Below are positions 1 through 64,000 of a stretch of 64,000 nt of DNA, piece by piece. A program made the position numbers and the translations under genes. The DNA lies in the NCBI GenBank assembly GCA_015143295.1, contig CM026571.1, positions 28,920,505 to 28,984,504 on the forward strand, read 5' to 3'. The DNA is from Tetracentron sinense. Lineage: Eukaryota > Streptophyta > Magnoliopsida > Trochodendrales > Trochodendraceae. Under the pieces are notes generated by a model that ran no database searches, had not been told where the DNA came from, and saw only the letters and a list, made by a program, of their open reading frames with translations. The stretch's first letter is position 1; the number at the start of each line of letters is the position of its first letter.

Positions 1-203
1 TCTTTGTCTACATACATTAGAGATGGAAAATATTCCATCACTAATATATGTTTTATTAAGAAAATATGCATAAATGTTGGAATATATATTAGAGGCGGAA
101 TATTTGTGACGGAATTGTTTTCCGTGTCTATAAGTGAGGTATTAGAGACGGAACTATTTCCGTCTCTAGTATACCGTTGCTAGTCGGTTGTTTTGTTGAA
201 GTG
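1..203. mobile_element. Terminal part of a CACTA-like DNA transposon
   Basis: The block repeats short inverted motifs of the type GACGGAA/TTCCGTC: a clear hairpin GAGACGGAA-CTA-TTTCCGTCTC at 145-166, and weaker copies near 22-39 and 108-127. It ends at 201-203 with a sequence whose reverse complement starts CACTTCAACAAAA, close to the usual CACTA-type terminus. Subterminal arrays of such motifs are typical of plant CACTA elements. Only one end is in the window. It lies upstream of the exon at 716, so probably in an intron of that gene. No transposase is visible. Confidence 0.5.
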
Positions 204-715
204 GTAACTGCTGTCTACCTCTCAGATTTTAGATTGTGTCACCCTTCTTGCTATCAATGACATCTAACTACACTAAAGAGAGCTGTATTTGTTTGCTTTC
301 AGAGCTCTGAACTTGTAGCTTAGTTGGAGACTGACTAATCCTTCTGCTCTTTGGTCAATACAATGGGAAAAGGCCACTATCCCTTGTCGCCTGTATGGGT
401 GCATATCCAATGGGGCGGGGCCACTATCACTGATGAGTCCTACTTAGGAGATCTAGCTTCTTGTCTTTTGATAAGTTCATTCTCACTTTCTGACCTGTGA
501 CATCAAAAGTTATTTGTGACTAGTGGTCATATTTTCCTTATTTTCAAAAGGGAAGTTAATGATCCCCAAGTTTGGGTGGTAAGAGTCATAAGACAACCTA
601 CACCATCAGTCCCACTGGATGGCCTCTCTTGGGCATTTGGCAAGAAATGTTTTTATTTTGTATTGGTTATGATCCATAAAAAAATTAAATAAAGTTGTTT
701 ATTGTTTCTGTGCAG

Positions 716-985
716 ACATACGATACCAACCTTGATGGAGAACTCAACCGGGAAGAATTTGCAGGGTTTATTAAGAAGTTGGCAGGCGACACACTAACTT
801 TAGTTAGTCAGGAATTGATCGTCGCTGTGGTTGTAGCACCAACAGTTGCAATACTGACAAAGAGAGCGACTGAGGGCGTCCCGGGTGTTGGGAAGGTGGT
901 GCAAAGAGTTCCCAATTCTATTTATGCATCCCTCGTGACTCTCGCCATTGTCTTATTCCAAAACTCAACCAAGCAACTCAAATAG
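716..985 (+). CDS. Last exon of a plant EF-hand calcium-binding protein
   Basis: A T-rich tract ends in TGCAG at 711-715, a good 3' splice site. The exon then reads open in phase 0 from ACA at 716 to the TAG at 983-985. The first residues form an EF-hand loop, DTNLDGELNREEF, with Asp1, Asn3, Asp5 and Glu12 in place, so it should bind calcium. A hydrophobic stretch (LIVAVVVAPTVAIL), a basic segment with TEGVPGVGKVVQRVP and a second hydrophobic stretch (ASLVTLAIVLF) follow. This resembles the C-terminal half of an uncharacterised plant EF-hand family; two hydrophobic segments after the EF-hand suggest membrane association. Upstream exons lie outside the window or before the CACTA fragment. The ATG at 695 belongs to the intron and is not a start. 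Confidence 0.8.
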   Translation, partial: TYDTNLDGELNREEFAGFIKKLAGDTLTLVSQELIVAVVVAPTVAILTKRATEGVPGVGKVVQRVPNSIYASLVTLAIVLFQNSTKQLK

Positions 986-1410
986 ACGCATTGTTGTTTT
1001 CCAGTATTATTGTTTACATGATACATAAAGTTCCCTATATTGTATTTCTTTATGTTGGTGAGGGAAATATTGAAACTGATTTTCTGCTTTGAACTCTAAG
1101 AAAACATTGCCAAGGCAAAATTTCTGTGGGAGATTTTAGAAAATAGAATTCGTATTCTGTATAATTCTACAATAGAATTGATGCGTGTCATCCTTGTTGG
1201 ACCTTATCAAATGACTCATGGGTGCATTGGACTGTTGAATCTGTAGGACGCTGGAAGGTTTCTCTGACTTGTATATTTATGAGTAGTAATTTGGAGTTAT
1301 GGAGCAGTGGTTAGTGGACTGCAAAGGTAGCTTGTTAACATTATACAAGTTTGTATAGGGCCACCCATGGCAAGGAGAAAATCGGATACTTATGTAGCGG
1401 GTTACCTCTA
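986..1410 (+). other. 3' UTR and flank of the EF-hand gene
   Basis: AT-rich sequence after the TAG at 985. No coding frame or repeat stands out. Part of it is presumably the 3' UTR; no single polyadenylation signal is decisive. Confidence 0.4.
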
Positions 1411-1562
1411 AGTGCTATTTTTATTATTATAGATGACTGGCTGAAGATTAAAAAGTATCTTACTGTCACGTACGGCATTTCAGTTAGTGTTATTTTTATT
1501 ATTATAGATGACTAGCTGATGACATTAAAAAGTATCTCACTGTCACATGCGGCATTTCAGTT
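1411..1562. repeat. Two-copy direct repeat of about 75 bp
   Basis: Copies at 1411-1485 and 1486-1562 share GTG(C/T)TATTTTTATTATTAT, then AGATGACT, AAAAAGTATCT and CGGCATTTCAG, with a few substitutions. This is a simple tandem duplication in non-coding DNA. A separate small hairpin, GCCCCAC-AAAGA-GTGGGGC, lies near 1661-1680. Confidence 0.75.
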
Positions 1563-1786
1563 TTGGGCGGTCGGTTTGTAAGCTCGCCTAGCAGTCAAGT
1601 TAAAGGCCTGTTTGGATGTCCAACTTGGACTAATTTAAAACATTCTTGTGAATGACAAAGGCCCCACAAAGAGTGGGGCTAGCCGTCTTTGGGGTCTCCT
1701 TAAAGAGACTATATATAGGTTCAGGCAAATATTGCAATATCCTTTCCAAAGGGATTATATATAGTTCTCCAATAACTTTGACTTGG

Positions 1787-1970
1787 GAGCTTCTCTAGTT
1801 GGTGCTGAGGAGATCACAAGCACCACTCAAAAGGTGCACCTACCCCCCTTATGCACGCCTATCAAGGCATTGTATATATAAACCAACATTGATAAGCGTG
1901 TAGATGCATAGGTGGCACCTTCAAAGTGGTTGATGGTGGTCTCCTCACCAGCACCAACAGGAGAAGATCT
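1787..1970. repeat. Imperfect inverted repeat, MITE-like
   Basis: The left arm contains TTGGTGCTGAGGAGATCAC (1799-1817) and the right arm the complement of TTGGTGCTGGTGAGGAGACC (1936-1956), extended by AGCTTCTC/GAGAAGATC outside and by AAGGTGCACCTA / the complement of AAGGTGCCACCTA inside. The loop is near 1875. The structure fits a foldback element or short MITE. No target duplication was identified. Confidence 0.5.
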
Positions 1971-2120
1971 TGTGTCTTCTCCAAATAGGCATTGTCCGTA
2001 CACAATCCATCTCTTTAACTTTAATCATGCTTTTGAGATTAAGATTAAAGGTCTAGAGTACACCACATGTCTAAAGTCCCAAGCAAAACGGTTGAAATAG
2101 TTCTTGGGGTTTCTTTGTAG

Positions 2121-2625
2121 GGGAGATTATCGAACAGTGGCTAACAAAAAACAATGTTGACCACAACGAGTTCAGGGGAGAAGATGATCAACTCATTGCC
2201 GATGCACAGAATTGGATCAAGACCAGAAAGAGGAATGGCAAAGGTTGGTTGGTTGGTTGGGAGGGAATTTGGAATTTTGCACCACAAACATTAGCCCCCT
2301 TATACGCACGGTTTCAATTTTAAGGAGCCAGGCAGACACTTATGTTGCTTCACTCAAAATGGTGCAACTTTAATGATTTCCCTGACGTGATGGCACTTGT
2401 TATGGTGCCTATAAGGCGAAGAGTGCGTCTTGTGATAGCTCAAATCTTTTGATCACAGCTTGCAAGGCACGATACTCATTCCAATTTGTGAGAGAATGGC
2501 ACCACCAACAAGGATAGTATTAATTTTAATAATTGACATATGTTAATCGTTGGCAGGATGGAACAGGAACACCAATTGGCAATGATGACACTTCAGTCAT
2601 GGGGCTAACACTTGTCAATCGCTGA
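2121..2625 (+). CDS. Possible last two exons of an unidentified gene
   Basis: TTTCTTTGTAG (2110-2120) looks like a 3' splice site. From 2123 a frame stays open for 40 codons, including EQWLTKNNVDHNEF and DAQNWIKTRKRNGK, to an AAAG|GTTGG donor at 2243/2244. A second block after CAG at 2564-2566 continues in the matching phase for 19 codons (including GNDDTSVMGLTLVNR) to TGA at 2623-2625. The composition is protein-like and both borders look like splice sites, but I do not recognise the protein and no upstream exon was found. It may be a captured or decayed gene fragment, or chance. Confidence 0.3.
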
Positions 2626-2689
2626 CTAGATGGCATCCAAATGCCAGCTGACAAGACGACTATTATGCCACTTGTCGATTGCCAATAGC

Positions 2690-3430
2690 TAAAAGACATG
2701 AATATAAAATTATTCGAAGCACTATTTTAAATTCAAACTTGATTTTGATCTAATCAAAATCTTCCCAAAGGTCATCTTATGATCATATTAAATCATGGTG
2801 TGAGGAAATATACTTATAAAACTTCTCAAACGTAAAGTCTCTTGTCGATTCAAACGAACCTTCTTTGAATCTCCAAAGCTTTATTCCAATGAAAGCTAAT
2901 GGCCATTCCGATCAATGCTCTTTAATCTTATTTTCTTTTCTTTGATCCAAGAATCTTTCTTGATCAATCAACGATTTGTTCTTGATCTTCTTCAAGATCA
3001 AAAGTCAAACTAAGAAAAAACATGGGAGATGTGGCCGTACACCCTTCAAAGGGAGAGAGAGATGGGTGTCCAACTCAAGAGGGATAGAGAGAGAAAAAAA
3101 ACGTGAGAGAGAAGAATTTTCTTGTTATTTTGGACATCCACCCCTATGGGGTATAAATAGACTCCCTTGATTGCTTGAATTGCAATCCAAGTCTAACTCC
3201 TTTTTAATTCTAATCTATTTAGAATTTTCTCTCCTACTAATTCTAATCCAATTAGAATTCCCTTTTCTATTATGATTATAATTCATCCTGATCCAATTAG
3301 AAGTATTTAATCAAGAATAGAAAGTTTTCTAATCCAATTAAGATTCCTCAAAGATAAGTCCTAATCAAATTAGGATTTATCATAATTAAAAACTAACTTT
3401 ATCTTTTTTTCTTTTATAAGTGGGGGGGTT
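2690..3430 (-). mobile_element. Copia LTR fragment, H subfamily
   Basis: This stretch matches 50246-50908 almost throughout, for example GAATATAAAATTATTCGAAG versus GCATATAAAATTTTTTGAAG, the GGCCGTACACCCTTCAAAGG block and the TATAAATAGA block near 3151. It is therefore a copy of the element H LTR. The left border is near 2690; sequence after 3430 no longer matches. A weaker resemblance to the element G LTR (AAGCTTT, TAATGGCC, CCGTACAC blocks) shows the LTRs are related subfamilies. Confidence 0.65.
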
Positions 3431-3552
3431 TGTCAGACCCCTTCCTGTTTATTAAGAAAAACCATTGGGGGGACATAAAATCATTCCCCTACAAAAACAC
3501 AAGAACACAAATACATAAGACTTTACAGTTCTTACATTACCAAAGAATAAAA

Positions 3553-3711
3553 CTACTCCTTAAATCGAGTTGGTTTCCTAACCTCCCTTTTTGGTCTTCC
3601 TTGAGGAGAATCAATTATTGATGTTTTTTTCTTCTTCTTATCTCTCCTGGATGCTACTAGTTGAAAATCGTCTTCTTCTTCAAATTCTTTAACAAGAATA
3701 TCTTCATGAAC
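3553..3711 (-). pseudogene. C-terminal coding fragment, unidentified
   Basis: On the minus strand a frame is open for about 52 codons from a TAA at 3712-3714 to the stop at 3553-3555. It is acidic first (KEFEEEDDFQLVA), then very basic (RRDKKKKK), and ends with GRPKREVRKPTRFKE, an AT-hook-like GRPKR. The charge pattern looks like a real protein end rather than noise. It lies between a truncated LTR and the element G LTR, so it may be a remnant of another transposable element. I do not recognise the family. Confidence 0.3.
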
Positions 3712-3747
3712 TTACTCTTGGCTACCAAGTCCACTAGGATGAAAGTA

Positions 3748-5927
3748 TGCATTTTTTTAATTTTAGAAAAACAGTTCTTGGGGGGCATACATTGAATCCC
3801 AAGATCTGACTAAGATTCTAATTGATTTTATTCAATGAGAGTTAAAATCACAATACCTTTGCGACTTTGAAATTGTTAAGTCAAATCCACGATAATAGTG
3901 ATACCGGCAAAATTTCACAAGTGCCAAGTCTCCTTCGCAATTCACACGGACATTCTTTTTCTTTAAAGCTTTTTCTAATGAAAACTAATGGCCCTTCCAA
4001 AAATCCAGCTCTAGAAATCTTGAATAAAAGATCCAATCTTTATCCTTCAAGATGGGTTTTTGATCTCTTCTTGATACTCAAAGCAAGAATACAAGAATGA
4101 AGAAGAAAATGGGAAAAGGGGGTTGACCGTACACCTCTAATTGGAGAGGGGAGGGCGTGAGATTGAGGGGAGAGGATTATTTCCAAATCTGGAAATTCTG
4201 GAAAAAATTAATTGTATCCAACTCCTTGGACGTCCACCTCTTTATAGGATATGCTTGGGTTGCTTGCAACCCAAAACTCCACTTTCTAATCCAATTAAAA
4301 GTCCTTAATTAGTTTCCTATTTGGTTTCTCCTTTAATTAATTAGGATTAATCAAAATGGAAACTAATCTTATCCATTAGTGTCCAACTAATCCCATCCTT
4401 ATCCTAATCCAATTAGGATTCCTTGATTAGCAAGAAACTAATAGAATCCCTAACAAATTGGGAATCTTTAATTAGTAACTAACTAACTAACCTTATCCAA
4501 TAAGGTGTTTATTAATTAGAAACTAATTAAAAGACAAACAATAAAGCAATCTTCATGGAGTGGGCGTCCCACCCTAGGTGAGCCCCACCCCACACGCCCA
4601 TATGGGTTCCAAACCCCTTTTGGTCAATTTCTTTGATCTTTAATCATATTCCCCAATGGGTCCTACCCATTTGGTTTTTCACATTTAATGTAATTCCACC
4701 TTTTAGAGCTTCACTATACCATATAGTGATTTCTTAGAGAAATAAATTAATTTAATTATTTAATTAAATTAAACACTTTAAGAAAGTCCTTGTGTCTGGG
4801 ATCTAAAGGGATCTCTTATTTCCGGTTGTGGGACCAAGTACTCAACCTTTCGGTTAAAGTATTGTTACTAGGAAACACCTTTCCTATACTCCATTAGGAT
4901 TATAGAATTTTATCTATATCCCTGGACTTCCACCAATCACAATTAATGTCCATTAACACAATGTGATTAACCTCCAGAAAATAGAGAATTACTTGCAGGT
5001 ATTTCTATCTCAAGATTTGTTTACAGATCAGTCCCTCCACTTCCAATATTGTTATAAGCTTACAGGACAATATCTAATACTGTCTTTAATCCCTGGCTTA
5101 TATTGAGAACCCATTCTCTTTGATACTTTTAGTCAAACTTGGACTTGCAAAACATTTTAAAAATTCTTTAAAAGAAATAATAATTATTATTACATTTCTT
5201 TTATACAGAAAATAAATTCCTCGATAAAACCATTTCATCGATAAATACCAGCGCTGGGTTTTTCAAGTCCGGTTTTGACAAATATCAACTCAATATTATT
5301 TACTCTGTAAGAGTAGTGGAATCCTTGTCGAGCGTACACACACTTCTTCCAGTACAGCGTACATAACCCAACGAGCCCGTATTTAGTCCGGTGTGTTGGA
5401 CATTGACGATTGGCTACATCAAAGCTACATAGGCAAATACTAGAGAAGATGTCGACCTCTCAGGTTAAGGACAATCTGTCAAATGGACTACCCTAAATAT
5501 AAAGACAGTATATTTCTAAGGGTATCCACTGAGCGATCTAATTGCAATATAAGTACTTCTTACTTATATCCACATTTTAGTCAAGAGACCCTTCTTCAGT
5601 GATTGAGATTCATTACTCCATCATATGGAACTAACAATGTGTAAGTTATTAGGAATACATTGTCCAGATGCATCCTGATTAACTTAGAACAATTTTAGGT
5701 CTACAAGGAATCAGAAAAACCATATCTCCTTAGCAATCAGTTATCAACTAATTGGATGGTTTTCCTACAATGTTACCTAAGGGATAAAGTAGTCTCATCC
5801 AATGAGATACTTTTGATATATATTACCCAATGTAGAAGACAATGTGTGAATGTAAAATATGCACTTATTGATTTAGAAATAGATAAATACAATTCTGGAA
5901 TGGCTTTGTGGGCATACATGTCTAACA
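3748..5927 (-). mobile_element. 3' LTR of copia element G
   Basis: In element orientation this LTR runs from 5927 (start TGTTAGACATGTATGCC) to about 3748 (end ...AAATGCA), about 2.18 kb. It touches the polypurine tract at 5928. The same sequence family recurs at 13196-14700, 14703-16859 and 52411-52933, sharing blocks such as CACCCTAGGTG(A/G)GCCCCAC and GGATCTCTTATTTCC. An LTR of this length is usual for Angela-type copia elements. The opposite LTR of element G was not found: the internal region breaks off near 10350. Confidence 0.75.
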
Positions 5928-5938
5928 ATCTCCCACTT
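5928..5938 (-). other. Polypurine tract of element G
   Basis: Reading on the minus strand, AAGTGGGAGAT immediately precedes the TG that opens the LTR at 5927. This is the plus-strand primer position expected for an LTR retrotransposon and fixes the LTR/internal border. Confidence 0.7.
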
Positions 5939-5942
5939 GCAC

Positions 5943-8900
5943 TCAAAGCCAATCTCCTATGTATCTAATACTCATCGACTCTAGATGTTTCTCAAACACC
6001 TTCTGAGGTAGTGCTTTAGTAAATGGGTCTGCCATGTTGTCCGTTGACGCAATCTTGGATAACACAATGTCTCCTCTCTTGACAATGTCTCGAATCAAAT
6101 GGAATCTCCTTTCATTGTGTTTTGTCTTCTGATGTGCTCTAGGCTCTATGACTTGAGCTACAGCACCACTATTATCACAATAAAGTGTGATAGGAGATTC
6201 AATCGAGGAGACAACACCAAGTTCATGAATGAACTTCTTTATCCACACTGCTTCCTTTGCAGCATCACATGCAGCAATATATTCAGCTTCAGTTGTTGAG
6301 TCAGCAGTTGTTGATTGCTTACAACTCCTCCAACTAAATGCTCATTTTCCAAGAGTAAAGACAAATCCTGAGGTGGACTTTCTATCATCAACATCTGCCT
6401 GAAAATCTGAATTTGTGTACCCTACAACAGTCAGATATTCTCCACTATAAACCAAACAGTGGTGCATTGTCCTCCTCAAATACTTGAAAATGTGCTTAAC
6501 TGCTGTCCAATGCTCAGGACCCGGATTTGATTGATATCTACTCACGATACTCACTGCGTGACAAATATCAGGTCTTGTGCACAACATAGCATACATGAGA
6601 CTTCCCACTGTAGATGCATATGGGATATGACTCATCTGCTCTCTTTCATCATCAGTCTTTGGAGACTTTGATTTGAAGAGACTAATTCCATGTCTACAGG
6701 GTAAAAACCCTTTCTTGGAATTTTTCATGCTATATTTGCGCAAGATCTTGTCAATGTAATTGACTTGGGACAATCCCAGCATCCTTTTCTTTCGATCTCT
6801 AAACAATTTAAGACCAAGAATATAGGATGCTTCACCGAGGTCTTTCATTGCAAAGTTACATGACAACCAAATTTTAACAGTTGATAACATTCCTACATCA
6901 TTCCCAATGAGTAAAATATCATCTACATAAAGAACTAGGAAAGTTATTGCATTTCCACTGACCTTCTTATACACACATGCCTCATCCATGTTTTGTTGAA
7001 AACCAAACGATTTGATTGATTCATCAAAACGGATATTCCAACTTCGAGAAGCTTGCTTAAGGCCATAAATAGATTTTATCAATTTGCAGACTTTATTATT
7101 TTGGCCATGGAGTTCAAAACCTTCGGGCTGGTCCATATAAATATCCTCTTGAAGGTTTCCATTCAAGAATGCGGTTTTGACATTCATCTGCCATATCTCA
7201 TAATCATAAAAGGTTGCAATTGATAATAGAATTCTGATGGACTTTAGCATTGCTACTGGTGAAAAGGTTTCCTCATAGTCGATACTAGCTCTTTGACTAT
7301 ACCCTTTCGCCACAAGCCTTGCTTTAAAGGTCTCTACCTTTCCATCGGATCCACGTTTCCTCTTGTAGATCCATTTGCACCCAATAGGTCTAATTCCCTC
7401 AGGCTTTTCAACCAGGGTCCAAACACCATTCGAGTACATGGAGGCCATTTCAGATTCCATGGCCCTTTTCCAATTATCAGAATCAATATCACATATTGCT
7501 TCTTGAGAAGTGTAAGGATCATCGTCTAAGGAATCCGATTCCATAGAATATACCTCATGCTGATAAGACAATCTATCTGGAGGTCGACTGATCCTTGTAC
7601 TTCTCCTAGGCTCTTGTGTATTTAAAGGTTCAGTTAAGATAGGATTAACCATTGTTACTTTATCCTGACTTTGCTCCTCAAGATCAATTCTAAATCCATC
7701 TTTTCTATTGAGGATCATATCCTCTTCTAGAAAAATGGCATTCCTGCTCACAAACACCTTTTGTTCGCTAGGATTATAGAAATAATATCCATGAGTTTCT
7801 TTTGGGTATCCTATGAATAGACACTTTTCAGTCCTACTTTCCAACTTGTCGAAATTCTGCTTTCGTACATGAACAGGACAACCCCATACTCTGACATGCT
7901 TTAGACTAGGCTTTCGCCCCATCCATAGCTCAATTGGAGTTTTGGAAACAGACTTAGAAGGTACCCTATTCAATAGATAGATTGCAGTCTCTAATGCATA
8001 TCCCCAAAAAGATATTGGCAAATCAATATTATTCATAATTGAACGAACCATATCCAATAGGGTTCGATTTCTTCTTTCTGAAACACCATTAAGCTGGGGT
8101 GTTCCTAAGGGAGTCCATTGGGATAAAATTCCATTATCTCTAAGATAATTCATGAACTCATTCGAGAGGTACTCTCCTCCTCTGTCGGATCTGAGAGTTT
8201 TAATACATTTACCTGATTGCTTTTCTACTTCATACCGGAATTCTTTAAACTTTTCAAAAGATTCCGACTTGTGTTTCATTAGATATATGTAATCATATCT
8301 TGAAAAATCATATGTGAATGTAATGAAGTAGACAAAGCCACCTCTAGCTGAATGATTCATGGGTCCACATACATCAGTGTGAATTAATTCCAATATACTT
8401 GTGGCTCTCATTGGTTTGCCTGTAAATGGCCTTTTGGTCATTTTACCTTGCAAACAAGGTTCACAAGTTGGATAAGGTTCAACAGGTAAATGGTTTAAGG
8501 GACCATCCTTTACCAATCTATTGAGCCTATCCAAATTGATATGGCCTAATCTGAGATGCCATAAGTATGTTGGATTCACAGATTCTCTACCTCTTTTCTG
8601 AGGTGTCACACTGGTGGACTCTTTATCCTCAATGTTATTTACAGAATTTATTATAGGATCAAGATAATAAAGACCATTAGACAATGTGCTGGAAACAATA
8701 AAACTATTATTGTATTTGATAACTACATTAGCATCAAAATGCACTGAATAACCATTAACAATTAAACTAGAAACAGAAATCAAATTTCTACGCATGTCTG
8801 GCACATATAAGCAGTCTTTTAAAATCAAAATCCTATTAAAAGCAAATTCAAAAATATAAGTCCCGATGGCGATCGCAGTAACACTTGCTTCAGTTCCCAT

Positions 8901-8993
8901 CCTTCTTTTGACTTCCCTATCACTGAGCTTTCTGCTCTCCTGAAACCCCTGTAACATATTACAAATATGTGAGGTAGATCCACTATCTACACA
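5943..8993 (-). pseudogene. Copia (Angela/Tork-like) pol: PR-IN-RT-RNase H, broken
   Basis: The order PR, integrase, RT, RNase H is that of Ty1/copia. The protease motif VDSGSTSHIC is coded at 8961-8990, in the frame that continues into the long pol ORF; a TAG lies three codons upstream. Integrase shows the GHINLDRL zinc region, the DDE-type core (HTDVCGPM, SDRGGEYLS, GVSERRNRTLLD) and WGYALETAIYLLNRVPSKSV. RT shows QMNVKTAFLNG and LYVDDILLIG. RNase H ends the protein with YCDNSGAVAQ and KHNERRFHLIRDIV. A TGA after FTLGK (6342-6344) splits RNase H; the frame resumes in register to 5943. The conserved WGYALET and GYPKETHGYYFYNP segments are like Angela/Tork-type copia. The element is probably inactive. 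Confidence 0.9.
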
Positions 8994-9886
8994 CTAAGAG
9001 CTTGAGGAACCAATAATAAAATTGGATTCAATGATGAAAGAATCTGACATACCTTCCAAAGGCTTGTCCTTGAGGGATGCTCAATAAACTTTGCAATTCC
9101 TCTTCTAGTACCTGGTTTCTTGCAATAGAAGCAGACATTCTGATTCTTTTCCTTGTTTTTCTTCTCAGAAGCTTTCTTGTTCTTATTCTTACCCTTCTTG
9201 CCTTTGAGGAACTTGGAAAAATTGGACTTCTTTTTCTGGCCTTTGCCCTTAGGCTTGGGCCTTGAAGGTCCAACTCCCTCTGCCACATTTGCATATAGCT
9301 TAGTACGCTTCATAAGGTCCTCAGCTCCTTGCAACATGTTTAGGAGCTCTGACAGAGATGTTTCCAATTTGTTCATTCTGAAATTCAACACAAAAGCATA
9401 AAAGGATTCCGGGAGAGAGTTCAGGATCGCATCCGTTTGACTCTGTTGATCAAGATCTGCTCCAAGGGTTAAGAGTTCATTAATGAACCCCATCATCTTG
9501 ACAACATGCCCCCGGACTGGGCTACCATTGGTCCCCATCAGTCCTTTCATTGCCAACTGCCTAGCAGTTCTGTTCTGTTCCCCAAACATCTCCCTGAGAT
9601 TAGTCAATATGTCCTTAGCTGTAGCAAAACCCTCGTGCTGTTGCTGAAGGACATTCAACATGGATGCAAGCATGTAGCATTTGGCCAAACTATTTGACTC
9701 ATGCCACTTTGAGGCTTTCTCAACTGCCTCAGGGGTTTGAATTGCCTCATCAAATTCTGGATAGTCGGATGTGAGGACATAAGCTATCTTCTGAGAGATA
9801 AGCACAATATCAAGGTTTCTTTTCTAGTCCACAAAATTTGGATCAGTCAACTGATTCTCTTCTAGAATCTTAGAAAGGGGATTCAT
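8987..9886 (-). pseudogene. Copia gag of element G, broken
   Basis: The likely start is the ATG at 9886 (MNPLSKILEENQLTDPNF), which meets an in-frame TAG at 9824-9826 at codon 21, in place of the expected Trp codon; the frame then runs open to 8987. It encodes the capsid-like part (HESNSLAKCYMLASMLNVLQ, LKDILTNLREMFGEQNRT-like region), then a Lys-rich linker and one zinc-knuckle start, CFYCKKPG. The rest of the knuckle (His and last Cys) is lost to a frameshift. The overlap with pol at 8987-8993 is in another frame. A full-length functional Gag cannot be made from this copy. Confidence 0.85.
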
Positions 9887-10348
9887 GGTTTATATCTACA
9901 CAATAAAATAAGCATAAATTATTACATTTATTTTCACACATATATTCATCGGATTTTTGGGATTTTAAAATCTGATGATCCTCTCATCTTTCTTCAAATT
10001 TCATCATTCCCTTCAGTATATGAAATTAGGGAATAAACCTTTTATTCCAAATGAGTATTGGGATCCTCATATTACACATGTAATCTTCCATTTTAGGATA
10101 GTACCACACATGCACTACAAGGTGGATAGTAACCATCCATCACTAAGCATCTCATGCATAACTCCTTATGTAAATCAGTGATTCCCAATTTTCTTGCGAC
10201 CTCCAAGGATAACATGACTGTCACTGTTTCAGCCGTCATGTTTCCTTGTTTAAGTGAAACTCATTATTCTCATTCGTCATATGATCAAGGTTCATGTTTA
10301 CCATTTTTCCAGATACTTAGTTGTAGTTAGGTTAATAGTTGGATTTCT
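9887..10348 (-). other. 5' leader of copia element G, truncated
   Basis: Non-coding sequence upstream of gag. It matches the leader of element H at about 44330-44665 (shared CACAAGGTGGATAGTAAC, CTCATGCATAACTCCTTAT and GACTGTCACTGTTTCAG blocks), so it is genuine element sequence. Homology stops near 10300. The primer binding site and 5' LTR are missing, replaced by a short unassigned stretch and gypsy LTR E. Confidence 0.6.
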
Positions 10349-10975
10349 AAAACCAGGGCTGCTGAAATCCATTTCCAGACCAGTCCGCTTTAGGAGAAAA
10401 TTAGTCTATGAATAAAGAAGAAATATAAATTTTGCAAAACATTAAAGTTGTTCCCCTTCAAATGACAAGTCTAACGCAAGTTGAATCGTCAAAATCTGAT
10501 AAATGAGTAAAAAGTTACTGCTAAAATACCGAAGACTGTTCCGAAAAAAAAATTTGGGGGAGGGGGCGATTGATCGCCCCTGAGGGGGATCGATCGCCCA
10601 AAACACCGTTTCGGAGACGGGCTACGTGTTTTTGTGTTTTTGAGTCCCTAGGACTCCCAATCTTATAAATACTCTTTAAACACGAGGATTGAGGCTTTCT
10701 AAGGCCTTCTAAACCTAAAAGAGTGAAAATAGAAAGTTTTTGAGAGATCAAAAAGAGAGAAACTAAAGGAGTCCAAAGGATTGGTCAAATAAAGGAGAAA
10801 AGAGGCGTGAAGATCAAGATAGAACCCTATTCACAAGGGATAGATCATAGGGAGACAATCAAGTGAGGTAAATAACATATCTAGTATTCCATATTTTGAA
10901 TATTAACCTAAAAGAATGAATAAAAAGAGAGTAAACCTAAGTAAAGATGTAAGAATATGTAGAATCAATGAACAT

Positions 10976-11335
10976 GTTTATGTTTTCTATATTATTATTG
11001 ATATATTTGTTAAAATAGGATATGAAGAACCATATTATGATTTTTATATTATTATTGATAGATTTGTTAACATAGGACGTGAAGAACCGTATTTTGATTT
11101 CTACATTATCATTGATGGAGTTGTTAAAATAGGATAAGAAGAACCATATTATGATTTCTATATTATTATTGATAGATTTGTTAAAATAGGATGTGAAGAA
11201 TGATATGAAGAACCATATTTTGATTTCTACATTATTATTGATAGATTTGTTAAAATAGGACTTGAAGAACCATATTTTGATCTCTCTCTTATTAACTATG
11301 GATTTGCTAAATTAGGTTTTGAAAAACCCTATTAA
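10976..11335. repeat. 57-bp tandem repeats in LTR E
   Basis: About six imperfect copies of a unit containing GAAGAACCATATT, TGATTTCTA, ATTATTATTGATAG and TTTGTTAAAATAGGA. The apparent protein here (repeated YIIID..VKIG) is only the translation of the array. Confidence 0.8.
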
Positions 11336-12269
11336 AAATTAATTATGATTCAACAAAGAGATTGGAAAAATTTATTGAAGTGTGTGGATTTATGAGGAGA
11401 ATGGGATGAATTGATGTAAATTAAATGGATGAATTATTATGGATTTAATTATATGTGAGTGTGATTTTATGTTGTAATCCATGAAAATTTTGATCGAGGA
11501 GAAGTGTTATAATTAGGATATTGATCTTGATTTAAATTTCTTTTTTAAAAAGGGATTTTATATTGACATTAGATCGTGACTTCGGTGTACTTTAATATAA
11601 ACCGTGATTTTATATTGTCGAATTATTGTAAATATGAGGTTTTGTATGTTCTTTTATGCTTCTTAATACATGATATACTATTGGGCAAACGAACCTCTGA
11701 TAAAAGTTAGGCTTTCCTAGGCCTGGTTAACATAGTGGTATGGGACGCTATGGTGAGATATCCTATGGCCCTTGACGGTTAATCTTAGGTGTAATTTAAA
11801 CAAAAAGGATATCATTGTACACTCACGAATGAAAAATATGCAAAAGTATGAAGAAAGAATTAAAGACAGTAATAAGATGTAAGTGAGACCAAAAGTAAAA
11901 TAAGAAAAGTAAGAAAATAAGAAAGAAAGACACACGAAAGTGATAATGCATGTTTGTATTGTGCACCACTGGGTACCATTAGAAAGGGCGAGATGTATGC
12001 CAAAGTAAGTAAGCCATCGTACCGGAAAATGTACTAAGTCATCCGTACCGGATAATGTACGAAGGGTGGTATCTCGGTAAAGTAAAGTATAGTAACCCCT
12101 TTCTTTATACGGTAAAGCGATATTTTAAGTTATTACTAATGCATGTGAATGTGTTGTTCATGGAATGATAAAGTATGAAGTATAAAAAGAAAGATCTCCA
12201 AAGATGCTAGTGCCTTGCTTCAAGATAAGTTTCCAAGGGTACTAGTTATCTAGCTTCAAGAAAGATCTA

Positions 12270-12355
12270 AAAGAAAAGTAAGAAAAGAAGAAAAGTAAGA
12301 AGGTAAGAAAAGTAAGAAAAAGAAAAGAAAAGTAAGAAAAGAAAGAAAGAAAGAA
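12270..12355. repeat. GA-rich low-complexity tract
   Basis: Repeats of AAGAAAAGTAAG and (GAAA)n. No other signal. Confidence 0.8.
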
Positions 12356-12476
12356 ATTGACGTAATGTATTTGGTTGTTTCCGCACTCTGATTATATATG
12401 TGAACTGGTGTATGAATCTGTAAAATGCATGTAATTTAATGTTCATTATATTGTTCACTATGGTCTGTTATATACG

Positions 12477-12517
12477 CGGAGTAACTCGTTACTCCGCCGA
12501 TGACTTTTGTTGTCGGC
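12477..12517 (+). promoter_or_regulatory. Tandem hairpin in LTR E
   Basis: Hairpin 1 is CGGAGTAACTCGTTACTCCG (12477-12496). Hairpin 2 pairs GCCGA (12496-12500) with TCGGC (12513-12517), extended by wobble pairs. The same pair of hairpins with other stem sequences is found in LTRs A, B, D and F at the same place, directly before the small ORF. Confidence 0.65.
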
Positions 12518-12647
12518 AGGTTCAGGTTCAGGTTCAGGTTTTGATATTTGTGCGCCCCGACTGTGGGAAAAAGATAAATACTTCGAGAAACCGGAAAGTG
12601 ATTATTCCGATGAAGAACGGGATCTTGATCGTTGGCCTTACTTTTGA
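12510..12647 (+). CDS. LTR micropeptide ORF, family E (no ATG)
   Basis: The frame reads LSAG, three GS repeats, FDICAPRLW, then an acidic tail with KYFEKPE and DLDRWPYF, and stops with TGA at 12645-12647, 45 residues. It aligns with the ORFs in LTRs B, D and F through FDICAP-x-x-W and with D through LDRWP/LDHWP. The position of the ATG in A, B and D is TTG here, with an in-frame TGA at 12501-12503, so it starts at a non-AUG codon or is decayed. See the findings for the codon pattern. Confidence 0.45.
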   Translation: MSAGSGSGSGFDICAPRLWEKDKYFEKPESDYSDEERDLDRWPYF

Positions 12648-12917
12648 ATTTAATTTATTTGTGGTCAAATTTCAGGGAGACTTTAATTGACCTTATGGAT
12701 ATTTATGTTTATTTTAGTTTGATGATGATCATGATGGAGGGTTAGTATTCATTTTATTTCAGTTGCAGCAATGATTATGAATTTAGTTAATGTTTTAATT
12801 GAAGAAATTTTTAAGTTCAAATTTTAGTATGCCTTTAAAGCTTATTAAATAGATTAAGTCAAGTAAGTCACGTGCCAAGGTCTCACATTCTACCAGGTGG
12901 GGTTTTGGGGCGTGACA

Positions 12918-13195
12918 AAAACCCACCAAGGTGAACTTCCACCTAATGAGTTCTCTAGAAATCTCCTCCTCAGACCAACATGCAACCTTCATACCATTAA
13001 TAAGCGAGGGATCCTCAAAGGAAAGCGCCAAACCACTACTCTTTGATCGATTGGACAAAAACAAACTACTCCAAGGTTTAGGAAGAGACCTGGGCAAAGG
13101 GGGCCCCACCGCTGGCTGCCCCTCGCCAATCTCGGCCATGACCGATGAACAACAACCCCTACATCGAAATCGCCTCCAAAACCCTAAATTTAAAA
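12918..13195 (-). pseudogene. LINE ORF1 start with DUF4283-like domain, split by LTR E
   Basis: On the minus strand an ATG at 13139 opens MAEIGEGQPAVGPPLP, followed by SLINGMKVACWSEEEIS and RWKFTLVGF. The W-x-x-x-LVG motif with this N-terminal layout is typical of the DUF4283 region of plant L1-type LINE ORF1 proteins, which precedes a CCHC knuckle and binds the element RNA. The upstream 13140-13195 would be the LINE 5' UTR. The frame is cut at 12918 by LTR E. Beyond the LTR, 10353 leftward continues GF with about 16 open codons (RNPTINLTTTKYLEKW) before a stop. Confidence 0.5.
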
Positions 13196-14700
13196 ACTAA
13201 CTTTATCAATTAGTAAGAAACTAATTTTATCATTATCTTATAAAAAAACATTAATTAGCAATCAAGTAATCTTATCCCTAACTTTTAGGAGATAAACATT
13301 ACTAACTAATTAATTGGACAAGGTCAACTAACCAATAGGATAAAGTCAACCTTGTAGTGGGCACCCCACCCTAGGTGGGCCCCACTATCTCACGCCCCTA
13401 TAGAGTTCCAAACTCTATAGATATCACCTTTTGATCTTTATCAAAATCTCATATGGGTCCGACCCATTTGGTTAATCACATTTTATGTGATTTCACCTAT
13501 AAGAGCTTCATTATACCATATAGTGAATTACATGGAGAAATTAATTAATTTAATTCTAAATTAAATTAAAAGCCTTAAGAAGGTTCTAGTGTGTGAGATC
13601 TAAAGGGATCTCCTATTTCCAGTTGTGGGACCAAGTACTTCACCTTTTTGGTTGAAGCATTGTTGCTAGGAAACACTTTCCTAAATCTCCATTAGGATCA
13701 TAGAATTTTATCTATGTCCCTGGACTTCCACTAATCACAATAATGTCCATTAACATAATGTGACTAACCCCCAGAAATTAGAGAATTGCTTGTAAGTACT
13801 ATCTCACAATATATTTACAAATAAATCATTCCACATTCTGATATCACATATAAGTTTCCGGGATTGGAACAAGTCCATTGTCTAGTCCCTAGCTTATGAA
13901 TAGAACTCTTTCTCATGAATAATTTTTTATTGAACTGAACTTCCAAAATACTTTTGAAGAAACATTAGAAAAGAACTGACATATATATATTTATATACAC
14001 TTTTCCATATTGAAAAATATCAACTTCGATAAAGACCATTTTATCGAAAAGCACCAGTATTGGATTTAACAGTTCAGCTCAACAAGTATCACATTGATAT
14101 CATTATCTCCAATCAAGGAGTTGTGGATTTCTTATTGAGTATTTACACACTTCTCTAAACATTGTGTACATGACCCAACGTACCCGGAGTTAGTATTATG
14201 AATTGGACATTGCCGATTGGTACATCAAAGCCACATAGACAAATGTTTGAGAAGATGTTAATCTCTCAGGTCTAAGGACAATTTGGCGAATGGATTTAAC
14301 CCTAATACAATCTGACAGTGTATTCCATAAGGTATCCACTAGTGACCCCGTTCAGTATTATATACTTACTACATATACTCACATGTTAGTCAATAGTCAA
14401 CACTCTCTGTGAATGAGATTCATCACACTATCTTATAGAACTACACATGTGCAAGCCATGATGAAGTACGACGCCCAACCAATACTCTAGAGGTTTTGAA
14501 CAATATTAGGTTTACAAGGAACTGGAAAATCATATCTCCTTCGCAACCTTTGCATGATTTTCCTATAATGTTACCAATGGAACTTTATGTCATCATCAAA
14601 TTAGATAGTAATTATTATAAATACCCTTTATAGTTGGTTGTGTGAATGCGATGCTTCTCTAATCAACATAGAAAAAAGTCTTTTATTGGCTTTTTGAAAA
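13196..14700 (-). mobile_element. Partial copia LTR, G family
   Basis: The sequence matches the element-5' portion of the G-family LTR (compare 15480-16810): GTGGGCACCCCACCCTAGGT, GGATCTCCTATTTCC, the TCCATTAACATAATGTGA block and the block ending TTTTATTGGCTTT. It lacks the other third and the terminal GGGCATATATG...CAACA end. It abuts a complete copy at 14703, so the two are tandem copies in the same orientation. Confidence 0.7.
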
Positions 14701-14702
14701 TA

Positions 14703-16859
14703 TGGCTCTTTTTAATTTTAGAAAAACAGTTCTTGGGGGGCATACATCAAATCCCAAGATCTAACTAAGATTCTAATTGATTTTATTCAATGAAGATTGA
14801 AATAACATTCACCTTTACGACTTTGAAATTGTAAGTCAAATCCATATTAGAACAGTACTCGCAAAACTTCACAAATGTCAAGTCTCATTCACAATCCACA
14901 CAAACCTTCTTTTTCCTTTAAAACTTTCTCTAATGGAAGCTAATGGCTTCCAAATTCCAGCTCTGGGATCTTGAACTAAAGATCCTATCTTGATTATCAA
15001 GATTGCTTGATCTTCTTCTTCTTGATATTCAAACTAGAAGACAAGAGAGAAGAATGAGGAGGGTGTGACCATAAACCACTCAAGAGAGAGAGAGAGAGAC
15101 GGGTGTGAGGTTTGAGGAAGGAGAGAGAGAGCAAAAAACGTGGAGATCAATTGTCACTCTCCCAAAGTGGGCATCCACTTATTTATAAGCTCTTGCTTGG
15201 GTTGCTTGCAACACAAGACTCTTTCTCCTAATCCAATTAGGTTTCCTCAATTGTTTTCTTAATGATTATTCTCCTAATTAATTAGGATTAATCTTAAAAG
15301 AAACTAACCTTATCCATTAATAACTAACTAATCTTATCCTTATCCAAAAAAGAATCTTGAATTAGTAACTAACTAATGGAATCCCTAACAATTAGGGAAT
15401 CTTTAATTAGTAACTAACTAACCTTATCCAATAAGAAGTCAATTAATTAAGAATTAATTAAAACAAGGTTTCCTCCTTGAAGTGGGCGTCCCACCCTAGG
15501 TGGGCCCCACTTCCACATGCCCCTTAGGGTTTCCAAAATCCTAAAGGTCATCTTTGATCTTTTATCAAAATTCTCAGTGGGTCCTACCCATTTGGTTTAT
15601 CACATCGAATGTGATTTTACCTTTTAGAACTTCACTATACCATATAGTGATTACTTAGAGAAATTAATTAATTTAATTATAATTAAATTAAAAGCTTTAA
15701 GAAGGTCCTAGTGTGTGAGATCTAAAGGGATCTCATATTTCCGATTATGAGACCAAGTGCTTAACCTTTTTGGTTGAAGCACTGTTACTAGGAACCACTT
15801 TCCTAAAACTCCATTAGGATCATAGAATTTTATCTATGTCCCTGGACTTCCACCAATCACAATAATGTCCATTAACACAATGTGATTAACCTCCAGAAAT
15901 TAGAGAATTGCTTGTAAGTACTATCCCACAATATATTTACAAATAAATCCTTCCACATTCCGATATCACATGTAAGCTTCCGGGATTGGAACAATTTCAC
16001 TATCTAGTCCCTAGCTTATGAATAGAACTCTTTCTCATGAATACTTTTTCATTGAACTGAACTTCTAAAACACTTTTGAAGAAACATTAGAAAAGAACTG
16101 ACATATATATGTATATTTATATATACTTTTCAATATTGAAAATATCAACTTTGATAAAGACCATTTTACCGAAAAGCACCAGTATTGGATTTAACAGGTC
16201 AGTTCAACAAGTATCACCTTGATATCATTATCTCCAATTAAGAAGTAGTGGATTCCTTATTGAGTGTTTATACACTTCTCCAAACATTGTGTACATGACC
16301 CAATATACCCGGAGTTAGTCCTGTGAATTGGACATTACCGATTGGCACATCAAAGCTATATAAACAGATGTTTAAGAATATGTTAACCTCTCTGGTCTAA
16401 GGATAATTTGTCGAATGGATAACCCTAATACAATCTGATAGTGTATTCCATAGGGTATCCACTAGTGACCCCGTTCAGTATTATGTACTTGTTACATATA
16501 CTCACATGTTAGTCAAGAGTCAACACTCTTTGTGAATGAGATTCATCACACTATCTTATAGAACTACACATGTACAAGTCATGATGAAGTATGGCGCCCA
16601 ACCAGTACCCTAGAGGCTTCGAACAATATTAGGTTTATAAGGAACTGAAAAATTATATCTCCTTGCAACCTTTGCATGATTTTTCTACAATGTTACCTAT
16701 GGAACTTTATGTCATCATCAAATAAGATAGTAATTAATATAAATACCCTTTATAGTTTGTCGTGTGAATATGATGTTTGTCTAATCAACATAGAAAAGTT
16801 TCTTATTGGCTTTCGAGGGCATATATGCCCAACACTTTCGAGGGAATATATGTCCAACA
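14703..16859 (-). mobile_element. Full-length copia LTR, G family
   Basis: It runs from TGGCTCTTTTTAATTTTAG to TGTCCAACA, about 2.16 kb, matching 3748-5927 end to end. A TATA-like TATTTATA (minus-strand TATAAATA) lies near 15179. The terminal 25 bp, CTTTCGAGGG(C/A)ATATATG(C/T)CCAACA, is duplicated (16810-16834 and 16835-16859). It directly cuts the coding frame of element C, which starts at 16863. No matching target duplication was found at the left side, so it was probably part of a larger, rearranged insertion. Confidence 0.7.
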
Positions 16860-16862
16860 ATA

Positions 16863-17455
16863 GTTGACAGCGTTGTAAGCCTCTCTTCGAGTTGCTGAGG
16901 AAGGACTCTATATTCAAGTGGATCAAGGAGTGATCTCAAGCTTTTGCTGCTTTGAAAGAATATTTGGGCTCTGCTCCCATTCTTTCAGTACCTGAGCCTG
17001 GCGAGGTGCTGTATTTTTATCTATCTGTCTCAGATCAGGCTATTGGCTTCATGCTGCTCAGAAGCTATGATGGCATGGAAAAGCTTATATATTTTATCAG
17101 CAAAATCTTTCTCAAGGCAGAGTCTAATTACAGCAAACTCGAGAAGGTATGTCTTGCTCTAGTATTTTCTGTTGAAAAGCTTCGTCCTTACTTCCAAGCT
17201 CATACTATCATTGTCATTACAATGTATCCCTTGAAAATCATGCTGGGACCACCCAAGTTGGCGGGACAGATGTCAAAGTGGGTTGTGGTACTCAGTAAAT
17301 TTGACATTCAGTATTGGGTAAGGATATCAGAGAAGAGGCAATCCATGATGAGTTTTTTATCTGACTTTCCCGTAGAAGAAGTCGGGGCAGAAGTAGATCT
17401 TGATCGTCATGAGCTCCCAGACGATGTGGAGGAAAGGAACCATGAGCAGGACTGA
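16863..17455 (+). pseudogene. Tat-lineage gypsy pol: RNase H of element C
   Basis: The reading begins inside the RT/RNase H connection (RCKPLFELLRKDSIFKW, with a TGA at 16936-16938). It continues as KEYLGSAPILSVPEPGEVLYFYLSVSDQAIGFML, then YFISKIFLKAESNYSKLEKVCLALVFSVEKLRPYFQAH and the L-x-x-WVV-x-LSKFDIQYW segment. These match the RNase H of plant OTA/Tat elements, where SKAL-x-GAE-x-RYSxxEK is diagnostic. RT is missing; the copia LTR interrupts it. RNase H removes the RNA template during reverse transcription. Confidence 0.8.
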
Positions 17456-18057
17456 GTGTATGCGTAGGACGAGTTGACAGCGTGGAATGAGTGGGTCTTA
17501 TATGTAGACAGATCTTCAAATACCAGTGGTTCAGGGCTTGGTGCTTTGCTCATTAGTCCAGAGAATGTTAAAGTTCAGTAGATGACACGTCTAGGCTTTT
17601 CTGCCTCCAGCAATAAAGCTGAGTCTGAACATTGCTGCTCAGACTGCAAAGTGCATGAGAATTAAGGATCTCGAAGCTGAGGGTATTTTGTGATTCTCAA
17701 CTCGTGGTAAATCAAATGGATGGTATCTATGAATGCAGAGATGATTGGATGAGACATTATGCTGCACTTCTTCGTGAACAGTGTGAGGCCTTTGATGTTG
17801 TTGAAATCAAGTATGTTCGGAGAGATGACAACAAGCATGCTGATGCTTTGGCTTACATTGCTTCCATGTTACAAACTAATGAATCAAAGGCAGTCCTTGT
17901 GGAGTACAAAGAGTATCCTTCTGTTGAGTTGCAGCTACAACAGGAAGTCTTATTCATTAATATAGTGCCGAGCTGGATGATGGGCTTGACAATGGATTTG
18001 AAGGATGGAGTCCTCCCCATTGATGCAAGAGAGTCAAGACGGATACAATATAAGGCA
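17456..18057 (+). pseudogene. Second (archaeal-like) RNase H of element C
   Basis: After the first RNase H the frame carries WVLYVDRSSNTSGSGLGALL, then damaged sequence with stops (for example at 17578-17580), then NQMDGIYECRDDWMRHYAAL and RRDDNKHADALAYIAS. The pattern YVDGSS...DSQLVVNQ...N..ADALA is that of the additional RNase H found in the Tat lineage (Ogre, Retand, Grande types). The domain is cut in frame at 18057 by LTR D; it continues at 20253 (QYKA|PRYVLLHG). Confidence 0.8.
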
Positions 18058-18286
18058 TGTAGCGCCTCAGAACTTTTCGTGCCTAATGAACAGTGTTCTC
18101 GTAGTCAATTTGTCTTGCACATAGTATAATTAATAAATAAAGAAGATTTTGAAATGTCAAAAATGTTCCTTTTCGAATGACGAGTCCAACGCAAGTTGAG
18201 TCGTCAAAATCCGACGAACGAGTCAAAATTTATAGTCGAAATACCAAAGTGAAAAAAAAAAGAGAAAACAATAAAATCTGGGAAGT

Positions 18287-18617
18287 GCGATCGATCGCAA
18301 GTCAGGTGCGATCGATCGCATGCAGGCAAAATGACCCCCAAACATTCTGGACCATATGCGATAGATGGGGTCGCAAGTCAGGTGCGATCGATCGCATGCA
18401 GGCAAAATGACCCCCAAACATTCTGGACCATATGCGATAGATGGGGTGCCAGGTGCGACAGATCGTAGGGGTCTGCGATCGATCACAAGAGTATGCGATC
18501 GATCGCATGCAGGGGAAATCAGACCAAAGTGTTCAGGTTCATGTGCGACAGATCGCGTCCATGTGCGATCGATCGCACTGACCCGCGATCGATCGCAGCT
18601 AAGTGTGCGATCAATTG
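18287..18617. repeat. GATCGATCGC palindrome array in LTR D
   Basis: About ten copies of (T)GCGATCGATCGCA or close variants (GCGACAGATCGC, GCGATAGATGG), partly within an 80-bp repeated segment (GCAGGCAAAATGACCCCCAA occurs at 18323 and again at 18401). It lies between the conserved U3 block and the likely transcription start, so it may be a transcription-factor or silencing target array. Open frames across it are artefacts of the repeat. Confidence 0.75.
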
Positions 18618-19454
18618 CACGTGGTAACTAGTGCCGAAATTAAGGGTTTTAAACCCTTGATCTATTGGGAGTCCTCACTTTTGGGGATTTCTAACCTAGA
18701 GGAGAGAAAGAAGGGAGAAAGAGGAGAAGAGAATTTGAAGGAGAAATCCAAGAGGGGATTTTGGGATTGAGATCAAGGGATCAAGCTTGAAGAATTCCAA
18801 GCTAGAATCATCAAAGGTTTTCAATCAAGGGTTTCTTCAAAGATCAAGCTTGATCTTCAAGGTTAGTACACCCTACTAACTCCCTTAGAAATAACCTAGA
18901 ATTCCTTAAGTGATTGTGCATTGAATCTTCCCCCATCTCTTTTGTATGGAAATATACTATATTCTCTAAAATCTAAACAAGGAAAATGTGAATGGTGGAA
19001 TGTATGAATGGAGGAGGGGTTGAGGCGATTGGATGCCGTGTTGTACGATGTGTGATGTGTGTGATGGAAATGGTGGAATGGCATTCTACAAATAATGAAC
19101 TTACCTTGATGATTTGATGAAAAATATGCACTAAAAATAGTAAATGAAACTACTAAGGAATGCTGCACGCCGGATGTTTGATAAAATGTCTAAACTAAAA
19201 ATAAATGAATTTAAGAAAGAAAATTGAAGTAGGCCTTATGCAAATTTTCTTATGAATGATGAATTGACCAAATGCCATGTAGATTCTCTAAATTCCCACA
19301 TGTTTATACAATGAATTGAAATGCTATACTCTATCCTTCATATCATATAGTCATCATGATTACTACAAGTGCTACACATACCCACGCATGCATGCTTGAA
19401 TCGGGCTTTCTAGAGTATATGTATATGATAAATCAAAATGGAACAAGAACATGT

Positions 19455-19570
19455 CAAGGAGGTTGGTAACCCAAGTGAAGGGTGCTAGCCTCTGGCTCAC
19501 AAGTAAAGGAATTATCAAGGAGGTTGGTAGCCCATGGATGTGCGGGTGCTAGCCTCTAGCTCACAAGTAT
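19455..19570 (+). repeat. Two hairpin repeats in LTR D
   Basis: AAGGAGGTTGGTA(A/G)CCC, a short loop, GGGTGCTAGCCTC(T), then GCTCACAAGTA occur twice. GAGGTTGGTAACCC pairs with GGGTGCTAGCCTC using G-U pairs. LTRs A and B have the same type of repeats with different stems. Confidence 0.55.
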
Positions 19571-19818
19571 ACAAGTCAAGAACAAGACAAGACACTAATA
19601 CATGATTTTCACAAGCAAGACCAAGACATGAAATAGGTTTCCAAACATGAGATTTATCGGAGTTTTTGCATCCATGCACGCATGCTAAGATAATTACAAT
19701 TCTCCATGTTCAATGTTAAATGTCATATGTTGCTAGTGTTGCTTAAATTGATTATATGTATCGTGATTATTACTGTGGTACTTTGTTATTGCTATGGTTA
19801 GCTAGTGGCTTGTACTCA

Positions 19819-19855
19819 CTGAGTATTCCATACTCAGCCGTACTTTTATGTCGGC
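19819..19855 (+). promoter_or_regulatory. Tandem hairpin in LTR D
   Basis: Hairpin 1 is CTGAGTATTCCATACTCAG (19819-19837), a perfect 7-bp stem. Hairpin 2 pairs GCCG (19837-19840) with CGGC (19852-19855), plus AC/GT. The ATG at 19848 lies at the edge of the 3' arm of hairpin 2. Confidence 0.65.
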
Positions 19856-19970
19856 AGGTGCACGGGTCCCTTTTGACATTTGTACCCCGGGTCCTTGGGT
19901 CGAGGAGGACTACGGCGAGGAAGAATCATATGGGGACTTAGACCACTGGCCCCACGGGGGTGATTATTGA
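19848..19970 (+). CDS. LTR micropeptide ORF, family D
   Basis: ATG at 19848 to TGA at 19968-19970, 40 residues. It begins MSAGARVPFDICTPGPW, followed by VEEDYGEEESYG and DLDHWPHGGDY. It is acidic, with one Cys and two Trp. It aligns with the ORF in LTR B (MSA...FDVCAPGPWMEEEYVEE), E (FDICAPRLW, DLDRWP) and F (FDICAPRPWIEKEYFEEP). No known domain, signal peptide or membrane segment is visible. In a full element the LTR is transcribed at the 5' end, so this would act as an upstream ORF before gag, or sit in an intron (donor-like site at 18861). Confidence 0.55.
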   Translation: MSAGARVPFDICTPGPWVEEDYGEEESYGDLDHWPHGGDY

Positions 19971-20252
19971 GAGTAAGAGAGTTGTGAGGTCTCTCATTTT
20001 GTATTTTAATAGGTGGGCATGTCCACCATAGACTTGATGTATGATGTTTATGTTCACTTAGAATACTATTTTGAGTTATAGAAGAAAAGAAAAAGTTAGT
20101 TCATGCTTCCGCACTCATGATTAACTTCCGCACTCTGATAATTGGCATTATTGTATTATGTTTACCTTGTTCATCACAGGATGGTTTGATAGGTATGATT
20201 AGTCACCTCTAAAGTATCCCTTAACTCCCAGGGGGTATTTTGGGGCGCGAAA

Positions 20253-21021
20253 AGGCACCCCGATACGTCCTCTTGCATGGAGAGCTGTATAGAAAATCAT
20301 TTGGAGAGCCTCTTCTGAAGTGTGTTCATCCTGTAGATGTTGAAAGGATCTTGGTCAAGCTCCTCGAGAGAATTTGTGGGATTCATTCTGGAGGATGGAC
20401 TATTGCTCGCTGTGCTCTGGGACAAGGGTATTTTTGGCCTTATATGCAAGCTGATGCTCAGAAATATGTGAAGAAGTGTAGCCAATGCAAACGACATGCC
20501 AGATTGATCCATGCTCCAGCTTAAAAGCTCAATACCGTGTCTCAGCCCTGGCCATTTACTCGTTGGAGACTTGACATTGTGGGACCTTTTCCTCAAGCTC
20601 TAGGCAAAATGATCTTTCTATTGGTAGCCATGAATTACTTCTCTAGCTGGATTGAAGTTGTCCCCCTTGCATGCATCAGAGAGCAAGAAGTGAAGAAGTT
20701 TATCTGGGAGCACATTAGGTTTGACATTCCTCAATCCATCATCTCTGACAACAGGAAATAGTTCGCGGGGAAAGTCATTACTGAATTTTGCAAAGAGCTC
20801 AAGATCAAGCATATCTTCCCATCACCCTATTATCCTCAAGGGAATGGTCTAGCCGAGGTAGCTAACACGAATCTTTTGAATGCACTCAAGAGGAGATTAG
20901 AAGATTCTAAGGGAAAGTGGACAAGTGAGTTGTATAACGTGTTGTGGGGGTATAGGACAACACCACAGAGTCCTACAAATGAAACTTCATTCTCCTTGAC
21001 GTATGGAATGGAGGCTGTTAT
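20253..21021 (+). pseudogene. Integrase N-terminus and core of element C
   Basis: Continues the frame broken by LTR D: APRYVLLHGELYRKSFGEPLL, then the zinc-binding region with H at IHSGG and the CSQCKRHA pair. After a TAA at 20521-20523 the core follows: WPFTRWRLDIVGPFPQALGK (first catalytic Asp), MNYFSSWIEVVPL, DNRK with TAG at 20759-20761 where NGxQF is expected, and PYYPQGNGLAEVANTNLLNALKRRL with the catalytic Glu. It reaches YGMEAV where element A is inserted. This is a Tat-type integrase with at least two stops; it is inactive. Confidence 0.85.
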
Positions 21022-22332
21022 TGTAGAACCCTGAAACTTTTGTATGTGTCTCGGGATGCATGTCAAGGCATGAAGCCTTGGTAATGTTTAAAATTAAATA
21101 AAATAAGATAACGGGTGTTCATTTCATGAGGGAAAAGGCGTAAGGTTCATTTCCTTAAGCCTATGAGGGTGAAAAACAAAAGGAAAGAGGGTTAAAATAG
21201 GAGTGAGATAAGTCCAAGTAGTGGAATTGAGAGAAAAATGGACTCAGCGTCAAAATTTGAAGAGTACTGATCGCTCGGTCCAAGTAGCGATCGTTCGGTC
21301 CAAAACTGAGCGATCGGTATCTATCGACTAGTTTGGGGTTCATAAACCCTCAAGCTCAAGATTTAGAAAAATTGGAAAGGAGAAAGGGGAGAAGTTAGGG
21401 CTTGCTCAAAAAAGGCTTTTGATTTAAGAAGGATTAGATCAAGATCAAGGTTGACCCTCCCCATCAAGCAAGAACTCTTCCATTCTTCAAAGAGGCGTTC
21501 TTCTTCAAGCTTGGAACCTTAATCAAAGGTTTCCTCCAAGATCAAGCATTGATCTTCAAGTGTGCCTCCTCCTCAAGCTTGAACTCCAAATCAAATAGGT
21601 TTTCTTCCAAACCAAGGAGTGATCCTCAAGGTTAGTACACCCTCCGAACTAGCTTAGTAATAACTTAGTTCCTCTTTCAAAAATGATGTTCTTGAATTTG
21701 TTTACCGTTTTCTTTGAAATACAACTACTATCCCTAATTGAAAAAGATAAATAGAAAGGGTGTGAATGTGTGGGGAGGTATGGATGGCTGGTGGTTGAGG
21801 CGATTGGATGCCGTGTTGTTGTGGTGAATGTGTGTTAGAAAATGGTGGAAGGGCAATGTACTCATAATAGACGCACCCCTTGTATTTGATGAAATGTATG
21901 AACTAGGAACTTGAATCAATTAGGCTATGAATGTGTTGCACTCCAAGTGTTTGATTAAATGCATAAATGAGAAATTGACAAATTAAAGACTACTATGAAA
22001 GCATGATTTAGGTAATTTTTCTAAAAAGATAATCATGATCCAATACTCTATATGTTATGCCTAGATCCTCACATGATTAGATCGAGAATTGAAATGCTAT
22101 GTGTTATTCTCATGCCCATGTCATATTGGTTATCACATATTGCTACACACAAGCACACATGCATGCATTAACCAAGTTTTCTAAAGTATATATATATATA
22201 TATATATATATGACAAACCAAACAAGAACAAACTATGTGATTCTCGAAATGAATGACAAAACTGGACATCGGGCCGGTCAAGGGTAGGGCATATCCCCCG
22301 GATATGTCATACCTGGCTCACAAGAAAAACAA

Positions 22333-22735
22333 GCAAGTTAATTTACTAATGTGTTCCGTCTCATTATAGTTTGGGCATTAGTAAAGCAAGTACAAGGATA
22401 CTAATGTGTTATGTTCAATCATAGTCCGGGCATTAGTAAACAAGTGAAACGCTAGTGTGTTCCATTCCACCATAGTCCGGGCACTATTCAAGTCAAGACA
22501 ATATGCTAATGTGTTCCGTTCCATTATAGTCCGGGCATTAGTAAAGCAAGACATGAAACTAGTATGACCGTCCAAGTCATAGTTCGGGTACTAGTTAAAC
22601 AAGACATAAATACAAGACAAGAACCTAGTATATCCGTCCATTTCATAGTTCGAGTACTAGTCAAACAAGACAAGCAAGAATGACAAGATCCTAGAACGTC
22701 CGTCCATTTCATAGTTCGGGTACTAGCTAAATGAG
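22333..22735 (+). repeat. Array of hairpin repeats in 5' LTR A
   Basis: About seven units, each a hairpin of about 36 bases with a CTA(A/G)T-type arm, a middle with (T)CCGTCC..TCATAGT(C/T)CGGG and a matching ATTAG/ACTAG arm, separated by AAACAAGACAAG-like spacers. Arms include CTAATG/CATTAG, CTAGTG/CACTA and CTAGTA/TACTAG, so both sides of the stem change together. The 3' LTR has the same array at about 36803-37190. Confidence 0.7.
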
Positions 22736-22992
22736 ATAAGTTCAATGAAGAATCTTATAAGTCGTGTACGATAACCACAAGATACATGAGACGCATAAGG
22801 AACTCACGAGGTAATTGAAACAAGATTTATTAAAGTATGAACATGTGGCATGATTTACTAGATGATATCCAAGATTTTACATTCATTGTTTTGTCTTAGC
22901 TTCTGCACTCTGATTATGTTGTGATGATGATGAATTGTACTACGCATGACTTATTATTGTTATTACTATTGTTAGCTAGTAGCTTGTACTCG

Positions 22993-23031
22993 CTGAGTAT
23001 TCCATACTCAGCCGTACATATTGATGTCGGC
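22993..23031 (+). promoter_or_regulatory. Tandem hairpin in 5' LTR A
   Basis: Hairpin 1 CTGAGTATTCCATACTCAG (22993-23011). Hairpin 2 pairs GCCG-T-ACAT (23011-23019) with ATGT-CGGC (23024-23031). The ATG of the small ORF is the first triplet of that 3' arm. Confidence 0.65.
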
Positions 23032-23092
23032 AGGTTCACAATTCGTTACATATGATCTGGGTCCTTGGATCAAGGCGGTTCATGGAGAGTAG
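23024..23092 (+). CDS. LTR micropeptide-position ORF, family A
   Basis: ATG at 23024 to TAG at 23090-23092, 22 residues: MSAGSQFVTYDLGPWIKAVH and GE. It keeps MSAGS and GPW at the positions seen in B and D, but FDICAP is altered and the acidic tail is lost. The 3' LTR has the counterpart at 37487-37555 starting MTAGS. It may be a shortened or decaying version of the peptide in LTRs B, D, E and F. Confidence 0.4.
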   Translation: MSAGSQFVTYDLGPWIKAVHGE

Positions 23093-23408
23093 GAGCTTGC
23101 TCGGGATTTTCGTCCAGATGTTAGGAGTCTTGGCATGTGGCCAATGGTTGGGTTGAGTGAGAAAGACATGTATTTTAGGATTTTCATGTAGGCTTGAGTT
23201 GGTAACTCAAGTGTTGGAATCTTTTGTACTTATTGTAGTTTTTATTAAGTTGTTTGTTTATGTTAACACTTGGAAGAACATTTATAAAGAAGAAATTTTC
23301 AGGTTCACTATTTGTCATGCTTTGGATATTCCTTGCAGGATGATTTAAGGTTAAGTCACGTCGCCAAAGTATCCTAACTCTTAGGGGCTATTTTGGGGCA
23401 TGATAGAG

Positions 23409-23420
23409 TGGTATCAGAGC
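23409..23420 (+). other. Primer binding site of element A
   Basis: TGGTATCAGAGC, complementary to the 3' end of plant initiator tRNA-Met, four bases after the 5' LTR end. It confirms the LTR border and the gypsy/copia type of priming. Confidence 0.9.
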
Positions 23421-24869
23421 TTAGGCATTAGGTCTCTAGGGTCGGTTAGAGTTCAATGCCACGATTAATACAATGCATTAGGTTTAAGAAAAGAGTCATA
23501 TTCCAAGTGCAAACTAATCACTTAGTCTTTGTCTATATCAGGTTGATTTCAACCGAAGTTAGTGTCTATTTTCGTTAGGAAAACCAAAAATTTAATATAC
23601 TTATACTATTATGTGTTATATTGTTATATGGTATTATATGCTACGTGTTACGTGCATACTATATGTATATGCTAAGTGAAAAACTATGATGTATGAACGT
23701 GTTTCCCAGTTAGACCCATGAGTGATGTGATACTCAAGCTAGAGTCTAGCCTAGGTGTTGTTTGACAGGGGAGGGGTAAGTCCTTGTTATACATTGTGTT
23801 ATTAGGTCTCTGTAGGGATTTGTTTCCCAAGAGAGGCTATAGGATGCTCTTAGGTCTTACAAGTCTAGTATATTTAGAGTCGTTGCGAAAATAGGAACAT
23901 AGGTTTTGATATATATACTATTATGCGTATCCAGTGTAATTTGAATTGTTCAACTATACTTAATGTGTCTTACACCACAAATAAGCATAAGTCGCACATC
24001 ACGGTATGACAATAAGTCCATGTAAGTTCATGTAACCCCACGACTAGTAGGAACATATATAAATATCAATATAATTTTAACCAACTCAGGGATGTTTGAT
24101 GCACGCTTCTAGATACAAATGCGCATTTTATGCAACACATTGTAGACCCAGTGCTCAGCCCCAAACGATAAATATATTTATAAACTCCAAGAACAGATAA
24201 AATTTTGGACAAGCACACGGATGTCTGACGCACGTTTCTAGATACAGATGCCTGTTAATTCTGCAGCACGTTCTAGACTCAGTGCTCTGTCCATAAGTTC
24301 TAGATACAGATGTGCGTTAATTCTGCAGTACATTCGAAACCCTGTGCCTAGTCCAAAATGATTAAACTCCAAGGACAGCATGCATTTCATACATAGCATA
24401 ATCATCGTGCATCTCATAAAACATCATACATAGCATGCACATTCATATATAACATAAGCATCATGCATGCCATGAGCATCATTCATCACATAAGCATCAT
24501 GCATCGCATAAGCATCGTACAGGGCATGCACTTCATACACATCATAAGCCACACACACATCATGCATGCAACATGTAGATCTTAGAAGCATCATACATGT
24601 CACCAAAAATTAAGAGAATTTCACTTAAATAACACAAATAAATGAATTAGTCATTAGTCCTAATCTTAAGCTGGGTAATGTCTTAAGTATGTAATCGGTT
24701 AATACCTTAACCGACGGTGAAACTTAGAGTTGCTAGGAAAACTAATTGTACGATTATACTATTATGGTTGTACTTGGGTATGCACAATTCGCTTGCATAG
24801 TTTAGGGGCTTGAGTTCAAATTATACTCTGGAGAAGTTATTGCCCTCGAGTATCGACTAACAAGTTAGT
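23421..24869 (+). other. 5' leader of element A (non-coding, repeats)
   Basis: There is no coding frame. It holds three imperfect copies of a segment with TTCTAGATACA(A/G)ATG, TTCTGCAG and CAGTGCTC (about 24085-24350), then a CATAAGCATCATGCAT-rich stretch (24380-24600). The last part, GAGAAGTTATTGCCCT, is shared with 29533 in element B. Element B is inserted after TTAGT at 24865-24869. Confidence 0.6.
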
Positions 24870-25085
24870 TGTAGAGCCCCGGACCTTTTCACATTTAATG
24901 CATGACACTTTCGTTGCCATTTTGCCTTAAAGAGGTATAATTAATAAATAAGGAAGAAATTGGAAATTTCAACATGCCAGAAATGTTCCTTTTCGAAGTA
25001 CGAACCCAACGCAAGTTGAATCGTCAAAATCGGACGAACGAGTCAAAAGATATGGCCAAAACAGTCTGGACCTGCAGGCAATCGG

Positions 25086-25275
25086 TAGCTCGGAAGGCGC
25101 TAAGGACGTAGCTCGCAAGGCGCTAAGGACGTAGCTCGGAAGGTACTAAGGACGTAGCTCGGAAGGCGCTAAGGACGTAGCTCGGAAGGCGCTAAGGACG
25201 TAGCTCGGAAGGCGCTGAGGACGTAGCTCGGAAGGCACTAAGGACGTAGCTCGGAAGGCACTAAGGACGTAGCTC
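25086..25275. repeat. 23-bp tandem array, 8 copies, 5' LTR B
   Basis: The unit is AGCTCGGAAGGCGCTAAGG plus ACGT, with C/G and G/A variants. The 3' LTR has nine copies (31025-31237). Confidence 0.9.
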
Positions 25276-25530
25276 TGACAACGTGCTCTGATAAGGCACA
25301 GACAACGCATAGACAACGTACTCTGATAACGTATACGTTGTGCATCCGTTGTGCAACAGACAACGGGTCCGTCGTGCAGTAGACAACGTGTACGTTGTAC
25401 AGCTCACAACGGGCACGTTGTACATAACACAACGGACAACGAGTTCGGCACTATTCACAGCACAACGTGTTCGGCACTATTCACAGCACAACGTGTTTGG
25501 CACTATTCACAGCTCAACGTGTTCGGAACT
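25276..25530. repeat. ACAACG palindromes and 26-bp array, 5' LTR B
   Basis: Repeated ACAACG motifs, some paired as ACAACGTGTACGTTGT, lead into about three 26-bp units containing GTTCGGCACTATTCACAGC and ACAACGT. The 3' LTR has about eight units. Open frames on both strands here arise from the repeat. Confidence 0.85.
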
Positions 25531-26569
25531 CGCGTTTTTGCAGAAATTTCAGTAAGGGTATTATGGTCTTTTGGTCGGTTCACTCTTACCTTAAGAGTTT
25601 AACCCGAGCCTTTAGGGCTTCATTTCGACACTTAGAGAGATTGGGAGATAAGAAGAGAGGAGAGGGCGATTCCTAAACCTAGGGTTTCCATTTTGGAGAG
25701 AAATCAAGGGGTTTGTGAACCCACACTCAACTCAAGCCCATTTTTCTTCAAGATCAAGGCACAAACTCGTGAGGAGCATCTCCTCAAGCTAGGGCAGCAA
25801 CTCACGGTCGTTTTTGGAAGGGGATTTCTTCCTCACTTGATCAAGGTCGGTACTTTTTACTACCCTCCTAGTTATAGCTTCCCTTTTTCCTTTGTTTCTC
25901 CTTGTTTTCCTTCACTTATATGTGTGTTATGAGATTGGTGGTATGAATGGTGAATAGAGATGGATGTTGGCGAATGGATGCCGTGTGGATGATGTGATGA
26001 ACGAATGGGAAAGGGCATTGTACTAATAATGAACATACAAGTGTGATGTGAGCATAACCCACCTAGAAAAGCAAGATCTAGGTTTAAGTGAATAATGAAC
26101 ACACCCCATGTTTGATGAAATGCCAATGTGAACAAAATAAATGATGGGAACCCATGCTTAATTGCTCTTGAAATTTGTTAGGGTTCATGATAGTGTGTTT
26201 CTTACATCTCTTAAAATGCGTAGATTATTACTCACTTAAATTGTCATATGCTATGCTTTGTGAATTACCCCAAATTGCCATATTTAATTCCAAATGCAAG
26301 TATGCACACGATCTCACGAGCACGCATGAAATGACGTGATTTACCGATGTTTTAAGTATGGGACGTAGAGGTGGGGCATATCCTAAGATATGTTTCACTT
26401 CGCTTTTGACAAGGGCAAGACAATCATGCATTGCATAGGGAAAGTTCTCCCATCCCCTCGCATGGCATGCATAGCATCGCATGACACGCATAGCATAGCA
26501 TGGCATGACACGCATTGCATAGCATCACATGACACGCATAACTCTGCATGGCATGACACGCATGGATGC

Positions 26570-26660
26570 TAGTTGCGACGGGCTATGAACGGCAACTAGG
26601 CATTCACATTCTGCATATAGGGTACTAGTTGTGACGGACTATGAACGACAACTAGGCATG
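26570..26660 (+). repeat. Two CTAGTTG hairpin repeats, 5' LTR B
   Basis: CTAGTTG(C/T)GACGG(G/A)CTATGAACG plus (G/A)CAACTAGGCAT: a 7-bp stem CTAGTTG/CAACTAG around a conserved loop. The 3' LTR has four copies (32678-32882). Confidence 0.8.
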
Positions 26661-26980
26661 TGAACATGTTTAAATTCTGAATAAGCAAGCATGATACATG
26701 CATGACACGCATAGTATGACATGACACGCATGATACAAGCATGACAAGCATGACACGGTAAATAAGTTCCCAAATTACGCGAAGGGTATTTTAAGTCAAG
26801 TCAAGCGCATGGGGTTTTTCAAGGATTTTATCGGCTTTTCATGAACTGCAAGTATGATTATGAATTTCCTTATTTCTTTGTATGATATTAACTGTTCCTG
26901 ATTTATATATATATCTATATTGTTTCCTGTGTATGCATTGCTATCTCTTGCTATAACTCTTGGTTAGTAGTTAGTACCCG

Positions 26981-27018
26981 CTGAGTATTCCATGCTCAGC
27001 CGTACTTCTTATGTCGGC
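26981..27018 (+). promoter_or_regulatory. Tandem hairpin in 5' LTR B
   Basis: Hairpin 1 CTGAGTATTCCATGCTCAG (26981-26999; one U-G pair replaces the U-A of LTR D). Hairpin 2 pairs GCCG (26999-27002) with CGGC (27015-27018). The ATG at 27011 lies between the loop and the 3' arm. Confidence 0.65.
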
Positions 27019-27130
27019 AGATTCTGAGGGAGCTACTGCTCCATTTGATGTTTGTGCTCCTGGTCCATGGATGGAGGAGGAGTACGTCGAGGAGCCTTTG
27101 GAGGAACCTCCCGTAGAGGGTTATCAGTAG
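27011..27130 (+). CDS. LTR micropeptide ORF, family B (5' LTR)
   Basis: ATG at 27011 to TAG at 27128-27130, 39 residues: MSADSEGATAPFDVCAPGPW, then MEEEYVEEPLEEPPVEGYQ. It is strongly acidic (about a dozen Glu/Asp, no Lys or Arg). FDVCAPGPW aligns with FDICTPGPW (D), FDICAPRLW (E) and FDICAPRPW (F). No known domain. The 3' LTR copy at 33225-33344 differs by two residues (D4G, T8A), so both LTRs keep the frame open. Confidence 0.6.
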   Translation: MSADSEGATAPFDVCAPGPWMEEEYVEEPLEEPPVEGYQ

Positions 27131-27435
27131 GTGGTGTTAGATTCTGAGTGAATTAGCTGTGGGTGAGCATGAGTGACTATATCCATGTATTTTGGCGGCA
27201 TGTCCGCACTTTCTTTGTTTTGATTTCTTTGTATTAAAACTTGGACCATGTGTATATACTTAGAGGTTTGTTAGACTTCCGCTGTATTTTATAGTTATGC
27301 TTCCGCTGTTATCCTCTATTGTATATGCTCTGTGGGTGTTTTGCAGGTGGTTTGTCAAGCAAGTCATGTAAGTCATAATTTAGTCGTCCACGATTCACTC
27401 TAACTCCTAGGGTGGGTTTTGGGTCGCGACAGAAG

Positions 27436-27447
27436 TGGTATCAGAGC
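27436..27447 (+). other. Primer binding site of element B
   Basis: TGGTATCAGAGC (initiator tRNA-Met type), four bases after the LTR end at 27431. Confidence 0.95.
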
Positions 27448-27739
27448 TTAGGCTTTAGGTCTCTAGGGTCACTTAGAATCTTATACCACGGCTTGACAAG
27501 AGCATATGTTAGGAAACAAGTTAGGAAGGAAGTGAGTCGGGAACGAGTTTGGTTCCAAGTTTAAGACTAAACTTTAGTCTTAGTCTAAAATGGTTGCTTT
27601 AACCAAGTACGGTCCTAGGTACGCCAGAACACTAAAGTATAAGTATAATGTGATGAATACTCTGATGACTTGATGTGATGGGTATTAGTATTATACAACT
27701 AATACAAATTGAATTATTGTGAAATGGCATTGAAATAGT
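27448..27739 (+). other. 5' leader of element B
   Basis: Non-coding. It leads straight into a protease/RT frame; no gag is present at this position, where one is expected. Confidence 0.7.
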
Positions 27740-29530
27740 GTGATCCAAGTTGGAAGCCACGAGTTGATGGTTGATCTCATCGTCCTTGGATTCCAAGACT
27801 TTGATGTTATATTGGGAATAGATTGGTTAGCAGCACATCATGGGCATGTAGCTTGCTTTGAGAAAATGGTACTCTTCAAGCCAGTAGAAGGAAAACCATT
27901 CCACTTTCGCGGGTTGAAATGTAGATATATTGCTCGTTTTGCGGCGTTGAGCTTAGCTAAACCCGAGGCAAAGGACTCATCGACTATTCCGGTTGTGAGT
28001 GAGTTCCTGGATGTATTTCCAGAGGAGTTGCCAGGATTGCCTCCAGACAGGGAGATTGAGTTTGTGATCGAGCTTGCACCAGGCACAGCTCCTGTTTTCA
28101 GGGCTCCGTATAGAATGGCCCCTATTGAACTCAAAGAGTTAAAGACCCAGTTTGAAGAATTACAAGGTCTTGGTTTCATTCGACCAAGTGTCTCACCGTG
28201 GGGTGCCCCGGTGTTGTTTGTTAAGAAGAAAGATGGCTCGATGCGGATGTGCGTCGATTACAGGCAATTGAACAAAGTCACTATAAAGAATAGGTATCCC
28301 TTGCCTAGGATTGATGACTTGTTCGATCAGTTGAAGGGAGCGAGATTTTTCTCGAAGATAGACCTTCGATCGGGTTATCACCAGTTGAAGATTAAGGTGG
28401 AAGATGTTCCCAAAACTACTTTCAGGACTCGGTATGGACACTACGAGTTCTTGGTGATGCCTTTTGGACTCACGAACGCGCCGGCAGCCTTTATGGATTT
28501 GATGAACCGGGTGTTCCGGCCATATCTTGATAGGTGCGTGATTGTATTTGTTGATGACATTTTGGTCTATTCCCAGACATGGGAAGATCACACACGCGAC
28601 CTATGCCTTGCTTTGGAAATGCTAAGAGAGCACAAGGTATATGCCAAACTTAGCAAGTGTGAGTTTTGGTTAGAAGAGGTGGCATTCCTAGGCCACGTTG
28701 TTTCTGCAGAAGGTATCTCGGTAGATCCAAAGAAGATCGAAGCAATTATGAGTTGGGCGAGGTCCAAGAGTGTTACCGAGATACGCAGCCTTCTTGGGTT
28801 GGCAGGCTACTACAGGAGATTCGTAGAGGGTTTCTCTAGCCTTGCAGCACCGCTCACTTACCTGACAAGGAAGAACGCCAAGTTTGTATGGAGTGATAAG
28901 TGCGAGATCAGTTTCACGGAACTGAAGAAGAGGCTTACTACAGCCCCTGTCCTTACTGTGCCATCTGGACCTTATGGGTATGAGGTATATAGTGATGCCT
29001 CACACGTTGGACTTGGGTGTGTACTCATGCAGCACAAGAAAGTCATTGCCTATGCATCGAGGCAATTGAAGGAGCATGAGAAGAATTACCCCACGCACAA
29101 CTTAGAGCTTGCCGCAGTCGTGTTTGCACTCAAGATCTGGCGACATTTCTTATACGGGGTGGAATTCTATGTGTATACGGACCACAAGAGCCTCAAGTAC
29201 CTCTTTTCCCAAAAGGAATTGAATCTAAGGCAACGGCGTTGGATGGAATTTTTGAAAGACTATGATTGTATCATTCAATACCACCCGGGTAAAGCAAATG
29301 TAGTGGCTGATGCTTTGAGTAGAAGACCTCCGGGGTTATTAGCATGCATGTTAGTGCAGGAATGGAAGCTACTTGAAGACTTGGCAAATCTGGACATTAG
29401 TGTGAATGACTCTGTTCGTAGTCCTATCTTGGCAAATGTCACGGTTCGGCCATACATTATAGATTTGATCCAAGAATACCAAGCCACGGATGCTGAATTG
29501 TTGGCTTATCGGGACAAGGAAGTTGCTTAG
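27740..29530 (+). pseudogene. Gypsy (Tekay/Del-like) pol fragment: PR end, RT, RNase H
   Basis: An uninterrupted 596-residue frame. It starts within the protease, after the catalytic DTG (which is missing): [13 protein letters not shown] at about residues 26-38. RT follows with [39 protein letters not shown] and the catalytic FVDDILVYS at about residue 270. RNase H has [13 protein letters not shown] (about 416), [10 protein letters not shown] and [10 protein letters not shown], ending at [10 protein letters not shown]. The linker after it stops with TAG at 29528-29530; integrase and chromodomain are absent. The sequence is Ty3/gypsy and most like the Tekay/Del chromoviruses. The frame lacks any stop although it is not a full protein, which implies recent insertion. 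It could not act alone. Confidence 0.9.
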
Positions 29531-29773
29531 GAGAAGTTGTTGCCCTTAAGAAGCAACTAAGGAGTTAGCCTTAGACCATAACCAGTTGCAACACAACCAA
29601 CATCGCATCTTGGCTTCGCTAGGAACCTTAGAGTATATTATTATGCTATGGTATGTGTATCTTGATGTATGTTCTAGACTTTGATAAATACTTACTATTA
29701 TGAAAATGCAATATCGGATTTTGATGGGATTCAAGTTAGACTCATGCTTTGCTATCGTCCTCAGGAGTAAACC
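29531..29773 (+). other. Duplicated leader segment inside element B
   Basis: GAGAAGTTGTTGCCCTTAAG onward corresponds to 24834-24864 plus 33650-33843 of element A, which lie just before gag there. The gag leader therefore sits after pol in B, showing the internal region was reordered. Confidence 0.7.
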
Positions 29774-30406
29774 ATGAGACGTGGCGATCAGGGTCGTGGA
29801 TACCACACTAGGAGGGGTGGAGTATCTCCTCCTCCATTGAGGGATGAGCAGCCTGATCTCACTCAGGTCTTGGGATCCATAGCAGAGACACTAGCAATAC
29901 TTGCCACTAGGCAGCCCACTACCCCCATTCCTACGGCGGTACTTGTACTTATCCCTACACATCATGCCACAGGAAGTGAGGCACTTTGGAGGATGAGGCC
30001 CCCGGTGTTTTATGGTGATATGGACCCATTGGTCGCAGAAGCATGGGTTAGGTACCAGTCCTCTAGACATATGCAGGTACGGAGTCCTCCCACTGCACCA
30101 CAGGCTTCTCTTTCGGTTGCTCCACCGGCATCGCACACGGCTACCGTGCAGCTACCCCGCCTCGCAGTATCTCAGGCAACAGGATATGCGCCCTCCACCT
30201 ACTCTTACGAGATATGTACCCTTTGTGGGAGGAGGCATGTGGCCAGAGAGTGTAGGAGAATCTCCGATGGATGTTTCCACTGTGGTCGCCAGGGCCACCT
30301 GATCAAGAATTGTCCCAGCTGTCAGATGCCACCTTATTCTCGGGGAAGTAGGCCCACGGTTAGGCGGTCACCTCCGCAGGGCTCTACACACGCATTAAGC
30401 CCCTAG
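29774..30406 (+). pseudogene. Gag of element B with central deletion
   Basis: ATG at 29774: MRRGDQGRGYHTRRGGVSPP, then DEQPDLTQVLGSIAETLAIL, as in the element A gag. At PLVAEAWVR the frame jumps directly to a Pro/Ser-rich linker, so the capsid-like core (present in A as WAAFMMEGEADHWW...) is gone. It ends with two CCHC-like blocks: CTLCGRRHVARECR and a complete knuckle CFHCGRQGHLIKNC. The frame stays open to the stop at 30404-30406. It lies downstream of pol, opposite to the normal gag-pol order. A small RNA-binding protein might be made, but assembly of a particle is unlikely. Confidence 0.8.
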
Positions 30407-30797
30407 CAGTCCACACAGCCCCCTTACTAGGCTAACCAGAGACAAGCCTTTGCCACTCCAGGATAGAATGCTCAGGCACCAAAGGATATGGCATGAGGAT
30501 GTGAGAGGGAGAAGAAATTTTTTTTTTTGTGTAGAAGGGAATGTAATTTGTGTTTTTTCATGGGCAGTCAGTTGCCACTTCTATGTAATTGTGCTACCTT
30601 ATGTTATGAATGTTTTTCCAGCTATTTAGAATGATGTTGAGTTTTATGAGAAAACTAGGTGCCTCGCCGATAAGTGAGTGCCTAGCCTTATATTGATTAA
30701 TAGAGGATTATCATATCGTTCAGTAGGAAAGGTTAAGCATGGGGAAGTATCCTCGATTGATTTAGTAACGCCCTAATTTCGAGGACGAAATTCCTAT
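30407..30797 (+). other. 3' non-coding region of element B
   Basis: No coding frame. It ends with the TTTCGAGGACGAAATTCC motif just before the polypurine tract, a sequence common before the 3' LTR in plant Tekay/Del-type elements. Confidence 0.7.
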
Positions 30798-30810
30798 AAG
30801 GGGGGGAGGA
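30798..30810 (+). other. Polypurine tract of element B
   Basis: AAGGGGGGGAGGA immediately before the TG of the 3' LTR. Confidence 0.95.
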
Positions 30811-33194
30811 TGTAGAGCCCCGGACCTTTTCACATTTAATGCATGACACTTTCGTTGTCATTTTGCCTTAAAGAGGTATAATTAATAAATAAGGAAGAAA
30901 TTGGAAATTTCGACATGCCAGAAATGTTCCTTTTCGAAGTACGAACCCAACGCAAGTTGAATCCTCAAAATCGGACGAACGAGTCAAAAGATATGGCCAA
31001 AACAGTCTGGACCTGCAGGCAATCGGTAGCTCGGAAGGCGCTAAGGACGTAGCTCGCAAGGCGCTAAGGACGTAGCTCGCAAGGCGCTAAGGACGTAGCT
31101 CGGAAGGCACTAAGGACGTAGCTCGGAAGGCGCTAAGGACGTAGCTCGGAAGGCGCTAAGGACGTAGCTCGGAAGGCGCTAAGGACGTAGCTCGGAAGGC
31201 ACTAAGGACGTAGCTCGGAAGGCACTAAGGACGTAGCTCTGACAACATGCTCTGATAAGGCACAGACAACGCATAGACAACGTACTCTGATAACGTATAC
31301 GTTGTGCATCCGTTGTGCAACAGACAACGGGTACGTCGTGCAGCAGAAAACGTGTACGTTGTACAGCTCACAACGGGCACGTTGTACAAAAGACAACGGA
31401 CAACGAGTTCGGCACTATTCACAGCACAACGTGTTCGACACTATTCACAGCACAACGTGTTCGGCACTATTCACAGCACAACGTGTTTGGCACTATTCAC
31501 AGCATAACGTGTTCGGCACTATTCACAGCACAACGTGTTTGGCAATATTCACAGCACAACGTGTTCGGCACTATTCACAGCACAACGTGTTTGGCACTAT
31601 TCACAGCTCAACGTGTTCGGTACTCGTGTTTTTGCAGAAATTTCAGTAAGGGTGTTATGGTCTTTTGGTCGGTTCACTCTTACCTTAAGAGTTTAACCCG
31701 AGCCTTTAGGGCTTCATTTCGACACTTAGAGAGATTGGGAGATAAGAAGAGAGGAGAGGGCGATTCCTAAACCTAGGGTTTCCATTTTGGAGAGAAATCA
31801 AGGGGTTTGTGAACCCACACTCAACTCAAGCCCATTTTTCTTCAAGATCAAGGCACAAACCCGTGAGGAGCATCTCTTCAAGCTAGGGCAGTAACTCACA
31901 GTCGTTTTTGGAAGGGGATTTCTTCCTCACTTGATCAAGGTCGGTACTTTTTACTACCCTCCTAGTTATAGCTTCCCTTTTTCCTTTGTTTCTCCTTGTT
32001 TTCCTTCACTTATATGTGTGTTATGAGATTGGTGGTATGAATGGTGAATAGAGATGGAAGTTGGCGAATGGATGCCGTGTGGATGATGTGATGAACGAAT
32101 GGGAAAGGGCATTGTACTAATAATGAACATACAAGTGTGATGTGAGCATAACCCACCTAGAAAAGCAAGATCTAGGTTTAAGTGAATAATGAACACACCC
32201 CCTGTTTGATGAAATGCCAATGTGAACAAAATAAATGATAAATTAAGGGAACCCATGCTTAGTTGCTCTTGAAATTTGTTAGGGTTCATGATAGTGTGTT
32301 TCTTACATTTCTTAAAATGCGTAGATTATTACTCACTTAAATTGTTATATGCTATGCTTTGTGAATTACCCCAAATTTCCATATTTAATTCCAAATGCAA
32401 GTATGCACACGATCTCACGAGCACGCATGAAATGACGTGATTTACCGATGTTTTAAATATGGGACGTAGAGGTGGGGCATATCCTAAGATATGTTTCACT
32501 TCGCTTTTGACAAGGGCAAGACAATCATGCATTGCATAGGGAAAGGTCTCCCATCCCCTCGCATGACATGCATAGCATCGCATGACACGCATAGCATAGC
32601 ATAGCATAGCATGGCATGACACGCATAGCATAGCATCACATGACACGCATAACTCTGCATGGCATGACACGCATGGATGCTAGTTGCGACGGGCTATGAA
32701 CGGCAACTAGGCATTCACATTCTGCATATAGGGTACTAGTTGTGACGGACTATGAACGGCAACTAGGCATGTCATTCTGCATATAGGGTACTAGTTGTGA
32801 CGGACTATGAACGGCAACTAGGCATGTCATTCCGCATATAGGGTACTAGTTGTGACGAACTATGAACGGCAACTAGGCATGTGAACATGTTTAAATTCCG
32901 AATAAGCAAGCATGATACACGCATGACACGCATAGTATGACATGGCACGCATGATACAAGCATGACACGATAAATAAGTTCCCAAATTACGCGAAGGGTA
33001 TTTTAAGTCAAGTCAAGCGCATGGGGTTTTTCAAGGATTTTATCGGCTTTTCATGAACTGCAAGTATGATTATGAATTTCCTTATTTCTTTGTATGATAT
33101 TAACTATTCCTGATTTATATATATATATCTATATTGTTTCCTGTGTATGCATTGTTATCTCTTGCTATAATTGTTGGTTAGTAGTTAGTACCCG

Positions 33195-33232
33195 CTGAGT
33201 ATTCCATGCTCAGCCGTACTTCTTATGTCGGC
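33195..33232 (+). promoter_or_regulatory. Tandem hairpin in 3' LTR B
   Basis: Same pair as in the 5' LTR: CTGAGTATTCCATGCTCAG (33195-33213) and GCCG...CGGC (33213-33232). Confidence 0.65.
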
Positions 33233-33344
33233 AGGTTCTGAGGGAGCTGCTGCTCCATTTGATGTTTGTGCTCCTGGTCCATGGATGGAGGAGGAGTACG
33301 TCGAGGAGCCTTTGGAGGAACCTCCCGTAGAGGGTTATCAGTAG
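33225..33344 (+). CDS. LTR micropeptide ORF, family B (3' LTR)
   Basis: ATG at 33225 to TAG at 33342-33344, 39 residues, MSAGSEGAAAPFDVCAPGPW then the same acidic tail as at 27011. Position 4 is Gly here, the residue shared with A, D and E, so this copy keeps the MSAGS consensus. Confidence 0.6.
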   Translation: MSAGSEGAAAPFDVCAPGPWMEEEYVEEPLEEPPVEGYQ

Positions 33345-33649
33345 GTGGTGTTAGATTCTGAGTGAATTAGCTGTGGGTGAGCATGAGTGACTATATCCAT
33401 GTATTTTGGCGGCATGTCCGCACTTTCTTTGTTTGATTTCTTTGTATTAAAACTTGGACCATGTGTATATACTTAGAGGTTTGTTAGACTTCCGCTGTGT
33501 TTTATAGTTATGCTTCCGCTGTTATCCTCTATTGTATATGCTCTGTGGGTGTTTTGCAGGTGGTTTGTCAAGCAAGTCATGTAAGTCTTGATTTAGTCGT
33601 CCACCATTCACTCTAACTCCTAGGGTGGGTTTTGGGTCGCGACATTAGT

Positions 33650-33843
33650 CTTAGACCATAACCGGTTGCAACTCAACCAACCTTGTATCTTAGCTTCGCT
33701 AGAAACCTTATTATATTATGGTATGTATATCTTGATGTATGTTATATACTTTGATAAATACCTGCTGTTATGAAAATGCAATGTCGAATAATGATGGGAT
33801 CCGAGTTAGACTCATGCTTTGCTATCGTCCTCAGGAGTAAACC
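33650..33843 (+). other. Gag leader of element A, after element B
   Basis: Continues the element A leader interrupted at 24869. It contains TCTTAGACCATAACCGGTTG, shared with 29566 in B. No frame. Confidence 0.65.
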
Positions 33844-34905
33844 ATGAGATATGGCAATCGGGGTCCTGGATACCACACTAGGAGAGGTGGAGTATCTCCT
33901 CCTCCATCAAGGGATGAGCAGCCTGATCTCACCCAAGTCTTGGGATCCATAGCAGAGACACTAGCAGTGCTTGCAGCTAGGCAACCCTTTACCCACAATA
34001 CTACTACGGCACCTGTACCTCCTCCTGCACATTATGCCACAGGAATTGAGGCATTTCGGACGATGAGGCCCCCGGTATTTTATGGGGGCATTGATTCATT
34101 GGTTGTAGAAGGATGGATCAGGCAACTAGAGAAACTGTATTCAGTATGGTAGCCTACTGAGGTAGAGAGAGTCACTTGGGCCGCCTTCATGATGGAGGGT
34201 GAGGCCGATCACTGGTGGAGATCTGCAGTCAGAACAAGAGACTTGACTCGAGCAGATCAAGAATGGACTTGGGAAGAGTTTCTTGATGTTTTCTACAAGA
34301 AATACTTCTCGGTGGGAGTTAGAGAAAAGAAAGAACTGGAGTTCACTACCTTGGACCAGGGGAACATGACAGTGGTAGAATACGAAGCCAAGTTCTCTGA
34401 ATTGTCAAGGTTCGCCCCATATCTGATAGCCACAGAGGCAATGAAGGCCGAGAAATTTGAGAGGGGATTGCAGGCCTACATCAAAGACAGGGTCTCCATT
34501 TTCAGGCATGAGACCTACGCCGAAGTTGTGGATAAGGCCCAGTTGACAGAAACGAATGTTGAGGAATTCTACAAGAGGAGAGAACTTTTGAGAGGCCAGT
34601 CCAGTAACACAACCACAGAGGAGGGCCAGAATGACTCCATACCAGTTCTCTGGACCTACGCAGGTGCAGACCCATTCTCTTGGACCCCAAGCCCCTCGCC
34701 CTACTATTATGCAAGTCACTTGACAGGTACAATCAGCATCTTCTACATTTGTGTTCGAGTTCTGTAGTTACTACGGAAGAAAGCATACTGGGGATTGTCG
34801 GAAGCTCAAGGGTGAATGTTTCCATTATGGTGATCAAGGCCACTTGATCAGAGGTTGTCCTCACCGTCCACCTCCAGCTCAACGTCAGGGAAGCAAGCCT
34901 CAGTA
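33844..34905 (+). pseudogene. Gag of element A, broken
   Basis: ATG at 33844: MRYGNRGPGYHTRRGGVSPP, then IRQLEKLYSVW and a TAG at 34150-34152. The same frame resumes as WAAFMMEGEADHWWRSAVRT, WEEFLDVFYKKYFSVGVREKK, LEFTTLDQGNMTVVEYEAKF and FERGLQAYIKDRV, the retrotransposon Gag core. A frameshift near 34620 moves the rest to another frame, which carries the zinc region CSYYGRKHTGDC and CFHYGDQGHLIRGC. In both, a Tyr stands where the second zinc-binding Cys belongs (compare CTLCG and CFHCG in B). There is no pol after it, so element A is a gag-only, non-autonomous derivative. Confidence 0.8.
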
Positions 34906-35308
34906 GCTCTTACAGTCACCTCTCTAGGCAAGCTAGGATAAAGATTGTCATGCCGGGGTTGGATACTCAAGCACCACAAAATTTAGGGTGAAGTGCTCGT
35001 GTGATAAATTTTTGTAAAGGATGATGTAATGTTGTGTTTCAGTATGTTGCCTAATTTGTGTTTCAGTATGTTACCTATGTGTATAAACATACTATATTAT
35101 GTTATGAAAATTTTCTTGCTTTTCGTGGGTGTCCAGTAGCATGAAGAACCTAAATGTTTTGCCAACAAGCAAGTGCCTAGCTTTGTTTTGGTCATTAAAG
35201 GATTAATATGTCCTTTGTATCACTAAGTGACAGAGTTCAAGCTCACGTGTGGGAAAGGTGTTCCCGCTTGATTTAGTGTCGTCCTAATTTTGAGGACGAA
35301 ATTTCTAT
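34906..35308 (+). other. 3' non-coding region of element A
   Basis: No coding frame. It ends with TTTTGAGGACGAAATTTC before the polypurine tract, as in B. Confidence 0.7.
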
Positions 35309-35321
35309 AAAGGAGGAAGGA
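35309..35321 (+). other. Polypurine tract of element A
   Basis: AAAGGAGGAAGGA directly before the TG of the 3' LTR. Confidence 0.9.
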
Positions 35322-37882
35322 TGTAGAACCCCAAAATTTTTGTATGTGTCTCGGGATGCGTGTCAAGGCATGAAGCCTTGGTAATGTTTAAAATTAAATA
35401 AAAGAAGATAATGGGTGTTCATTTTATGAGGGAAAAGCCGTAAGGTTCTTTTCCTTAAGCCTATGAGGGTGAAAAACAAAAGGAAAGAGGGTTAGAATAG
35501 GAGTGGGATAAGTCTAAGTAGTGGAATTGAGTGAAAAATGGACTTAGTGTCAAAATTTGCAGAGCACTGATCGCTTGGTCCAAGTAACGATTGCTTGGTC
35601 CAAAACCGAGCGATCGGTATCTATCGACTGGTCCAAAAATTTGGATGGGAAAAAATTCCAGAGAGGGTGTTTTCAACCGATCGCTCGATCATAAACACTG
35701 ATCACTCGGTCATAAGCTCCGATCGCTCAGTCTTTCGCGTTTTTGCTGAATCATTAAGGGTAAATGGGTCTTTTGACTCCCCTTTTCTCTATAAAAACCC
35801 CAATTTATGGGTTTGGGATCTCATAAACCCTCAAGCTCAAGATTTAAAAAATTGGAAAGGAGAAAGGAGAGAAGTTAGGGCTTGCTCAAAAAAGGCTTTT
35901 GATTTAAGGAGTAGATCAAGATCAAGGTTGACCCTCCCCATAAAGCAAGAACTCCTCCATTCTTCAAAGAGGCATTCTTCTTCAAGCTTGGAACCCTAAT
36001 CAAAGGTTTCCTCCAAGATCAAGCATTGATCTTCAAGTGTGCTTCCTCCTCAAGCTTGAACTCCAAATCAAATGAGTTTTCTTCCAAACCAAGGAGTGAT
36101 CCTCAAGGTTAGTACACCCTCCTAACTAGCTTAATACTAACCTAGTTCTTCTTTCAAAAATGATGTTCTTGAGTTTGTTTACCATTTTCTTTTAAATACA
36201 ACTACTATCCCTAATTGAACAAGATAAATAGAAATGGTGTGAATGTGTGGGGAGGTATGGATTGATAGTGGTTTAGGCGATTGGATGTCGTGTTGTTGTG
36301 GTGAATGTGTGTTGGAAAATGGTGGAAGCGCAATGTACTCATAATAGATGCACCCCTTGTGTTTGATGAAATGTATGAACTAGGAACTTGAATCAATTAG
36401 ACTATGAATGTGTTGCACTCCAAGTGTTTGATGAGATGCATAAATGAGAAATTGACAAATTAAAGACTACTATGAAAGCATGTTTTGGGTAATTTTTCTA
36501 AAAAGATAACCATGATCCAATACTTTATATGTTATGCCTAGATCCTCACATGATTAGATTGAGAATTGAAATGCTATGTGTTATTCTCATGCCCATGTCA
36601 TATTGGTTATCACACATTGCTACACACAAGCACGCATGCATGCATTAACCAAGTTTTCTAAAGTATATATATATGACATACCAAACAAGAACAAGCTATG
36701 TGATTCTTGAAATGAATGATAAAGCTGGACATCGGGCCGATCAAGGGTAGGGCATATCCCCCGGATATGTTATACCTGGCTCACAAGAAAAACAAGCAAG
36801 TTAATTTACTAATGTGTTCCGTCCCATTATATTTCGGGCATTAGTAAAGCAAGTATAAGGATACTAATGTTTTCCGTTCAATCATAGTCCAGGCATTAGT
36901 AAACAAGTGAAACGCTAGTGTATTCCATTCCACCATAGTCCGGGCACTAGTCAAGTCAAGACAAGATGCTAATGTGTTCCGTTCCATTATAGTCCAGGTA
37001 TTAGAAAAGCAAGACAAGAAGCTAGTATGACTGTCCAAGTCATAGTTCGGGTACTAGTTAAACAAGACATGAATACAAGACAAGAACCTAGTATGTCCGT
37101 CCATTTCATAGTTTGGGTACTAGTCAAACAAGACAAACAAGAATGACAAGATCCTAGTACGTCCGTCCATTTCATAGTTCGGGTACTAGCTAAATGATTT
37201 AAGTGAAATTAAGAATCTTATAAGATGTGTATAGTAACCAGAAGATACATGGGATGCATAAGGAACTCACGAGGTAATTGAAACAAGATTTGTTAAAGCA
37301 TGAACATGTGACATGATTTATTATATGATATCCAAGATTTTACATTCGTTGTTTTGTCTTAGCTTCCACACTCTGATTATGTTGTGATGATGATGAATTG
37401 TACCACGCATGACTTATTATTGTTATTACTATTGTTAGCTAGTAGCTTGTACTCGCTGGGTATTCCATACTCAGCCGTACATAATGATGACGGCAGGTTC
37501 ACAGTTTGTTGCATATGCTCTGGGTCCTTGGATCAAGGCGGTTCATGGAGAGTAGGAGCTTGCTTGGGATTGTTGTCCGGATGTTAGGAGTCTTGGGATG
37601 TGGCCAATGGTTGGGTTGAGTGAGAGAGACATGTATTTTGTGATTTTCTTTTGGGGATTTTCATGTAGGCTTGAGTTGATAACTCAAGTGTTGGAGTCTT
37701 TTGTACTTATTGTAGTTTTTATTAAGTTGTTTGTTTGTGTTAACACTTGGAAGAACATTTATAAAGAAGAAATTTTCAGGTTCACTATTTGTCATGCTTT
37801 GGATACTCCTTGCTGGATGATTTAAGGCTAAGTCACATCGCCAAAGTATCCTAACTCCTAGGGGTTATTTTGGGGCGTGACA
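35322..37882 (+). mobile_element. 3' LTR of gypsy element A
   Basis: It starts TGTAGAACCCCAAAA and ends TTTTGGGGCGTGACA at 37882, 2561 bp, followed by ATTAT. It keeps the promoter region that the 5' LTR has lost: GATCGCTCGGTC-type repeats (35570-35735) and a TATA box TATAAAAA at 35790-35797. A donor-like AAG|GTTAGTAC lies at 36107. The hairpin array is at 36803-37190 and the tandem hairpin at 37456-37494, where CTGGGTA pairs with TACTCAG through one G-U. The small ORF (MTAGSQF...GPW) is at 37487-37555. Confidence 0.9.
35790..35797 (+). promoter_or_regulatory. TATA box of 3' LTR A
   Basis: CTCTATAAAAACCCC fits a plant TATA box. The corresponding sequence is deleted from the 5' LTR of the same element. 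Confidence 0.6.
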
Positions 37883-38270
37883 ATTATCCCTACAGAGATC
37901 AGTCTGCCCACAATACGTTCTCGAAAGAATAAAAAGACAGGAGAAAATGAAAAAAATATCGAGTTGATGCCTATTCATTTAGATTTGCTAGATGAAAGAC
38001 GAGAAGATGCAAGTATCCAGATGGGGAGATACCAAAATAACTGAGAAGGGCATACAATAAGAAAGTGCGGAGGAAGGTCCTTTAAGTCGGAGATCTTATT
38101 CTTTGAAAAGTCTTCCAGAGTACTTGTGAAGTCAACAGTGGAAAGCGAGGGCCTAATTGGGAAGGACTATACTTTGTGGATCGTCTTGGGAGCCTTGGAG
38201 TATGTTATCTTTAAGATTTACAAGATAATGTAATCCAAAAGTCTTAGAACATAATGACTTTAAGGCAACT
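37883..38270 (+). pseudogene. Integrase C-terminus of element C
   Basis: Continues YGMEAV from 21021: IPTEISLPTIRSR, then HLDLLDERREDA. A frameshift near 38040 leads to AYNKKVRRKV, VGDLIL and GKRGPNWEGLYFVDRLGSLGV. The GPNWEGPY-type motif followed by a YxL..L module is the normal end of a Tat-lineage integrase. Several stops are present. Together with 16863-18057 and 20253-21021 this accounts for one pol gene split by three insertions. Confidence 0.8.
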
Positions 38271-38945
38271 TTTTCAATAAAATCATGAGTTGCACAGCGG
38301 ATTCGTTTACATCCATTTGTTCTTGAAGTTATTCATAAGATTATTTAATGATAAGGCAAGTGAAATGATCAAGTGTTTAGTGAAATGTCTTGAATGCAAT
38401 GAAATATCAAATGGTTTTTCATCTGAACAGGGTACTCACCACGGGACACATGTAGCTCATTTAAAAGGAATTGTCATCTAATCAAACCAATGGCTTATAC
38501 TAATGAAATGTCCTCTGAGCATTGTGTCCCATCACGAGTCACCATAGGTTCTCCATATGAAATTTCATTTGTCAAATTGCATTCACGACGTGTTACACTA
38601 AAATGCATTCGTAATATTTTTTTATCAACTACCTCAAAGCATCTGTGTTCTATAACTTAGTGTCTTTGCATCTTATTATCAGTTACCTCAAGTGTTTTTA
38701 TCAAGTGTTCATATGTTCCTTACACTCTTATGTGCTCTATGCCTTGTAAAATTTTAGAAAGATGATTGATTTATTCTCTTGGTTTTATATTGTATGGACG
38801 AGTTACATTCTCTGTACCTTGTGAATATTTCAACCACATCATACGGAAGACGAAAGACAATGTACAAAAAGAAGTTTTCATTGAAGAAATCTCACAACAG
38901 GAGTAGTACATAACGGAGAAAAAGAAAGAAAGAGTACAACGGAAC
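38271..38945. other. Non-coding spacer of element C
   Basis: AT-rich sequence between pol and the antisense gene. Nothing recognisable. Confidence 0.5.
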
Positions 38946-38959
38946 AAAAGAAAGGAAAA

Positions 38960-41541
38960 GCTAGGCAGCAGGCTTGGCATTGATTTCTGGTTCGAGCTCT
39001 GGCTGGACAACGGCAGGCTGGACAACGGCATCATCATTAGCGGAAGCAGGAGGCTCAGCGGGAGTCTCAGGCATAACAAGAGCTGGCTCTTCGGGAAGAG
39101 GTCTTTCAACCCCCTGGACTTCAGCTTCCTTGTCATCGAGGTGGACGACTTCTAGCCAAACATCCTCAGAGCGAGTTGTCTCATCCTTGGACTGCTGGGA
39201 GTTTCAATCAGACATCCTGCCTCTCTGAGTTCCTTTAGCAACTCTTTCTCCATCTCTGCTCGATCCTCGAGCACCACTCGATCGACCTCCTTCTGATAGA
39301 AATCTTGGATTTCCTTCTTCAGGGTCTCATTCGTGAGCTCCGCCTCTTGGAGTTGTTTCTCCCTTGCAAGCTCCATCTCTCCGAGTTGTTTCGCCAAAGT
39401 TTCTGACAACTCTTTTAGCTCCTCAACTCGAAAGAGGGCCACGGAAACCTCTTCCTTTGCCTTCTTTTCATCCTCCGCTGATTGTCGAGCGGCTTCACGA
39501 GATGCGTCTCGTCGTTTCTTGTATGTATCGGCCTTCTTTGTGGCCTTCCTCAAGTCAGATTGAGCCTTCTGCAACTCATGATTCAGTGTCGTCTTCTCCG
39601 CTGTTGCCTTATCAGCCAGAACGGTGACCTGCTCCTTCCAGTAATCAACATTTCCTCTCATACTGTCAAAACGTTCGTAAAGTGAACGTGTTGTTCAGCT
39701 GGTAAGAGAGAAGATGAATTCAGTACGATGAAGTATGACTTAAGAAGGGAAATATGCAAAACGAAAAGTAGGACTTACTGTTGTGAAGGCCCTGGTTCCG
39801 ACGATGTTCAACCCCCTCCTATGCAACTTCTTTGTTGAAGCTATGCCAGCAAGGAGCCTCATTGCATGGCTCATGGCTACGGCCACTAAGTCGTTGTCTA
39901 TTGTTGAGTCCACCGTGTTCAGACGACGGGAGCCCATAAAGCAGGATCCTCGTCCTCCTGTGGCGGAGCAGTAGCGGTGGCAGTGTAGGAGTGGCTACGA
40001 TGACCAGGGGTTGACTGACACCCAATGGTTCAACCATCGTAGCCGGCTCTCAGACTTCTTGCCAAGCCGGAGTTGGAGCCAAGATTGCCTTGCCTCGTTC
40101 TTGGCGGGCTTTCTCGTGCTCCTCCTCCCTCCTTTTCTTCTTGGCCACTGCCTTGGTCATTACTTCTGCTACGGTGGCATCCTTCTTCTTTGAAGGTTGG
40201 CCAGCAGGGGTAGCTGCAACCGTTGTTGAGGGGGTTACGGAAGTATCCTTCTTGGGGAGTGAAGACAGCATGGGTGCCTTCCTTGGAGCCCGGTGTGCTC
40301 GTGACAATGGAGGAAGGTTATCAGCCATCTCGTCCTTCTCGTCTTCAATGAGAGCAGTAGCAGCAGTAATGGGACGGGAAGAGGATGGACCGGCTTGTCC
40401 TTGATCAACGGAAGGGGTTGGATTTAGCACGCTGTCTATGCCTCGGTCTTGCTCAAGGACCTTCCTCGACTTCCAAGTGATGTAGGCCCCTCCCCTTTCC
40501 TTGCCAATGTTGGTCAAGTAACGCTCCTCGCCGCTAGTGATGTCCTTGAAGTGTGTCTTCTTCGGATCTGCATGAGAAAAAAGAGTATCAGTAACAGACA
40601 ACGGAGATTGACAACGGATCAGAAAGAGAGCGGACAACAGGAAGAGTTACCTGGACCTTTTTAGAAGATGATGGGGACAGGTTGAGGAGAGGACTCCGAT
40701 CTCCAGGCCCTAGAAACAATGAAAGGCGACTCCTTACACTTCCTGTCTAGGTCAGCCAAGCCCGAGATGAAGTCGGGGACCTTGGCACGTTGATTCCAAG
40801 AAAAATATTTCTCGACCTCGTCCTTACTCCCTCGGCACATGATAGCATCACGAAAGGGGAAGAGGTGTCTAGCTTCTATGTTGGTATCCATCCTTGATGA
40901 ACTTAACCACCAAGGACATGTACTCGTAGAAGCTCGGGTGCATTTAACCTAGGGCGAGCTAGAGAGCGGAAAGAACGGTTTTCACTATGGGATCCAAGGG
41001 AAGACGAAGTTCAACCTCGAGCTGAGCGAGGTAGACAACAGTTGAAGAGTCAGAACGCCTATCAATAACGGCGTCATCTCTTTTGAAGTGGAGGTGGACG
41101 TGAGAAGGGATCTGGAAACGAGTTTTATAGTGATCCAGACCCTCTTTCTAGTATTTTTTGAGTTGGGCAGCTGACTTCGTTAGCACTATCAACTCTAACT
41201 TCATCATTGGCGACTTTAACTATTTCAACAGACCTCTCAGTAGACATGGTTCATAGAAAGGAAGATGATGACAGAGAAAATAGAGGGCAGAAGGGCGAGG
41301 ACACAGCAAGAACAGAAAAACAGAGAAACGAAGAGTAGAGAACAAAGTGTAAACCAGCAATGAAAAGTAAGCAGGGAGCAAGAACTTACCAAGCGCTAAG
41401 TTGTGATCGAAAGGCAGAGAGAGAGCAGGAAAGCTTAAGTCTTCGATGAGGAGAGAATTTGGCAGAGTGACATTGCATGGCAGAGTGACATTGCACAAGA
41501 ATTCAAGTGAAGAAGATGAAGTACTTTGCATCGTATTTATA
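38960..41541 (-). pseudogene. Antisense gene of Tat element C (Transposase_28/PF04195-like plus coiled coil)
   Basis: A minus-strand, intron-containing gene lies behind pol, opposite to it. A TATA box (TATAAATA on the minus strand) is at 41534-41541, and a donor TTG|GTAAGTTC near 41391. The 41250-40890 part has FQIPSHVHLHFKRDD, LEVELRLPLDPIVKTVLSAL and HPSFYEYMSLVVKFIKD, resembling the 'putative gypsy type transposon' domain PF04195. Good splice signals flank introns at about 40570-40647 (CAG|GTAACT, CATGCAG) and 39663-39778 (ACA|GTAAGT, TTTTGACAG). The middle is low-complexity and basic (KKKDATVAEVMTKAVAKKK). The end, 39661-39152, is a long coiled coil (KKADTYKKRRDASREAARQ, LKELSETLAKQLGEME). 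Frameshifts and stops show decay. Antisense ORFs after pol are known in Grande and other Tat elements. Confidence 0.6.
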
Positions 41542-42715
41542 GGCAATTCAAAGTTTCAAGACGAAAATGGCCTCCATCATTGCCGTACACATAGGCAAGA
41601 GTAGGCTCAAGATGGTCATTTGTGAAATTTGAATCGGCATGTCAGACATAAATTCATACAGGATGGAGTTAGCCCTCATCTTCATCGTACAAGTGAGAGA
41701 TTGCATGGGCACAACCATCTTTTGGGTGAACAGAGTAACCATCGGAGGGAATAGTGCACCTCGAGCTCCTCGAAAGGCAATGATGACAGCCTACCATACA
41801 TTAAATGAGGCGTGACGGTTTCACATGCGTGATACAGCTGGTACGATGATCCACCTTCTCGTACAGCTCACGCAACGTTTCAGTGATTGCGAAATATCAA
41901 GTATTCTCTTTGTGTGTCGAGTTATTTATGACACTTTGAACTACGTTCAAAGCATCATAAATGAGAAAATTGTAATGGATAAAATTTGTAAAATGATTAA
42001 GTGTTGGAAGACGAGCTAGTCTTCGTTGTTATGTCAACCGATGGGAGACACGTATCCAAATTGAGAATGAATATGTGCTCTTCAGGACAACGGACCCGTT
42101 GTCTTCATGACGACGTATTCGTTATCCGTAGGACGAACGTATCCACCCTCTTTGGACAACCATTATTCTATTCGTGTTCTCATACACAACGGATCCGAGC
42201 TTTAGTCAACAATGAGACCGACTCACAGGACGAAATAATCAGGAGGCGATCACTATACTCTGTTGTTAGGTGAAAAGCACTGTCTTGGCATTTAATGTTA
42301 GTCACTTCAACCTGTTTTCGACCCCAAACCGACCTTACAAATAGTAGACTCACATGTGTGACACGTAAGACTCAAGATCTGTCTGACATATTTGGTAATG
42401 ATCATAAAGTAAGTGGCTTAGTCATCCATGGTCATTCATGGCCATCTATGGGTATACAGAGCTAAACCTATAAACACCCCAAAAGACCCAATGCATAAAG
42501 ATCATGAAATTTCGTATTTCTCACTCATACTATTTCAATTTCTCTTTACTGTTCATCATCTTCTTCAAATCCTGACTTTTCCATCGGAGTGTATTACAAG
42601 GTGTACACCCTTTTCTTCTACTTCATCAGCAACCGGAGCTTTGTTATTTTCCTTCTATTAGTAAACCAGACTTTAAAGAAGCAGGTGACGCGTGGACACC
42701 CAGGAAAATTCCCAC
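41542..42715. other. 3' part of element C, possible LTR
   Basis: No coding frame. 42270-42715 looks like an LTR or promoter segment: CTGTCTTGGCATTTAATGT, a TATA-like CCTATAAACACCCC near 42471, and an end GGAAAATTCCCACACA before copia sequence starts. No second copy exists in the window, so the call as the element C 3' LTR is tentative. Confidence 0.3.
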
Positions 42716-44300
42716 ACAGATACTTTCATCCTTAGATGAAAATCAAACAGTTTGATTACTTCATCCGAATAAAAGTTAGTCCAACTACAGATTCTGGGAC
42801 CTGTGGGTTCTAGTGTACTATTTAGTTATGGTGAGAGTAGAGAGTTGATCTCTATTAATTCATATAGTCATCGGTCTATTGGGCTTCCGTTTCTAGAACA
42901 ATTCTAGATTCAGTTTCTTTTCTAGGAAACTTGTATTCCTGTTTACAAATATCTTTTGTTATCCAGGAATAGAGACTAAGTGTCTCTAATGCGAATCTCA
43001 AGCTCATCTTCTATCGAATCATATCCAATATTGTTCGATTTTAACAATACCATCATGTTATGGTTTGTTATGAGAATTATCTGAGACAAGATGTAATGAA
43101 AGTAACTTATGAAATTTCTATTAAGAGGTACTCTTCTCAATCATGGAAGACTTACCTAGCTGTTTCTTTATTTCATTGCGGAATTCCTTGAACTTTTCAA
43201 AGAATGTGAAATAAAGTTAGCTACCTCTTAATGGAAGATTCATATGACTACGATCATCCGTGTATACTAATACAATACGGGAAGACACATCTTTCTCCAC
43301 GATAATTGCTTATAGGATTAAGTTTACAAAGACTATGTTAGATACAAATTAATGTTACAATAGTAACAATATAAGAAATCTAATTTCTACAAGTAATTAG
43401 CACCTACATAGTCTAAGAATAAAATCCTATTTTGAGCTAGTTTTTCACAAAAAAACATCCCAATGGTGACTATAGCAACTATTGCTTTTGTCTCATTCCC
43501 AAGTAGAAGTTTTATCTACTCAGATTTGTCCTTCTCCATAACAAACATGCAACTATTGCTCTTATGCAAGGTCATACCAAGCATTAGGAGTTGGAGGTTC
43601 CAACAATTAAGTTGGACTTGATGAGTATACAAGCTGGACAATCCTTCTAAAGGTTTGTCCTGTATCCAATGACCAACTGCTTCACTGTGAAGTACATTCC
43701 TTATACTTTTCTTTCTTCTCAGAAGAGCCCTTGTCCATACTACTAGAATATCTTTCCAAAGGAAAATCTTGGATCGGATTTCTTTCCTTTGCTCAGGATT
43801 AAGAGAATCCAATTCTTTTGAATATCTTTGCAAGTAGCAATGAACTCTTCAAAGGTTCTTACCCATATCCAACATGTGGGATTTCAGATAATCTGATTCC
43901 CTACTTGTTCAACATAACCATATTAAAGGACTCCGGGAATTAGTTGAGGATCATATCCTCTGATCTCATAAATTTATCTCAATTCATCTCAGCACCAAGA
44001 ATTTGGATTTATGAATCCCATGATCTCTATCATATTCTTTGTGACTGGGTTCCCTAGTCAACTTGGTGTCCATTTGTCCTTTTATATAGTAATTAAGCTG
44101 TCTAGCAGCCCTATTCTATTTTGTAAACATCTCAAATGAGATTTAACATTAGTAGTGAGAACTTAGACAATTCTTTAGATAGTAAACACAAATTTGAGAT
44201 TCATTTTACATTCTAAACACTTTGAATTGGTCAAGAGATTCTCATTAAAGTCTTGGCAAGGTGGTTGTAGAATGACATGACAATAAATAAAACATGCATC
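42716..44300 (-). pseudogene. Remnants of pol and gag of copia element H
   Basis: The DNA follows element G at several points in the same order: 43160-43230 resembles 8215-8270 (GGAATTCCTTGAACTTTTCAAA), 43380-43500 resembles 8785-8935, and 43520-43870 resembles the gag/pol junction and gag. On the minus strand short gag-like pieces can be read, all interrupted by stops and deletions; most of IN, RT and RNase H are gone. It is much older than element G. Confidence 0.6.
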
Positions 44301-46001
44301 ATAATTTGACACATTATAATATCATTAGATCAAAGTTTTCAATCTTTGATGATATTGCTCATCATTCTGTCAAATTTCATAGACCCCTCAATCTATAAAA
44401 TTAAGAAATATGTTACTTCATATTTCTGATGAGCATTGGGTGCCTTATAATACACATGCAATCTTCTATACTAGGATAATATTACACGTGAACCACAAGG
44501 TGGATAGTAACTATCCATCATCTAAACATCTCATGCATAACTCCTTATATAAATCCGTGATTTCCAATTTTCTTGTGACCTCCAAGGACAACATGACTGT
44601 CACTGTTTCAGTCGTTATGTTCCTTGGTTAAGTGAAACTCATTTTCTCGGTTGTCATATGATCAAGTAGGAATATACCTCCATGCTAGTTGACACTTCCT
44701 ATCAAGCTATACACATTCCTATCTACTATAGAAATAAAGCACTAGGAGTTTAATTTAGACTGAATTATGTTTGATTCCTACCAGAGAGACAAGACTCGGG
44801 CTAATTAATTCTTAAACTTATTGATAATGGAAGGTCATAGAACAAATTATCTTGTATGATAAATTGCTCATTTAATCCACTTAATATTTTTCTTGAGGGA
44901 AAACCGAATATTATGAACAAATTATACATCTAATGCATTTATCAAAAGCATTCACAATATATATCATTGTAATACATGTATAAAACAATATACAAAAAAC
45001 ATCATATGATAATAAATCAAATTTCGTTTAATTAGATCAAACTGATTCCAATGAACTCCCACTAGCCCCAGAAATCTTAATGGATCTAATCTAAGGGTAC
45101 AAAGGTTATTTTAACATCAGTGGGCTTTAGATGGTTCAGTCATCAATATAATGGACCATTGGTCATACCAAGCATCATGGGTCCAAAATAATAATTATAA
45201 AGTGTCCATGTGTTCACTAAAGCCCATAAGTCAAAATAGACTATTTTACCCTTTAATTCTCTACGAATTAATTTTAGCACATTAGGGTTCACCAATCCTA
45301 AGTCTAAAAGAAATTATGGGAGTCTCTAAACAACTATCTAAAACCTCTACTAGGGTCTATAAGTATCACTCAAGCAGTTCCCATAATCATAAATATTGTT
45401 AGCTTACATCTATGCCAATTCAGGAACAATTATCTCATAATCATGCAAGTAACAAATTCCACGTAAAAATTTCATCATGGACTACATGCATCACGTCCAA
45501 AAGGGCTATAATATTGTGTTTTTATTTAAACACAAACTTTTTATGTTTGAACAAAACACATATTGTGGGGTTTGATCCAATTATCCAAAATTTGCACAAA
45601 AACGATAATCATATTATCACAAGGGTTATGGACTTTTATAAGCAACTAAAAGGTATAAAAAATCATCACATGAAATACATAATATAGCTACACAATGGGT
45701 CCACGTGATCATGCTATCTTAGAAATCCTACAACTATTCTTGTAGAATGTCTTTCAAGATTTATTCTCCATGCGATCACCATCATTTTCTATCTTCAATA
45801 TGATTTCTCCATAGAAAAATCAGCAACTCCTAATATTAAGATTACATCATATCTAAAATAAGAAACCTTGAGAAATCACCCAAAATAAGGTGCTCAAGGG
45901 GAGTACAACCCATAAGAAGAAAGAGAAGAGAATAGAGAGAGAAGAAGGCATGATTATAGAACTCATCCACCATTCAACAAGAATATATAAATATATATAT
46001 A
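44301..46001 (-). other. 5' leader of copia element H, part 1
   Basis: 44330-44665 matches the element G leader. The rest is AT-rich without frames, with short inverted and purine-rich stretches (45925-45950). It is interrupted at about 46002 by Helitron-like sequence. Confidence 0.5.
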
Positions 46002-47036
46002 TATACTAGCAAACACCCCGTGCGATGCACGGGGTAAAAGTTAAGATGAAAAAAAAATGAATGACGGGAAGATATTTATGGAAAAAAATTAAAAATACAC
46101 ATTTTATAGAAAGGTAAAGAAGTATCGAGAAATAAATTCACAACACAATAATAGACAAGAATAGAATCAACAACCGAAAAATAATTTATTTATGAGAACG
46201 CATTGATATAATTTTAACTCTTAACAATTATTACTGAGAAGGCAAACCATTATCAGAGGTTGGTTTAAGTAGGAAGATGGTGTGTTCTCCTCCTCCGTCT
46301 AGATACAGTTGAGTCTCTTCATCTCCCCCAATCATTCTTTGCACCCCTTTATTTCTCCTCTCCCCTCTTCTTATCATTAAAAAAAATGACACTTATTAAG
46401 GATGTGGGACTCACCTCTCTTTCTCACTTATTAAGGAAGAGCTACAGTTGAGTCTTTTCATCTCTCAAGAGATTAATGAGGGGTAATTAACGTGGGTGAG
46501 GAGGCAAAGGATCAAGGGAGATTAATGGGGTAACTGACTTGGGTGGGGAGAGATTAATAGGGTAGAGAAGGGGGTAAGTAACGTGGGCGGGGAGTCAAAT
46601 GAGCAAGAGAGAGATAATTATAAAATTAAATATATAAAAAAACCTAAGAAGTTAACCCATAGATAATATGCAAATAATAATTAAGAGGTAAACCAATAGA
46701 AATTGGTGAACATTAGTTAGATGATTGCAAATAATAATTAAGAGGTAAACCAATAGGAATTGGTGAACATTAATTACATAATAATATAACCTAAGAAGTA
46801 AATGAAGAGACAATTACATAAACAACAATGAGATGTTGATTAAGAGGTAAACCAATAGGAATTGGTGAACATTAATTACATGATAATATAACCTACGAAG
46901 TAAATGAAGAGACAATTACTTTAACACCAATGAGATATTGCCATGTCAGATGACACGTGGTATCAACCTAAAGATAGAATAGAGGTCAATGAGGCATGCC
47001 ATGTGGAATCAACTGGCATATAATATTAGTAAGTAT
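46002..47036 (-). mobile_element. Non-autonomous Helitron-like element 1
   Basis: On the minus strand the 3' end is a hairpin CCCCGTGCATCGCACGGGG, then TGTTTG and CTAG followed by T: a terminal hairpin plus CTRR inserted before T, as in Helitrons. The other end reads TCTATACTTACTAATATT on the minus strand, a plausible 5' TC start. Inside are repeats of AAGAGGTAAACCAATAG(A/G)AA (about 46680-46900) and GGGGTAA-rich repeats (46480-46600). No Rep/helicase is coded. Confidence 0.6.
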
Positions 47037-48787
47037 AGAGCAACCCGTGCATCGCACGGTTAATAAATCATGGAATGCGTAAATATAAAATGCAAAACAA
47101 AATGACGATAGTATTAATATCACAATTTAACTTTTAACTCATGTGTCCTTTTAACTTAACCGTAGTTAATAAGGGTTAAGTCAAGTGAAAGGAGAAAATA
47201 AAGAAAAGATAATGCTAGCACCACTTTCTTTCAAGACTTATTCTCCTTTTTATTGGACATAGTGTTAGCAAAATACGTGTCATTCTTTTAATGAAAGATA
47301 ATAACACATGTCTTTCCCTTAAAGCAAGTATGTTCAAAAGAAATTGCAGCTTGCATATATCAACGAATACCACACTTTAGTCCCAACCACATCACTTTGG
47401 ATTCAAAAATTATAAGCGGAAATAGCAACCATTAACATTTACTTATTAGCTCAACTGGATTGTTTGAACATTTCCATAGAGATGCAAGAATAGTAACAAG
47501 AAGAAGCTTCTCCAATACCAAGATATCGTGTGAGATAGTTGGTCCAGATAATTAAATCTACCTAAAAGGAAGAAAAAAAAAAATTAAAATAAATAATACA
47601 GGTGTAAATGACGGTAAGAAAATAAAACACAAAAACCAATTATATAGGGAGAATTACAGAGAATACCTCACCCAAATACTCCTGAAAAAATTCTGAGCCA
47701 AACACTCTTATGATGGATGGGGTTGTATCTTATCAATAAGAACTAAGAAATCATAATATAGGAGAAAAAGCCCTGAGATGGAACCACGGAACCCTCACAA
47801 GGATTCATACCTTCCTCTTCTATATCTCCTATGCGACCTTGGTCTTTGGTTATGCTTCTCAAATTTATTACGGCGATCATTGTATCAAATATTTGCCCCT
47901 GAATCGACCCAAAATGATATAGAACTCACTCACACTGGATTTCGCCAAATACAAAACCAGTACTATATCGGTGGCGACTAAGACAAAACAACTCCTGGTC
48001 CTGCTTCAATATTCCGTACCAGATAGTGAAGATGTTCTCAAGGTAGAAGGAAGACCATAAATATTTTTAGAACCACAACTGTAGACGATCTCAAGGTAGA
48101 AGAGAGTTTGATCTTTCATGCAAATAAAAAAGCATTCTCGGGGAATAAAACTTATGGACAGTCCTGAATATAATGTCTCTTTTACATCTTGATTAGTTAT
48201 GGATTCTCAAAACTTATAGAAACCATATAAATCACAGGAAGCAGGAAAGTTTATGGTAAGACATAGAGGAGGGGGAAGGTAAAGAGTTATAACGTTTTGA
48301 AGCATCAATTAACTTTCCCAAATATGGTGATTTTCAAAACGGTTCTCTTTATCTCCAATGGACACGTTCTAAATCGTGAAAGATATAAAAGGAAATATGG
48401 AATGATTATAGGAAAGAGCGTAGGTTCAAACTCTCAAATTACTATGAGCCCTCCGAAATACAAAAAGACAGGTTACCGGTTTATAACTCTTCAAAGTGTC
48501 ATTACTCTCCAAACTTACTGAAATTGCTCTTAGAATGATACGTAGGCCACCCACTGCTTGGGTTTAAAAGCTCTTAAATTAATCTATGGCCACCATGTAT
48601 CTCTAACATCCTCTAAGGCTGCCATGTGTCCACAAAGATGCTTGGATTTCATAGTAAGTAATAATTAGGGGTAGTTAATTAGGATAGAAAGAGTGACATG
48701 TGGCATGACAAATGACATCAACTTGAAAGGAGAATCGAGAGATTTGAGGTATGCCACGTGGCACCAACCAGCATATAGTATTAGTAT
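47037..48787 (-). mobile_element. Non-autonomous Helitron-like element 2
   Basis: It begins with CAACCCGTGCATCGCACGGTTAAT, the hairpin CCGTGCATCGCACGG being like that of element 1. It ends GTATGCCACGTGGCACCAAC, CAGCATATAGTATTAGTA, matching the right end of element 1 (GGCATATAATATTAGTA). The two are therefore related and head-to-tail. The CTRR end is less clear here (CTCTATA). No protein-coding frame of note in between. Confidence 0.5.

Positions 48788-48789
<2 letters not shown>

Positions 48790-48821
<32 letters not shown>
48790..48821. repeat. (TA)n microsatellite
   Basis: Uninterrupted TA dinucleotides next to the Helitron-like end. Confidence 0.95.
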
Positions 48822-48824
<3 letters not shown>

Positions 48825-50243
48825 CAATTCATCAACTATGAATAATAACATGACATGACAAATAACTTAGAAAGTCCATAACCCCAACAAGGGTTTTAGC
48901 TAACCTTAGGGAAGCTATTTTCCATATGGTTAAGGCCTTTATTAACATTTAATAGAAAAAACCTAGAGCAATTAATAAAGCAAGCATGTCTAGAATGAAT
49001 TCTTAGGGATTTAGATCATCATTAAAAGAAAACTATTTTCCTTTATTGCTTGGGAAATTATTGAGAGAAACAATTTCTCTAAGAATTAATATAACCCTAA
49101 AATTCATCCTCGCATTCCTCAATTGATAAACAAATATAAAACATCATATTAAATTCAGCTTGCCTAGGGATTTCATCTCTTCCATATTATTTTGATCTAA
49201 TAAATATTAAAAGACCAAAATAAAAATCAGCAAATTGCTAATTTTTAATATCACCATATATTGATTCCAAAATTAAATTCAAAATCAATAATAGATGAAT
49301 TCAAAAATTTCCATAAGGGCCAACTACTTTAGGGATTATTTGATTTAACAATTAAATAAAATAATACCCTAAACAATAGTATTAAATGTCCATAAAATAA
49401 TTGATCTCTATCAATTAAAATTCACTTGAGATAAAACCATGTATCTCAACTAATGACATTTATGTAATTACTTGATTAACTATTAATCAAATAAAAACTT
49501 ATAAATACTATGTAGTCGGTATTTCTGAGCACATGTAATTGATCCAAATTAACTACAATAATTATGGAATTATTTCCATAAACCTTTTAGGGGGCCATAA
49601 AGGATATCATAATTAACATTTAATTAAATGATAGCCCGTGGACTCGAAGCAAATAATTAAACAATTTAATTAAATCTCAGTCCGTGCTCTCGAATCAAAT
49701 AATTAAACTATTTAATTAAATGATAGTCTATTAAACGATTTAATAGCATCCCATGCTCTCAAATCAAATATGGAATTAAGGAAAAATTTGAAAGCCTCTT
49801 AGAAAATTAATTTAGAAAACTCATTTTCCCGCTTTAGATTTTTTACTCAAGTGTTGACCTTCAAAACCATTGATTCTGGAAAAACTTTCTTCACGAAAGT
49901 TGTAGATCTTTTCGACGGCTTCGAAACGATGCACTGACAGACCTAAATCGGACTTACGGTTATTGAGTTATGTCAAAATACCAAAACTATATCGATTCTC
50001 CTAATCAAATACAAATCCGAAAATCCATGAATCAAATCAAATCGAGATAAGCTTTAATCTCCAAGAATACTTAAGCAAGGGTGTCAAACACCATGGGATT
50101 TATTAATTAACATTTTATTAAATAAAATCTCATTAATCAATGTTGGCTGAAATATCTATGGGTATCTAATTGATTTTAATCAAAGGGAAAACATGCAATA
50201 ACACCATAAAATTAATAGATCAGAAGGTAGGCTCTGGTACCAT
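48822..50243 (-). other. Leader of copia element H, part 2, with PBS
   Basis: AT-rich and non-coding, with repeats of CG(A)TCAAATAATTAAAC and TTTAATTAAAT (49610-49760). On the minus strand TGGTACCAGAGCC at 50229-50241 is a primer binding site for initiator tRNA-Met with one change, two bases from the LTR. Confidence 0.6.
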
Positions 50244-50908
50244 TGAAAGACATGCATATAAAATTTTTTGAAGCACTATTTTGAATTCAAACTTGATTTT
50301 GATCTAATCAAAATCTTCTCAAGGGTCATCTTATGATCATATTGAATTATGGTGTGAGGAAACATACTTACAAAACTTCTCAAGCGTAAAGTCTCTTGTT
50401 GATTCACACGAACCTTATTTGAATCTCCAAAGCTTTACTTCAATTGAAGCTAATGGCCCTTCCAATCAATGCTCTTTAATCTCATCTTCTTTTCTTTGAT
50501 CCAAGAGCCTTTCTTGATCAATCAAGGATTAATTCTTGATCTTCTTCAAGATCGAAGCAAACTAAGAAGAAACATGGGAGAGGTGGCCGTACACCCTTCA
50601 AAGGGAGAGAGAGATGAGCGTCCAACTCAAGAGGGATAGAGACAGAGGAAAAACGTGTGAGAGAAGAATTTTTTTGTTAGTTTGGACATCCACCTTATGG
50701 GGTATAAATAGATTCCCTTGGTTGCTTGAATTGCAATCCAAGTCTAACTCCTTTTAATTCTAATCTAATTAGAATTTTCTCTCATACTAATTCTAATCCA
50801 ATTAGAATTTCCTTTTCTATTATGATTATAATTCCTCCTAATCCAATTAAAAGTATTTAATCAAGAATAGAAAGTTTCCTAATCCAATTAGGATTCCTCA
50901 AAGATAAG
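50244..50908 (-). mobile_element. 5' LTR of copia element H, truncated
   Basis: In element orientation it ends ...CATGTCTTTCA at 50244, next to the PBS. It matches 2690-3350. It breaks off at 50908 (GATTCCTCAAAGATAAGT), where the second copy continues, so a SIRE-like LTR has replaced the rest. Confidence 0.7.
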
Positions 50909-52410
50909 TACAAGCTCCTTTGCAGGTGAAGCTTAAACCCTTTTACAATCTCTCTTCCGATCGAGATGCATCCTTACAATCCCTCTTTAGGTCAGGATGG
51001 AACCTATCACCATCAGAGCACAGCCCTCTGTGACAAAAACGAAGCAACAACTTCAAACCAAGAACACGCAGGTTTTTGACTGATACATATTGAGGTTATG
51101 GATTTACAATCCAAAATAAAGAACTCCTTTTGAGTTAGATTTGAATGGAATCTTGAACTCTAAGAAATCTCTTAAGTAAATGATTTAGATTCAGCTCAAA
51201 GAGAAAAATAGAGTACCGTTTCTCAAGATTGGGATTTTTAGCTCGTGTGAAGGATTGATCAATAGAACAGTGTAATCTTAGCTAGTTCTTTTTTTTTTAA
51301 TTCAAAGATCATTTATTTTTATAGTGATATAATATTTATTATCGTTGATGAACATTTAATAAGAAATCACCCATTATTAATATAGTCATTGAGCATTAAA
51401 GGTGAGTTTCCGTTTTTCTCAGGTCATCCAGTCGATTAGAAGAGTCCTCTGATCAGCTGGATGGTCACTAGATCGGATGGATCAATCATCTAATTGATTA
51501 GATGATAAAAACCACATTTTGAGCTTTTTGTTCTATCCAGTCGATCACAAGGGTCGTGTGATCGAATGGATGGACCACCTGATCGATTGGATAGACCAAA
51601 AGAAATCAGATATTGGTTTTGTTAGACTTTAATGATTTACACGATTTCCAAAGTCTGTTAAACAGAAGTCTTTTAACACATTAAGTAAACATGATTAACA
51701 TTTCATAATGATCTTTTGAATGATCTAATATAAATTCATAATGAGTTTCAACTCGATCAGTACATGCAGAAAAATTTTGACAAAATTTGTTCTATCCAGT
51801 CGATTACAGGACTTGGCTGATCGACTGGATGGTCTACCTGATCGAATGGATGGTTTGTCTGATCGACTAAATAGACCATTTTCTTTACTAGAACCATTTT
51901 TCAAAACCTTTAAGTTAGGATTTGAATCCAAGGTTTTGTACTTAACCTTTATGAGAAAGATGATCATGATTTAAGGTCCTTAATTATATTTTTATATTGG
52001 TTTAAGGAATATATGGTTAATCTAAGGTATTTTGAGCTTTTCACCAAATCACTACTTGAAGATTTTTACAAAAAAAATCCTAGACAAACCACTGACTACC
52101 TATTCTTAGACCTTGATGGATTTGATCATTTGTTTATTTGGTCTTCAGTAGCAGTGCCTCAAAGACAATCTTCCAAAATCCTTTTTGTTCATAGATGAAT
52201 ATCTTTTTGGAGCTTTGATTTTGAATTGTCTTCATTGCTTTGACTTAATCTTTTGCATTGAAAGTTCATGAATCTTTGCTTAAAATGAATCTTATATCTC
52301 TTGAATAATGTAGACAAAGATGCTCATGGTAGACATTAGTATCTCAAGAGTCATTTCATTATTTATGTTATCATTAAAATTAATGAGAGTCATACGGTTG
52401 TAACCTTTAG
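50909..52410 (+). mobile_element. SIRE/Maximus-like copia LTR, part 1
   Basis: Assigned through its continuation at 52934-53158, which ends in the typical CCTATTCACCCCCCTCTAGG. It carries repeated (T)CGA(C/T)TGGAT and CCAGTCGATTA motifs (51420-51600, 51780-51870), which give apparent frames on both strands. The left border is set only by the end of the neighbouring LTR homology. Confidence 0.4.
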
Positions 52411-52933
52411 GCTAACATTGGACATTGCCGATTGACACATCAAAGCCATATAGACAGATGTTTGAGAAGATGTTAACCTCTCAGGTCTAAGGACAATTTG
52501 TTGAATGGATTTAATCCTAATACAATCTGACATTGTATTACATAAGGTATCCACTAGTGACCTCGTTCAGTATTATGTACTTACTACATATACTCACATG
52601 TTAATTAAGAGTCAACACTCTCTGTGAATGAGATTCATCTCACTATCTTATAGAACTACACATGTGCAAACCATGATGAAGTACAGCACTCAACCAGCAC
52701 TTTAAAGGTTTCAAACAATATTAGGTTTACAAGGAACAGGAAAATCATATCTCCTTCGCACCCTTTGCATGATTTTCCTACAATGTTACCTATAGAACTT
52801 TATGTCATCATCAAATGAGGTAGTAATTATTATAAATACTCTTTATAGTTGGTTGTGTGAATACGATGCTTCTCTAATCAACATAGAAAAAGTCTTTTAT
52901 TGGCTTTCGAGGGCATATATGTCCAACAATAGG
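52411..52933 (-). mobile_element. Copia G-family LTR fragment
   Basis: Matches 14200-14690 and 16330-16859 nearly throughout (GGACATTGCCGATTG at the left, GGGCATATATGTCCAACA at the right). It is only the last 0.5 kb of an LTR and interrupts the SIRE-like LTR. Confidence 0.75.
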
Positions 52934-53158
52934 TTCGTCACCTCATTTTTTGAATAGCAGTGCCATTATATACTTGTGTTTGATCTCTCTCTTATTTCTC
53001 TTTATTTTACTATTGCAATGATTTTAGAATTGTTAGATTTCCATTCCCTCGTTATTAGATTAATTAAAATTCTGCTTAAGGGATTAGGAAGAAAATTTGA
53101 ATTTGTTGAGATCCTATTCACCCCCCTCTAGGGTCCAATACTTGGGCAACACATTGTG
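52934..53158 (+). mobile_element. SIRE/Maximus-like copia LTR, end
   Basis: CCTATTCACCCCCCTCTAGG at about 53114-53133 is the well-known sequence near the 3' end of SIRE-type LTRs; the LTR would end near GGGCAACA (53154). Confidence 0.45.
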
Positions 53159-53356
53159 CTCCTTAAACATGCGCTTCCAAGACCTCCCATAGAGGCAACA
53201 ACCTCAGTATTTGGCCCTTCAATGCCAAACAAATCGATAAAGAGAGGAGCCAAGCTGGCAGCATGCCCGACAGAAAAAGAAGGTTTAATGTTACTTCATT
53301 CCCACCCTTTTTAACTAAGATCTTTTTTTTAGGGTCTTCTTACTTGCCAATTTTAG
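53159..53356. other. Unassigned stretch before LTR F
   Basis: On the minus strand a frame of about 40 codons (HAASLAPLFIDLFGIEGPN) looks protein-like but is unrecognised. Otherwise nothing. Confidence 0.25.
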
Positions 53357-55168
53357 TGTAGAGACCCAAAACTTAGTTGTCTTTAAACTTGTGCAAATTG
53401 AATGAAAATCTTGGTATTCGTGTCATGCATTTAATGCATTGTTACTTTGTGAGTTTAAGTTAAATTAAAAATGACTAGGTATAGGAATTGCAGAAATTAT
53501 AGGAAGAGTGTGGTTATAGCAAAAACATAAATTATCAAATTTTGAGATGGTTTCTCCCGAAAATGGATGTTTATGGGTTAAATAAAGATATGTGATCTTT
53601 ATGAGATTTTATTATTACGTTGAGTGGTTTAATTGACTATCGAAAATTTTACATCAAACATAATTTTCCACTTTTAGCCTAAAAACTGGAAAATGAGATT
53701 TTAATTTATTAGAAATTTGATTTTCTAAGTATTTTTATTGAATCCAAATGGAGGGTACTTCTTTATTTTAATTTAAAACTTAAAGTTTAATTGTTTTAAA
53801 GGAAAATAAGTGTGTTGTTGACTAGTGCTGAAGAGAAAAAATGTGTTGTTGCTGTTGTGTTGTAGAGAAAAAAATGATGCAAAGAAGAACAGAGCAACTC
53901 GGTCGACCGACATCCAAAGTTGTTTGACCGACCTTCGAAAAAAATGTAGTATAGATAGTGAGATACAGCTCGGTCGATCCCAATTTCCAAGTCGGTCGAT
54001 CGACTGACTTGCGCACAGAGTGTTAAAAACATGACTTTTCTAGAAAATTTAAAGGGTATAGGACTCTAAATCCTATATATAGTTATTAAATCGTGGGTTT
54101 AGGATTTCATAACCATTCTAAGAGTTTGAGAGATCTAAAAAGAGAGAAACCTAGGGTTTTGCAATGAGTTTTGCTTGGGGAAGGAGAAAAGCTTGGAGAT
54201 CAAAGGCTAAGCCCATTCAAAAGCGATTGATTGTAGAAAAACGGTCGAGAGAGGTTTGATATACTGTCTTGTTAATAGTAATATGATAATATTAAGAACT
54301 TATTATGATTGATTAAAAGTATATTAAGATATAATGATTATGCAACATGTTATGATCTTGTATAGGGCATGAGATTCAAGAAGGGAATGGATTATATGAA
54401 GAATATTATGATATGACTATTGTTTTATGATTTTAAATTGATAATGATGATGAAAATTGTTATATGATAATGAGAATAATGATTTAGGGTTTCAGATATA
54501 TATATATATATATAGAATGATGATGATGAAATTGTGATTATGGATTTATGATCATGGAGTTGTGATTATAGAATTGTGATTATTGAATTGTTATACTATG
54601 ATGTTGATAACCCTATTAACATGATGTGAATGAAATATCCTACATGAATGATAAGTATTATGATATGATGCTCCCATGCTAAATTATGATTAATTATGCA
54701 TGTATGATGATTGAATTTCAGATAGACAAATACTTAGATGATGATATTAATAATCTCGAATTCTGTAACCATCATTGTGTGAGCAACTTTAGTGGAATTT
54801 CGATGGTGAGATATCAAAATTTAAGGGATAACCTAGATGAAAGTCAATTGTAATACTCAAGCACATTGTTCACAGCATGGTAAGTTGTTTAATTCTACAC
54901 AAGTCTCCCATGATCATGCATGAATACGAACTAACTGGTATAGAATTTGGTATGGACTTTGGAATCTGGTTGGACCTTGGAATTGGTATGAACTAACATG
55001 TTACTATTATGATTTTACATGCATATGCACATGTATCACCAAGTCTACACAAGTCATAAGTCTGAATATGCTTACATGTTTTCGCACTCTGATTATGTAA
55101 TTTATGGTATGTATGATATGACTGAAAATGCATGATATGATATATTGTTAACTTACTTTATATAAAGT

Positions 55169-55205
55169 GAGCATTTTCAATGCTCAACCGAATTGTTATT
55201 TTCGG
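55169..55205 (+). promoter_or_regulatory. Tandem hairpin in LTR F
   Basis: Hairpin 1 GAGCATT-TTC-AATGCTC (55169-55185) has C-G where D has T-A. Hairpin 2 pairs CCGAA (55188-55192) with TTCGG (55201-55205). Same place as in A, B, D and E. Confidence 0.6.
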
Positions 55206-55384
55206 AAGGTTCAAGTTTTGACATCTGCGCACCAAGGCCTTGGATTGAGAAAGAATACTTCGAGGAGCCCGAAGATGAGTACTACCAGGAGGGAAAGATC
55301 GAATTTGGATCATTATCCGTATTATTGATCCCCTGGCTAGTTATTTATCTTTACTATTATAATGGGAGAGGGAGGCGTAGATGA
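55199..55384 (+). CDS. LTR micropeptide frame, family F (no ATG)
   Basis: The frame reads FSEGSSFDICAPRPWIEKEY, then FEEPEDEYYQEGKIEF and on to the TGA at 55382-55384. FDICAPRPWIEKEYFEEP aligns with B, D and E. The ATG position is TTT, so the start is lost or non-AUG, and the last 25 residues (LLIPWLVIYLYYY) are unlike the others, suggesting a frameshift after about 55310. Confidence 0.45.
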   Translation, partial: FSEGSSFDICAPRPWIEKEYFEEPEDEYYQEGKIEFGSLSVLLIPWLVIYLYYYNGRGRRR

Positions 55385-55399
55385 TTTTTCCGAAATTCC

Positions 55400-55770
55400 C
55401 ATGCTACCCTTATATAAAATTTTTTTTTTGATTTAATGTTTTGCTTTAAAACCCGAACTACCCCTTGCCTTTGATTTAATTTCCAAACTACCCCTTGCTC
55501 ATCTATCTATTTAGAATCACTGCCAATCACAACTGAACTCGGGGAGAGTTCAATCGCACCCATGGGTTAACACATGTCCCTTTTAACTCCTATTAACTGT
55601 GGTTAACTCCTTCCTCTCGCTCTCACGTGTATCGCATGTGCCACTAGCGAGTTCAATCACACCCGCGGGTTAACACGTGTCCCTTTTAACTCCTATTAAC
55701 TGTGGTTAACTCCTTCCCCTCACTCTCACGTGCATCGCACGTGCCACCCGCTAGTTTATATAAGTTTAAA
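55400..55770. repeat. Duplicated segment in LTR F
   Basis: Two copies of a segment with GAGTTCAATC(G/A)CACCC(A/G)(T/C)GGG, TTAACTCCTATTAACTGTGG and CTCACGTG(T/C)ATCGCA(T/C)GTGCCAC. The GTGCATCGCAC motif resembles the Helitron-type terminal hairpin at 46015 and 61018, so this may be a further Helitron-like insertion. Confidence 0.45.
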
Positions 55771-56021
55771 AATGGATGTAATAAGATAATTAAGTTGATG
55801 TTGCTTAGGTTTAAAGTTTGGATTTTGAGATCACAATGGATGATCTGAATTATTTATGTTTTAGGTTGGTTAGATATTGATTATAGATTGATTTTGTTAT
55901 TGATATTGAAGAAAAATTTGGACTCAAATTTTATATGCCTTGTATGCTGTTAAGTTAAGATGGATATGCAGTGTCACGGGTCCAAAGTCTCATTTGACCA
56001 ACAATGAGATTTTGGGGCGCA

Positions 56022-56410
56022 AGAAGGACGAAATGCATGTTGGCACCCTGGGGGATGTTCAATACGCCCACATAGTATGTTGTAGCATTTGTGTCCATTT
56101 TCTTGTGGTCTTCCTGGATCATCTTCTTGAGGATTTTGAGTATTTATTTATTGATGGCTTCCACTTGGAGTGCTACCACATAGGTCTCCTGTGCTTGATC
56201 TTGTAGAGTTTGAGTAACTCCCCGACGTAATGGTTAACCTAGGAAAATACCTTTGTTTGAAATAATTTATTTAGGATCGCCAAACCAGCAAATGATGTAT
56301 TCTTTAATAAAGTTTGCTACAACTAGTCCAGTGGCATGTTCGTGTGGATTGCTTCCACTCACTTGGTGAAATATTCTGTTGCTATGATAATCCATATATA
56401 TATATATATA
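56022..56410 (-). pseudogene. Tat-type integrase fragment (core and later part)
   Basis: On the minus strand IIATEYFTK-VEAIHTN (TGA in place of Trp) matches the integrase core segment V-x-YFTKWVEA. Further left, TLQDQAQETYVVALQVEAIN and IQEDHKKM follow with stops and frameshifts. It belongs with the fragment at 56640-56830, separated by AT microsatellites, and is a different copy from element C. Confidence 0.55.
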
Positions 56411-56420
56411 TATATATATT
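56394..56420. repeat. (TA)n microsatellite
   Basis: Pure TA repeat. Confidence 0.95.
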
Positions 56421-56533
56421 GCAAGGAGAGGGTTGTCACATAGATGGGGTCATCATGGATTAGGTATTGTTGACACAAAGTTGGTGCTGTCTCTCTCTAT
56501 CATCATATAGTAATAATCCAATTGTCAATATCA

Positions 56534-56537
<4 letters not shown>

Positions 56538-56628
<91 letters not shown>
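56538..56628. repeat. (TA)n microsatellite, about 45 units
   Basis: An uninterrupted TA tract of about 90 bases; the Ile-Tyr frames on both strands here are artefacts. Confidence 0.98.
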
Positions 56629-56629
<1 letters not shown>

Positions 56630-56639
56630 CAACGATTGA

Positions 56640-56830
56640 ATCTGGGTATACGCCTCATAGAGTGCGAGGTCGACTTCCCTTCATGCGGGGCATTGCAAAA
56701 GAACACCTCCAAAGCTTTTCCTAAAAAGGCACCATTCTGGAGAAAGAACCTGAGTGCAAGCCCCGTCAACTTCGCATCTTGTTTTATATCATTTGGTTAT
56801 TCTCCCTTTCGAGATAAACCAAGTATGGCT
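56640..56830 (-). pseudogene. Tat-type integrase N-terminal fragment
   Basis: On the minus strand WCLFRKSFGGVLLQCPA, a stop, then EVDLALYEAYTQIQSL parallels ELYRKSFGEPLLKCVHPVDV of element C (20280-20345). It is the start of the same integrase as 56022-56410. Confidence 0.5.
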
Positions 56831-56859
56831 CTCTCTAGTCTACGCCATCAGTAATAGTG

Positions 56860-58018
56860 TTGCATTATTCTTTATCTAGAAAGGCTTGATAAGCAAAGCA
56901 AGATTGTTGTAGTTGTGAGTGATGGATTTTGATTGCCTTCCCCAAAATATAGGGAAATCCAAAATCTAAATGGATTTGGAAATGCTACCTATTTTAATAA
57001 TGAGAGAAAATAGGATCTCTAAACTAACCAGTAAGGCATGGAAAGGTCTACAAGTAAGACATCGGATTGAGCGCAAGGAAAGTGTTAGGCATTCTTAGAT
57101 TTTTGCCAAAGGAACCACCTAATCCTTAAATTCAGATTAAACTAATAATTTATTATTATTATAGTACCTAATTAAGATCACATGCCAATTAAAATCATGC
57201 TTAAAAAAGTCCTCAAGAAAACATGTTTGAATGTACTACATGAGCAATGACTTATGAAAGCAAGAACATGCTAATTCAGAATAAAAATAAACTAGACTAA
57301 CAAATATGAGAGTAAAAAATATCAAATAAAAAAGAGACTGTCCTAGGGTTTCAGATGGGATCAAGCCACACATATTTTCAAAAGTAAAGTATAATTTGAT
57401 TAATTTTGGGGCCGCGTAGGTTAAGCTGGCTTGCAGGTCCTATATTAGGGTTAGATATGAGTTATTGGAGTTGCATAGGTTAGGGCCGTTAGGCAGAAAG
57501 GTTTAACTTTCAGGTCCTATATTAAGGTTGGGTATGAGTTATCCCTTCTTAATCCAATTATATAAGGTTTTCATTCGGTGGAGAATATTCGTACCCAAAC
57601 CTAATCTAATTAAACCAAGACTTCACAACCGAGCCAAATCTGATTAGGCTCGAACCAAACCCAAGCTATTGCCACTCCTGAGTATAACACATACCATACC
57701 TCTAATGATTGTGAAATTTTCATTTTTAATAGTTGAAATTATGGAGAGGGTAGAATTGTAACAGTAATTTGTTATGTTTGGATGTAAGTTTAAATGGAAG
57801 CAGCAATTATCATATATATATATATATATTTTGTTAAATAGGTAAAATAACACTAAAGCACACATACAAACATAATAAGATTACCGCTAAGGTGTCATAT
57901 GGGTAAACCCAATCAATCACTCTGAAAGAGCACTAACTAATGGAGTTCTCTTGGAGCATTTGTCATAAGTTAGACCATCAATGGTTGAATATAAATAAGA
58001 TCACAAAGAGAGGGATAT
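56860..58018. other. Non-coding; one imperfect duplication
   Basis: No gene recognised. Around 57415-57545 a segment with TTGCAGGTCCTATATTAGGG, GGGT/AGATATGAGTTAT is repeated once (TTTCAGGTCCTATATTAAGG). A short TA run lies at 57811-57830. Confidence 0.5.
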
Positions 58019-58136
58019 TTTAAAAATAAAAGTGACACAGCTCTTGCGTTTGTCGTAAGCTTCGCGCGGTTAGATTTTCAATTGTGCCGCTCAACTTTCG
58101 AGAGAGTTTTATAAATCACTTCTATAGTCTATAGAG

Positions 58137-58153
58137 AGAGAGAGAGAGAGAGA
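58137..58153. repeat. (AG)n tract
   Basis: Short AG repeat in the possible 5' UTR/promoter of the exon at 58507. Confidence 0.9.
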
Positions 58154-58506
58154 ATATGAATTAAAAGATGAGACGAATAACAGAGCTCTATACTATATTT
58201 TATACTATATTTCATAGGCAGAATTCAAACACAAGGGTCGAAATGCTTTGAGGATTTGAAAATAAGCAGAGATTCCGAACAAGTCAACCTTTGGAATTGC
58301 TAATGAATTAATGGGCACGCAAGAGACAACTTGGGAACTGAAACATTACAGCCAGGAAAATGAAAGCAAAAGATATATCATATTCTCCATCGAGAGAGAG
58401 ACGCGCGTCTCCGACACTCGCGGGGGCGATCGCTTTATCCCTCTCATAAGATTCTAACACTTCAACTTCACAGACATTGATGTTTTCGATCTCCATAGTC
58501 CACGCC

Positions 58507-58546
58507 ATGGGGCAGATCTTTGGGATCATTCAAGACATATTACATG
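58507..58546 (+). CDS. Possible first exon of a host gene
   Basis: ATG at 58507 begins MGQIFGIIQDILH and meets a possible donor ATG|GTACAA at 58546. Upstream lies GC-richer DNA with an AG tract, as in plant 5' UTRs; downstream (58547-59310) is T-rich, intron-like sequence. MGQ plus a hydrophobic start is a possible N-myristoylation context. No second exon was identified, so the call is weak. Confidence 0.3.
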
Positions 58547-59311
58547 GTACAATCTTTTAATTCTTCCTTCCTTCATGATATGTTTTGTTCTTGATTTCTG
58601 CTAAAATTTCTGAGTTTATCGATTGATAGTAATTCTGTTCTTGATGGCTCTCTCTGGACATTTAATTTTTTCGGATTGTTCTGTATTAGGTTTAGGATGC
58701 TGTGAAGATGTTTTTTTGCTTTATTATGTGGTATTTCATACACAAGCAGCTAGTTTGAAGGTTCACTTGGTGAAATTTCTGTTTTTATTTTTGGATGTTT
58801 CTGTTGCTTCATTATTCGGCAAAGATTTAGGGTTTTCTAGTGACAATCATTTTTTTTTTCTAGAAATGATTCAGTGATCTTTTGGGTATTTTAAGAGGTT
58901 TGGAATTGTATGAAGACTGATTCTGTTTTGATTTACTTTTTTTTTTTCAATTACTGAATTTGGGGTTTCTTTGTCTTGCAATTATTTGAATTAAAAAGTT
59001 TTGAGTTGTGCTTAGGTCTCTATGATTTTGACTGAATCTGGATGTTCTTTTCTTGAGAGCTTGCTTTGTTAGTCTGTGATTTTGACTGAATATGGGGTTC
59101 CTTACTTCAATATGTTTAATTTTAAATATTTGGGGTTGGGTTTAGAAGATTTGACTTGTTTGGAGAAAATTCTGTGTTGTTTTGGACTCCTTCTGTATAT
59201 TTTTACTCATCTCTGCTTTTAAACCCATGTGAACAAATCTATAGCCTGAGTACTGTAAACGTGTGATTACTCTCTATAAGCATGAGATCGGGAAATGAGT
59301 CCCTTACGAAG
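58547..59311 (+). other. T-rich, intron-like sequence
   Basis: High T content with runs of T and GATTTTGACTGAAT(C/A)TGG repeated (59025-59100). Nothing else seen. Confidence 0.35.
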
Positions 59312-59321
59312 GGTCTGCACC

Positions 59322-59842
59322 AGGGTTACCTAGGTCACTGCCTACTAGTGCGAACTGCAAATTGGTTCGGAGCGAACCAATTCGTGGTTCGGTTCGTGAA
59401 ATTGAGTGAACCTGCCACCCGAACCCTATAGCTTTGGTTCGGCGAACTTTTTGTTCGGGTTCAGTGAATTTTTTGTTTGAGTTCGGCGAATTTATTCTTT
59501 AATTTTGGCATACTTATACTTCGAGTTCGGCGAATTTGTTTTCTGGGTTCGCGAACCAGCCATAAAACCTATTTTAAATTTTTTTTTTTTCTAAAATAAC
59601 CTATTTTTTAATATTTTTTTTAAAATTAAATATTTATAATATATTTATTTACATGATTTATATAATATATATATAATATATTAATATTATATAAGCGAAC
59701 CAAGCTAGCGAACCAAACTAAAGAAGTAAGTGAACCGAGAAACGAACTATCTCATCCTACCCCTAGCGAACCGGGTTCACTCTAGAGTGGCAAATTGCGA
59801 ACCCGAATTTGAACCGAGCGAACCGGCGAACTAGGTAACTTT
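59322..59842. mobile_element. Non-autonomous DNA transposon with 10-bp flanking repeat
   Basis: GGTCTGCACC occurs at 59312-59321 and 59843-59852. The ends AGGGTTACCTAGG and (complement) AAAGTTACCTAGT are inverted. The inside is built of GTTCGG(C)GAA and GCGAACC motifs facing each other from the two halves, with a TTTTTTTTTTTT/AT-rich centre. A 9-10 bp duplication suggests a Mutator-like origin; hAT is the alternative. No coding capacity. Confidence 0.6.
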
Positions 59843-59987
59843 GGTCTGCACCCACCATTGTCTTGATGTCACTTGGAGATATCCTCAAACAAAATATTAA
59901 TTTTATTTGATGACCACATCTGATGCATCACTTGTTGGATGGTTTAGAATGATGCAGAGGAAATTCTATTGATTGACTTATCGTGAT
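59843..59987. other. Short unassigned stretch
   Basis: Host or intron sequence between two small transposons. Confidence 0.3.
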
Positions 59988-60580
59988 TAGGGGTGGTTAT
60001 TGAACAAGATGTTCGTGAACTACTCGGGCTCGGCTCGTTAAAAGCTCGAGCATCATTCGCTTATTTAGTAAACGAGCTGAGCTTGAACACATCCCTACTC
60101 GGCTTGATAAAAGCTTGGTTCGTTAAGGTGAGTATGCTGTGTGCGAGTGTGTGACAGTGTGAGTGTGTTGTGTGTGTGTGTGTTGTGAAGTGTGATGTGG
60201 GACCAAATATAGTCCCACATTGATTAAGAAAAGAAAGTTGTGATTGTTGGCTATAAAAGTGGTGTTGAGAAAGATAGAAGGACCAAATGAGTTGGCCACT
60301 CCCCTACTAGGCTTGGCTTGGCTCAATGAGAAGGACCAAACGAGTTGGCCACTCCCCTATTCGACGTGGCTTGGCTCGATAACACTAAAAAATTGATTTT
60401 TTAATTTAATAATTATATATCATTAGGCTCGTTAAAAGCTCAGCTCGTGCTCGGGCCGAGCTGAGTTCGAGCTCCATTCCTTCGTTTGCAAACGAGCCAA
60501 GCCGAGCTTGAACATTCCCAAAACACATGATACTCGATAAAAGCTCGGCTCGTTCGGCTCAGCTTGAGTATCACCCCTAG
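59988..60580. mobile_element. hAT-type MITE
   Basis: Inverted ends TAGGGGTG (59988-59995) and CACCCCTA (60573-60580), with subterminal GGCTCGTTAAAAGCTCG and GATAAAAGCTCGGCTCG motifs in mirrored order. The flanks ATCGTGAT and GTTGTGAT agree at 6 of 8 positions, fitting an aged 8-bp hAT target duplication. It contains a GT-rich tract (60128-60190) and a duplicated GAGTTGGCCACTCCCCTA segment. Confidence 0.7.
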
Positions 60581-60588
60581 TTGTGATC

Positions 60589-61002
60589 GTCCGGTGAAGT
60601 TGACTTTTGAAATCAGATATATTCTAGGTGGGACCCTCTAGAATGGAGGACCCACTCCGGCACGTGGTTGATGCTGTTATTCTGTGCAGTCATCTAGGTC
60701 TATCTGTAATCTGTATAATCATATGTTGTGTATAATTTGTACTTTTTCCTTGTCCTTGATTAATTTCCGCCTCCCTTTGAAGCTTGGAAATTTTTGCAGG
60801 CTGCAATCATCTTGGGATATTCTTTTGCTTATTTCAAAATTACAAAGTATTTGCATGGTTTTGAAGATTCTGTTTTGGCTCCATTTCAGGCTTGATGATT
60901 TGTGTTTTAGTGTTTTTTTGCAACCGTTTTGTATTTTATTTCTAGTCTCTTTTTTGGTCTTCATCATTTTATATTTTCGGTTATTTTCTTCACAATCTGA
61001 AA
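60589..61002. other. T-rich non-coding sequence
   Basis: Frames on both strands here look like translated AT-rich DNA. Possibly a continuation of an intron. Nothing recognised. Confidence 0.3.
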
Positions 61003-61300
61003 TAATTAGAAAGAAGCCTGTGCGATGCACGGAAATTTCAAAAGGGAAAACCATGTACGAAAATATTGAAATACCTCATAAAAGATATTTGAAAATAATG
61101 TAGTTGTTCCTTTCAAGGGAAAAAGATAGTAATATTCCATTTTACATTGTATAAGTGAAAAATTATGTTCCTTATTATCTTTACACAACGTTTCTGGTAA
61201 AGATAAACTCTATTTTTTTCTTGGCACTCAAAACCCACTGAGTACTTTAAAATAGAAATATATAAATATTGATAAATGAAGATATGAATATATTACTTTC
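61003..61300 (-). mobile_element. Helitron-like 3' terminus
   Basis: On the minus strand CCGTGCATCGCACAGG, then CTTCTTT and CTAA followed by T: hairpin plus CTRR as in Helitron ends, and close to the hairpins at 46015 and 47046. The element extends to the right; its other end was not located, so the right border given is arbitrary. Confidence 0.5.
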
Positions 61301-62640
61301 AATTCCATAACATCATGTTAACTACTCACATCAAATTTGTCAATAAAACAAATCGAACTTCCTGTAATAAAATAATAATAAACAAACAATTATATAATAT
61401 AATGTGTAGTTGGAACTGAATGGAAATTATTTAATATATTGACCAGTAAAGAAATCACATTTGAAAATGATCATTATAAATCAGCACAAGTTTAACACCC
61501 CCACCCTTGCTCCCATCAATTTACCAATATGTATATGCATATATCTACATATGATCACCTATAAAAATATTACCATAGATACTTATAAATAAAAAAAAAA
61601 ATTCAATTCTAAAATAAGACCTTAACAATTTACAATTCTTAAAATATTAAAAAATAGTACTAACATCAATGTTACAACAACAATAAAGATAGATTGAAAA
61701 TAAAAAGATGCTAACAATATTTACTCCAAGGAGCATCGACTGAGTAGCAAATAAAGTTATTGGCAGAGACTTGATGAGATTGATTGTAAAAGAAAAATCC
61801 AAGACATATAGATAAGATTTGGGCGGAGCCACATGGGGCCTGGGGGGGGGTGCTTTTAAATTCCAGGGGAAGTTGAAGCTCCCTTGGAATTAAAAAAAAA
61901 CATATAGTATTAATTGGGGCATAGCTTAGGAGATGGGGAGAGACGGGGGACGGGGTGCTCTAGCCCCCTTAAACTTCTGAGAAAAATATATTTTTGCAAA
62001 CGGGATAAACGATGGCCGATGAACTTGCTCCTAAAAAAAAAATCGGGGGCTACACCCTCGAACCCCCATTGTTAGCCTCTTGCAAGAGAATCTTGCCCCC
62101 CCTGAATAATAACTATTAAAAAAATTACAAACCATGTTGACATTTTGTGTGATCGACAACCACTTTCATAAGCTTCCTCTGTTCATTTAACCCATGTGGT
62201 ATATATGAGAAGTGATAACTGAGATCGATGAAGACAACCATAGAATTAATTTTATTTTTTTGGATAAGAAACCAATGGTTATGTTTTGGAGATGAGGGAA
62301 ATGGATGAGTTTGTGTCAGATAAAGCTATAGAAGAGATGTATTGTATGATCGTTATTCCAAAAAAAAAATAGAAATTAGAGAGAAAGAAATCCTTGAAAT
62401 GTTAGCTTAAAATTCTAAAGATGCGGTTCGTCGTTTCTCTTAGTCTTTTTTTTTGGTGAAAAATGTTATCATGTAACTAACACACACTATAAACTCACAC
62501 ACACAGCCAGACCTCGTTTCTCATAGTCACCCATGGCAATGTGAAGTGCCTAAAAAAATGGAAAGCCCAAAAAAGCAATCCTCAAAAAACAGAGATAGGT
62601 ATTAAAGGAAAGCCCCGAAAAGCGTCAAAAACAAACAACG
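61301..62640. other. AT-rich, no gene; G-run repeat
   Basis: No coding frame. 61818-62105 contains GGGCGGAGCCACATGGGGCC, a run of nine G, and CTAGCCCCCTT / TTGCCCCCCCTGAATAAT, a layout seen in old plant MITE-like repeats, but no clear inverted ends were found. Confidence 0.35.
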
Positions 62641-62649
62641 GGTATTTAC

Positions 62650-63188
62650 CTTAGTTACATCACCTTTCATAGAGGTAGGAGTAAAACAATTGGTGGGGGC
62701 ATTTTAAAAAGAATTCCCATTACATTCTTGGCATTATGGTTTTTGTCAAAAGATCCGAAAGCGATCTCTTCATCTTTCTCCATACTCTTCAGTTGTTGTA
62801 GCACATAATCAAGAACAACGTAAAGTGTTGGCCGCATGTAAAGAATTTCTGAAAGGTTTCTTAATCAGAATTCACAGCTCTATCATTAACAATCTCTTTC
62901 ATTCATCACCTCATATCAAAATTGAATAGTAGTGGAGAAACCCCCAAAATCACCGCCATCCGTAAGGCTTCTTTTTGCGCAAACAAACCCTTGTCCAATA
63001 TTGTCATAAAAGAATAAAAAAGTTATGTCCATAGCAAGATCCGGGAGTTGGAGACCAGTGGTAGAGATTCTGAAGCCATTGATGGATGGTCTGATATGGA
63101 TGGGTGCGAGGGTAGAGATTATAGGAGAAGGAGGGTGGTTGAAAGAGTCTTGATAACACTTTGGGCAAATAGGTTGCCACATTCTCAC
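62650..63188 (-). pseudogene. Unidentified minus-strand coding fragments
   Basis: Two stretches look coding. 63188-62916 encodes MRMWQPICPKCYQDSFNHPP, ... AMDITFLFFYDNIGQGFVCA and DGGDFGGFS. After an AACCTTTCAG splice-like site at about 62850, EILYMRPTLYVVLDYVLQQL and KDEEIAFGSFDKNHNAKN are open to about 62660. They may be exons of one gene or a fragment captured by a Helitron-like element (terminus at 61003). I do not recognise the product. Confidence 0.3.
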
Positions 63189-64000
63189 TCGCTCTCACCC
63201 TCTTCTCTCAAACTCCTCATGGCCACTCTAATAAGATTTAAGAAGAAAAGTAAGAGTTGCAACCTTATATTGATCCAAAAGAAAGCGACGGGTTCCAACC
63301 TTTGGGTGACTTATCTAGCATCCCAACAGTTGTCAACCGGAATGAGGTGTTGGTGTGAACGGACGTGATGGTTTGGAAAGTAAGGTAGGATGGTTTGCTA
63401 AAAGCGGTGAAAAACTGATGTGGCAGTGGCAGTGGTAGAAGGGGAGAAAACATTCTGGCTTAGTATTAGTTAATAGATTAGGGTCAGCGACACAAGTCAT
63501 GTCTTGCCATTCCCTTTTGTAAAAGGCCATGATTTCATTTAAAGCGTGTGGAACATGTATGCGTTTGGAGCATGTATGTTTGTGTGTGAGCTTGTATGGC
63601 ATTCTGCAAACTCCCATATATTGTCTACAAGCTCATCGATCTGAAGTCCATGATTTTCCAAATTAACTCATTTCAGTATGTTCCGGTTGAAACATGTCAT
63701 TTCCATTAGTCTTTGAAACCTAAACACATTTAGCATAAAAGTCATAAGATTTTTATCAAATGTTTTTGAATGCGGACATTGGAGCATCTAGTGTGCGAGT
63801 GTACGAGCGGAGGACGAGGAGAGCCCCTACACTGAGCATGTTTCCTTGTGGATGGAGGACATGTACAGGGGTTGATTTGAGCTTTTGATGGGTGATTTGG
63901 AGTGTTGAAGGCCTCATGTGCACATAGGATTCATCATGAAGACCCCACATTGGGAAGATGTGCACATGGGAAGAATTCAGCAGGTCTTAATGTTTAGGAG
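63189..64000. other. No gene recognised
   Basis: Short frames only, with GCATGTATG and GTGTGAG microrepeats (63550-63600). Nothing supported. Confidence 0.4.

Follow-up and report, generated by a model that had tools for sequence, protein, structure and literature searches.

A coding frame under selection in the LTRs of plant Ty3/gypsy chromoviruses is probably a spliced terminal exon of gag

LTRs are usually treated as control regions of the elements that they flank. Passages of a 2025 review (PMC12786077) describe plant LTR elements as generally free of introns, name Ogre and EVADE as notable exceptions, and report a splicing event yielding a short GAG (shGAG) in EVADE (ATCOPIA93) and in BARE1, both of the Ty1/copia type. 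Parts of a plant survey and of the same review (PMC6317226, PMC12786077) also describe a plant element intron that lies between portions of the polyprotein and is removed in a subset of transcripts. Here we consider a small reading frame that recurs in the LTRs of several gypsy families in one stretch of 64,000 nucleotides, referred to below as the window. Judging from the arrangement of the sequence, it is quite likely that this coding frame is a terminal exon residing in the LTRs of chromodomain Ty3/gypsy elements, with gag being spliced to one of two partners, pol or the 3' LTR.

The initial annotation of the window had reported the small frame in five full copies, and all of them (B twice, D, E and F) were found where it had placed them (Table 1). 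The shortened frame attributed to the LTRs of type A is also there and ends in GPWIKAVHGE. A degenerate pattern for the motif, TTYGAYRTHTGYDCNCCNNNNCYNTGG, has five matches in the window and none in any of 100 shuffles. The frame had further been supposed to start with MSAG, and this is only partly correct, since the ATG is present in the B and D types, whereas E reads TTG TCG GCA and F reads TTT TCG GAA, both without ATG.

Concerning the surroundings of these copies, positions 24870-34767 form a rearranged nest, in which LTR B1 with its primer-binding site (PBS) is followed by a protease/RT open reading frame without gag, by gag-like pieces (29565-30406), by LTR B2 and by a further gag-like piece (33645-34767). 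In the window no PBS of the form TGGTATCAGAGC follows the end of LTR E (near 12918) or that of LTR D (near 20250), and these two may therefore be 3', solo or truncated LTRs. A further conserved block, about 96 nt long (CCAACGCAAGTTGAATCGTCAAAATC) and with 73-83% identity to the reference copy, is found in the left part of several LTRs, and the B LTRs contain tandem repeats with units of 23 and 26 nt (25062-25567 and 31003-31661), the numbers of which differ between copies. An open reading frame of 871 aa on the minus strand (6342-8957) resembles, by eye, part of a copia-type polyprotein.

Table 1. Positions of LTR exon copies, hairpins and neighboring features in the window. The caret marks a presumptive splice border.
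Feature	Position	Strand	Remarks
LTR copy B1	24870..27431	+	left end approximate; followed by PBS TGGTATCAGAGC at 27436-27447
gypsy ORF, 596 aa	27740..29530	+	protease end, RT, RNase H; adjoins LTR B1
LTR exon copy B1	27021..27130	+	AG acceptor CGGCAG^AT to TAG stop; peptide ..SEGATAPFDVCAPGPWMEEEYVEEPLEEPPVEGYQ, stop; motif FDVCAPGPW at 27044
LTR exon copy B2	33235..33344	+	motif FDVCAPGPW at 33258
LTR exon copy D	19858..19970	+	peptide ..ARVPFDICTPGPWVEEDYGEEESYGDLDHWPHGGDY, stop; motif FDICTPGPW at 19872
LTR exon copy E	12520..12647	+	peptide ..SGSGSGFDICAPRLWEKDKYFEKPESDYSDEERDLDRWPYF, stop; without in-frame ATG; motif FDICAPRLW at 12540
LTR exon copy F	55209..55384	+	AAG acceptor; without in-frame ATG; continues beyond usual stop, decayed end; motif FDICAPRPW at 55217
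LTR exon copy A1	23034..23092	+	shortened; peptide ..SQFVTYDLGPWIKAVHGE, stop
LTR exon copy A2	37497..37555	+	shortened
Hairpin, B1	26980..27000	+	GCTGAGTAT-TCC-ATGCTCAGC; just 5' of B1 acceptor
Hairpin, B2	33194..33214	+	5' of B2 acceptor
Hairpin, D	19819..19837	+	5' of D acceptor
Hairpin, E	12476..12497	+	GCGGAGTAA-CTCG-TTACTCCGC; arms unlike B and D
Hairpin, F	55168..55186	+	TGAGCATT-TTC-AATGCTCA; 5' of F acceptor
Block of about 96 nt	24966-25061, 30907-31002, 18146-18241, 10431-10526		

The frame is abundant outside the window. In the window's own genome (1.161 Gb in 1479 contigs) the motif pattern matches 11,867 times (5952 + 5915), and a reversed control pattern has no match in the same 1.161 Gb. 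Because the motif pattern itself fixes amino acids, LTRs were drawn a second way that is blind to the frame, using the LTR end together with the primer-binding site GACANNNNTGGTATCAGAGC; this gave 5702 matches, and the first 30 on contig C1 were used. The frame is open through the motif in 27 of these 30 5' LTRs, a sample in which one family contributes many of the rows and certain LTRs are represented twice (as with L009/L036 and L027/L039). It is located some 310-430 nt upstream of the LTR end. The three exceptions are the decayed copies L043 and L044 and a copy without the frame, L051; premature stops occur in some copies, such as L037 and L038. The encoded peptides diverge strongly among families, as illustrated by FDVCAPGPWVEEEYVEEPLEEPPVEGYQ, FDLCGSEPWVEEEYYNPEPSIDHYQDDGLLDKRPNFDFC and VDVLDPEPWVEEEYVEEREPPIPWQSQEDGDLDVWPYLDYC, each followed by a stop, and by LDICDQDPWIEEDYG...DSDHWPHGGDY with its stop. 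PW(V/I/E)EE(E/D)Y is common to most families, and several share a DxWP end. The pattern TTYGAYRTHTGYDCNCCNNNNCYNTGG is a specific one, since it has only three matches among the 2.9 million contigs of IMG/VR, none of them with the tail. An RT-based search of IMG/VR produced two stretches, neither of which was confirmed, and patterns of the PWVEEEY type have no match in IMG/VR or in the GTDB genome set. Three tail peptides have no match in Pfam at E up to 10, and six peptide strings do not occur in the literature text that was searched.

Once inserted, a single copy should decay neutrally. We determined dN/dS from Nei-Gojobori counts on plain nucleotide alignments of 27 of the 30 frame-blind copies (L043, L044 and L051 were left out). 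The in-frame ratio is 0.231 for the 273 pairs with less than 60% identity, 0.115 for the 17 pairs at 60-80% and 0.190 for the 52 pairs at 80-97%. The same pairs served as controls when read in the two other frames and in the three frames of the 150 nt that follow the stop, and the values were then 0.72-1.72. The frame is under purifying selection as protein, and in one frame only. The initial annotation had claimed such selection from the variation at third codon positions; this variation is genuine and recurs in the frame-blind genome sample, and the claim is supported by ratios of 0.12-0.23 in frame compared with those of the controls.

Additional measures bear on the same point. Four family pairs that we chose differ at 22 first, 14 second and 47 third codon positions (P = 1.1e-5), and the same four pairs have no alignment gap in 450 exon sites and 40 in 745 downstream sites. 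When all frame-blind pairs with at least 60% identity are considered, 22 of 49 exon gaps are divisible by three, compared with 125 of 671 downstream; the remaining 27 of the 49 are not, so that frame-breaking gaps exist in some copies. A scan for 3-periodicity along the LTR (about 1.4 kb) in seven pairs placed the exon window strongest in four and second in L005/L023. In L045/L061 it was fourth, and the two best windows overlap the end of the exon. The four best windows of E/L025 do not include the exon; conspicuous among them is one at -160 that has two gap columns. It is very improbable that these patterns reflect nothing but constraint on the nucleotides (a promoter or a structure in the R region) or shared ancestry, with the frame as a by-product. 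The LTRs are indeed related by descent and the same block carries a paired hairpin, but third positions vary freely and the amino acids are kept, the ratios in the very same pairs are 0.72-1.72 for the wrong frames and for the flank downstream, and the 40 downstream gaps of the four chosen pairs have no counterpart in the exon.

The initial annotation had taken the frame for a free micropeptide that starts with MSAG, and this part of its proposal is not supported. Between the preceding stop and the motif, an in-frame ATG is absent in 24 of 64 copies and present in 40 (L043 excluded), and coding begins, in constant phase, at an AG that looks like an acceptor. Common to the families are a T-rich tract, judged by eye, and this AG, usually in the form TCGGCAG; in the B and D types the ATG is 10 nt before the acceptor, and in many copies in-frame stops lie just upstream of the AG. 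The distance from the AG to the motif is 5, 8, 14, 20 or 23 nt, a single constant phase in all 52 copies that could be parsed (out of 64 rows, 12 being unparsed and L043 excluded), whereas the hairpin upstream is separated from the AG by 17, 18, 19 or 20 nt, covering all residues modulo three. Since the phase is constant after the AG and the spacing is free upstream of it, the AG is the border between phase-free and translated sequence, and it looks like a 3' splice site. In L004, L033, L034, L058 and L059 the AG has been lost from its usual place. We conclude that the frame is probably a spliced terminal exon, belonging to gag, and not the gene of a free peptide.

Two other arrangements of the border were considered. 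The AG as a splice donor is ruled out, for B1, L017, L018 and L025 have (C/T)AG^AT and not GT. An upstream exon inside the LTR itself is unlikely, as the 3-periodicity scan of seven pairs shows no clear second coding window.

The position of the frame, about 310-430 nt before the end of 5' LTRs, places it in the 5' leader (R-U5), where it might be a conserved-peptide uORF, translated from an ATG or a near-cognate start, that regulates the translation of gag through its peptide or through being translated itself. Such uORFs are known in plants, an ATG is directly upstream (MSAG) in copies of the B and D types, and 40 of the 64 copies have some in-frame ATG. Nevertheless, we regard this as distinctly unlikely, because no start codon is conserved. 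The 24 copies that lack an in-frame ATG include all five of the E type (E, L004, L025, L034 and L050), F and nine of the L011 type, and the codon found at the place of the ATG differs by family (ATG, TTG, TTT, TCA, ATA). In L063 a TGA immediately precedes TCG GCA^GGT, so that no near-cognate start is left before the motif. Moreover, phase is held from the AG onward and not from a start codon.

The hairpin that precedes the acceptor has a stem of 8-9 pairs, the arms of which vary by family (GCTGAGTAT/ATACTCAGC, GCGGAGTAA/TTACTCCGC, ACTGAGTGT/ATACTCAGT and TGAGCATT/AATGCTCA). In 20 chosen rows of 31, pairing is kept in 95.6% of cells and three of eight pairs have changes on both sides; this percentage is somewhat flattering, since the 11 rows left out (five with no mismatch, three with one and three broken, L013, L017 and L030) include the broken ones. 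None of 500 shuffles reaches the covariation score or the count of 8 cells in which both sides have changed, the number of pairs with changes on both sides was reached by 167 of the 500, and the support from this covariation is weakened by the relatedness of the rows and by our choice of them. Slid controls pair in 20-41%. We infer that the stem may hide AG dinucleotides that follow the branch point and precede the real acceptor. In E-type copies such as L004 and L034, CCGA and TCGG (CCGA..TCGG) flank the T-rich tract and might pair as another small stem just ahead of the acceptor. A stem of this kind (CCG..CGG) is present in several families, not in all, and was rejected.

The elements that carry the exon are plant Ty3/gypsy chromoviruses, with the order gag-PR-RT-RH-IN and a chromodomain ending the integrase. 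L066, an element of the B type, has a gag ORF with capsid and CCHC, followed by protease, RT, RNase H, integrase and chromodomain. Retrotrans_gag, CCHC, RVP_2, RVT_1, RNase H, Integrase_H2C2 and SH3_Tf2-1 score above their cut-offs in L066, and two domains fall short of theirs, rve with 24.8 bits for a cut-off of 32.6 and Chromo with 24.4 bits for one of 25.1. These elements may be of the Tekay/Del lineage, a name that comes from the earlier reader and from the length of the LTRs, and the PBS is likewise presumed to be of the initiator-Met type.

In all four elements that were fetched, gag ends with ..DDVVQG and runs into a phase-1 donor, GTGCAAG^GTACGC or GTCCAGG^GTACAT. The donor is followed by an intron that contains stops and is 124-181 nt long, and next by an acceptor, again in phase 1, just before the protease, (T/A/S)LL(V/I).. 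The same gag donor was found in 9 of 14 further loci, the other five giving no match to the search expression, and the donor context has 3457 matches in the genome with up to one mismatch. According to a rough consensus score in two elements, this donor ranks third of 334 and fifth of 318 GT sites, a good place without being the top one. The predicted spliced junction of gag and pol is present at 44 places in the genome (up to three mismatches, seven of them exact), part of which may descend from a single intron-less founder. Four of the junction copies (L070-L073, over 3 kb) align to L066 minus its 142-nt intron (1789-1930), with the leader kept. Intron-less genomic copies arise when spliced RNA is reverse-transcribed, and gag-pol splicing is therefore real: the intron is spliced and its donor is active.

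Other potential splice sites are found in the leaders. Those of L036, L034, L040, L048, L053, L062 and L063 have, a few nt 5' of the gag ATG, a sequence resembling an acceptor (..TCTCAG^GA). In some leaders there are also sequences resembling a donor, AAA^GTAAGT for instance, roughly 100 nt downstream of the PBS, which suggests a possible 5'-UTR intron; the stretch in question is kept in the copies L070-L073 that have lost the gag-pol intron.

It seems fairly likely that, in a large group of plant chromoviruses, an alternative last exon of gag resides in the 3' LTR, and that the choice of acceptor leads either to Gag with a conserved acidic tail or to Gag-Pol. The donor at the end of gag would be spliced over pol to the acceptor of the exon copy in the 3' LTR, and the product would be a Gag isoform ending in VVQ-G-(S/T/A)..FDICAPGPWxEEEY..stop. 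The LTR exon would thereby supply the proper acidic C-terminus of Gag, a tail of about 20-45 residues. If the nearer pol acceptor were chosen instead, Gag-Pol would be made, and the splice choice would set the ratio of Gag to Gag-Pol. The donor of gag and the acceptors of pol and of the LTR are all in phase 1, so that gag joins either of them in frame. A phase match alone is a one-in-three event; it gains weight because gag has no shared stop before the donor in the four elements and because the LTR exon needs an exon upstream of it. This same lack of a shared stop makes the LTR exon a plausible C-terminus of Gag, and the tails that gag would acquire by reading into the intron are different in all four elements. 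That the LTR has no clear second coding window adds further to the case for gag.

Several observations run against the joining of gag to the LTR. The exon is present in the 5' LTR too, and in L066 the intron to be skipped would measure 5.9 kb, which is long for a plant. The predicted junction between gag and the LTR exon, in its B-type and E-type sequence, has no genomic match with up to three mismatches in a search that skips common words. This absence from genomic DNA is weak evidence, since an RNA of this kind would be without PPT and U3 and would rarely be copied back.

The evidence for the acceptor and for the exon is independent of the donor used, and the terminal exon might be spliced to a first exon other than gag, namely a leader exon, one that ends at a donor in pol, or host exons upstream of the insertions. 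Other GT sites, including one in the leader, score at least as high as the gag-end donor, and the acceptor-like site just 5' of the gag ATG could belong to such an arrangement. We consider it unlikely. Inspection of 11 leaders by eye revealed no shared ATG that could serve in a first exon from the leader, and a first exon from the host would not maintain selection within the element. The gag-end donor, on the other hand, is phase-matched and known to be used, and it is preceded by no shared stop in gag.

If gag is indeed joined to the LTR exon, Ty3/gypsy elements would possess a splicing-based switch between Gag and Gag-Pol, and plants would possess a protein-coding LTR. A selected exon in thousands of LTR copies, together with the gag-pol intron, would explain how Gag and Gag-Pol come to be made in differing amounts, and a read across the junction would give a simple handle on the expression of these elements.

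As for earlier reports, passages of the 2019 plant survey that names Tekay (PMC6317226) mention no gag-pol intron and no LTR-coded protein for this lineage, the words "reading frame" and "peptide" are absent from the accessible text of a paper on conserved LTR structure (PMC3601003), and a literature search at the level of titles and abstract openings found no report of an LTR-coded protein in plant elements. The present elements resemble the Tekay/Del chromoviruses in their order of Gag, PR, RT, RH, IN and chromodomain and in their long LTRs. They would resemble EVADE and BARE1 in that alternative splicing, as outlined in the review passages (PMC12786077), yields a Gag-only mRNA apart from the full-length one for Gag-Pol. 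Unlike those elements, they are Ty3/gypsy chromoviruses in which Gag-Pol is itself the spliced product, and the proposed end of the Gag-only form is a selected LTR exon, whereas in EVADE and BARE1 it is a frameshift with a stop soon after the junction. The known intron within a plant polyprotein differs from the present one, which separates gag from protease, belongs to a chromodomain element and has a second candidate acceptor in the LTR. The nearest functional parallels are sag of MMTV and nef of HIV, proteins coded by the 3' LTR and made from spliced mRNA. Both are accessory proteins in their own right, from animal retroviruses, whereas here the tail would be joined to Gag, and the parallel is one of arrangement, with no sequence relation claimed.
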